Shown: positions 1 to 39,863 of the stretch, piece by piece
Numbering within the stretch: position 1 is the stretch's first letter
Layout: the number at the start of each line of letters is the position of its first letter
Origin: Bacteroidota bacterium
Lineage (GTDB): Bacteria; Bacteroidota; Bacteroidia; Sphingobacteriales; Sphingobacteriaceae
Assembly: GCA_013286325.1 (NCBI GenBank)
Contig: JABDFZ010000015.1
Coordinates: forward strand, 1 to 39,863
Direction of reading: 5' to 3'
DNA length: 39,863 nt
Notes under the pieces: model-generated
Database searches by the model: none
Told to the model about the DNA's origin: nothing
The model's input: the letters and a program-made list of their open reading frames with translations, nothing else
Made by a program: the position numbers and the translations under genes

Positions 1-992
1 ATTCGCTGCAAAATATATCCTTTAGTATAGCCAATGGCAAACGGCTTTATAATTACCGGATCAGCCTGAAAAGGGAAGTTGATGGATACACTGACAGCGT
101 AGATTTTGGCGAAACAAATGATCAGTTTGTTCTATATAAGGAGTTTTGGAAAAACCCGGGTAAGTATAAGATTACCTTTACCCCAAAGATCCATAAGCAT
201 GGCGGAATGCCAATAATACTATTGCACAAGCTGGCTACCAGCATCAGCTTTACTATATTACCCGCTTTGAGCGTTAGCCATAGTATCCCCTTACGGGTTG
301 TAATACTTATGATCTTTATTTTGGCTATGATTATTGCGCTACTATTTACTTATTATAGGCGGAGGCAAAAACGTTTCCTGGAAGCCGAAGCCCAGCGCAG
401 GCAGATAGCCACCTTGCAATTGCAATCGGTACGCTCACAGCTTAACCCGCATTTCATGTTCAATGCGCTGGCAGGCATCCAAAACTTAATGAATAAAAAT
501 GAAGTAGAATTGGCTAATAAATACCTTGCCCGGTTTGCCCGCATTACACGCAATGTACTTGATGACGGCAATAAAGAGTTAACAACCATTGAGCATGAAG
601 CCGACCTGCTGAATGATTATTTGCAAATGGAACAAATGCGTTTTGGCTTTGAATTCCGGATTGACATTGATGATATTGACCAGCAAATAGAAATTCCGGC
701 CATGCTGTTACAGCCCTTTGTCGAAAACGCTGTCAAACATGGTGTATCAACCTTAAAAGATAAGGGATTGATAACTATAGGCATCGCCAAAAAAGATGGT
801 GATTTGATAATAAACGTGCAGGATAACGGGAAAGGTTTTAGTAACGATGGAACAACAGGGATTGGGATAAAACTTTGTGAAGAACGGATAAAGCTGCTGA
901 ACAGCATCTACAAAAATACCACTATCTTGCTGCATAAGAACTCATTTACTGGTGGCACGCTGATAACAATTGAATTAAAAAACTGGCTGTAA
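1..992 (+). CDS. LytS-type sensor histidine kinase, 5' end outside window
   Basis: Membrane sensor kinase that would phosphorylate the LytTR regulator encoded right after it. The frame is open from base 3 to the stop at 992, so the N-terminus lies outside the window; the internal ATG at 207 is not the real start. The visible part starts with a beta-rich extracytoplasmic stretch ending in ISFTILP, like the Y_Y_Y domain end of Bacteroidota hybrid sensors. One membrane segment follows (about 285-350), then a basic linker and a His_kinase domain (PF06580 type) with LNPHFMFNAL; the phospho-acceptor His codon is at 450-452. The N box LLQPFVENAVKHG and the ATP-lid DNGKGF follow. The next gene starts 3 bases after the stop, so the two are surely co-transcribed. 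The missing upstream part may be a beta-propeller or ligand domain; this is not visible. Confidence 0.93.
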   Translation, partial: SLQNISFSIANGKRLYNYRISLKREVDGYTDSVDFGETNDQFVLYKEFWKNPGKYKITFTPKIHKHGGMPIILLHKLATSISFTILPALSVSHSIPLRVVILMIFILAMIIALLFTYYRRRQKRFLEAEAQRRQIATLQLQSVRSQLNPHFMFNALAGIQNLMNKNEVELANKYLARFARITRNVLDDGNKELTTIEHEADLLNDYLQMEQMRFGFEFRIDIDDIDQQIEIPAMLLQPFVENAVKHGVSTLKDKGLITIGIAKKDGDLIINVQDNGKGFSNDGTTGIGIKLCEERIKLLNSIYKNTTILLHKNSFTGGTLITIELKNWL

Positions 993-995
993 AAA

Positions 996-1751
996 ATGAA
1001 AGCGCTTATTGTTGACGATGAAGCATCAAACCGGGAAAACCTACAGCAATTATTGCAGAGTTATGCCCCGGATGTGGAAGTAGGCGCTGTTGCGGAAGAT
1101 GTTGATACGGCGCTAAAAGCTATAATAATGCACCGGCCTGAGTTGGTGTTTTTGGATATTCAATTGTTTCACCAATCGGGTTTTGACCTGTTGAAACAAC
1201 TGGATGAGATTAATTTTGAGATCATATTTGTTACGGCTTACGATCAGTACGGAATCCAGGCAGTAAAGTTCGCCGCGCTTGATTACCTGCTAAAACCAAT
1301 AGATATTGACGAGCTTACCGCAGCCATCAGCAAAGCACGCAAAGCCATCAGCCAAAAACAAAAGAACGAGCGCCTGGGTTACCTGCTTGAATATTTAAAA
1401 GATGATAACCAGGCAAGGCCCCGCATAGCCCTCCCCCTGTTTGGCGAAACACGCTATGTAAACATTACTGACATTGTTCGCTGTGAGGCTGATAATACCT
1501 ACACCAGATTTGTATTAAATGGAGGCGAGCAAATTCTGGTATCAAAAACATTAAAGGAGTATGCCGGGATGCTGCTCAATTATGGCTTTTTACGTAGCCA
1601 TCAGTCGCATCTGGTTAACATAGTATTTATAAAAAGTTGGCTGCGCGAGGATGGCGGCAGCTTGTTGTTAATTGATGGCGCTAAAATCCCTGTTTCAAAG
1701 CTTAACCGCGAAAAAGTAAAAGAAATGTTGGCTACACAGTTTAAGTTATAG
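996..1751 (+). CDS. LytTR-family response regulator
   Basis: DNA-binding response regulator, 251 residues, the usual size for LytR/AlgR types. The receiver domain (about 1-120) has the acidic pair D7/D8, phospho-acceptor D54 in FLDIQL, T80 and K100 before Pro in YLLKP. A linker follows, then a LytTR domain (about 145-250) with RSHQSHLVN, typical of the beta-strand DNA-binding fold. It starts 3 bases after the kinase gene, so it is the cognate regulator of the upstream LytS-type kinase. Its target genes cannot be told from this window; the next gene is on the opposite strand and converges on it. Confidence 0.95.
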   Translation: MKALIVDDEASNRENLQQLLQSYAPDVEVGAVAEDVDTALKAIIMHRPELVFLDIQLFHQSGFDLLKQLDEINFEIIFVTAYDQYGIQAVKFAALDYLLKPIDIDELTAAISKARKAISQKQKNERLGYLLEYLKDDNQARPRIALPLFGETRYVNITDIVRCEADNTYTRFVLNGGEQILVSKTLKEYAGMLLNYGFLRSHQSHLVNIVFIKSWLREDGGSLLLIDGAKIPVSKLNREKVKEMLATQFKL

Positions 1752-1770
1752 ATGGCTTATAAAAGTCGAA

Positions 1771-1794
1771 GATTTGAAAACTTTGTAAGTCTTA
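1771..1794 (+). repeat. Half-palindrome related to the 9258 hairpin
   Basis: The stretch containing AAAACTTTGTAAGTCTT resembles the right arm of the perfect palindrome at 9258-9294 (AAAACTTCGCAAATCTT). The left arm is badly degraded. It sits between two convergent genes, where a terminator would be expected, but no T-run follows. Confidence 0.4.
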
Positions 1795-1799
1795 CCGCT

Positions 1800-2717
1800 C
1801 TAAAACACTCTCACTGTCTCCTTAATCCAGCTATCCAGATCTGTCATTTGTTGTGCATTATCTTTTGCCCATTTGGCACTTTCAGGAGTGCTTAAACTAA
1901 CCAGCCTTGCGAAGGCAGGCGTGTTTGATGATTGCGCCAGCTGATAAAAGTACGCCGCCATATATTTCCGGAAAAAATCATTGCCCGTTTGATTTTCGGC
2001 AGCCCGGCCAATAGCAGTAAATATGGCCTTTAACTGCGCAGTTAACAGATCGCCTGCGGTTGCGTATTTTCTTTTGCCGGTTTCGGCCACTGCCTGCGTA
2101 ATGGCCTGATTAAGGGCATTTGCATTAGCTTCAATAGCGTGCGGTATCATTTCGCCTGGTTCGGGTTTTAATGCACCACCCTGTAATATGTGCTGTATGT
2201 TCCCGAAAGCCTCGGCGCTGCGGGCGGTGTTTGGTTCAAGTAAAATAAAGCTGCAAAACCCCAGCAATGCCTGTGCCCGTTTATTTTGATGAAAACTTAC
2301 CAATGCATACATTCGCTGGCTACTGGCATGTTTTGGGTCGAGCTTTATGGCTTCGATAGCATATTTTTCTGCTTCGGCATACTGTTTACTTTTAAAACAG
2401 ATCAATCCCAAAAGATCATAAGCGGCGGCATTTAGTTTGGTATCAGCCTTAACTACCTTTTGAAGATAAGGGATGCCTTCTGTTCCTTTATCCGACAAAA
2501 ATAAAGCGTATGCCATCTGATAATCGGCATACAAATTCCCTGTATCAATTTTTAATGCCTGGCTATATTTATCTATAGCTTCGGCATATTTTTTTTCATC
2601 ATTCAGCTTCACGCCTTCCTTAACCAAAGCCCTTGCATCTTCATTATTTTGTGCTGATGCTATACTATTAATGGCAAGTATAAAAAGGGCGATTAACGGG
2701 TATTGAAGATATTTCAT
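1800..2717 (-). CDS. Secreted TPR-repeat protein
   Basis: Protein of 305 residues with a clear signal peptide (hydrophobic stretch followed by SIASAQ, cleavage near residue 22). Residues about 25-160 form three to four tetratricopeptide repeats, recognisable by the spacing of A-x-x-Y/A-x-K-A motifs (EAIDKYSQAL, EAEKYAIEAI). The C-terminal half is helical without a motif I recognise. TPR proteins hold other proteins together, so a periplasmic scaffold role is possible, but no partner is shown by the neighbours: the next gene (serine hydrolase) is divergent, the previous one convergent. No specific function can be given. Confidence 0.85.
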   Translation of the reverse strand: MKYLQYPLIALFILAINSIASAQNNEDARALVKEGVKLNDEKKYAEAIDKYSQALKIDTGNLYADYQMAYALFLSDKGTEGIPYLQKVVKADTKLNAAAYDLLGLICFKSKQYAEAEKYAIEAIKLDPKHASSQRMYALVSFHQNKRAQALLGFCSFILLEPNTARSAEAFGNIQHILQGGALKPEPGEMIPHAIEANANALNQAITQAVAETGKRKYATAGDLLTAQLKAIFTAIGRAAENQTGNDFFRKYMAAYFYQLAQSSNTPAFARLVSLSTPESAKWAKDNAQQMTDLDSWIKETVRVF

Positions 2718-2812
2718 TCCTAAAATTATAAAGATGGATTAACTAAAAGAAAAAATAATTGAAACATTACTTTATTACTGCTGTATAATTTCAGACTTTT
2801 GCCATTTACCAC

Positions 2813-4042
2813 GTGAGAAATTTATTTATGAGATTAGTGTACAAGCCAGCTATAGTATTTACCGCCCTACTGTTTATTTTAACCTCCTGTTCCTCAAAAC
2901 AACAAAACAATAAAGAAGTTAAGCTTCCTGGCCCCAACGCCCCCTTCGATACCAAAGCTTTATTAGCTTATAATCCTAAAAATGCGGACAAAAAGATCGA
3001 CGAGTTTATGAAGCAATTGCATAAAACCCGTGGCTTTAATGGTAATGTACTGGTTGCAAAACATGGCAAAATAATATACGAGAATGCTATTGGCTGGGCC
3101 GATTACCTGCATCGCGACAGCCTGAAAATAAACTCGCGGTTCGAGCTGGCTTCGGTTACCAAAACCATTACATCCACGGCAATTTTAATGTTGCTTGAAC
3201 AAGGCAAGCTAAGCCTTAACGATGATGTAAAAAAATATTTCCCCGATTTCCCATACGATGGCGTTACCATCCGCTTATTGCTTACCCATCGTTCCGGAAT
3301 GATGAATTATGTGTATTTTACTGATGACTTGTACCGGGCACAGCATCTCAATCAAAAAAAGGGTATTACCAATGCCGAAGAAATGGCATTGATAGCTAAA
3401 TACAAGCCAAACCCCTTTAATAAGCCCGATAAAAGGTTTTTATACAACAACTCTAACTTTATGGTGCTTGGCTCTATTATAGAAAAAGTAACAGGGCAAT
3501 CGTATGCCGATTTTGTGATGACGCATATCTTCAAACCATCAGGTATGGAGCATACAGCTGTTTATTCAAAGGCCGTTTACGATAAGATCCCGGTTGATGT
3601 AGTTGGGCACGACAGGGGTCAATGGCGGTATTCAGTCGCTCAGAACTTCCTGGATGGTCCGGTTGGTGATAAAGGGGTTTACAGCACAGTTGGTGACCTT
3701 TATCTTTTCGACAGAGCATTACGCAGCGGCAGGCTCTTAAAACAAGCCACAATGGATTCGGCTTATGTTCCCCGCAACCCTATGCTGCATGGGCATTTTA
3801 GCTACGGATACGGATGGCGCATTTTTGAATCACCAGGTAAACAGGTAATTTATCATACCGGCTGGTGGCACGGTTTCAGGCATATCTATCTGCGCGATAT
3901 AAAAGACGACATTACCGTTGTACTCTTAACAAACCTTTCAAACGGCAGCTTGTTAAAACTTGATGATTTGTTTAAAATTGTCGGGATGCCGGTAGTACGC
4001 AAAAGTGCCTATAATGGCAATGGCGATACGAGTGATGATTGA
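2813..4042 (+). CDS. Class C beta-lactamase-family serine hydrolase (lipoprotein)
   Basis: Penicillin-binding-protein/AmpC-fold serine hydrolase of 409 residues. The three active-site elements are visible: S114-V-T-K117 (SxxK), Y211-N-N213 (YxN) and H348-T-G (the KTG equivalent). The N-terminus has a hydrophobic segment ending in LTSC, a lipobox with the lipidated Cys at residue 26, so it is probably an anchored lipoprotein. The open frame starts with GTG at 2813; the ATG at 2828 five codons later gives an equally good signal peptide and may be the true start. Family members include D-aminopeptidases, esterases and peptidoglycan DD-peptidases; the sequence alone does not choose among these, and true beta-lactamase activity is not implied. 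It is divergent from the TPR protein gene, with a 95-base spacer. Confidence 0.9.
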   Translation: MRNLFMRLVYKPAIVFTALLFILTSCSSKQQNNKEVKLPGPNAPFDTKALLAYNPKNADKKIDEFMKQLHKTRGFNGNVLVAKHGKIIYENAIGWADYLHRDSLKINSRFELASVTKTITSTAILMLLEQGKLSLNDDVKKYFPDFPYDGVTIRLLLTHRSGMMNYVYFTDDLYRAQHLNQKKGITNAEEMALIAKYKPNPFNKPDKRFLYNNSNFMVLGSIIEKVTGQSYADFVMTHIFKPSGMEHTAVYSKAVYDKIPVDVVGHDRGQWRYSVAQNFLDGPVGDKGVYSTVGDLYLFDRALRSGRLLKQATMDSAYVPRNPMLHGHFSYGYGWRIFESPGKQVIYHTGWWHGFRHIYLRDIKDDITVVLLTNLSNGSLLKLDDLFKIVGMPVVRKSAYNGNGDTSDD

Positions 4043-4048
4043 TTAAAT

Positions 4049-4135
4049 ATTGTTGAAGGTTGTACTGTTTGAATGTTGAAACGTTAACTTTAATTTATCA
4101 AAACCAACATTACAACTTTTCAACCTTACAACATT
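4049..4135. repeat. Inverted-arm repeat with about 8-base period (GTTGnnnn family)
   Basis: Left arm 4049-4091 repeats GTTG about every eight bases; right arm 4104-4135 carries the complementary CAAC at the same spacing. Reading the right arm on the minus strand gives a sequence matching the left arm with two one-base gaps. The pair can form an imperfect hairpin in the spacer between the serine hydrolase gene and ybaB. Confidence 0.65.
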
Positions 4136-4149
4136 AAAACAACAACCCC

Positions 4150-4449
4150 ATGTTCGATAAACTAATGTAGGCCCAGCAAAAGGCTGGCGAAATAAAACAA
4201 AGGCTTGATGCCATAACGGTAACAGGCAGCGCAGAAGGCGGAAAAATTACGGTGAACGCTAATGCCAATAAAATAATCCAGTCGGTAGTTATTGATGATG
4301 ATTTTTTTAAAGAAGCCGATAAGGAACAATTGGAAGAACTACTTGTTATAGCCATAAATAAAGCCATGCAACAGGCAGATAATGTGAGCCAAAGCGAAAT
4401 GGCAGCTATGACCAAAGATATGTTTGGCGGCCTTGGCGGGTTATTTTAG
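4150..4449 (+). pseudogene. YbaB/EbfC nucleoid-associated protein gene with amber stop at codon 7
   Basis: YbaB/EbfC proteins are small dimeric DNA-binding proteins that coat the nucleoid. Translation from ATG 4150 gives MFDKLM, then TAG at 4168-4170, then AQQKAGEIKQRLD and a full family sequence to the stop at 4449. With a Gln at that codon the protein would be 99 residues, a normal length, and one base change (CAG to TAG) explains the break. The rest looks intact: a central beta-sheet with GKITVNANANK, VIDDDF, then a helix and a glycine-rich tail (GGLGGLF). No good restart codon precedes the beta-sheet; the next GTG, at 4252, would lose the first helix. So it is a recent pseudogene, a recoded gene or a sequencing error. 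Inverted repeats flank it on both sides. Confidence 0.8.
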
Positions 4450-4457
4450 AAAATTTA

Positions 4458-4544
4458 AATATTGAATAATGAATGCTAAACATCGAACGCCGAAGTTTAT
4501 TCTTCACTTCATCATTCAAAATCCAACATTCGGTGTTCGATATT
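4458..4544. repeat. Inverted-arm repeat with 7-base period (CGAACAC/TGAATAA family)
   Basis: Two 39-base arms (4458-4496 and 4506-4544) around a 9-base loop. Each arm is a run of degenerate heptamers beginning with YGAA; in the left arm GAA falls at intervals of 7, 14 and 7. The right arm read on the minus strand matches the left at about two thirds of positions, and many differences are T/C transitions. It lies in the spacer between ybaB and the metal-dependent hydrolase gene. It could act as an RNA hairpin or be an old insertion. Confidence 0.75.
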
Positions 4545-4578
4545 AATAAATCTATTCATTGATATAATAAATCATTCT

Positions 4579-5256
4579 ATGAAAACCACTTTTTACGGGC
4601 AGTCGTCCTTTATGATTGAAGCAGGTGGAAAAAAACTGCTATTCGACCCTTTTATCTCTCCAAACCCAATGGCAAAAGATATTGATATCAATAGCCTTAA
4701 ACCTGATTATATCCTTGTTTCACATGGGCACGGCGACCATGTTGCCGATTTGATAGCCATTCAGAAAAACAGTAATGCAATAGTGATCTGCATAGCCGAA
4801 ATAGCAAACTGGCTTGGCAAACATGGCATAAATAATGCTCATGGTATGAACATTGGCGGTGGCTTTAATTTTGATTTCGGCCGTGTAAAAATGGTTAATG
4901 CCGTGCACTCAAGCACTATGCCTGATGGCGCACCGGGCGGAAACCCTGCCGGGTTTGTCCTTTATGTTGATGGGAAAACCATTTACTACGCAGGCGATAC
5001 AGCCCTTACCTATGATATGAAGTTACTGGCTGATGAAAACCTTGACTGGGCCTTTTTGCCGATCGGGGATAATTATACTATGGATACCAGCGATGCTATA
5101 AAAGCTACGGACTTTATAAATTGCAAAAATGTTATCGGGATGCATTATGATACCTTCCCGGTAATAAAGATTGATAAGAAAGACGCTGTAGAAAAATTTG
5201 TAAAAGCGGGGATCAACATAAAATTACCTGAAATAGGCGAAAGCATAGAGCTATAG
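4579..5256 (+). CDS. Metallo-beta-lactamase-fold hydrolase (UPF0173 type)
   Basis: Cytoplasmic metal-dependent hydrolase of 225 residues, the usual length for the UPF0173/YtkL group. The metal motif H49-G-H51-G-D53-H54 is complete, with further likely ligands in VNAVHSS, YYAGDTAL and GMHYDTFP. No signal peptide. Members of this group have no well-established substrate; related folds open lactones or cleave phosphodiesters. It stands alone on the plus strand downstream of the broken ybaB gene, about 120 bases before the next gene, so neighbours give no clue. Confidence 0.9.
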   Translation: MKTTFYGQSSFMIEAGGKKLLFDPFISPNPMAKDIDINSLKPDYILVSHGHGDHVADLIAIQKNSNAIVICIAEIANWLGKHGINNAHGMNIGGGFNFDFGRVKMVNAVHSSTMPDGAPGGNPAGFVLYVDGKTIYYAGDTALTYDMKLLADENLDWAFLPIGDNYTMDTSDAIKATDFINCKNVIGMHYDTFPVIKIDKKDAVEKFVKAGINIKLPEIGESIEL

Positions 5257-5373
5257 ATACACAAGCCGTTATCCATAACACAACTATTTATTTCAAATAA
5301 TTCATAAAGCCATTGGGGATACTTCTCCAGTGGCTATTTACTATATTTACTAATCATAGACTGACATTATCAG

Positions 5374-6204
5374 ATGATTACTGAATATAAATCACCGCAA
5401 TTATTCTTAAATGGTACCGAACATTTTTTGGAGGAGAAAGAAATAGAAAACAATCTTATTTTGGGGATATGTAATGGGTTTGCCAATAAAAGCCAGGTAC
5501 AGGAAGGCTGTGTATTTATTAATTCCTCCAGGGGTAATAATGTAAAGGCGGCATCAATTAAAACTGCTGCCAAAGCAATTATTGCAGGGGAGACCCCAAA
5601 AAGCATATACATAAAAGAATTAGCCGATTACTACCTGGAAAATAATATTGATTTAAAGGGCGTGTTTGGAGAAAATTTTTATGCAAACATGTTTTCTGAT
5701 TTCTATGGCAAGGAACAATTTATTGATATGACGTTGATAGTTCATAAATTAACGGCTGTAAATAAGTTGCCGCTCGCAACAGGTAAATTTGAAATGGCCA
5801 ACAGTACAGATATTGATTTGGTAGCCAGATGGTCAATGACATTTGAAGAGGAAAAAAATCCTGCAGTACGAAAAAGTAAGGATCAGGTTCTAAAAATTAC
5901 ACAAGACAAAATTGCTTTAGGAGACGTTTTTAAGTGGACCGACAAAGGTAATGTGGTATGCATAGCTACGATAAACCGCAAAACAAAAAATGCCGGCATA
6001 GTTGGGCTTGTGTATACCCCCGAAGAATACAGGAGCAATGGCTATGCAACAAGCCACGTTCAAAAACTGAGCGAATACATTTTAAAAAATGGCTTTAAAT
6101 ATTGTGCGCTTTTTACCGACAAAGCAAATCCCACATCAAATTCTATCTACAAAAAAATTGGATATACGCCAGTTGCTGAGTTTATGGATATCGGATATAA
6201 ATAG
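5374..6204 (+). CDS. GNAT-family N-acetyltransferase
   Basis: Protein of 276 residues with a GNAT fold in the C-terminal half (about 140-276). The acetyl-CoA-binding region shows AGIVGLVYTPEEYRSNGYA, a variant of the R/Q-x-x-G-x-G/A loop, followed by a helix and NPTSNSIYKKIGY, the usual C-terminal signature. The N-terminal half is less conserved and resembles the extension of FR47-like acetyltransferases. Substrate unknown. A strong bidirectional terminator separates it from the convergent glgC gene. Confidence 0.85.
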   Translation: MITEYKSPQLFLNGTEHFLEEKEIENNLILGICNGFANKSQVQEGCVFINSSRGNNVKAASIKTAAKAIIAGETPKSIYIKELADYYLENNIDLKGVFGENFYANMFSDFYGKEQFIDMTLIVHKLTAVNKLPLATGKFEMANSTDIDLVARWSMTFEEEKNPAVRKSKDQVLKITQDKIALGDVFKWTDKGNVVCIATINRKTKNAGIVGLVYTPEEYRSNGYATSHVQKLSEYILKNGFKYCALFTDKANPTSNSIYKKIGYTPVAEFMDIGYK

Positions 6205-6233
6205 TATTCCCCAACTGGCATAATATAAAAAAA

Positions 6234-6263
6234 GTCCCCTGAAATTATCAGGGACCTTTTTTA
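6234..6263. terminator. Bidirectional intrinsic terminator between GNAT gene and glgC
   Basis: Stem GTCCCCTGA / TCAGGGAC with one bulged C and a 5-base loop, A-run on the left and T-run on the right. It serves the GNAT gene on plus and glgC on minus. Confidence 0.88.
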
Positions 6264-6281
6264 AGGATGTTTCCTATTGTC

Positions 6282-7544
6282 TTAAATTATAGTGCCGTTT
6301 GGTATAACTGCACGTTTTTTTACAATTACAATTCCATCCTGAACGACATACGATCCGTAGTCGCCGTTTTCAAGAGGTTCGCCGCAATTTATCTGCACAT
6401 CATCACCAATACAAGTGTTCTTATCAATAATTGCATTGCGGATATGGCACCTGTCGCCTATGCCCATAATTGGCGACTGGCTTTCGTGCGATTCCTGTAA
6501 CTGCTCCAGGGTTTGGTAATTATCGCTACCCATTACATAGCAGTTTTCAATAATTGATTCAAAACCAATACGGCTTCGGATACCAATAATCGAGCGGCTT
6601 ATCTGGCTGGCATTAATAATGCAACCATCGGCAATAATTACCTTATCTACATGCGTGCCCGACATTTTTGATGGTGGCAGCATCCGCGCACGGGTATAAA
6701 TAGGGTGCTTATCAAACAAATTAAATTGTGGGATATCGTCGGTCAGGCCAAGGTTAGCTTCAAAAAATGATGGTATGGTACCAATATCGGTCCAATAGCC
6801 TTCATACTGGTAACTCAATACCCTATGATTGTTTATTGATTGAGGGATGATCTCCTTACCAAAATCGGTATGGTCATTGCCTTCAAGCAGTTCATATAAA
6901 AGCTTGCGGTTAAAGATATATATCCCCATTGATGCAAGGTATAACCTTCCCTCGGCTTCCATTTGCGGGCTAACTTCCGACGCCCAGCTTTCAAAGTTAG
7001 TTTTGGGTTTTTCAATAAAGGCTGTTACCATACTTTGGTCGTCCGTCTTCAATATCCCGAACCCCGGCACATCATTGGCATGCACAGGTATAGTTGCTAT
7101 GGAGATCTCTGCATTTGCAGCAATGTGCTGCTCAATCATCTGTTCAAAATCCATCTGGTATAACTGGTCTCCCGAAAGGATCAGCACATATTCAAAATCA
7201 TGTACAGCTAAGTGGTGCAAGCTTTGGCGCACAGCATCGGCAGTGCCCTGGTACCAGCCCACATTCGTTGGTGTTTGCTCGGCTGCCAGTATATCAACAA
7301 ATGCCTCACTGAAATTGCTGAAATGATAGGTATTTTTTATATGCTTGTTAAGCGATGCCGAATTAAACTGCGTTAATACATAAATTCTGTGAATACCCGA
7401 ATGCAAACAGTTGGAGATCGGGATGTCAACAAGGCGGTATTTACCGGCAATTGGTACAGCCGGTTTTGAACGGGTTGTGGTTAACGGTGCAAGGCGACTG
7501 CCTTGTCCGCCACCAAGTACAATGCAAATTACTTTAGATGTCAT
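6282..7544 (-). CDS. glgC: Glucose-1-phosphate adenylyltransferase
   Basis: Makes ADP-glucose from ATP and glucose-1-phosphate, the committed step of bacterial glycogen synthesis. 420 residues, normal for GlgC. The nucleotidyltransferase signature GGGQGSRLAPLT is at residues 11-22, followed by SKPAVPIAGKYRLVDIPISN with the phosphate-binding lysine, the metal/catalytic region LILSGDQLYQMDF, FIEKP near residue 160, and a C-terminal left-handed beta-helix (about 300-420) that in known enzymes carries allosteric contacts. Its ATG overlaps the glgA stop by four bases (ATGA at 7541-7544), so the two are translationally coupled. No branching enzyme or phosphorylase gene is in the window. Confidence 0.97.
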   Translation of the reverse strand: MTSKVICIVLGGGQGSRLAPLTTTRSKPAVPIAGKYRLVDIPISNCLHSGIHRIYVLTQFNSASLNKHIKNTYHFSNFSEAFVDILAAEQTPTNVGWYQGTADAVRQSLHHLAVHDFEYVLILSGDQLYQMDFEQMIEQHIAANAEISIATIPVHANDVPGFGILKTDDQSMVTAFIEKPKTNFESWASEVSPQMEAEGRLYLASMGIYIFNRKLLYELLEGNDHTDFGKEIIPQSINNHRVLSYQYEGYWTDIGTIPSFFEANLGLTDDIPQFNLFDKHPIYTRARMLPPSKMSGTHVDKVIIADGCIINASQISRSIIGIRSRIGFESIIENCYVMGSDNYQTLEQLQESHESQSPIMGIGDRCHIRNAIIDKNTCIGDDVQINCGEPLENGDYGSYVVQDGIVIVKKRAVIPNGTII

Positions 7545-8965
7545 ATAGTTAGATTTAAGCTTTCATAAAGGTTTATATATTCTTTAGCCGACCGGTCCCA
7601 CGAAAAATCGAGCGACATCATTAATTTGCGGAGGGCTTGCAGGTGTTTGGTATTATCATAAAGTACAAGGGCACGGCTTACAGCAATGCAGATATCTTCA
7701 ACGCTGGCGTTATTATACCTGATGCCATAACCGCCTTCATCGCCAAAATCAATAACGGTATCTTTCAGGCCACCAGTGCTCCTCACCATTGGTAAAGTTC
7801 CGTAACGAAGGGAATATAATTGGTTAAGGCCACATGGTTCAACGCGCGATGGCATCAGCAAAAAGTCGGACCCGGCATAAACCTGGTGCGCAAGCGCCTC
7901 GTCATACCCTATAAATGCAGTGCACTGATCAGGATAAAAATCTTTTAGCTGCAGCAACTCGCTTTCCATTTCTTTATCCCCGGCACCCAGCACTAAAAAG
8001 TTAAACTTGCCGGGATGTTCGTTAAAGCTTTGCTCCATCGCAGTAGCTAAAAGGTCGGCACCCTTTTCAATAACCAGGCGGCCAATAAATGATACCAATG
8101 GCACATCAGGCGATAGGTTAAACCTGCTGCATAAGGCTTCTTTATTTGCCTGTTTGCCTTTTGCCTGCATTTTTATAGAGAATTTTTCGGCGATCATCAG
8201 GTCCGTCTTCGGGTCCCATATATCGGTGTCAATTCCGTTTATAATACCAACGCCCTTAGCCTTTTCAAGATAAAATAAGTATTCGAGCCCGTTTGAGTTG
8301 ATAGTAAGCTCTTCCAGGTAAGTAGGCGAAACGGTTGTGTAACGCCAGCAGCATTTTACCGCACAGGCCAGGGGATTTATGCCGCCTGCCCAGTCGAGCA
8401 GTCCTGTTTTTGTAAGGTCGATCTCCGGCAGGTACGAAAGCTTATCCCAACCAAAGGCACCATGATACTGGCCATTATGGATAGTAAATATTGTAGGCGT
8501 ATCAGCAAGCCTTGTATATAATTTTGAATGATATAATAAAAACGGAACAAGGCCTGAATGATGGTCGTGACAGTGGATGAGGTCAGGCTTTTGCTGTGAG
8601 TAGCTTATCCAGTCTAAAAATGCTATCTGGAAGGCGATAAATTGCTCCGTTTCATCCGGATAACTATAAATGTTTTCACGGTCTATCAGCCCCGGGATCT
8701 TTACTAAGTATAATTCGAATCCAAGCTTATCCGTTTTTTCTTTTAGTATCTCGAAATACAGCCGCCTTATCCCCAGCAGGGTCGAACTTTGAAAAACCGT
8801 TTCAAACTCATTTTCCTGTACAAACTTGCGGTTATAATAGGGCATTACAACAGCCGCCTGCATCCCCAACAGGTTTTGATATTTAGGTAGCGCCCCAACC
8901 ACATCTGCCAGCCCGCCAACCTTGGCAACGGGATAACACTCGGCACTCAGGTGAAAGATTCTCAT
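7541..8965 (-). CDS. glgA: Glycogen synthase (ADP-glucose dependent, GT5)
   Basis: Extends alpha-1,4-glucan chains with ADP-glucose; cytoplasmic. 474 residues, normal length. The N-terminal ADP-glucose-binding motif reads K15-V-G-G-L-A-D-V-V-G; many GlgA proteins have KTGG. The C-terminal GT-B half has FIGRLVIEKGADLL and PSRVEPCGLNQLY, with the donor-binding Glu in the latter. It is first in the glgA-glgC operon, with a four-base overlap. Its 337-base upstream spacer holds a palindrome at 9115-9130 that could be an operator, but nothing proves it. Confidence 0.97.
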   Translation of the reverse strand: MRIFHLSAECYPVAKVGGLADVVGALPKYQNLLGMQAAVVMPYYNRKFVQENEFETVFQSSTLLGIRRLYFEILKEKTDKLGFELYLVKIPGLIDRENIYSYPDETEQFIAFQIAFLDWISYSQQKPDLIHCHDHHSGLVPFLLYHSKLYTRLADTPTIFTIHNGQYHGAFGWDKLSYLPEIDLTKTGLLDWAGGINPLACAVKCCWRYTTVSPTYLEELTINSNGLEYLFYLEKAKGVGIINGIDTDIWDPKTDLMIAEKFSIKMQAKGKQANKEALCSRFNLSPDVPLVSFIGRLVIEKGADLLATAMEQSFNEHPGKFNFLVLGAGDKEMESELLQLKDFYPDQCTAFIGYDEALAHQVYAGSDFLLMPSRVEPCGLNQLYSLRYGTLPMVRSTGGLKDTVIDFGDEGGYGIRYNNASVEDICIAVSRALVLYDNTKHLQALRKLMMSLDFSWDRSAKEYINLYESLNLTI

Positions 8966-9302
8966 AGAAGATTATTATTGGCTCAATTTAAGCAAAGAAT
9001 TGTTTAAATATAGAACCCCTTGATGCATAATCTGTTTAAAAAAACAATTTTTATTATTTGTTTAGCCGATGTGGCTATTCATTTATAAAATACACGGCTT
9101 AAAGCTCATTTTTTAAAATATTAATATTTTTTAAACAGGTTTAGGACAGGTTTTTAAGAAAATGATAATATAAAGAGGGATAGGGATTGATTTTGCAGGA
9201 AGTTGCATCAGCAATTATTGTGCATTATCTGTTATTTAAGAAAGCTATGTTGGATTTTAAGATTTGCGAAGTTTTGAAAACTTCGCAAATCTTATATCTG
9301 GT
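8966..9302. other. Spacer upstream of glgA and downstream of polA
   Basis: No gene seen. It is very AT-rich next to glgA and should hold the glgA promoter, but no convincing TAnnTTTG box was found on the minus strand. A perfect AT palindrome (AAAATATTAATATTTT) is at 9115-9130, and a long hairpin is at 9258-9294. Confidence 0.6.
9258..9294. repeat. Perfect 18-base-arm palindrome after polA
   Basis: Arms of 18 bases (TAAGATTTGCGAAGTTTT and its exact complement) around a single central G. It lies just past the polA stop codon on the minus strand and would fold into a long hairpin in polA mRNA. No strong T-run follows, so it may stabilise or process RNA rather than terminate. The core GAAGTTTT / AAAACTTC recurs in the terminator at 22513-22549. 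Confidence 0.85.
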
Positions 9303-12113
9303 TTAATGTGCCTCAAGCCAGTTCAGGCCTGTACCAATCTCAACCATTATTGGTACTGTGGTTTTTATGGCGTTTTTCATGTTCTCCATAATAATAGGTT
9401 TCACAATTTCAACCTCATTGTGAGGAACATCAAACACCAACTCGTCATGTACCTGCATAGTCATGCGGGAATCAAGGTTGCGGGCTTTAAATTCGCGGTG
9501 AATATTGATCATAGCTATTTTTATCATATCCGCCGCTGAACCTTGGATAGGTGCATTAATAGCATTTCGCTCAGCAAAGCCCCTTACAGTAGCGTTGGCC
9601 GAATTAATATCTCTCAGATACCTGCGCCTGCCCATCAGTGTACATACATACCCATTTTCGCGGGCAAAGTTCATGGTATCGCTCATGTAGTTTTTAATAC
9701 CCGGGAACTGTGCAAAATAGTTTTCAATAATATCAGCTGCTTCCTTCCGTGGAATACCCAGACTTTGGGAAAGGCCAAAAGCCGATTGCCCATAAATAAT
9801 ACCAAAGTTTACAGCCTTTGCATTACGGCGCTGTTCAATGCTTACCTCGTCAAGCCCTATACCATAAACGTTGGCGGCGGTAGCAGTATGGATGTCGAGG
9901 TTTTTAACAAAGGCATCCATCATGTTTGCATCCTTGCTGATCTCGGCTATAATACGCAGCTCTATCTGTGAATAATCTGCAGATACAATAGTATGCCCGC
10001 TATCGCGTGGGATAAAGGCCTTTCTTACCTCACGACCACGTTCCGTACGGATTGGAATATTTTGCAGGTTCGGATTTGTTGAACTTAACCTCCCTGTTGC
10101 GGCTACTGCCTGGTTATAAGAGGTGTGTACACGACCAGTTTTAGGGTTAACCATTGTTGGCAAAGCATCAACATAGGTCGATTTTAGCTTTTGCAGCTGG
10201 CGGTAATCTAAAATATCGCGCACTATATCACTTTTTGCAGCAAGCGAAAGCAACACATCCTCACCAGTTTGATATTGGCCTGTTTTGGTCTTTTTAGCTC
10301 TAGGGTCTAGCATCAGCTTTTCAAAAAGCACTTCGCCCAGTTGTTTGGGCGATGCAATATTGAAGCGTACACCGGCTTTTTCATAAACTGTTTTTTCAAG
10401 TTTAGATATATCGGTTTCCAACTCTTTCGAAAATACTTTTAGCGTATCATGGTCAATGCGTACCCCGGCATATTCAATATCTGCCAGCACATAAATTAGT
10501 GGGTGCTCAATCTCATGGATCAGTTTTTCACTTTCAACCTCTTTAAGGCGGGGTTCAAAAATAGTTTTTAACTGCAGGGTGATGTCAGCATCTTCAGCGG
10601 CGTATTCTTTTATTTTTTCAATCTCCACATCGCGCATGCTGCCCTGGTTTTTCCCTTTTGCTCCTATCAGTTCGGTTATTGAAACAGGTTTATAGCTGAG
10701 GTAATTTTCCGAAAGGATATCCATATTATGACGCGTATCCGGGTCGATAATATAGTGTGCCATCATGGTATCAAACAAATCGCCCTTTACATCAACATCA
10801 TACCATTTCAACATTAAAATATCGAACTTTAAATTCTGCCCTATTTTACCTATCGAGGCATCTTCCAATACAGGCTTAAATTCATTTACAATACTTTTCA
10901 CTACTTCCTGATCTTCGGGCACAGGCACATACCAGGCTTCACCGGCTTTTACAGCAAACGACAGCCCTACCAGTTCGCAATGGTTAGCATCGGTTCCGGT
11001 AGTTTCTGTATCAAAACAGATGCTTTTGTGCTGTTTTAGTATATTGATCAGTTCCATTCTTTTTTCAACAGTATCCGCTAAATGATATTCATGCGGAACA
11101 GTATTGATATTCTTTATTTCGGCAGGGGTTGGCGGTTCGTAAATGTCTTGCACATCAACAGTCATGGAGGTACGGCCATCGGCAACAGGGTTTCCAAAAA
11201 GGTCGGTTTGGATAGAAACAGCCTTGGTTTCAGTAATACTGAAATCATCGCCAAACACACGCCTGCCCAGCGTACGGAACTCAAGTTCGGCAAATAATGG
11301 CTCTAACAGGTCTTTACTTGGGGCACACATTTCCAAACCAGCCTCATCAAGTTCAACAGGCACATTTAAATTGATGGTTGCCAAACGTTTTGATAGTAAC
11401 CCTTGTTCGGCAAACTGTTCAACGTTTTCGCGTTGTTTGCCTTTTAATTCGTGACTATGATTAATGATCTCCTCAACGGAGCCATATTGTTTAATAAGCG
11501 CTTTGGCTGTTTTTTCGCCAATACCAGGGATACCGGGGATATTATCAACTGCATCGCCCCAAAGTCCTAAAATATCAATAACCTGCTCAACGCGATCTAT
11601 TTCCCATTTCTCCAATACCTCTTTTACCCCCATTATCTCCATCTCGTTACCCATGCGCGCAGGCTTGTAAACGAAGATATTGTCAGATACCAGCTGTGCA
11701 AAATCCTTATCAGGGGTCATGCAATAAACCTGGTACCCTTTTGCTTCGGCTTTTTTGGCCAGGGTACCAATAATATCATCGGCTTCAAAACCATCCGAAG
11801 TAATAAGCGGGATATTAAAACCAAGTACAACTTTAAATATATAAGGTATAGCTTTCGACAGATCTTCGGGCATCGCTTCGCGATGGGCCTTATAGGCTTC
11901 AAATTCAGTGTGCCGCTCTGTGGGGGCCTCTGTATCAAAAACCACAGCCATGTGTGTTGGCTTCTCTTTTCTCAATACCTCCAGCAGGGTGTTAGTGAAA
12001 CCCATTATAGCCGATGTATTTAACCCGCCCGATGTAAAGCGCGGGCTTTTACTCAATGCAAAATGCGCCCGGTAAATAAGGGCCATGCCATCCAGAAGAA
12101 ATAGTTTTTTCAT
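9303..12113 (-). CDS. polA: DNA polymerase I
   Basis: Repair and Okazaki-fragment polymerase, 936 residues with all three domains. The 5'-3' exonuclease domain (about 1-300) has LLDGMALIYRAHF, DGFEADDIIGTLA and DNIPGIPGIGEKTA. The 3'-5' exonuclease domain appears active: FDTETTG near residue 366, IGQNLKFD, and the YAAEDAD motif supply the DEDD residues. The polymerase domain has DYSQIELR (near 710), RRNAKAVNFGIIYG and VHDELVFD (near 890). Transcribed alone on the minus strand; a long palindrome follows the stop codon, and an inverted repeat of nine-base units occupies the upstream spacer. Confidence 0.98.
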   Translation of the reverse strand: MKKLFLLDGMALIYRAHFALSKSPRFTSGGLNTSAIMGFTNTLLEVLRKEKPTHMAVVFDTEAPTERHTEFEAYKAHREAMPEDLSKAIPYIFKVVLGFNIPLITSDGFEADDIIGTLAKKAEAKGYQVYCMTPDKDFAQLVSDNIFVYKPARMGNEMEIMGVKEVLEKWEIDRVEQVIDILGLWGDAVDNIPGIPGIGEKTAKALIKQYGSVEEIINHSHELKGKQRENVEQFAEQGLLSKRLATINLNVPVELDEAGLEMCAPSKDLLEPLFAELEFRTLGRRVFGDDFSITETKAVSIQTDLFGNPVADGRTSMTVDVQDIYEPPTPAEIKNINTVPHEYHLADTVEKRMELINILKQHKSICFDTETTGTDANHCELVGLSFAVKAGEAWYVPVPEDQEVVKSIVNEFKPVLEDASIGKIGQNLKFDILMLKWYDVDVKGDLFDTMMAHYIIDPDTRHNMDILSENYLSYKPVSITELIGAKGKNQGSMRDVEIEKIKEYAAEDADITLQLKTIFEPRLKEVESEKLIHEIEHPLIYVLADIEYAGVRIDHDTLKVFSKELETDISKLEKTVYEKAGVRFNIASPKQLGEVLFEKLMLDPRAKKTKTGQYQTGEDVLLSLAAKSDIVRDILDYRQLQKLKSTYVDALPTMVNPKTGRVHTSYNQAVAATGRLSSTNPNLQNIPIRTERGREVRKAFIPRDSGHTIVSADYSQIELRIIAEISKDANMMDAFVKNLDIHTATAANVYGIGLDEVSIEQRRNAKAVNFGIIYGQSAFGLSQSLGIPRKEAADIIENYFAQFPGIKNYMSDTMNFARENGYVCTLMGRRRYLRDINSANATVRGFAERNAINAPIQGSAADMIKIAMINIHREFKARNLDSRMTMQVHDELVFDVPHNEVEIVKPIIMENMKNAIKTTVPIMVEIGTGLNWLEAH

Positions 12114-12119
12114 GCTTAT

Positions 12120-12296
12120 GATTACACTGATTTTTTTGATTGCACCAATTTATGGAGTGATTTCACCGATTAACAAGCGCTCATTTTTAAAAAAGTGTGT
12201 TTCAAAAATACAATTTATGTTGGTCAATCATTATTTATAATCAACCAAAATCATAAATTCTAATCAGTGTAATCACCTTCAAAAATCGGTGAAATC
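12120..12296. repeat. Inverted arms of 9-base units (GATTACACC family) upstream of polA
   Basis: Left arm 12120-12176 is built of nine-base units starting with GATT (GATTACACT, GATTTTTTT, GATTGCACC and others, with one 3-base slip). Right arm 12262-12296 carries the complement (AATCAGTGT, GGTGAAATC). The roughly 85 bases between are AT-rich without a gene. It fills the whole polA-tag spacer, so it may carry or displace the polA promoter. A related copy lies at 25905-25966. Confidence 0.7.
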
Positions 12297-12303
12297 AAAA
12301 GAG

Positions 12304-12879
12304 TTATTTAAAACTACATTCAGGTATGTGATCATTCACCATTCCTGTAGCCTGCATGTGTGCGTAACATATGGTGGTTCCAAAAAACTTAAAGCCCCGT
12401 TTTTTCATATCCTTGCTTATCACATCTGATATGGGCGTACTTGCAGGCGTTAGTCCTGAGTGATTATTAATTGATTTGCCATCCGGCATAAAGCTATACA
12501 GGTATTTATCGAACGAACCAAACTCCTTTTGCACTTCTATAAACAGTTTGGCATTATTAATAGCTGCCATTATTTTCAGGCGATTGCGGATAATGCCTGC
12601 ATCGTTCATTAATCGCTCCACATCAGTATCTGTAAAGGCAGCTACTTTTTTGACATCAAAATCAGCGAATGCATTGCGATAGCCTTCACGGCGGCGCAAA
12701 ATAGTTATCCAGCTTAAGCCAGCCTGCGCTGATTCAAGTACCAAAAACTCAAAAAGGGTATGGTCATCATGGATCTCTTTACCCCATTCTTCGTCATGAT
12801 ATTTAATGTATAATTCGTCAGTGCCTGCCCAGCGGCAGCGCTTTAAGTCTTGAGCCTTGAGTCGAAAGTCTTGAGTCAT
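12304..12879 (-). CDS. tag: DNA-3-methyladenine glycosylase I
   Basis: Base-excision repair enzyme removing 3-methyladenine from DNA. 191 residues. The core begins with RCRWAGTDELYIKYHDEEWG, matching the start of characterised Tag proteins; the zinc ligands are in this Cys and in the C-terminal CYAHMQATGMVNDHIPEC. The first 13 residues (MTQDFRLKAQDLK) are extra and are encoded by the heptamer repeat arm at 12841-12879, which also supplies the only in-frame start codon; no ATG, GTG or TTG lies between it and the conserved core. The ATG follows the stop of the four-helix-bundle gene by one base, so the two are probably translated together. Confidence 0.95.
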   Translation of the reverse strand: MTQDFRLKAQDLKRCRWAGTDELYIKYHDEEWGKEIHDDHTLFEFLVLESAQAGLSWITILRRREGYRNAFADFDVKKVAAFTDTDVERLMNDAGIIRNRLKIMAAINNAKLFIEVQKEFGSFDKYLYSFMPDGKSINNHSGLTPASTPISDVISKDMKKRGFKFFGTTICYAHMQATGMVNDHIPECSFK

Positions 12880-12882
12880 TTT
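12841..12882. repeat. Left heptamer arm (tag side) of the 12841-13343 element
   Basis: Plus-strand heptamers in register: CTTTAAG, TCTTGAG, CCTTGAG, TCGAAAG, TCTTGAG, then TCATTTT. Read on the minus strand it is open and encodes a seven-residue periodic peptide at the start of Tag. Matches, register for register, the minus-strand reading of the arm at 13302-13343. Confidence 0.9.
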
Positions 12883-13243
12883 AATTGAATTTTTCAGGGT
12901 TATTAATCATGTATATCAGTAACCGGGTTACTTCTTCGCTTTGTTGATTTAATTCCTGATATTTCTCATTTGTAATATAATTACAAGCTAATGAAACATC
13001 AAGCCATGCTTGTGTTTCTCCATTTTCCATATCAGCATCAGTAAGTTTACTAACAAAATGATTAGGATAGCGTCGTTTCTTATATGCCTCTGCAATTGAT
13101 GCAAAAACCGATCTTGATGAACGCCTTATCTGGTCAACCAAACTATAAGTTTCTTCTTTAGGAAAGTTTTTAGTAATCGAAAATATTTCCATTGATAAAG
13201 CAAACGACTTTTTGTAAGCAATAAGATCCCGGAATGAACTCAT
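12881..13243 (-). CDS. Four-helix-bundle protein (23S rRNA IVS / S23 family)
   Basis: Protein of 120 residues matching the four-helix-bundle family first found in intervening sequences of bacterial 23S rRNA genes. Family signatures: FRDLIAYKKSF at the start, NFPKEETYSLVDQIRRSSRSV, ASIAEAYKKR (usually NIAEG), and ETQAWLDVSL in the third helix. The family forms pentameric bundles, and a relative (Avd) is the accessory protein of diversity-generating retroelements; its own biochemical role is not established. No reverse transcriptase or variable repeat is nearby. It is the only gene between the two inverted heptamer arms; its stop is one base before the tag start, and about 58 bases separate its ATG from the right arm. 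Confidence 0.92.
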   Translation of the reverse strand: MSSFRDLIAYKKSFALSMEIFSITKNFPKEETYSLVDQIRRSSRSVFASIAEAYKKRRYPNHFVSKLTDADMENGETQAWLDVSLACNYITNEKYQELNQQSEEVTRLLIYMINNPEKFN

Positions 13244-13301
13244 AATAAGTTTAAGTTTAAAATCTAAAGTCGTTATTTTTTATGAATTTAAATCTCAAAC
13301 T

Positions 13302-13343
13302 TTTGACTTAAGACTTTCAACTCAGGACTTAGGGCTTAAATAC
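13302..13343. repeat. Right heptamer arm (AhpD-like side) of the 12841-13343 element
   Basis: Plus-strand heptamers TTTGACT, TAAGACT, TTCAACT, CAGGACT, TAGGGCT and TAAATAC. It is inverted relative to 12841-12882. The last codons and the TGA stop of the AhpD-like gene (13322-13343) are made from this arm. Confidence 0.88.
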
Positions 13344-13675
13344 AGTTCATCCCAATATTCAACGGCTCTTCGGTAATGTGGAATCACTATCGAACCACCA
13401 ACCAGATTAGCAATCATAAACACCTCGTTCATTTCATCATGGTTTACGCCTGCTTCGTGGCATTTGCCTAAATGGTATTTTATACAATCGTCACAACGCA
13501 AAACCATCGATGCTACCAGGCCCAGCATTTCTTTGGTCTTTACATCTAAAGCCCCATCAGCATAAGTGGTAGTATCCAAAGCAAAAAACCGTTTGATATT
13601 AGTATTGGCCGACTCCATTATCCTGTCGTTCATTTTTGTGCGATAGATTTCAAAATCCTCTATAAGTTTTCCCAT
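13322..13675 (-). CDS. Carboxymuconolactone decarboxylase / AhpD-like protein
   Basis: Protein of 117 residues of the CMD/AhpD family. The active-site motif C61-D-D-C64 followed by H68 (CDDCIKYHLGKCHEAG) is the redox-active pair of AhpD-like alkylhydroperoxidases, so peroxide-linked disulfide chemistry is more likely than lactone decarboxylation. The rest shows the family pattern LDVKTKEMLGLVASMVLRC and ANLVGGSIVIPHYRRAVEYW. The final residues LSPKS and the stop are encoded by the heptamer repeat arm, so the native C-terminus may have been replaced. It precedes the four-helix-bundle gene and tag on the same strand and may share their transcript. Confidence 0.9.
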   Translation of the reverse strand: MGKLIEDFEIYRTKMNDRIMESANTNIKRFFALDTTTYADGALDVKTKEMLGLVASMVLRCDDCIKYHLGKCHEAGVNHDEMNEVFMIANLVGGSIVIPHYRRAVEYWDELYLSPKS

Positions 13676-13796
13676 GGTTTGTAAATTTGCGAGTTAGTGA
13701 TTTTTGTATTTTGAAACTAAAAAGTAAATGTGATTATTTAAGTGCAAGTTACAATCAAATTAAATTCATTTTTGTAATTTTCCTTTTTCAAAATAA

Positions 13797-13827
13797 ATCC
13801 GAAATCGAACATCCGAACTCCGAAACC
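13797..13827. repeat. Single arm of GAA-rich short-period repeat
   Basis: GAA recurs at 13801, 13807, 13815 and 13822 in the context CCGAAMY, like the YGAA heptamers of the 4458-4544 repeat. No opposite arm was seen. It abuts the start of the VOC gene at 13836, so it forms that gene's leader. Confidence 0.5.
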
Positions 13828-13835
13828 AAAATCTC

Positions 13836-14213
13836 ATGGAAAGCCTTGCCCCCAATATTTTTGTTAACAACATACATGAAACCATTGCATTTTATGAAGG
13901 AATAGGGTTTCAACTGGTTATGACCGTTCCCGAAACCGGCGACGATTTTATATGGGCTATGCTGACTAATGGTAACGTTACTTTTATGTTCCAAACCTTC
14001 ACCAGCCTGGGCGATGCATTGCCCGAAATAAGCAGACAAAACGGAGCTTCAATGCTTTTGTATATCAACCTGAAAAGTATCCGCCAATTTTTTGAGCTGA
14101 TAAAAGATAAGGTAAAGGTTTTAAAACCTCTCGAAACCACTTTTTATGGTGCTACTGAGTTTTCCATACTCGACAATAATAACTACGTGCTCACCTTTGC
14201 CGAAGACGAATAA
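13836..14213 (+). CDS. VOC-family (glyoxalase/bleomycin-resistance fold) protein
   Basis: Protein of 125 residues with the vicinal-oxygen-chelate pattern: APNIFVNNIHETIAFYEGIGFQLV at the N-terminus, NVTFMFQT in the middle, FYGATEFSILDNNNYVLTFAE at the end. The first metal position, usually His or Gln, is not obvious, so it may bind metal weakly or act as a binding protein. Substrate unknown. Its TAA stop shares a base with the next ATG (TAATG at 14211-14215), so the two VOC genes are coupled and the products may act together. Confidence 0.87.
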   Translation: MESLAPNIFVNNIHETIAFYEGIGFQLVMTVPETGDDFIWAMLTNGNVTFMFQTFTSLGDALPEISRQNGASMLLYINLKSIRQFFELIKDKVKVLKPLETTFYGATEFSILDNNNYVLTFAEDE

Positions 14214-14578
14214 TGATCGACTTTATAAGAATAGACCATATCCATTTTTGCGTGCCGCCTGAGAGACTTGAAGATGCCAGGCGATTTTATACAGAGATTA
14301 TAGGCTTACAACAAACCGAAAGGCCAGATCACCTGTTTTCTACTCCCGGTTACTGGTTTAACATTGGCAATGCAGCTTTACACATTGGTGTTGAACCATC
14401 TCTTCCCCGCTCAACAAGGCATACTGCATTTGAAGTTATAGATGTTGATGCCGCACGCGAACATTTAGAAAACAACAATGTGGAAATAGTTGAGGAACCA
14501 CAAATTCCCGGGCGAAAGCGGTTTGCTTTTATCGATCCTTTCGGCAACAGGATTGAATTATTGCAAATGACTGGTTAA
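14213..14578 (+). CDS. VOC-family protein (glyoxalase-like)
   Basis: Second vicinal-oxygen-chelate protein, 121 residues. IDHIHFCVPPERLEDARRFYTEIIGL carries the first metal-ligand His, ALHIGVEP the middle one, and DPFGNRIELLQ the typical C-terminal Glu. This looks like a metal-binding member, close to the glyoxalase I / dioxygenase branch, but the substrate is not shown. It overlaps the upstream VOC gene by one base. Confidence 0.9.
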   Translation: MIDFIRIDHIHFCVPPERLEDARRFYTEIIGLQQTERPDHLFSTPGYWFNIGNAALHIGVEPSLPRSTRHTAFEVIDVDAAREHLENNNVEIVEEPQIPGRKRFAFIDPFGNRIELLQMTG

Positions 14579-14649
14579 TAGCATTATAATTTAAAATAAA
14601 TTGTAATTTAGTAAGGCTAAACACTTTGTATCCTAAATAAAAACAACTT

Positions 14650-15009
14650 ATGAAATTCATTACTTCTAAAATGCATGGCATTATTGACTTATTGATAGTT
14701 GTGTTTCTTTTAGCCTCGCCATCTGTTTTTGGTTTTACCGGCACTCTTGCTACTTTCACTTATGTGCTTGGCGGCATACATTTATTACTTACTATTTTAA
14801 CAAACTTTAATGTTGGCCTTATCAAGGTGATCCCCTTTGCGGTACACGGGGCAATTGAGTTTATGGTAAGTATAGCGCTGATTGTATTGGCTTATACGCT
14901 TTTTAAAGACAATGCAGCAGGAAAGCTTTATTATATAAGCTTTGGCACAATAGTATTATTAACATGGCTGCTAACCGACTACAAAGGAAAGTTTGTAAAA
15001 ATTGCCTGA
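14650..15009 (+). CDS. Small four-helix membrane protein (SPW-repeat-like)
   Basis: Protein of 119 residues with about four membrane segments. Two similar halves each begin with an M/V-H-G-x-I-D/E motif (KMHGIIDLLIV near residue 9 and AVHGAIEFMVS near 70), like SPW-repeat proteins. No enzyme motif. Separated by about 70 bases from the VOC genes and convergent with the alkyltransferase-like gene, with 8 bases between stops. Function unknown. Confidence 0.82.
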   Translation: MKFITSKMHGIIDLLIVVFLLASPSVFGFTGTLATFTYVLGGIHLLLTILTNFNVGLIKVIPFAVHGAIEFMVSIALIVLAYTLFKDNAAGKLYYISFGTIVLLTWLLTDYKGKFVKIA

Positions 15010-15017
15010 AAGCTGGT

Positions 15018-15350
15018 TTATAGCGCCAATTCAATAGATGGATCCCAGAATACGGCTTTAAAGTCCTGTACCTGGTCGTCCTCTACTTTCACACCTTCAT
15101 TTTCTAACAGCGTTTGCATCAGGTTACCGCCAAAATGGAATTTTGCGGTTAACAAACCCTGTCTGTTTACCACCCTGTGCGCCGGGACTGGCGGTTGCAC
15201 CCTACCCGCTGCCTGCATAGCATAACCTACCATGCGCGATGAACCTTTAGTACCCAGGTAAGCTGCAATTGCACCATAGCTGGTTACCCTGCCTGCGGGT
15301 ATCAATCTTGCAACTTCGTAAACGCTGTCGTAAAAATTGGGTTCGGTCAT
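15018..15350 (-). CDS. Alkyltransferase-like protein (MGMT family without active Cys)
   Basis: 110 residues, the length of a lone MGMT DNA-binding domain. The site that is PCHR in O6-methylguanine-DNA methyltransferase reads P56-A57-H58-R59, so the alkyl-accepting Cys is Ala. Such ATL proteins bind O6-alkylguanine, bend DNA and hand the lesion to nucleotide excision repair; they do not repair it alone. Other family parts are intact: IPAGRVTSYGAIAAYLG with the arginine finger region, and SSRMVGYAM. Seven bases separate its start from the stop of trmB upstream, so they are probably one transcript. Confidence 0.93.
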   Translation of the reverse strand: MTEPNFYDSVYEVARLIPAGRVTSYGAIAAYLGTKGSSRMVGYAMQAAGRVQPPVPAHRVVNRQGLLTAKFHFGGNLMQTLLENEGVKVEDDQVQDFKAVFWDPSIELAL

Positions 15351-15356
15351 GTTGTT

Positions 15357-16004
15357 TTAAAACGAAAATTTAAGATAGTTAATATTCTTATTATCCTTTA
15401 AATACTTTTTCTCGTAATATGTTTTTATTGAAAGTACTTCATCAGCAAATTCCGAATGATAAAGGTCTTCCGTTTTGATGAACAGGTTCAAGCCTGTTTC
15501 AGTTATCTTATCTGCAGTATAGGCATGCAGACCATCGTTATCGGTTTTTAAATTTACAAATCCGCCCGGTTTTAATATCACCTTATACATATCAAGAAAA
15601 CGCTGCGAAGTAAGCCTCTTCTTCTCGCGGCTTATCTGTGGCTGCGGATCAGGGAATGTTATCCATATCTCGTCAACTTCGCCGGACGCAAAGTATTCCA
15701 GTAAAGTCTCGATCTGGATGCGTAAAAAAGCCACATTATCTACCCCATCTTCCAGTGCAGTTTTAGCGCCGCGCCAAATGCGGTTCCCTTTATAGTCAAT
15801 CCCGATAAAGTTCTTTTCAGGGAACATGGTTGCCAGGTTAACTGTGTACTCACCTTTGCCGCAGGCCAGCTCCAGCACTACCGGATTAGTATTTTTAAAA
15901 AACCCGGTGTTCCATTGCCCCTTAAAAGGCTTTCCAGCCTCCAGTTGTAAAACGTTTTTAAAAGTATCTATTTCCGCAAAACGCTTTAATTTATCTTTTC
16001 CCAC
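15357..16004 (-). CDS. trmB: tRNA (guanine-N7)-methyltransferase
   Basis: Methylates G46 of tRNA using S-adenosylmethionine. 215 residues, normal length. Motif I is VVLELACGKGEYTVNLA (43-59), followed by FIGIDYKGNRIWRGAK. The TrmB signature near 117-123 reads FPDPQPQ, where many bacterial enzymes have FPDPWPK; the following REKKRLTSQRFL matches. First gene of a probable trmB-alkyltransferase-like pair; a 448-base gene-free region lies upstream. Confidence 0.95.
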   Translation of the reverse strand: MGKDKLKRFAEIDTFKNVLQLEAGKPFKGQWNTGFFKNTNPVVLELACGKGEYTVNLATMFPEKNFIGIDYKGNRIWRGAKTALEDGVDNVAFLRIQIETLLEYFASGEVDEIWITFPDPQPQISREKKRLTSQRFLDMYKVILKPGGFVNLKTDNDGLHAYTADKITETGLNLFIKTEDLYHSEFADEVLSIKTYYEKKYLKDNKNINYLKFSF

Positions 16005-16452
16005 TTAATAATAATTAAAACGCAAAAATAGGTTTTTGAGCGATTTAATTTAAGGTGATTTGAGTTAGCCATTACCGGTAATTTGATCCGCTCTGTTGTT
16101 ATTAGTGTTATGCCAACCACAAATTGACGTATATTCTTGGATTGAGATTGACTCAATTAACAAAAAAAGTGGGTTTACATGGTTTACATAATTTATGGCT
16201 TATCTTCATATATGAATCTGTTAATCAATTATTTAAATTAATTTTTCTGAAAAACGTGGTTTACATTTTTTTGTATAAATTGATGATATAATTCTTTTTG
16301 AACCATTATCTTTCTGATTAGAATGATGACTTGGTTTTTAATCATGCAACCTTAAATCCTACAAATCATGGTTCGAACAATCTTCTCACTTCATTATCGA
16401 AAGCACCTGCGAAACCGGTAAATAAGGAGCAAGAAGTTTCTTCATAAACTTG
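16005..16452. other. Gene-free spacer upstream of trmB
   Basis: No supported gene. GGTTTACAT occurs three times (16172-16180, 16181-16189, 16258-16266), two of them adjacent. A short inverted repeat TTGAG/CTCAA is near 16139-16155. A 19-codon frame on the minus strand (16445 to 16386) was seen but has no support. The trmB promoter should be here. Confidence 0.6.
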
Positions 16453-17043
16453 CTAAAGAAAATCATCGTTTTTTTTTAAAGCGTTAATTACCTCATCGGT
16501 ATTTAAAACGGTTGCAAATTCTTCGTTTAACATTGCCAATGCTGTTAAATGGATGGTTTCTGCATCATAATGTTCACCGTTGATCCCTGTTTTTGCAAAG
16601 GCGGCAACTGCATCTGCCACTACAAACGTGTTGTAACCAAAGTTTCCTGCCATCCTGGCCGTGGTAGATACGCAATGTTCAGTTGTAAGGCCCACTATAA
16701 CTACGGTATCAATGTTAGCAGCATCCAGCCGCTGTTGCAGATCAGTGCCGATAAAAGAGCTGTTTACTGATTTCTTTATCACCGGCTCTCCCGGTAAAGG
16801 CTTCACAATTTCTTTGAGTGCATTGCCGGGATTACCTTCTGCCAGCATAGAGTCAGGATTTGTTGAGCAATGCTGAATATGAAATAGTGGCAGGTCATTA
16901 GTCCGCCAGTAATCAAGCAGTTTACGGGCGTTTACTTCTGCCCCGGGGTTATTACGTTCGCCGCCCCAGTAAGGGGTGTTATCAAAGCCCTGCTGTATGT
17001 CAATCAATATCAACGCAGGCCTATTACTTGTTAATGTTTTCAT
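16453..17043 (-). CDS. Isochorismatase-family cysteine hydrolase
   Basis: Cytoplasmic hydrolase of 196 residues. The catalytic triad of the family is visible: D15 in LILIDIQQGF, a Lys at 90-91 in PVIKKSVNSSF, and C124 in GLTTEHCVSTTARMAG with the usual cis-peptide region before it. Relatives act as nicotinamidases, isochorismatases or amidases; this subtype is usually annotated only as cysteine hydrolase and the substrate is unknown. The AraC regulator gene lies 61 bases upstream on the same strand, so it may control this gene or itself. Confidence 0.92.
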   Translation of the reverse strand: MKTLTSNRPALILIDIQQGFDNTPYWGGERNNPGAEVNARKLLDYWRTNDLPLFHIQHCSTNPDSMLAEGNPGNALKEIVKPLPGEPVIKKSVNSSFIGTDLQQRLDAANIDTVVIVGLTTEHCVSTTARMAGNFGYNTFVVADAVAAFAKTGINGEHYDAETIHLTALAMLNEEFATVLNTDEVINALKKNDDFL

Positions 17044-17104
17044 ACCTCAAAGTTGCATCTTCTCAGAGGTCGGAATTTTGTTGTGAGGCTTTATTTGTTT
17101 GCTT

Positions 17105-17959
17105 TTATAACACCAGCTCGTTACGTGCGCTTTTAGGTGAAGCGCCAAATCTTTGCTTATAAATTTTTGAAAAATGCGAGATGTTTTCGAACCCGCTGCT
17201 GTAAGCTATTGCCGATACCGGATCATTCGAGTTCTTTAGCTGGTACTCAGCATACTCAAGCCTGCGGTTTATTTGCCATTTTACAGGTGTCATGTTAAAA
17301 CGATCAGTAAACTCCTTTTTAAAGGCGCTCACACTTCGCCCGGTAAGCTTGGCCATATCCTGCAATGAAAGCTGTCTGTTAAAATTGGTTTCCATAAAAT
17401 AAGCCAGGTCAACCTTTTTATCACTAATCAGGTCTTTAAGAAACGAAACAAAAGTTTTTGACCTGTCGCCAGCCAATACTTGCAGTAATAGCTGATGGGC
17501 TACAAATTTTACAATACACCTCGAATACTCCTGCGGATGCAAAATATGCTGAATAGCCTGTGCTACGTTAGCTTTTATAAACTCGGTTGTTTTAAATATA
17601 AACGGTGGCAGGTCGGCATTAAGTTTTTCCGGCTTAAATTCCGGAACATGGCTTTCCAGAAAATAATCCACAAACTCGTTTTCCATAAAAATAAGCAGAC
17701 TGGTGTAATCATCCGACGGAAATAACTGGTAATTGCCACGCCTCCTGAATTGGATCTCTCCGGCAGTAAGATGCTGCACAAAACTGCCATATCTTACATC
17801 TATCGAACCAGTTAAGATAACCTCGAGACAATGTGCAGTTTGCAAGGTGTCATCGCACCTGAAAGGTCTCTTTTTATCAATAACGAAACCATACATATCA
17901 GCCAGTCGTAACCTGATATGCAAATGATGATCGAGCAGATCTTTAGGAATTTGTATCAT
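17105..17959 (-). CDS. AraC-family transcriptional regulator
   Basis: 284 residues. The C-terminal AraC/XylS domain (about 185-284) has two helix-turn-helix motifs: LSLQDMAKLTGRSVSAFKKEF and ISHFSKIYKQRFGASPKSAR. The N-terminal part is a cupin-like sensor typical of Bacteroidota regulators of this length. Ligand unknown. It is upstream of the isochorismatase-family gene and divergent from the amidohydrolase genes (159-base spacer), so either could be a target. Confidence 0.93.
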   Translation of the reverse strand: MIQIPKDLLDHHLHIRLRLADMYGFVIDKKRPFRCDDTLQTAHCLEVILTGSIDVRYGSFVQHLTAGEIQFRRRGNYQLFPSDDYTSLLIFMENEFVDYFLESHVPEFKPEKLNADLPPFIFKTTEFIKANVAQAIQHILHPQEYSRCIVKFVAHQLLLQVLAGDRSKTFVSFLKDLISDKKVDLAYFMETNFNRQLSLQDMAKLTGRSVSAFKKEFTDRFNMTPVKWQINRRLEYAEYQLKNSNDPVSAIAYSSGFENISHFSKIYKQRFGASPKSARNELVL

Positions 17960-18118
17960 CTTAAAAAAATAAGTTCTACTAATCTACATCTTGTAATTCT
18001 ATCTTTTAAATATTCGGCGAATTGTAACAAATCCATGATGAAACATGCCTGTTCATTCACTCTCACATTTATGTTTAATATATTTATATCCTTAATTAAC
18101 TGACCAAAATTATCCAGC

Positions 18119-21100
18119 ATGAAAAAACTTTTACTTTTTTGTTGCGTCATGTGCTGTGCCCTGTTAAGCCGGGCACAAGAAACATTCCCGGTAAACGGCG
18201 CCTGGGATGTCCGCCCCGGACAGTACGCCTTCACTAATGCCAACATTGTTGTCAGCGCCGATCAAACCATTGCCAATGGCACTTTATTAATTAAAGACAG
18301 GCTGATAGAAGCTATCGGAGCTGATGTTAAGATCCCGAAAGGCTATATTACTGTCGATTTGAAAGGGAAATATATTTACCCCGGCCTAATTGATGCTTAT
18401 ACTACTTATGGTATCCCCGAAGCACCCCGCCAGGCATTTGCAGGAGGTGGCTTTGGCCGTGCTGCAGTCCCGGTTTCTACAAAACCTGGCGCTTACGGTT
18501 GGAATGAGGCCATAAAGCCCGAAATGAACGCAAAGGCTATATTCCATGGCGATGCTTCAAAAGCCGAGGATTTTAAAAAGAATGGTTTTGGCGCGGTGCA
18601 ATCATTAATTCGTGATGGTATTGCCCGTGGCACTTCAGTAGTAGTTTCATTGGGCGAAGAGCGCGATAACCAGGTGATGCTGAATGGTGAGGCTGCTGCG
18701 CATTACTCGTTCAGCAAAGGTACCGCAGCAACTAACTATCCATCATCATTAATGGGCAGCATTGCTTTGCTGCGCCAAACCTATTACGATGCGCAATGGT
18801 ATAAAAACCAAAAGGAAGAATATAACATCTCGCTTGATGAGTTTAACCGCACACAATCAATCCCTCAAATTTTTGAGGTGACTGATCAGTTGAGTGTTTT
18901 ACGCGCCAATAAAATAGGCAAGGAGTTTGGCAAGCAATATATTTTTAAAACCGACGGACAGGAGTATCGCCGTATCGATGCCATGAAGGCAACAGGCGGC
19001 AGCTTCATTATCCCGCTTACCTTCCCCGAAGCATTTGACGTTGAAGACCCAATCGATGCACGTAACGTGAGCTACTCGCAAATGAAAGACTGGGAGCTTG
19101 CGCCTACTAATCCTGCAGTAATGGAAAAAGCAGGTATAAAATTCGCCATAACTTCATACGGATTACAAAATGCCCGCGATTTCTGGACAAACCTGCGTAC
19201 TGCAATTGATAACGGGTTAAGCGAAAAACAAGCTTTAAATTCTTTAACGGTTATCCCGGCTGAAATGCTTGGCGTAGCTGATAAAATAGGCACGCTCGCC
19301 AAAGGCAAAATGGCCAATTTCATCATCACTTCTGATGACTTGTTTAAAAAAGACAATGTAATATTTGAAAACTGGGTTGAGGGCCGCCAGTATGTAGTAA
19401 GCAAAATGGACGTTACCGATCTGCGTGGCAATTATAATTTTGCAAGTGATGCCCTACCGGGTGTTATCCTTAAAATTGGAGGTACGCCAGGTGCTTACGA
19501 AGTAAATTTAGAACGCAACGATGCCGATAGCACCCGTGCCCGCGGAACAATTACCCGCACTGGCGATATAGTAAGCATTTACTTCGATCTGAAAAATAAA
19601 CCAAGCGGAAACGTGAGGTTGAATGGTTATATCACCAAAACATCGCCGTTAACCTTTAACGGGGTTGGCATTCTTCCTGACGGATCTGAAATGAAGTGGA
19701 CCGCCACTTACGCTAGCGCAGCAACGGCACAGCAGGCCCGCCGCGATCAGCCTAAACAAGCTGTTAATGCCGGTCCGGTGATTTATCCGTTTACTGCTTA
19801 TGGAAATGCCGAATTGCCAAAAGCTGAAACCGTAATATTTAAAAATGCCACAGTTTGGACAAGCGACAAGGACGGTATCCTCAAAAACACCGACGTGCTG
19901 ATTGAAAACGGCAAGATCAAAGCTATAGGTAAAGGCCTCTCTGCAGCAAATGCAAAAGTTATTGATGCTACTGGCAAGCACCTGTCACCGGGTATTGTTG
20001 ATGAGCACTCGCATATTGCAGGTTCGGGAAGCATAAATGAAGGCACCCAGGCTGTTAGCGCCGAGGTAAGAATTGCCGATATTTTAAACTCCGAAGACAT
20101 CAACCTTTATCGCCAATTAGCGGGAGGTGTAACTACTTCGCATATCCTGCATGGTTCGGCCAATCCTATCGGCGGCCAAACCCAATTGATTAAACATCGC
20201 TGGGGAGTATTGCCCGACGAAATGAAATTTGAGGGCGCTGATGGCTTTATAAAATTCGCACTTGGCGAAAACGTTAAGGGAAGTAATAATGGGCCCTCTA
20301 CCGGGGCTGCCCGTTTCCCGCAAACCCGTATGGGCGTTGAGGAAGTTTATATTGACGAATTTACTCGCGCAAAAGAATATAAGGCAGCACGAGCCATAAA
20401 AGGCAGCAATGTTCGCCGCGACATTGAGCTGGATGCCATTGTGGAGATAATGGATGGTAAACGTTTTATCACCTGCCACTCCTATGTGCAATCTGAGATC
20501 AACATGCTCATCCATGTTGCCGATTCAATGGGCTTTAAGATTAACACTTTTACCCACATTTTGGAAGGCTATAAAATGGCCGATAAAATGAAGGCCCACA
20601 ATATTGCAGGTTCAACCTTTAGCGACTGGTGGGCTTACAAAAATGAGGTTGCCGAGGCTATTCCTTATAACGGTGCGCTAATGCACGATATGGGGATTGT
20701 TACTGCCTTTAACTCGGACGACGAGGAAATGGCACGCCGCCTTAACCAGGAAGCAGGTAAATCTGTTGCTTATGGAAAACTGAGCGAAGAAGAAGCGTTG
20801 AAACTGGTTACCATTAACCCAGCTATTATGCTGCACGTTAATAACCGTGTTGGCAGTATAAAGGTTGGTAAAGATGCCGATCTGGTATTATGGTCTGCCG
20901 ATCCGCTTTCAATTTACGCTGTTGCCGAAAAAACTTATGTTGACGGTATTCCTTACTGGGACATTGATAAAGATGCCGCTAATCAAAAAGCAATGAAAGC
21001 CGATGAAGCAAGGATAATTCAGAAAATGATTGCTGCAAAAAATAAAGGTGCAGTAACACAAAGGCCTGCTGGCCGTCGCCCGCGCAATAATGAAGCGGAC

Positions 21101-21160
21101 GAAGATGATGAATTTGTGTCGGGCGATGGTGATGGACAAAATAATTCGAACGGTAAATAA
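18119..21160 (+). CDS. Secreted tandem amidohydrolase-fold protein
   Basis: 1013 residues with a signal peptide (cleavage after SRAQ near 20). It contains two amidohydrolase-fold modules. In the first (about 25-440) the metal site usually reading H-x-H after PGLID is D92-A-Y-T-T (no His), and the late Asp position reads FAITSYG, so it is probably not a metal enzyme. The second module (about 570-980) is complete: H630-S-H632 in DEHSHI, His residues in TCHSYVQ and FTHILEG, and D867 in FNSDDEE. It resembles imidazolonepropionase-like hydrolases. The end is charged and low-complexity. A second amidohydrolase gene follows after 19 bases. Substrate unknown; periplasmic or secreted hydrolysis of a cyclic amide or dipeptide is plausible. 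Confidence 0.93.
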   Translation: MKKLLLFCCVMCCALLSRAQETFPVNGAWDVRPGQYAFTNANIVVSADQTIANGTLLIKDRLIEAIGADVKIPKGYITVDLKGKYIYPGLIDAYTTYGIPEAPRQAFAGGGFGRAAVPVSTKPGAYGWNEAIKPEMNAKAIFHGDASKAEDFKKNGFGAVQSLIRDGIARGTSVVVSLGEERDNQVMLNGEAAAHYSFSKGTAATNYPSSLMGSIALLRQTYYDAQWYKNQKEEYNISLDEFNRTQSIPQIFEVTDQLSVLRANKIGKEFGKQYIFKTDGQEYRRIDAMKATGGSFIIPLTFPEAFDVEDPIDARNVSYSQMKDWELAPTNPAVMEKAGIKFAITSYGLQNARDFWTNLRTAIDNGLSEKQALNSLTVIPAEMLGVADKIGTLAKGKMANFIITSDDLFKKDNVIFENWVEGRQYVVSKMDVTDLRGNYNFASDALPGVILKIGGTPGAYEVNLERNDADSTRARGTITRTGDIVSIYFDLKNKPSGNVRLNGYITKTSPLTFNGVGILPDGSEMKWTATYASAATAQQARRDQPKQAVNAGPVIYPFTAYGNAELPKAETVIFKNATVWTSDKDGILKNTDVLIENGKIKAIGKGLSAANAKVIDATGKHLSPGIVDEHSHIAGSGSINEGTQAVSAEVRIADILNSEDINLYRQLAGGVTTSHILHGSANPIGGQTQLIKHRWGVLPDEMKFEGADGFIKFALGENVKGSNNGPSTGAARFPQTRMGVEEVYIDEFTRAKEYKAARAIKGSNVRRDIELDAIVEIMDGKRFITCHSYVQSEINMLIHVADSMGFKINTFTHILEGYKMADKMKAHNIAGSTFSDWWAYKNEVAEAIPYNGALMHDMGIVTAFNSDDEEMARRLNQEAGKSVAYGKLSEEEALKLVTINPAIMLHVNNRVGSIKVGKDADLVLWSADPLSIYAVAEKTYVDGIPYWDIDKDAANQKAMKADEARIIQKMIAAKNKGAVTQRPAGRRPRNNEADEDDEFVSGDGDGQNNSNGK

Positions 21161-21179
21161 TCCTTAAAGAGAAACAGAT

Positions 21180-22493
21180 ATGAAACAGATATTAATTTTT
21201 GGAGGATTATTGCTAAGCACTATCCTTACATACGGACAAGCAACTATTTCGCCTGCCAAACCACAAGCCAAGCCCGTTATTATAAAGGGCGGCACTATCC
21301 ATGTGGGTAACGGGCAGGTAATAAATAATGGCTACATAGCTTTTGATAAAGGCAAAATAACCGCCATTGGCGAAGGCAGCGCAGCCAATACTGCAGGTGC
21401 CGATGTTATTGATGCAACTGGCCAACAGATCTATCCTGGTTTTATTTGCCCTTTAACCACACTTGGGCTTGTTGAAATTGAAGAAGGCGCACGTGGTACT
21501 GTTGATGATGAAGAAACCGGGGAGCTTAACCCCAACGTGCGTTCAATCGTAGCCTTTAATACCGATTCAAAGGTTATCCCTACGGTTCGTTCAAATGGCA
21601 TATTACTGGCCCAGCCTACCCCCCAGGGCGGGATACTTTCAGGCCAGTCGTCAGTTGTACAGCTTGATGCCTGGAACTGGCAGGATGCCGCTTATAAAAC
21701 AGACATTGGTATTCATTTAAACTGGCCTGTTGCCAGGGTACAGGGTCGCAGAAGAACTACGCCAACTCCGGGCGTTCCACAGGAATCACCTGCCGAAAGA
21801 GCGCAAAAAGCTATTGATGCTATTGAAAAACTGTTTACCGAAGCTAAAGCTTATGCCGAAATTGCAAAGCCTGAGGCAACCAATATCCGCCTTGAAGCAA
21901 TGAAAGGTTTGTTTAACGGTACCAAAAAACTGTTTGTAAATGCCGAAGGCGCAAAAGAAATAGTACAGGCTGTGGCGTTTGCCAAAAAGATGGGTATTCA
22001 GCTGGTAATAGTTGGTGGCAATGAGTCGTACCTGGTTACTGATGTTTTAAAAGACAATAATGTACCTGTAATATTAAAGGAAACCCAGCGCCTGCCTGAC
22101 AAAGAGGAAGATGATGTTTACCTGCCATATAAATTACCAAAAATGTTGCAGGATGCAGGTGTTTTATACGGGCTTACCGGTATTGGTTTCTGGCGTCAGC
22201 GCAACCTGCCTTTTGAAGCAGGCGAAGCAGTTGGCTATGGCTTAACCAAAGAGCAGGCCATCTCAATGATCACAATAAACAACGCAAAAATATTAGGGAT
22301 CGATAAAACCACAGGCACGCTCGAAGTTGGAAAAGATGCCAACCTTTTCATTTCAAAAGGCGATGCATTGGATATGATCACTATTGATGTTGACAATGCC
22401 TTTATCCAAGGCCGCAGTATCAACTTGGATAATTTGCATAAACAACTGTACAAGAAGTTCGCAGATAAATACGGAGTAAAAGCAAATTTGTAA
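21180..22493 (+). CDS. Secreted amidohydrolase-fold protein lacking the metal motif
   Basis: 437 residues with a signal peptide (ILTYGQA, cleavage near 20). It has the beta-sandwich start (IIKGGTIHVGNGQVI, GKITAIGEG) and end (GTLEVGKDANLF) of amidohydrolases. After YPGF the sequence is I-C-P91-L-T93-T, with neither His of H-x-H, and the late Asp region reads LYGLTGIGFW. It therefore resembles the inactive first module of the protein before it. The gene follows by 19 bases, so the two proteins probably work as partners, perhaps as a heteromer in which this one is structural. An intrinsic terminator follows. Confidence 0.9.
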   Translation: MKQILIFGGLLLSTILTYGQATISPAKPQAKPVIIKGGTIHVGNGQVINNGYIAFDKGKITAIGEGSAANTAGADVIDATGQQIYPGFICPLTTLGLVEIEEGARGTVDDEETGELNPNVRSIVAFNTDSKVIPTVRSNGILLAQPTPQGGILSGQSSVVQLDAWNWQDAAYKTDIGIHLNWPVARVQGRRRTTPTPGVPQESPAERAQKAIDAIEKLFTEAKAYAEIAKPEATNIRLEAMKGLFNGTKKLFVNAEGAKEIVQAVAFAKKMGIQLVIVGGNESYLVTDVLKDNNVPVILKETQRLPDKEEDDVYLPYKLPKMLQDAGVLYGLTGIGFWRQRNLPFEAGEAVGYGLTKEQAISMITINNAKILGIDKTTGTLEVGKDANLFISKGDALDMITIDVDNAFIQGRSINLDNLHKQLYKKFADKYGVKANL

Positions 22494-22512
22494 TTATGCT
22501 TTAATTACTTGG

Positions 22513-22549
22513 AGCGCGTGAAGTTTTAAAAACTTCACGCGCTTTTTTA
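22513..22549 (+). terminator. Intrinsic terminator after the amidohydrolase genes
   Basis: 15-base perfect arms (AGCGCGTGAAGTTTT and its complement) around one A, then six T. Its tail touches the stop codon of the convergent anmK gene. The inner half is shared with the palindrome at 9258-9294. Confidence 0.9.
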
Positions 22550-23740
22550 TCCGGCAAAACTAAACTTGCCCATCAACACCGCAGGGTTGCTGCCAATCTT
22601 TAACGGTTCACCGCACAAGGCTTCGTTTCCTAAAAGGGCAAAAAGAATAGCTTCTTTAGCATCGGGATTGATCCCCAAGTCGCTGGTATCAGCAATAGCT
22701 ATCCCAGGCAGGGCTTTCTTTAAATAATCAATTACAAAAATATTTTTCACCCCGCCGCCGCTGGTAAATATTTTAATATCGTCAGCCTTAAAATACTGAA
22801 TTATAAAATCGGCTATTGATTTTGCTGTGAAAGCGCTCAGGGTACAGATCAGGTCCTCATTACTAATAGATGTGGTGTTTGATCTTTGCTGTGCCTCTTC
22901 AACGTAAGCCAGGTTAAACAACTCCGGTCCGGTAGTTTTAGGGGCTTGTTCAGCAAAAAAGGGATGGCCTAACAAGGCACTTAACAAGTCTTCGTTTATT
23001 TTGCCCGAAAAAGCAATTTCCGAATCTTCGTCATAAGCTTTATTATAGTATTTACAGCAGGCAGCATCTATCAACGTATTGCCTGGGCCGATATCGGTAC
23101 AAAGAACTTTATTATTATCGCTGTCGGCGGGCAGATAAGTAAGATTGGCAATACCGCCAATATTTAGCAAAATCCTGTTTTCGCCTGGTTTGCTGCCAAG
23201 CAATACATCGCCATATAACGCTAAAGGTGCGCCTTCTCCTCCTGCCGCAATATGCTTTTGCCTGAAATCACTTATGGTTAATATCCTGGTTTTTACAGCA
23301 AGATGATCGCCATCGCCAATTTGCAGGGTAGCATTGGGATATCCTGCCCGTTTATGCAATCTTTTTGGTGCATGATAGATCGTCTGCCCGTGACTTGCTA
23401 TAAAATCCACCTCTTCCGGCTTTATTTTCCAGCTATCAAGCGCCTGTAGAACCAGCTCACCATGAAAATTTCCAATATATTCATTAAGCAGACAAATTTT
23501 TTCGAGGCTGGCTTCTTTTTTGGCAAAAACCTGCTGCACTTCCTTTTTAAAATCGTTTGTATACGGAATAGTTATAAACTGCAGCAGGGAAAATTTAGTT
23601 TGTAAGCCACTGCCTGTAAACCTGCATAGGGCGATATCCAGCCCATCCAGCGAAGTACCCGACATTAAACCGATGCCTGTTTTCTCTGTTTTTTGGGCAA
23701 TGCCAATAAGTTTTTGCAGATTTTGATTAAGCGCTAACAT
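22547..23740 (-). CDS. anmK: Anhydro-N-acetylmuramic acid kinase
   Basis: Phosphorylates and opens 1,6-anhydro-MurNAc released from peptidoglycan, giving MurNAc-6-phosphate for recycling. 397 residues. The N-terminal phosphate-binding loop GLMSGTSLDGLDIAL, the motif FIASHGQTIYH, TLQIGDGDHLA, LLNIGGIANLTYLP and DIGPGNTLIDA, and the C-terminal IFTSGGGVKN are typical of AnmK. Divergent from nagB, which acts further down amino-sugar recycling, so the locus is a small peptidoglycan/GlcNAc salvage group. No murQ etherase gene is next to it in this window. Confidence 0.96.
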   Translation of the reverse strand: MLALNQNLQKLIGIAQKTEKTGIGLMSGTSLDGLDIALCRFTGSGLQTKFSLLQFITIPYTNDFKKEVQQVFAKKEASLEKICLLNEYIGNFHGELVLQALDSWKIKPEEVDFIASHGQTIYHAPKRLHKRAGYPNATLQIGDGDHLAVKTRILTISDFRQKHIAAGGEGAPLALYGDVLLGSKPGENRILLNIGGIANLTYLPADSDNNKVLCTDIGPGNTLIDAACCKYYNKAYDEDSEIAFSGKINEDLLSALLGHPFFAEQAPKTTGPELFNLAYVEEAQQRSNTTSISNEDLICTLSAFTAKSIADFIIQYFKADDIKIFTSGGGVKNIFVIDYLKKALPGIAIADTSDLGINPDAKEAILFALLGNEALCGEPLKIGSNPAVLMGKFSFAG

Positions 23741-23867
23741 GGGCTTAAATTACCTAATTGCATGTTATGTACAAAGGTTAAATTAATAACTAAACGAGGA
23801 CGCAAAGTATAATTTCCTTTATTTTCTCTTTGTAAGATTATTTTTAAACAGATTATAAACATATCTA

Positions 23868-23875
23868 TATATTTG
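23868..23875 (+). promoter_or_regulatory. Possible Bacteroidota -7 box upstream of nagB
   Basis: TATATTTG fits the TAnnTTTG consensus about 92 bases before the nagB ATG. No TTG element is at the expected distance upstream, so support is weak. Confidence 0.28.
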
Positions 23876-23920
23876 TTTTCACCAAAATTTCACGTCCCAA
23901 GCCATTAATCCGGAGTTTTT

Positions 23921-23955
23921 TCAGACTCAGGGCTAATAACTTAGGACCATACACT
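23921..23955 (+). repeat. Degenerate single heptamer arm upstream of nagB
   Basis: Heptamers TCAGACT, CAGGGCT, AATAACT, TAGGACC and ATACACT follow one another in register, in the same orientation as the arm at 13302-13343. No opposite arm was found. It ends 11 bases before the nagB start codon and so lies in its leader. Confidence 0.55.
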
Positions 23956-23966
23956 CAATAAACAAG

Positions 23967-25886
23967 ATGGCTCGATTAAATTTATTAGAAGAGACGCGGT
24001 ACGAGAAGTTACCGGTAACGGTTTACAAGAACCAGGGAGAGGGATCTTTGGCAGTAGCAGGACGGATAGCCAGGCTGATCAGAAGCAAGGAGAGCAAAGG
24101 CGAGAAGACCGTATTAGGGCTGGCAACCGGGGTAACGCCGATAGGCGTTTATGCCGAGCTGGTGCGCCAGCACAAGGAAGAGGGGCTGAGTTTTAAGAAC
24201 GTGATCACGTTCAACCTGGATGAGTACTACCCGATGCAGCCCGGTGCGGCCCAGAGTTATGTAACGTTCATGAACGAGAACCTGTTCAGCCATGTAGATA
24301 TTGATAAGGACAATGTACATATCCCCGACGGCACACTGGGGAAAGAAGAAGTGGCAGCCTTTTGCCTGGACTATGAGAAAAAGATCACCAAACTTGGGGG
24401 GCTTGACCTGCAGATCCTGGGTATCGGCCGTACAGGGCACATCGGCTTCAACGAGCCGGGCTCGGCACCCAACTCAGGAACAAGGCTGGTTACCCTGGAT
24501 GACCTGACCCGCAATGATGCTTCCCGTGACTTTGGTGGTAAACAGAACGTACCTACCAAAGCCATCACCATGGGGATAGGCACCATCTTCAAGGCCCGGG
24601 AGATCATCCTGATGGCCTGGAGCCAGAAGAAGGCCCCGATCATTAAAAAAGCAGTAGAAGGAGAGATCTCCGGAGAAGTGCCGGCCACCTACCTGCAGTT
24701 ATCCGACCATGTGGAGTTTGTACTGGATGAACCCGCAGCCAGCTCGCTGACCAGGATCAATACCCCCTGGCTGGTAAAAGACTGTGTATGGGAGAACAGC
24801 CTGAAGAAGAAAGCGGTGATCTGGCTGGCAGACAAGCTGGACAAACCGATCCTGAAACTGACTGAAGAAGATTATAACAACCATGGCATGGCCCAGCTGG
24901 CCGTAGAACAGGGACCGGTATACAACATCAATATCGACATCTTTAACCAGCTGCAGCATACCATCACCGGGTGGCCGGGTGGTAAACCGGATGCAGATGA
25001 CAGCCAAAGGCCGGAAAGGGCGCTGCCGGCAAGGAAACGTTCGATCATCTTCTCCCCGCACCCGGATGATGATGTGATCTCGATGGGCGGTACTTTTATC
25101 CGGCTGGTAGACCAGGGACATGATGTGCATGTAGCTTACCAGACCTCGGGTAATACCGCAGTATGGGATGATGATGTATTAAGGTTCGTGGAGTTTGCCA
25201 TAGATTTTAATAATAGCATAGGCGAAGACAATACTAAACTGAAGACCATCTATGACCAGATGCGGGCTTTCATCCCGACCAAACAACCCAACCAGGTAGA
25301 TACCAAAGAGATCAGGGATGTAAAAGGGTTTATCCGCAAAACGGAAGCCATCTCGGGGGCAAGGTATGCAGGTTTACCCGACGATCATATCCACTTTATG
25401 GCCCTGCCGTTTTATGAAACAGGAAAGATCAAGAAGAACAGTGCCGGCGAGGAGGACATCAGGTTAACCATGGAACTGTTAAACAAAGTAAAACCGCAGC
25501 AGGTATTTGCAGCAGGTGACTTTGCAGACCCGAACGGGACACACCTGGTATGTTTCAATATCATCCTTGCTGCACTGAAAAAACTGAGAGAAACAGAGGA
25601 CTGGGTAAAAGACTGCTGGCTGTGGATGTACCGGGGTGCATGGCTGGAGTTTGAGACTTATGAAATAGAGATGGCAGTACCGCTTTCCCCACAGGAAGTG
25701 ATCAGAAAAAGGAATGCCATCTTCAAGCACCAGAGCCAAAAGGACCGTCCGGTATTCCCGGGTGATGACGCCAGGGAGTTCTGGGTGAGGGCTGAAGACC
25801 GGACCCGCGAAACTGCCCATGCTTATGACAAACTTGGTATGGCTGAATATGAAGCTATGGAAGCTTTTGTAAGGTATATTTTTTGA
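23967..25886 (+). CDS. nagB: Glucosamine-6-phosphate deaminase fused to PIG-L deacetylase-like domain
   Basis: 639 residues, the long NagB form of Bacteroidota. The N-terminal deaminase domain (about 15-270) turns glucosamine-6-phosphate into fructose-6-phosphate and ammonia; D85 in FNLDEYYP and H158/E163 in TGHIGFNEPGS match E. coli D72, H143 and E148, but the position of E. coli D141 is T156 (RTGHI instead of NDGHI). The C-terminal part (about 355-639) is a PIG-L/LmbE-type deacetylase domain with H365-P-D-D-D. This suggests N-deacetylation and deamination in one protein. Codon use is strikingly GC-rich and CTG-rich beside its neighbours: two 60-base lines (24481, 24781) have 33 and 32 G+C, against 19 and 21 in lines at 22021 and 26701. 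Confidence 0.93.
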   Translation: MARLNLLEETRYEKLPVTVYKNQGEGSLAVAGRIARLIRSKESKGEKTVLGLATGVTPIGVYAELVRQHKEEGLSFKNVITFNLDEYYPMQPGAAQSYVTFMNENLFSHVDIDKDNVHIPDGTLGKEEVAAFCLDYEKKITKLGGLDLQILGIGRTGHIGFNEPGSAPNSGTRLVTLDDLTRNDASRDFGGKQNVPTKAITMGIGTIFKAREIILMAWSQKKAPIIKKAVEGEISGEVPATYLQLSDHVEFVLDEPAASSLTRINTPWLVKDCVWENSLKKKAVIWLADKLDKPILKLTEEDYNNHGMAQLAVEQGPVYNINIDIFNQLQHTITGWPGGKPDADDSQRPERALPARKRSIIFSPHPDDDVISMGGTFIRLVDQGHDVHVAYQTSGNTAVWDDDVLRFVEFAIDFNNSIGEDNTKLKTIYDQMRAFIPTKQPNQVDTKEIRDVKGFIRKTEAISGARYAGLPDDHIHFMALPFYETGKIKKNSAGEEDIRLTMELLNKVKPQQVFAAGDFADPNGTHLVCFNIILAALKKLRETEDWVKDCWLWMYRGAWLEFETYEIEMAVPLSPQEVIRKRNAIFKHQSQKDRPVFPGDDAREFWVRAEDRTRETAHAYDKLGMAEYEAMEAFVRYIF

Positions 25887-25904
25887 TGTTGTGCTAATAA
25901 AAAG

Positions 25905-25966
25905 AATGATTACACCCGTTAGCAAAATCGGTGTAATCATTTCTCAATCAGTATAATCATAACGCT
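25905..25966. repeat. Inverted repeat of GATTACACC family after nagB
   Basis: Perfect 12-base arms AATGATTACACC (25905-25916) and GGTGTAATCATT (25930-25941) with a 13-base loop, followed by a further imperfect unit to 25966. Same nine-base family as 12120-12296. It may end nagB transcription, though no T-run follows. Confidence 0.75.
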
Positions 25967-26025
25967 ATATAATTTGTAACTAAAATATTCGTTTTGCATC
26001 TTAGCAGAATATTCCCTAATTAAAA

Positions 26026-28893
26026 ATGAATTTAAACCATAAAATTTCAGTAGCGGCCCTGGCTTTGCTGATCGTATCAGGCGGAGCCTTTGCGCAGGTT
26101 AAAAAAAAACCAGCGCCATCCCCCAAAAACAAACCGGCTACTGCTGAGCAAAAACATATAAACGCAAATGTTTTGCCTGTTGATCCGGATGTGATCATCG
26201 GTAAATTGCCAAACGGATTAACCTATTATGTTCGTAAGAACAGCGAGCCTAAAAACCGTGCTGAGCTATATTTGGTTAATAAAGTTGGTTCGATACTGGA
26301 GACTGACGATCAGCAGGGCCTTGCACACTTTACCGAGCACATGGCCTTTAACGGCACGCGCGATTTCCCTAAAAATGATCTGGTGAGTTTTCTACAAAAA
26401 TCGGGTGTAAAATTTGGCGCCGATTTAAATGCTTATACCTCCTTCGACGAAACGGTTTACCAGTTACCCCTGCCAACCGACAGCACTGCTGTATTTGAAA
26501 AGGGATTTAACATACTGGCTAACTGGGCCGCCTACCAAACATTCGACCCAAAAGAAATTGATGCCGAACGTGGTGTTGTATTAGGGGAAAAATTAGCTAA
26601 TGGTAAAAATGCGCAGGAACGTTTAAGTAATCAAACTTATCCTGTGTTGTTGAATAATTCGAGGTACGCCCAGCGCATCCCGATAGGGAAAGAAGATATC
26701 CTTAAAACGTTTAAGCCGGAAACAATTAAAAGTTTTTATACCGATTGGTATCGTCCCGATCTGCAGGCTGTAATTGTTGTAGGTGATTTTGATCCTGCAC
26801 GCGTAGTTCAGCTGATCAAGCAAAATTTCTCTTCGCTTAAAAATCCGGTAGGCGAAAAACCAAGACCAAATTACACCGTTCCGCCAACACCGGGTACAGT
26901 TGTTAAAATTGCTACCGATAAAGAATTTCCATATACGCTTGCCGAAATTATTGTAAAGCACCCGCAAACAATAACCAAAACACCTGCCGACTTTCTGCAA
27001 AGCATCCGTATCCAGTTATTTAACCAGATGCTGAATGATCGTATAAGCGAATTAACGCAGAAGCCCACCCCTCCGTTTGTTTACGGGCAAAGCAGTTATG
27101 GCCCATTTATTGGCAAACAGGATGCATTTACAACAATTGCTGTTGCCAAACCAGGCGAACTGGAAACCGCTGTAAAAGCCGCGGTTGCCGAAACTGAACG
27201 CCTGCGTCGTTTTGGCTTTACCTTAACAGAGCTGGAAAGGGCTAAACAAAGCGCTTTAGTTGGGATTGACAATGCGTACCGCGAAAGAGATAAAACCAGA
27301 TCGGCAAATTTTGTTGGCGAGTATCAGCAAAACTTCATAACCGGCGATGCTATACCCGGCCTTTCGTACGAGTATAATTTCTATGTAAATAACATTGGCA
27401 AGATCACGCTTGAAGAAATGAATTCCCTTGCCGGCAAATTCGTGAGCGACCAAAACAGGGTTATAATTGTGGAAGCTCCTGAAAACGAAAAAGACAAGCT
27501 ACCAAATGAAAAAACCATATTGGACTGGATTGGCGATGCAGGCAAAAACGTAACGGCTTATGTTGACAATACAAGCGATAAGCCATTGCTTGCCAAGCTT
27601 CCCACGGTTGGCAAAATAACTGACGAAAAAGCCGATAGCCTTATCGGGATAACTACGCTTACCTTAAGTAATGGCGTAAAAGTGATATTAAAACCAACCA
27701 AGTTTAAAAACGACCAGGTATTAATAAATGGCTACAGCTTTGGCGGTACTTCGCTAGCCAGCGACGAAGATTATACTTCGGCCGAACTTGCCGGTGGTAT
27801 CATGGGAAGCAGCGGCATTGCTGATTTCACTCAAATTCAGCTAAACAAGATATTAAGTGGCAAAAATGTAAGCGTTTCGCCTTACATAAGCGATGTTGCC
27901 CAGGGTATAACTGCCAATACAACGCCAAAAGATTTTGAAACTGCAATGCAGCTGATCTATCTTTATTTCACAAATCCCCGCAAGGATAACGATGTATGGC
28001 AGGCCAATATAAGCCAGACAAACGCTTTATTAAAAAACCGCGATCTTAATCCGGGTAGTGTTTTCCAGGACACAATTTCTGCGACACTAAACAATCATAA
28101 TTTCAGGGAAATGGTGGTAACACCCGAAAGGCTGAATAAAGCCAGTCTGGATAAAGCTTTTGAATTTTATAAAGCGAGATTTGCTGATGCCAGCGGCTTC
28201 ACATTTACCTTTGTAGGCAATTTTGATGTTGAAGTTTTAAAGCCATACATCAATGCATATCTCGGTAGCTTACCTTCTACCAACAGCAAAGAAACTTATA
28301 AAAATTTAAATATTGTTCCGCCTCCCGGAAAGATCGCCAAAACAGTAAATAAAGGTATTGGTGAGAAAGGCAGTGTACAATTAGTATTCAGCGGCGCTTA
28401 TGATTATAACGAAGCAAACAACATACAAATTGACGCGCTTGAAGAGATACTACAGATAAGGTTGTTAGACCGTCTGCGTGAAAAAGACGGCGGCACCTAT
28501 GCGCCCGGTGTAAGAGCAAGCTATAAGAAGATCCCGAACAGCCGGTACAGCTTTACTCTTGCTTTCTCATGCGAACCAGCTAAGGTTGATACGCTGATTG
28601 CAGATGCTATGGATGAGATAAACAAACTTAAGCAAAGCGGGGCTCAACCGGCAGACATTAATAAGTTTGTTGCCGAAGAAGCACGCTCAACCCAGGTACA
28701 ATTAAAGGAAAATGTTTTTTGGGCCGGATATTTAGGTGCGGCATCGCAAAACCAGGACAACCCGGATGCTATACTTAACCATGTTAACAGCCTCGGAGGT
28801 ATAACTGTTCAAAGCACTAAGGACGCTGCTAATAAATATTTAAGCGGTAACAACCTCATTAAATTTATTCTGCTCCCCGAGAAAAGTAAATAA
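26026..28893 (+). CDS. M16-family zinc metallopeptidase (secreted, pitrilysin-like)
   Basis: 955 residues with a signal peptide (SGGAFAQ, cleavage near 24) and then a Lys/Pro-rich linker. The inverted zinc motif is H101-F-T-E104-H105 with the third ligand Glu in DAERGVVLGE further on. The protein has the usual two halves: active M16 plus M16_C domains (about 45-480), then a second pair (about 530-955) without HxxEH, which closes the chamber. Probably periplasmic and degrades peptides. Preceded by a repeat hairpin and followed by an intrinsic terminator, so it is likely a single-gene unit. Confidence 0.95.
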   Translation: MNLNHKISVAALALLIVSGGAFAQVKKKPAPSPKNKPATAEQKHINANVLPVDPDVIIGKLPNGLTYYVRKNSEPKNRAELYLVNKVGSILETDDQQGLAHFTEHMAFNGTRDFPKNDLVSFLQKSGVKFGADLNAYTSFDETVYQLPLPTDSTAVFEKGFNILANWAAYQTFDPKEIDAERGVVLGEKLANGKNAQERLSNQTYPVLLNNSRYAQRIPIGKEDILKTFKPETIKSFYTDWYRPDLQAVIVVGDFDPARVVQLIKQNFSSLKNPVGEKPRPNYTVPPTPGTVVKIATDKEFPYTLAEIIVKHPQTITKTPADFLQSIRIQLFNQMLNDRISELTQKPTPPFVYGQSSYGPFIGKQDAFTTIAVAKPGELETAVKAAVAETERLRRFGFTLTELERAKQSALVGIDNAYRERDKTRSANFVGEYQQNFITGDAIPGLSYEYNFYVNNIGKITLEEMNSLAGKFVSDQNRVIIVEAPENEKDKLPNEKTILDWIGDAGKNVTAYVDNTSDKPLLAKLPTVGKITDEKADSLIGITTLTLSNGVKVILKPTKFKNDQVLINGYSFGGTSLASDEDYTSAELAGGIMGSSGIADFTQIQLNKILSGKNVSVSPYISDVAQGITANTTPKDFETAMQLIYLYFTNPRKDNDVWQANISQTNALLKNRDLNPGSVFQDTISATLNNHNFREMVVTPERLNKASLDKAFEFYKARFADASGFTFTFVGNFDVEVLKPYINAYLGSLPSTNSKETYKNLNIVPPPGKIAKTVNKGIGEKGSVQLVFSGAYDYNEANNIQIDALEEILQIRLLDRLREKDGGTYAPGVRASYKKIPNSRYSFTLAFSCEPAKVDTLIADAMDEINKLKQSGAQPADINKFVAEEARSTQVQLKENVFWAGYLGAASQNQDNPDAILNHVNSLGGITVQSTKDAANKYLSGNNLIKFILLPEKSK

Positions 28894-28919
28894 ATCGCTG
28901 CAAACAATACATACCCCTA

Positions 28920-28950
28920 AGCGACCTGCCAAAAACAGGTCGCTTTTTTA
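28920..28950 (+). terminator. Intrinsic terminator after the M16 peptidase gene
   Basis: Stem AGCGACCTG / CAGGTCGCT with a 7-base loop and a T-run. Confidence 0.92.
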
Positions 28951-29040
28951 TTTTATCAAAATAGTGAGCAAGAATCGGGTTTAACACCGCATGTAAAGCA
29001 GGTAATTTTGTGGTATAAATAACAATTAATTATTAAAGCT

Positions 29041-29718
29041 ATGCATGTTGTAAGTGAGCCATCAATTTTATATTTCGGCACCCCTGTGGTACTGATCGGC
29101 ACAAAAAATGAAAACGAAACGGATAATTTAGCCCCGATGTCGTCCATATTCTGGCTTGGATGGCGTTGTGTTATCGGGCTGGCAGCACTTTCCAAAACCA
29201 CTCAGAACCTGATGCGCACAAGGCAATGTGTTTTAAACCTGCCATCGGTAAATGAGGTGGCTGCGGTAAACCGTTTAGCCAAAACCACAGGCTCAAATCC
29301 TGTGCCGGAAGGGAAGCTGTTAAGAGATTACCGTTACGAAGAAAACAAATTTTTAATAGCCGGATTAACCAAACAAGAGTCAGACACAATAAACGCACCA
29401 CGTGTAAAAGAATGCCCGGTACAAATGGAGGCAGTTGTAGAAGCTGTACATGGTTTAGCCGAAGGTGATGTGGAATTAAGGGGAAAGATAGTAACTTTTG
29501 AGTTGCGTATACAAAGAGTACATCTTGAAGAAAATATCCTGATGGAAGGCCATACCAACAGGGTTGATCCTGATAAATGGAAACCGTTAATTATGAGCTT
29601 CCAGGAGTTTTATAGCCTTGGCGGCAAAGTGCACTCGTCAACTCTGGGTGAAATTCCTGAACATTTATATAATACTAAGGACAGGGAAAGGGTAATAAAG
29701 CGTTACGCGTTGAATTAA
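29041..29718 (+). CDS. Flavin reductase-like (FMN-binding split barrel) protein
   Basis: 225 residues of the flavin reductase-like family. The N-terminal half has PVVLIGTKNENETDNLAPMSS and a long barrel strand region, followed by NLPSVNEVAAVNRLAKTTG, as in proteins annotated as flavin reductase or flavoprotein oxygenase. It probably binds FMN in the cytoplasm, but no electron donor or oxygenase partner is nearby. It is followed by a hairpin at 29744-29775. Function is only known at family level. Confidence 0.85.
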   Translation: MHVVSEPSILYFGTPVVLIGTKNENETDNLAPMSSIFWLGWRCVIGLAALSKTTQNLMRTRQCVLNLPSVNEVAAVNRLAKTTGSNPVPEGKLLRDYRYEENKFLIAGLTKQESDTINAPRVKECPVQMEAVVEAVHGLAEGDVELRGKIVTFELRIQRVHLEENILMEGHTNRVDPDKWKPLIMSFQEFYSLGGKVHSSTLGEIPEHLYNTKDRERVIKRYALN

Positions 29719-29743
29719 GCTATAGCAAACTGATACCGATTCG

Positions 29744-29785
29744 CCCGTCATGCCGAATTATTTCAGCATGACGGGTTAATATTTA
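29744..29785 (+). terminator. Hairpin after the flavin reductase-like gene
   Basis: 10-base perfect arms CCCGTCATGC / GCATGACGGG with a 12-base loop and a T/A-rich tail. The CATGC...GCATG core is a common Bacteroidota intergenic palindrome, so it may be a repeat used as terminator. Confidence 0.72.
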
Positions 29786-29839
29786 TTAGATTTTTATCAG
29801 ACATATAACTTATTGCTTTTTCCGTTGTATATTATTGGC

Positions 29840-32437
29840 ATGATTACAAAGGGGCAGCAAGTCATCAGGGATTGGTACGAGCGCAAGCAGTGGGAGCAAT
29901 TCGCGTTTCAGCGTGAGATGGAGAGTGCCTATTTGCAGGGTTTCTCTGGTTTGCTGAATGCCCCTACCGGTAGCGGTAAAACATTTGCGCTGTTCCTTCC
30001 TTTTCTGGCCGGTTTTATAAATAAATACCCCGATGCCTATACAAGTCAGACCAACAACGGCTTACTAATGCTATGGATCACCCCATTGCGTGCACTAACT
30101 AACGATATCAGGAAAGCTATGCAGGAGGTTTGTGACGAAATCGGTCTGCCTTGGCGGATAATGACCCGTACGGGAGATACCTCAGCAGCAGAAAAACAGG
30201 CCCTGAAAAAGAAACTACCCGAAGTTTTACTCACCACTCCCGAAAGCCTGCACCTGATGCTTGCCCAAAAAGAATATCCCAAACTATTCAAAAGCCTTCA
30301 GGTGGTTGTAATTGATGAATGGCACGAGTTGCTGGGCAGCAAACGTGGCGTACAGGTAGAGTTGGGCTTGAGTAAGTTAAAAGCCTTAAGTCGTGAGTCC
30401 GAAGGCTTAAGTAAGGACCCCAAATTAGACTCAAGACTTCAGACTCAGGACTCGAGACTCAAAATATGGGGTATCAGCGCAACCATCGGCAATTTGGAAC
30501 AGGCGGCCGAAGTGCTTTTGGGTAATGATTTTCCACCGGACAAGATCAAAATGGTGCGGGCTAACCTGGATAAAAAGCTGCTGATCAAATCTATCATTCC
30601 CGAAAATATTGAGAACTACTCGTGGGCGGGGCATATCGGCTTAAAACTATTACCACAAGTGATGGAGATTGTAGCGCTGAGCAAAACCACGTTGATATTT
30701 ACCAACACCCGTTCGCAATCCGAAATCTGGTATCATGCCATTTTAGATAATTACCCGGAGTATGCAGGCATAATGGCTATGCACCACGGCTCGCTGGACA
30801 ATGAGCTACGCAACTGGGTTGAACAGGCACTGCATGCCGAGGCTTTAAAAGTGGTGGTATGCACTTCGAGCCTGGACCTGGGGGTTGATTTTCGCCCGGT
30901 TGATACCGTAATACAGGTTGGCAGCCCTAAAGGGGTTGCCAGGTTTATGCAGCGGGCCGGTCGCAGCGGGCATGCGCCGGGTGCGATTTCAAGGGCTTAT
31001 TTTGTACCTACACACTCTCTCGAATTGCTGGAAGGTGCGGCATTAAAGCAGGGCATTAAACAAGACATATTTGAAAGCCGCGATCCTTTGCTGCTTACCA
31101 TGGATGTGTTGATCCAGTATATGGTAACGCTTGCGGTTTCGGAAGGTTTCAGGGCCGATGAATTGTTTAAAGAAGTAAAAGGCACCTATGCTTTTGCCGA
31201 TATTACACGCAATGAGTTTAACCAGTTGCTTGACTTTATTACTACTGGGGGCAAAACGCTTGCACAGTACGATGAATTTTTAAAGGTCGAAATTGAAAAC
31301 GGATTATTTAAAGTAAATAACCGCAGGGTAGCCATGCGCCATAGGCTGAGCATAGGTACTATCACCAGCGAATTAAGCATCCGTGTTAAATGGTTGAGCG
31401 GCGGCAGTTTGGGCACTATTGAAGAGTCATTTATTTCGAGATTAAAGCCGGGCAATACCTTTTGGTTTGCAGGGCGCAGCCTGGAGTTTGTACGAATAAA
31501 AGAGATGTCGGCCTACGTAAAAAAGTCTAACGCAAAAAAGGGAATGATCCCCAGTTGGGCAGGCGGGCGCATGCCTTTGTCATCGCAGCTATCGGCAGTT
31601 TTCAGGGATAAGCTGGATGAAGTAGCACATGGAATTGAAAAGGACGAAGAAGTAATTGCCCTAAAACCGTTGTTCGATCTGCAATCCCAGTTGTCACATT
31701 TGCCGCAGAGCAATGAGTTTTTAATCGAATCGTTTAAATCACGCGAAGGGCATCATCTTTTGTTTTATCCTTTTGAGGGGAGATTAGTGCATGAAGGAAT
31801 GGCTTCTTTATTTGCTTACCGCATCAGCAAAATAAAACCGGCAAGTTTTTCTATCGCCATGAATGATTACGGATTTGAATTGCTGGCCGATGAAGACATA
31901 CCTATTGAGCAGGCGTTGGAAGATGCTTCATTTTTTTCGATAGATAACCTTTTAGAGGATATACAACATAGCTTAAATGCAAATGAAATGGCCCGCAGGC
32001 GCTTCAGGGACATTGCCCATATTGGGGGGTTAATATTTACTGGTTACCCCGGTCAGCAGATAAAAAACAAACACCTGCAGGCATCAACATCTCTGTTATT
32101 TGAAGTATTCAGTGAATATGAACCTGATAATTTGCTGGTGAGGCAGGCTTATAACGAAGCGCTAGCTTTTCAGTTGGAAGAGTTCAGGCTGAGAATGGCT
32201 TTACAGCGTATAATTAAACAAACCATTATATTAAAAACAATCGACCGACCAACACCTTTTGCTTTCCCGATAATGGTTGACAGCCTTGGCCGCGAACGTT
32301 TAACCACTGAAACACTGGAAGAACGCATAGCCAAAATGGCTCGTCAATATGGAGCAGATGAGGTTTGGGAAAAGTCGGAAAATATGAATGCCGGAAAACC
32401 CCGAAAACCCGGAATTACCAGGAGAAAAGGATTTTAA
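29840..32437 (+). CDS. Lhr-like DEXH helicase (ligase-associated DNA damage response type)
   Basis: Superfamily 2 DNA helicase of 865 residues from ATG 29840; the open frame extends to TTG 29813, but MITKGQQVIRDWY fits the family start better. Walker A APTGSGKT at 41-48, motif II DEWH at 159-162, motif III SATIG just after 210, and motif VI QRAGRSGH in the second RecA domain. The C-terminal part is the large Lhr-type domain. In many Bacteroidota this helicase is encoded with a ligase, an exonuclease and the PdeM nuclease; none is adjacent here. Residues about 182-207 (ending LDSRLQTQDSRL) are foreign, encoded by the inverted heptamer repeat 30384-30466, and lie between motifs II and III. The frame stays open, so the helicase may be functional. 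Confidence 0.93.
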   Translation: MITKGQQVIRDWYERKQWEQFAFQREMESAYLQGFSGLLNAPTGSGKTFALFLPFLAGFINKYPDAYTSQTNNGLLMLWITPLRALTNDIRKAMQEVCDEIGLPWRIMTRTGDTSAAEKQALKKKLPEVLLTTPESLHLMLAQKEYPKLFKSLQVVVIDEWHELLGSKRGVQVELGLSKLKALSRESEGLSKDPKLDSRLQTQDSRLKIWGISATIGNLEQAAEVLLGNDFPPDKIKMVRANLDKKLLIKSIIPENIENYSWAGHIGLKLLPQVMEIVALSKTTLIFTNTRSQSEIWYHAILDNYPEYAGIMAMHHGSLDNELRNWVEQALHAEALKVVVCTSSLDLGVDFRPVDTVIQVGSPKGVARFMQRAGRSGHAPGAISRAYFVPTHSLELLEGAALKQGIKQDIFESRDPLLLTMDVLIQYMVTLAVSEGFRADELFKEVKGTYAFADITRNEFNQLLDFITTGGKTLAQYDEFLKVEIENGLFKVNNRRVAMRHRLSIGTITSELSIRVKWLSGGSLGTIEESFISRLKPGNTFWFAGRSLEFVRIKEMSAYVKKSNAKKGMIPSWAGGRMPLSSQLSAVFRDKLDEVAHGIEKDEEVIALKPLFDLQSQLSHLPQSNEFLIESFKSREGHHLLFYPFEGRLVHEGMASLFAYRISKIKPASFSIAMNDYGFELLADEDIPIEQALEDASFFSIDNLLEDIQHSLNANEMARRRFRDIAHIGGLIFTGYPGQQIKNKHLQASTSLLFEVFSEYEPDNLLVRQAYNEALAFQLEEFRLRMALQRIIKQTIILKTIDRPTPFAFPIMVDSLGRERLTTETLEERIAKMARQYGADEVWEKSENMNAGKPRKPGITRRKGF
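30384..30466. repeat. Empty inverted heptamer element inside the helicase gene
   Basis: Left arm heptamers CCTTAAG, TCGTGAG, TCCGAAG and GCTTAAG (30384-30411), a short centre, then right arm TTAGACT, CAAGACT, TCAGACT, CAGGACT and CGAGACT (30425-30459). The arms are inverted and match those at 12841 and 13302 in register. Twelve heptamers make 84 bases, a multiple of three, so the helicase frame is kept. Confidence 0.9.
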
Positions 32438-32623
32438 TCAGGATTTTGGTGTTTTTAGTAAAATGATGATCAGCCATATTATGGAAATAACCTGCACCAT
32501 TAACATACTGCCGGTTATTAACTGACCGCCCGGCCAATGCAGTATTTTAAACATTAAGCCAAGCATCATTCCTGCAAAACTCAGGATAAAAAGCACAAGA
32601 GGAAATCTGAAATTAGAAAACAT
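32438..32623 (-). CDS. Small GldL-like membrane protein
   Basis: 61 residues with two membrane segments. The stretch GLMFKILHWPGGQLI resembles the N-terminal membrane hairpin of gliding motility protein GldL, where a charged residue within the membrane serves in force generation. There is no GldL cytoplasmic domain and no other gld gene nearby, so a motility role is not supported; small proteins of this type are widespread in Bacteroidota with unknown role. The ATG directly follows the TAG of the next gene upstream (no gap), so the two are coupled. Confidence 0.75.
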   Translation of the reverse strand: MFSNFRFPLVLFILSFAGMMLGLMFKILHWPGGQLITGSMLMVQVISIIWLIIILLKTPKS

Positions 32624-32815
32624 CTACTTAACGCTTTTTTGTTTCCTGTTCTTTATCATTGAAGGCGCTTTATATAGCAGGTAACCAAAGGCTGCTCCCA
32701 TAAACAAACTGCTCCATGTTTCAGTTTTTGGGTCGAAATTAAATACAGTTATTGTCAACAGGATTATTGCAACTATGCCTACAAACAGGTAAAGGTATTT
32801 TTTCATATTGCACAA
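32624..32815 (-). CDS. Small two-helix membrane protein
   Basis: 63 residues (60 if the ATG at 32806, giving MKKYLYLFVG, is used, which I prefer). Two membrane segments joined by a short polar stretch (NFDPKTETWSS) and a basic tail (KNRKQKSVK). I do not recognise the family. It is first of a two-gene unit with the GldL-like gene. Its reading frame is supported by the exact stop/start junction. Confidence 0.65.
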   Translation of the reverse strand: MCNMKKYLYLFVGIVAIILLTITVFNFDPKTETWSSLFMGAAFGYLLYKAPSMIKNRKQKSVK

Positions 32816-33003
32816 ATGTATTGCTTGGTGTTGTATTAAGCACTAATTTAAAGCAAAAATCGGTAAATAATTTTAATTGCCGTTTCTCATATTTATTTCG
32901 CCTATCATCTTCCAGGTAAGTATCAGCCAAAATATTATGCAAGACAGTGAAGGACGGTTGTTATATTTAAATACAATTAATTAGTGTTTTATAAACCCCG
33001 GCC

Positions 33004-35391
33004 ATGAAATCATTTTTTATTGTTATTCTATTAGCCTGTACTTTTTTACAGGTAAAACCCAGTTATTCACAATCTGTTTCTGATGAAACAATCTTAACTA
33101 AACCGTGGAATGCCTATTGGATAGCAGCACAGAATGAAACCGGGCGGGATTATGGCGTATTTTATTTCCGCAAAAGCATTGATCTGGCGGCTAAACCAAC
33201 ATCATTTATTGTAAAGGTATCGGCAGATAACCGCTATAAATTATATGTAAACGGGTCGCTGGTTTCTGTAGGCCCGGCGCGTGGCGATACTTATTACTGG
33301 AACTATGAAAAAATTGACCTCTCTCCTTACCTAAAAGCTGGTAAAAACACTGTCTCCGCTATAGTGTGGAATGAGGCTGAATATCGCCCCGAGGCGCAAA
33401 TTTCTTTACGCACCGGATTTATTTTACAAGGCAACTCGCCCAGTGAAGAAATATTGAACACCAATAATACCTGGAAATGTATCCGCGATAAAGCTTACCA
33501 GCCTATAACAACCGGCATAGGTTATTCTGCTTATTACGTTGCCGGGCCGGGTGAACTGTTAGATATGAACAAAACGATTAAAGGCTGGAATACTACTGAT
33601 CTTGACGACAGCACCTGGCCAACTGCAGCAATAATGGAGCACGGCAAACCCAAAGGTATGGCAGATGCTTTCGGCTGGATGCTGGTGCCTTCATCACTTC
33701 CACAAATGGAACGGACATTGCAGCGCATCCCGGTTTTACGCACGGCTGAAGGTATGAAAGTGCCGGCATCTTTCCCGGTTTCAAAAACTGCAGTAACTAT
33801 TCCGGCAAATACAACCGCAACCCTGTTGCTCGATCAAACTTATTTAACCAATGCATATTTAACGCTTAACTTCAGTAAAGGTAAAGGTGCCCGGATTTCT
33901 CTCACTTATGCCGAAGCCTTGTTTGATAATTTGAAAAAATACGGCCCAAGAAAAGGGAACAGGAATGATATTGAAGGAAAAGATTTTTCGGGCAGGAAAG
34001 ATAGTTTGATAGCTGATGGCAGCAATGATCAAACATTTACGACACTATACTGGCGCACCTGGCGCTATATCCGTCTCAGGGTACAGACAAAAGATGAACC
34101 ACTGGTTATTGATGATATTTATGGAACGTTTACAGGTTACCCTTTTCAGTTTAATGCAAAGCTAAAAACAGATAACCCTGAGATGCAAAAAATGCTGGAT
34201 ATAGGCTGGCATACCGCACGGCTCGATGCTATTGAAACCTATATGGATTGCCCCTATTACGAGCAATTGCAATACATTGGCGATGGCCGCATCCAAATGA
34301 TGGTTTCTTATTACAACAGCGGCGACGACAGGCTGGCCCGTAACGCCATTAACCTGATGGATCATTCGCGCATTGCTGAAGGGCTTACGCTTAGCCGCCA
34401 TCCTTCTTATAGTCCGCAAATAATATCAACTTTTTCATTGTGGTATATAGGCGTGCTGCACGATTACTGGATGTACCGACCCGATAGCAATTTTGTAAAA
34501 GACAAGCTTAGAGGGGGAAGGGCTATACTGGAATTTTTCAGTAAATACCAGCAGCCAAACGGCTCACTAAAAAACACCCCATACTGGACATTTGTTGATT
34601 GGGCAGATGGTAAAAGATGGAATAGCGGAATGCCGCCTATCGGAACAAAAGGAGGTTCGGCTATTTTGGACCTGCAACTGCTATTGGCCTACCAAATGCA
34701 GGCTGAAATGGAAAGTAAAATAGGGATGCCTTCATTAGCAAATCTGTATCATATTAAAGCCGCACAACTAAAACAAACTATCCAGGATAAATATTGGGAC
34801 CCGGGTAAAAAACTTTATGCCGATACAGAGGATAAAGATCTTTTTTCGCAGCATGCAAATTCGCTGGCTATATTGGCAGGGTTGGTAAAGGGCGCTGATG
34901 CGACAGCTTTGAGTAAAAACATGCTGACAGACGCTACCTTAACTCAATGCACCATTTATTTTAAGTATTATTTACACCAGGCTTTAATAAAAAGCGGGCT
35001 TGGTAACAATTATATGCAATGGCTTGATATATGGCGCGACAATATAAAAATGGGCCTAACCACCTGGGCTGAATTTTCCGATTTGCCCAATAGCCGTTCG
35101 GACTGCCATGCCTGGGGCTCAAGCCCCAATATTGAGTTTTTCAGAACCATATTGGGTATTGATAGCTATGCATCCGGCTTCAGCAAAATAAAAATTGAAC
35201 CTCATTTGGGCGACCTTAAAAATGCAAGCGGAGAAATGCCGCATCCAAATGGAAAAGTTGCTGTAGCATATAAATTGAATGCCAATAAATGGAGCATTAA
35301 AATAGATCTGCCACAAAAAACATCAGGCATTTTTGTTTGGAAAGGAAAAACCTATTTGTTAAAAACCGGGGAGAACATGTTTAGGATATAA
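33004..35391 (+). CDS. Secreted alpha-L-rhamnosidase-like glycoside hydrolase (GH78-like)
   Basis: 795 residues with a signal peptide (PSYSQ, cleavage near 23). An N-terminal beta-sandwich (about 35-200) with NRYKLYVNGSLVSVGPARGD resembles the carbohydrate-binding domain of GH78 enzymes. The central (alpha/alpha)6 barrel has the GH78-like sequence YMDCPYYEQLQYIGDGR, with the acidic residues expected for an inverting mechanism, and TFVDWADGKRW. A C-terminal beta domain follows (from about 700). Probably cuts terminal rhamnose from plant or bacterial polysaccharides; the linkage cannot be told. It is not in a SusC/SusD locus in this window. Convergent with the response regulator gene. Confidence 0.9.
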   Translation: MKSFFIVILLACTFLQVKPSYSQSVSDETILTKPWNAYWIAAQNETGRDYGVFYFRKSIDLAAKPTSFIVKVSADNRYKLYVNGSLVSVGPARGDTYYWNYEKIDLSPYLKAGKNTVSAIVWNEAEYRPEAQISLRTGFILQGNSPSEEILNTNNTWKCIRDKAYQPITTGIGYSAYYVAGPGELLDMNKTIKGWNTTDLDDSTWPTAAIMEHGKPKGMADAFGWMLVPSSLPQMERTLQRIPVLRTAEGMKVPASFPVSKTAVTIPANTTATLLLDQTYLTNAYLTLNFSKGKGARISLTYAEALFDNLKKYGPRKGNRNDIEGKDFSGRKDSLIADGSNDQTFTTLYWRTWRYIRLRVQTKDEPLVIDDIYGTFTGYPFQFNAKLKTDNPEMQKMLDIGWHTARLDAIETYMDCPYYEQLQYIGDGRIQMMVSYYNSGDDRLARNAINLMDHSRIAEGLTLSRHPSYSPQIISTFSLWYIGVLHDYWMYRPDSNFVKDKLRGGRAILEFFSKYQQPNGSLKNTPYWTFVDWADGKRWNSGMPPIGTKGGSAILDLQLLLAYQMQAEMESKIGMPSLANLYHIKAAQLKQTIQDKYWDPGKKLYADTEDKDLFSQHANSLAILAGLVKGADATALSKNMLTDATLTQCTIYFKYYLHQALIKSGLGNNYMQWLDIWRDNIKMGLTTWAEFSDLPNSRSDCHAWGSSPNIEFFRTILGIDSYASGFSKIKIEPHLGDLKNASGEMPHPNGKVAVAYKLNANKWSIKIDLPQKTSGIFVWKGKTYLLKTGENMFRI

Positions 35392-35409
35392 TTTAGCATT
35401 AAAGGAGAG

Positions 35410-36090
35410 CTAAACCACTAACTTATACCCTATTCCCCTGATATTGATGATCTCCACCGATGAGTCTTCTTGCAGGTGTTTACGCAGCTTGGTTATAAAA
35501 ACATCCATGGTGCGGGTGTTAAAAAAGTTGTCATCTCCCCAAAGCTTTAGTAGTACGGCTTTACGGTCGAGTACCTGGTTTTTTTGCTGAATCAACAATG
35601 TTAAAAGCTCGTTTTCGCGGTGGGATAATTTACATGCCAGGCGACCATTGAACCACAGTTCCTGTTTGTTCATATAAAAGGTATACCGGCCAATTGCAAC
35701 ATTGTCGGGCATTGTGGCTGATGCTTTTCTGCGTAAAAGTTCATTTAGCCGTAATATCAGTTCTTCCAGGCTGAAGGGCTTTTTCAGGTAATCATTCCCC
35801 CCGGTTTCATAGCCTTTTATTACATCCTCGGTTTGTGATTTTGCCGTCAAAAATAAAACTGGCACTTGTTTATCCGTTTTTCGTACCTCTTCAACAAACG
35901 TGAAGCCGTCCATAAACGGCATCATCACATCAACAATACAAATATCATAATCATTTTTGCGGATAGCCTCTATACCCAAAACCCCATTAACAGCATGAGT
36001 AACTATAAAGTCCCTTTTCGAAAGGCTTTCACTTACAATTTTTGCAAGCTGTAACTCATCCTCAAGCAACAGAACTTTGGCTTGTTTCAT
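35410..36090 (-). CDS. OmpR-family response regulator
   Basis: 226 residues. Receiver domain (1-120) with acidic E10/D11, phospho-acceptor D54 in CIVDVMMPFMDGF, T82 and K104 (YLKKPF). The C-terminal winged helix (about 130-226) has LSHRENELLTLLIQQKNQVLDR and TRTMDVFITKLRKHL, typical of OmpR/PhoB DNA-binding domains. The gene overlaps the end of the histidine kinase gene by 29 bases and is translated from the same mRNA. The pair resembles the RprX/RprY systems of Bacteroidota; the target genes are unknown. Confidence 0.96.
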   Translation of the reverse strand: MKQAKVLLLEDELQLAKIVSESLSKRDFIVTHAVNGVLGIEAIRKNDYDICIVDVMMPFMDGFTFVEEVRKTDKQVPVLFLTAKSQTEDVIKGYETGGNDYLKKPFSLEELILRLNELLRRKASATMPDNVAIGRYTFYMNKQELWFNGRLACKLSHRENELLTLLIQQKNQVLDRKAVLLKLWGDDNFFNTRTMDVFITKLRKHLQEDSSVEIINIRGIGYKLVV

Positions 36091-37564
36091 GGTAAATAAG
36101 TGGTATGCTGATTATAAACTCTGTCCCCTGGCCTTCTTTACTGATTAATGATAAAGTACCCTTATGCTGCTCAACAATGCTTTTGGCATAGCTCAATCCC
36201 AATCCATAACCTTTAACATTATGTACATCGCCCGATGGTACACGGAAAAACCTGTCGAAAACTTTATCCTGATATTGCACAGGTATGCCTTTCCCGCTAT
36301 CGGCAACATGCAATATGATCCGGCCATTTTCCGTATAATATTTTATGTTGATCTCGGCATCCTGGCCGCTATATTTTATGGCGTTATCAAGCAAGTTGGC
36401 TACAGCACCGTTTAATAACGCTTCATCGGCCATTATAATTAATTCTTCGTCGTGTGGTTTATAATTGATGAGTGCATTTACCCGTTCCGATTGTGGCTTG
36501 TATTGCTGTATCACCCCTTTTATTAGGTGATCGACATTTACCTTAGCCAGATTTAGCCCAGTTTTATCCTGCTCAACAATTACACTTTTTAATATCTGAT
36601 CTATCAGCTGTGTTAAATTGCCAGCCTGGTAACGGATTATGCCCAGGTATTCATCTACCGAAGTTTTGCTTAGGTTAAAATCCTGTATAGCCTCGGCTGC
36701 TATAGTAATAGTGGCAACAGGGGTTTTAAGCTCATGGGTCATATTGTTTACAAAGTCGTTTTTAAGCTTTACCAGTTTCTGTTGAGATAGCAGCGTTTTA
36801 ACCGTGTACGAAAAGCAAAATATAGTGATGCCAATAAGCAGAAATGAGGTAATTAACAGCCACTTCATTTCCTTTAAGAAATAAGTCCCCGGGCTTTCAA
36901 AGCCTGCAAAAACAAACTCTTTTTGATGCGGCCTTTGTAGCCCGGTGTTGATGGTCCGGGTTAAAAATGGCTTTTGCTTATTTGATTTTGGTGGATTCAA
37001 ACTAAAATCCGCATCAATCCCTTTTAATAAAAGCTCTTGTTTGTAAAATTTAGCTAAGGCTGCTTTATTAAATCTGCTCGAATCCACAGCTTTGCTTATA
37101 CTATCGCCAAGCCTTTGTGTATAGAAATACACAAACCCATCTTTTAAATTATGCCTCAGTATGGAATCGCCCATATGATTAATAAAAACAAGCTTCGCTT
37201 TCGGCGTGATCTGGCGTAATTTTTCTTTAAAATCCCTTAGGCCGAGGCTTACTCCTTTTTCTTTTTTTGTGTACGGATGGGTATCCTTTAAATGAAAAAC
37301 AGTGGAGCTGTCCCTGTTTTCAATATCACAGGTAATAGTCACAAACGATGTATCAGCCATCCAGCTTTTAAAGCGGGCTACAATTTTTTGCTCCCGCTGG
37401 TCCATTTCTTTGTCAATGGCAGTGTTCAACGCTTCATTAATATCATGGTTAAAAGTTTTAACCGTATTTTTATAATTCTGATAATTCCAGTACAGTTGTA
37501 AACCGGTAATACCGGTAACACAGGCCGACATCAATATCAAAATTAAAATAATGCGTTTCTTCAT
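36062..37564 (-). CDS. Membrane sensor histidine kinase
   Basis: 500 residues from ATG 37564 (MKKRIILILIL), which I prefer to the longer frame start at 37612 because it begins right at the membrane segment. TM1 is about 3-23, then a periplasmic sensor domain of around 200 residues, then TM2 (WLLITSFLLIGITIFCF). The HisKA domain has NNMTHELKTPVA with phospho-acceptor H277. The HATPase domain has N box NLLDNAIKYSG, G1 DSGKGIP and G2 GYGLGLSYAK. Partner of the OmpR-type regulator whose ATG lies inside its 3' end. Divergent from the thioredoxin-DUF3738 gene. Confidence 0.95.
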   Translation of the reverse strand: MKKRIILILILMSACVTGITGLQLYWNYQNYKNTVKTFNHDINEALNTAIDKEMDQREQKIVARFKSWMADTSFVTITCDIENRDSSTVFHLKDTHPYTKKEKGVSLGLRDFKEKLRQITPKAKLVFINHMGDSILRHNLKDGFVYFYTQRLGDSISKAVDSSRFNKAALAKFYKQELLLKGIDADFSLNPPKSNKQKPFLTRTINTGLQRPHQKEFVFAGFESPGTYFLKEMKWLLITSFLLIGITIFCFSYTVKTLLSQQKLVKLKNDFVNNMTHELKTPVATITIAAEAIQDFNLSKTSVDEYLGIIRYQAGNLTQLIDQILKSVIVEQDKTGLNLAKVNVDHLIKGVIQQYKPQSERVNALINYKPHDEELIIMADEALLNGAVANLLDNAIKYSGQDAEINIKYYTENGRIILHVADSGKGIPVQYQDKVFDRFFRVPSGDVHNVKGYGLGLSYAKSIVEQHKGTLSLISKEGQGTEFIISIPLIYHETSQSSVA

Positions 37565-37684
37565 CGGTATAAAAGTAATACCTCTATAATTTATTAAAGA
37601 AAGTGTTAACACTAATTAACTGTGCTTAACCTGCATTAACCTTTCCGTTATGGTATTATGCCGTTTTTTGAAAGAAAAACCTGT

Positions 37685-38878
37685 ATGAAAAAATTAACCT
37701 TATTATTTATCCTGATAACCAGCTGTGCCTTTTCCCAGGTTAAAAATGGTGAGCAAGTTCCGGATATCAATTTTCAGCCTATATTAAATGCACCCGTTAA
37801 ACAGGCTAAGCTTAGCGAATTAAAAGGCCAAGTGGTTTTAATTGAGTTTTGGGCAACCTGGTGCGGCTCGTGTATTGTAGCTATGCCGCATTTAAAACAA
37901 TTACAGGAAAAATATCCTGGTAAGCTTCAGGTTATTACAATTACTGATGAAACCGTTAAACGTACTGGTCAGTATTTGGCTGTTAAACCATCAAATTTAT
38001 GGTTTGCGATAGATACCGGAAGTTTAATAACTAAATTATTCCCTCATCAGCTTATCCCGCACAGCGTACTTATTGGTGCCGATGGAAAACTGATTGCCAA
38101 TACCAGCCCGGAACTGGTTACTGATAAGGTAATCGACAGCCTGCTGCATAGAAAACAGATCCACCTTGCTGAAAAGAAAGACAATCCGATGGATTATGAA
38201 GAGATTATTAAAACTTATTTCTTTGCTGCTGATACCGTTAAAACCCGCTTCATCATGTTACCTCAAATTAAAGGGGCTCCTGGGGTAAGTACAACCTGGC
38301 TAATGGACAGTACTTTTAACGGCAGAAGACTAACCTGCTTAAATTTAGACCTAACAACGCTTTATCGTTTAGCCAATAATAATTTTCCATATAGTCGGAT
38401 GATTGATAAAAGAGGTGAGGGTAAAAATGCACCTTCTTATTGTTTGGATTTGATTGTTGCCGATAAAAAAGACTTACAGCCTGCTCTTCAAAGAGAACTT
38501 TCAAAACGGTTTGACCTGCAGGCAAAGGTTGAACAGCAAACAAAGGATGTTTATGTCTTAAAGATAACCGACCCGGAGAAATTTAAAAAAATCACTCATA
38601 ATACTTCGGGTAAAAGAACTTATGCTGCCAGCCATGGTTCAATTGACCAACAGAATATGACAATGAAAGACTTTGCCGACTATCTGGAGAGCTATGGTAC
38701 AGGCCGCTTGCCTGTACTGGATGAAACAGGCAATAATGAAAAATTCGACATAAAATTCTCCTTTCAGCCCGAAAACCCTGCAAGCCTTACGCAAATATTA
38801 ACAGATATGGGATTAGGTTGGGAGAAGCAGCAACGCAAGGTTGATATGCTGGTGATATATAAACAAAAAACCAGTTAA
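37685..38878 (+). CDS. Thioredoxin/TlpA domain fused to DUF3738-like domain
   Basis: 397 residues from ATG 37685 (MKKLTLLFIL); the frame is open from ATG 37658 but that would add nine polar residues before the signal peptide. The N-terminus has a lipobox-like ITSC, so lipidation or plain secretion is possible. The TlpA-like domain (about 22-150) has FWATWC60-G-S-C63 and the cis-Pro region LIPHSVLI. The C-terminal part resembles the DUF3738 (TIGR03435, soil-associated) domain, ending in SLTQILTDMGLGWEKQ. Probably a periplasmic thiol-disulfide protein with a partner-binding tail. Divergent from the histidine kinase gene, so perhaps a target of that system. Confidence 0.88.
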   Translation: MKKLTLLFILITSCAFSQVKNGEQVPDINFQPILNAPVKQAKLSELKGQVVLIEFWATWCGSCIVAMPHLKQLQEKYPGKLQVITITDETVKRTGQYLAVKPSNLWFAIDTGSLITKLFPHQLIPHSVLIGADGKLIANTSPELVTDKVIDSLLHRKQIHLAEKKDNPMDYEEIIKTYFFAADTVKTRFIMLPQIKGAPGVSTTWLMDSTFNGRRLTCLNLDLTTLYRLANNNFPYSRMIDKRGEGKNAPSYCLDLIVADKKDLQPALQRELSKRFDLQAKVEQQTKDVYVLKITDPEKFKKITHNTSGKRTYAASHGSIDQQNMTMKDFADYLESYGTGRLPVLDETGNNEKFDIKFSFQPENPASLTQILTDMGLGWEKQQRKVDMLVIYKQKTS

Positions 38879-38914
38879 TATCCGGTCGGAAAAATCTTGT
38901 TTCAAACAATTACG

Positions 38915-38948
38915 AAAAAGGGCTCGCGTGGGCTCTTTTTCTGTTTTT
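38915..38948 (+). terminator. Intrinsic terminator after the thioredoxin-DUF3738 gene
   Basis: Stem AAAAAGGGCTC with GGGCTCTTTTT around a GCGT loop; pairing includes two G-U pairs, followed by a T-rich tail. Confidence 0.75.
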
Positions 38949-39155
38949 AAGCCCTTTTTGCAACCACATTGTAAAAAGCATATAAGCATGACATAAAGAA
39001 AACAATAAGTTAAGCTTAATGTTATTCTTTAATTGTTTATTTGGCTTCGATAATTGTGTATTATTAATAATTAATTAGCATATAATTGTGATATTTACAC
39101 CTCCAAATTGTAATTCATTTATTCATCAATATACATCTGTGCCAAGCCGTTTTTA

Positions 39156-39863
39156 ATGAAATCAACCTCTCAGCAATTAAAAGTCCTCTCACTTGATATC
39201 GGAGGCTCACACATCAAAGGAACAATCCTTAACGAAAAAGGCGAACTGCAAAAGAAATATGAAAAGGTAGTAACGCCTGTTCCTGCAAGCCCCGAAAACC
39301 TTATCAATTCGATAAAAACATTAGTAAAGGACTTCCCCGAGTATAACAAGGTTTCGGTTGGCTTTCCCGGCTATGTAAAACACGGTGTAATTAAAACAGC
39401 GCCAAATCTTAGCAATGAGCTTTGGAAAGATTTCGACCTGGCTAATAAGCTAAAAGAAGTTTTAGGCGCCGATACGCAGGTAGTTAATGATGCAGATATG
39501 CAAGGCCTGGGGGTTGTTAATGGCACCGGTCTTGAGCTGGTAATTACACTGGGTACAGGCTTTGGAACGGCCTTATTATTGGATGGAAATTTATTACCCC
39601 ATCTTGAATTTGCCCATCAGCCTGTTGGCAAGGTAAAATCATACGATAAATATATTGGCGAAGCCGCACTTGAAAAAGAGGGCGAAAAGAAGTGGAACAA
39701 ACGGATGCAAAAGGTTTTTGAAGTTTTGAAAACTGTATTCAATTATGATTATTTATATATTGGCGGAGGCAACTCGGATAAGCTTACATTCAAGTTAGAC
39801 AAGAACATGAAAATTGTATCGAATGCCGACGGAATAAAAGGCGGCGCCAGATTGTGGCTAAAT
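39156..39863 (+). CDS. ROK-family kinase, polyphosphate-glucokinase-like (3' end outside window)
   Basis: 236 codons from ATG 39156 to the window end without a stop; family members are about 245-260 residues, so only a few are missing. Phosphate-binding motif LDIGGSHIKGTIL (12-24), VGFPGYVKHGVIKTAPNL, VVNDADMQGLG with the catalytic Asp, and LGTGFGTALLLDG are those of ROK sugar kinases, closest in pattern to polyphosphate glucokinases. Near the end YLYIGGGNSDKL matches the family. Probable reaction: glucose to glucose-6-phosphate with polyphosphate or ATP; the donor is not shown. No convincing promoter was recognised in the 207 AT-rich bases before it. Confidence 0.9.
   Translation, partial: MKSTSQQLKVLSLDIGGSHIKGTILNEKGELQKKYEKVVTPVPASPENLINSIKTLVKDFPEYNKVSVGFPGYVKHGVIKTAPNLSNELWKDFDLANKLKEVLGADTQVVNDADMQGLGVVNGTGLELVITLGTGFGTALLLDGNLLPHLEFAHQPVGKVKSYDKYIGEAALEKEGEKKWNKRMQKVFEVLKTVFNYDYLYIGGGNSDKLTFKLDKNMKIVSNADGIKGGARLWLN

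Follow-up and report, generated by a model that had tools for sequence, protein, structure and literature searches.

The two heptamer arms and the four-helix-bundle gene at positions 12842-13340 of the window, the whole 39,863-nt stretch of DNA analysed here, probably make up one compact element, close relatives of which occur at no fewer than two sites in the genus. The protein is predicted to bind the repeat units of the arms and likely helps to copy the element, a reading to which we give a probability of roughly 0.6. Overall, sequence comparisons point to a real arm-plus-gene element that is mobile on evolutionary time and of a widespread design. Coordinates are given in Table 1.

Table 1. 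Arms, genes and gene-less inverted pairs in the window.
Feature	Positions	Strand	Remarks
Left arm	12842-12878	.	about 5 degenerate heptamers, AGTCNNN reading inward; doubles as code for the N-terminus of the Tag ORF
Right arm	13304-13340	.	inverted copy; doubles as code for the C-terminal end of the AhpD-like protein
Four-helix-bundle gene, PF05635/TIGR02436, 120 aa	12881-13243	minus	profile matches
5' leader between right arm and gene	13244-13303	minus	partly retained in the gene-less derivative of G093
Tag (DNA-3-methyladenine glycosylase) ORF	12304-12879		ATG at 12879; first codons are the left arm
AhpD-like ORF	13322-13675		stop at 13322; last codons are the right arm
Gene-less miniature, AGTC motif	30382-30459 (arms 30382-30412, 30429-30459)	.	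score 17; in frame inside a TIGR04121 helicase gene
Gene-less miniature	4039-4142 (arms 4039-4078, 4105-4142)	.	period 8, score 18; by eye resembles the arms of locus L004 in the same genome
Weak gene-less pair	4455-4567 (arms 4455-4494, 4529-4567)	.	period 7, score 15; by eye resembles the arms of locus L007

Read along the strand of the element gene, the AhpD-like gene precedes and Tag follows, and the arms overlap both neighbouring ORFs. The inverted heptamer runs that the initial annotation had placed around a single gene, at 12841-12882 and 13302-13343, are real. The arms are 37 nt each and 81% complementary, with 425 nt between them, and form the longest inverted pair in 12500-13700. The shared register claimed for them was recovered in the arm alignment, where the odd unit TCGAAAG on the left faces TTGAAAG on the right (minus strand) in a single register. 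In the comparison of 117 loci described below, arms were called at an inverted-arm score of at least 16, with periods of 5-10 tried; the window locus scores 23. Tandem Repeats Finder reports the left array at 12846-12877 (period 7, 4.6 copies), and the right array is absent from its output at score 30. The gene matches PF05635 (110.2 bits, cut-off 33.8, E 7.2e-32) and TIGR02436 (99.4 bits, cut-off 24), in agreement with its assignment to the 23S rRNA intervening-sequence (IVS) protein family. It is the sole gene between the arms, leaving no Y1 transposase gene there, and a domain search found no enzyme domain of known kind encoded in the element. Rfam at gathering score gave 0 matches in the window and 19 other loci, which places the window element outside rRNA. 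Together with the Tag and AhpD-like flanks, the family match and the inverted arms support the non-rRNA relative of an IVS that had been suggested.

Two other repeats lie close to the element. A further degenerate heptamer run (AAATCCG) at 13795-13833, in the gap that separates the AhpD-like gene from the following one, has no partner arm at the threshold used. Between Tag and a DNA polymerase I-like ORF, an inverted pair of TGATTACACTGATT type at 12134-12172 and 12261-12300 reaches a score of 24 with a weak period of 9 and, unlike the other arms, is not G-rich.

Among 120 genomes of the genus, 18 carry members of the window clade, 19 copies in total, with 78-100% protein identity and AGTCNNN arms. 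Sixteen of these window-type copies (identity at least 78%) lie at the Tag junction and three at a second site between NeuB-like and sterol-desaturase-like genes (names read from the translation). The second-site carriers are G104, G105 and G005, which holds copies at both sites, the second-site copy with two stop codons and the Tag copy intact. With 16 of 19 copies at the Tag junction, inheritance of the window-type element was mostly vertical. Among 30 second-site loci read, of 78 genomes with a match, three contain the element and 11 a hairpin-free junction of about 25 nt or less. Such empty junctions measure 9 nt in G022 and G048 and about 20 nt, stop codon included, in G100 and G008. Gene-less AGTC pairs occupy the site in G064 and G069. 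G093 carries a gene-less copy that retains part of the window element's leader (alignment score 25, maximum of 500 shuffles 18) and is apparently an internal deletion derivative. At the remaining loci there are palindromes of other types, AGTC remnants or different sequence. The second site varies among genomes by presence and absence at the scale of the element, with copies at different sites and orthologous empty sites as expected of a mobile element. Because two sites are used, and because empty junctions, gene-less pairs and a deletion derivative exist at the second, the element is most probably mobile on genus time-scales and a non-rRNA relative of the rRNA IVSs. The interpretation of the initial annotation, a gene-carrying mobile element, is thus partly supported, by close relatives with the same arms at a second site and by the empty junctions found there.

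At the Tag junction, 70 loci were read from 116 genomes with a match, and the gene is present at 11 of them. Sorting the 52 loci with a linked AhpD-like gene by pattern gave nine with the gene and AGTC arms, ten with an AGTTGGC-type array or hairpin and no gene, five with an AGTC remnant, and 28 with none of these or another insert. The proposed comparison of AhpD-Tag junctions thus yielded gene-less arrays, AGTC remnants and junctions with neither, but gain and loss could not be dated by an AhpD tree of the 52 loci, which has one well-supported branch and labels no more clustered than shuffles. Target-site duplications were sought, but the arms merge into the flanks and no boundary can be fixed. 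No copies look recent, the top pair within one genome being 82% identical among 105 armed loci, so movement is rare or past. REP-like palindromes (GTCATTGCGAGG...) were seen at the same junctions in other species (Tag loci L131, L153, L160 and L174; second-site loci L469, L471 and L489).

The gene might instead not be mobile at all, but inherited with its arms as a regulatory stem in its own mRNA, serving autoregulation or RNase III processing. The 16 of 19 copies at one locus would fit, as would the predicted fold of the 513-nt transcript, which is strong (z = -6.6) with the arms paired. The IVS of Coxiella burnetii is described as cut by RNase III (PMC4990558), and purifying selection on the gene would likewise suit an inherited function. 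The median dN/dS is 0.05 at the Tag junction (14 orthologues, the window gene not among them; of 91 pairs, 16 could be used, and dS was close to saturation), which suggests that the gene is under purifying selection. A purely regulatory stem is nevertheless hard to reconcile with the empty, gene-less and deleted forms at the second site or with gene-less copies elsewhere. Exact pairing of the arms also appears weakly kept, since arms within one genome match barely better than arms between genomes at the Tag junction (20.75 versus 19.7; 84 of 2000 permutations). The repeat pattern rather than a perfect stem seems to be maintained. We consider such an immobile gene unlikely.

The repeat motif follows the protein clade. 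Among pairs at different sites, with no shared flank, protein identity correlates with arm similarity (Mantel r 0.49, 0 of 999 permutations; species phylogeny uncorrected). The mean arm score is 20.7 at 80-90% protein identity (22 pairs) and 5.7 at 30-40%. Clusters that span several sites have related motifs, often of one period, e.g. GTTCATGG, GGTTAAA or AGTAGC. The sister clade of the window clade (61-71% identity) has AGTTTGC/AGTTGGC arms in all 12 loci fetched, of 22 listed. Sequence comparison thus shows that arm motif and protein clade change together. The same motif accompanies the same protein clade at different sites and relatives have short empty junctions, and for these reasons the arms are regarded as part of the element. 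Purifying selection and the match between protein clade and repeat motif favour an active role of the protein in the element over a role as cargo.

Copies that end in arms of this kind but lack the gene exist, as is typical of MITEs and other non-autonomous elements, although their motif matching is only partly specific. We detected 13 periodic inverted pairs in 400 kb of the window's genome (G000) and 30 in 400 kb of G104, versus 0 in shuffled sequence (120 kb from each set). A few of the 30 pairs overlap, and two, with loops of 459 and 664 nt, may hold a gene. Loop medians are 23 nt in G000 and 47.5 nt in G104, with a G-rich left arm in 11/13 and 25/30 pairs, respectively. Compared with the library of gene-flanking arms, 19 of the 30 miniatures of G104 reach a score of 15 (shuffled arms 1/30, reversed arms 12/30), as do five of the 13 of G000 (shuffled 0/13, reversed 2/13). 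The motif assignment is only partly specific because reversed arms also match, and the resemblance of miniatures to arms is suggestive rather than exact.

Motif counts also track the gene. Genomes with a window-type gene have a median of 58 (AGTCNNN)x4 matches (n=18), versus 7 without (n=102; MWU p 1.2e-6; species phylogeny uncorrected), and one match or fewer occurs in 0/18 versus 29/102 genomes. AGTDGCx3 is present in 7/13 genomes with the matching gene versus 18/107 without, and AGTTKGCx3 in 11/22 versus 19/98, again with species phylogeny uncorrected in both comparisons. Mean AGTTKGCx3 counts are nearly equal (1.6 with the gene, 1.3 without) because of long perfect arrays. In G016, G056 and G071, AGTCATT forms long perfect arrays, which are apparently another kind of heptamer repeat.

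The gene could also be passive cargo that hitch-hikes, perhaps serving the host, on hairpin arrays spread by host or unrelated enzymes. Gene-less arrays far exceed gene-bearing copies in number, and some genomes are array-rich with no matching gene, with many (AGTCNNN)x4 arrays in G111 (217), G070 (116) and G118 (96) despite no window-type gene. Arrays may outlive the gene, as in G111, where no window-type protein match accompanies the 217 matches. A passenger would not explain why the repeat motif tracks the protein clade at different sites, nor why motif presence tracks gene presence for three motifs, and we regard mere hitch-hiking as improbable.

Arms might further be the target of insertion rather than part of the element, with the gene inserting into loops of unrelated repeat hairpins that were already in place, much as rRNA IVSs sit in rRNA helices. 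Both the Tag junction and a loop of the helicase gene host different hairpin families at one place in different species, and the trnL P6b region of Nostoc provides a comparable swap (PMC4476775). For the helicase loop, orthologues of window positions 29813-32437 were anchored at 28 of 30 loci, followed by 20 more. In these relatives the content of the loop varies: AGTC, AGTTGGC or different repeats, arms of mixed type, a DUF559-like insert, or nothing at all. The same arms accompany the same protein clade at different sites, however, and the second site is hairpin-free in several relatives. Both points disfavour the target explanation, which we consider quite improbable, and a weaker form, a preference for existing hairpins, may apply.

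Two observations concern the helicase loop itself. In L428 and L433, the left arm is AGTCNNN and the right arm of GACTATGGACCATCGACT type, as if a single arm had been replaced. Seven genus genomes (L445-L451) have an in-frame insert of about 400 nt with a DUF559-like ORF between CCCTCTCC and GGGGAGGG arms, assigned to PF04480 by Pfam on one of the seven. The insert is perhaps a second, unrelated gene-in-hairpin element at the same site.

Avd is the accessory protein of diversity-generating retroelements (DGRs) and a relative of the PF05635-type protein. Element RNA could be copied back by a resident reverse transcriptase, with the protein acting like Avd. The window protein scores just above the cut-off of the bAvd model (42.8 versus 40 bits) as a member of a homologous family, but its 33 bits against the DGR Avd model (DivGenRetAVD) fall far under the cut-off of 80, and no DGR parts were seen here. 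All 41 genomes of our set have PF05635 genes, yet the reverse transcriptase domain PF00078 was matched in only 20. The window's genome (61% complete) and 20 of its 40 relatives have no match, and the 21 genomes lacking one include G013 and G019, which are 99-100% complete. With matches in 20 of 41 genomes only, the element seems able to do without a resident reverse transcriptase, and we reject this route as very unlikely.

The window element is, by sequence, one case of a general arm-plus-gene design. The genome set comprised the window's own genome, 24 others of the genus and 16 of the class, and PF05635 was found in all 41, with 232 matches in total. We examined 117 of these loci from 35 genomes, i.e. 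the seven of the own genome and the best-scoring listed ones. Six of the seven genes in the window's genome are enclosed by an inverted pair, whose repeat of 7-8 nt differs from gene to gene, and the seventh (L005) has a weaker pair of score 20. Arms were called at 105 of 117 PF05635 loci versus two of 30 loci of the HIT family in the same genome set. By origin, 79/82 loci within the genus and 26/35 outside have arms, and nine of the 12 loci without arms at this threshold are among the 35 outside. Matches in direct orientation occur at 15/117 PF05635 and 6/30 HIT loci. All 60 dinucleotide shuffles were beaten at 103/117 versus 2/30 loci, and mean arm scores are 22.6 for PF05635, 11.4 for HIT and 10.4 for dinucleotide-shuffled flanks. 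In-frame stops interrupt 10 of the 117 genes. Other arm pairs with and without a gene, which the initial annotation proposed to search for, were thus found in both forms. It had also held that arms and gene order conserved at one locus across the genus, with no arms beside other family members, would refute mobility; conservation at one locus holds in part, but arms are also present beside other members of the family elsewhere. The long perfect arrays of some genomes, AGTCATT for example, could evoke chance or slippage of simple repeats beside a gene, but the HIT control, the excess of inverted (105) over direct (15) matches and the fixed polarity rule this out with negligible remaining likelihood. 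Ordinary terminators were rejected because the arms bracket the gene.

Arms share a common anatomy. The best period among the 105 armed loci is 7 in 83, 8 in 13, 6 in five and 9 in four. Pooled identity is 0.475 at lag 7 and 0.313 at lag 8, with 0.26-0.29 at the remaining lags. Upstream arms are G-rich reading inward, with more G than C in 103 of 105, equality in two and the opposite in none. Median arm length is 28, 34, 41 and 48.5 nt at periods 6, 7, 8 and 9, so that an arm has 4.7-5.4 units whatever the period (periods 6 and 9 rest on five and four loci); for the tandem stretch the median is 5.3 units. Two homologues with solved structures, 2rld and 2gsc, contain five chains apiece. The latter is XCC0516 of X. 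campestris, and the X. campestris protein is reported to be a homopentamer built of four-helix bundles (PMC4990558). We infer that one repeat unit would be read per subunit of the homopentamer.

The main reading could then work as follows. A homopentamer would bind five units per arm, one to each subunit, the substrate being DNA or RNA in single-stranded or hairpin form. Copying of the element might be performed by host replication or repair enzymes, with the pentamer assisting, and the protein could act in trans on gene-less miniatures. As the arms can fold on themselves, insertions would be tolerated, whether they fall between genes or in a hairpin already present. RNase III may trim the arms when they are transcribed, by analogy with rRNA IVSs.

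Several known systems share parts of this design. REP/RAYT systems combine a single gene with many matching gene-less palindromes, and RAYT is a Y1 transposase. The window element resembles them in its one gene and many matching gene-less palindromes, but its protein is a four-helix bundle for which no catalytic site is known, and its arms are tandem heptamers that vary among clades. MITEs are short, non-autonomous inverted-repeat copies. Short gene-less inverted-repeat copies, with one apparent internal deletion (G093), are found here too, but there is no transposase, no target duplication is established and the arm sequence is not constant. In the 23S rRNA IVS of C. burnetii, an S23p ORF lies inside terminal inverted repeats and the whole was called a selfish element, with GACAGAT heptamers in tandem ahead of the ORF, at the site of RNase III cutting (PMC4990558). 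A PF05635-family ORF within inverted repeats and tandem heptamers are common to both (PMC4990558). The window element differs in lying between Tag and AhpD-like genes instead of in a 23S rRNA helix, and window-type elements have clade-specific repeats and gene-less copies. Their gene is apparently under purifying selection, whereas that of the C. burnetii IVS is described as decaying (PMC4990558).

Heptamer arrays have been described elsewhere. Those of Xanthomonas (GGGAATC) and Nostoc (GGGGA(T/C)T) reportedly show, in general, no association with mobile elements, and X. campestris has 70 convergent inverted pairs near stop and start codons (PMC4692102). They are similar to the arms in forming arrays and inverted pairs of the same polarity near stop and start codons (PMC4692102). 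No link to PF05635 was found in passages of that article, whose main text has 0 occurrences of S23 and xcc0516 (PMC4692102). In the Nostoc trnL intron, degenerate heptamers form the P6b stem, with two motif classes of which one repeatedly replaced the other, and their origin was stated as not known (PMC4476775). Motif classes swapped at one site in a degenerate-heptamer stem recall the arms, but the P6b repeats lie inside a group I intron and hold no gene (PMC4476775). TAACTGA arrays of Beggiatoaceae and others are described without a PF05635 gene in passages of PMC4679880. No published link of heptamer arms to PF05635 genes appeared in the titles and abstract openings searched, with preprints and subscription papers outside the scope.

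A wider and more tentative possibility is that such elements are found bacteria-wide as minimal mobile elements that use no transposase, nuclease or reverse transcriptase. A pentamer ring would read five-unit arms, each protein lineage would have its own repeat code, and gene-less offspring might be the source of the degenerate heptamers in Xanthomonas, Nostoc and others. The rRNA IVSs could then be the special case that landed in rRNA. An element such as that of the window would provide a function and a home for a large family of proteins familiar chiefly from the intervening sequences of rRNA, and would connect this family with heptamer repeats whose source is described as not known. The system would be an unusually small self-spreading one in which protein and repeat code change together. 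If the match between five units and a pentamer holds, the recognition code would be directly testable on many natural protein-motif pairs.

The design extends beyond the genus. Named genomes were scanned by two peptide patterns, and the best 80 of the matches listed were taken. Arms were found at 32/50 loci of Bacteroidota and 24/30 of others (by record title, with two Ignavibacteria under others), the latter including Planctomycetales, SAR324, Cloacimonadota, Anaerolineae, Terriglobia, Clostridia and Proteobacteria. Among these best 80 listed matches, the direct-orientation control gave 7/50 and 1/30, and all 60 shuffles were beaten at 33/50 and 22/30 loci, respectively. The period is 7 in 44 and G exceeds C in 53 of the 56 armed loci among them. 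Phage records gave no match to the single protein tried as query. Twenty-three plasmid records matched, 21 of them cyanobacterial by name, and 11 of 17 plasmid loci read have arms, all 11 G-rich. On cyanobacterial plasmids, four-helix-bundle genes with heptamer arms were seen between CRISPR-cas genes, namely cas6/cas4 (L318, L324) and cas10/cmr3 (L321), or between metabolic genes, namely those for ribonucleotide reductase subunits (L320).
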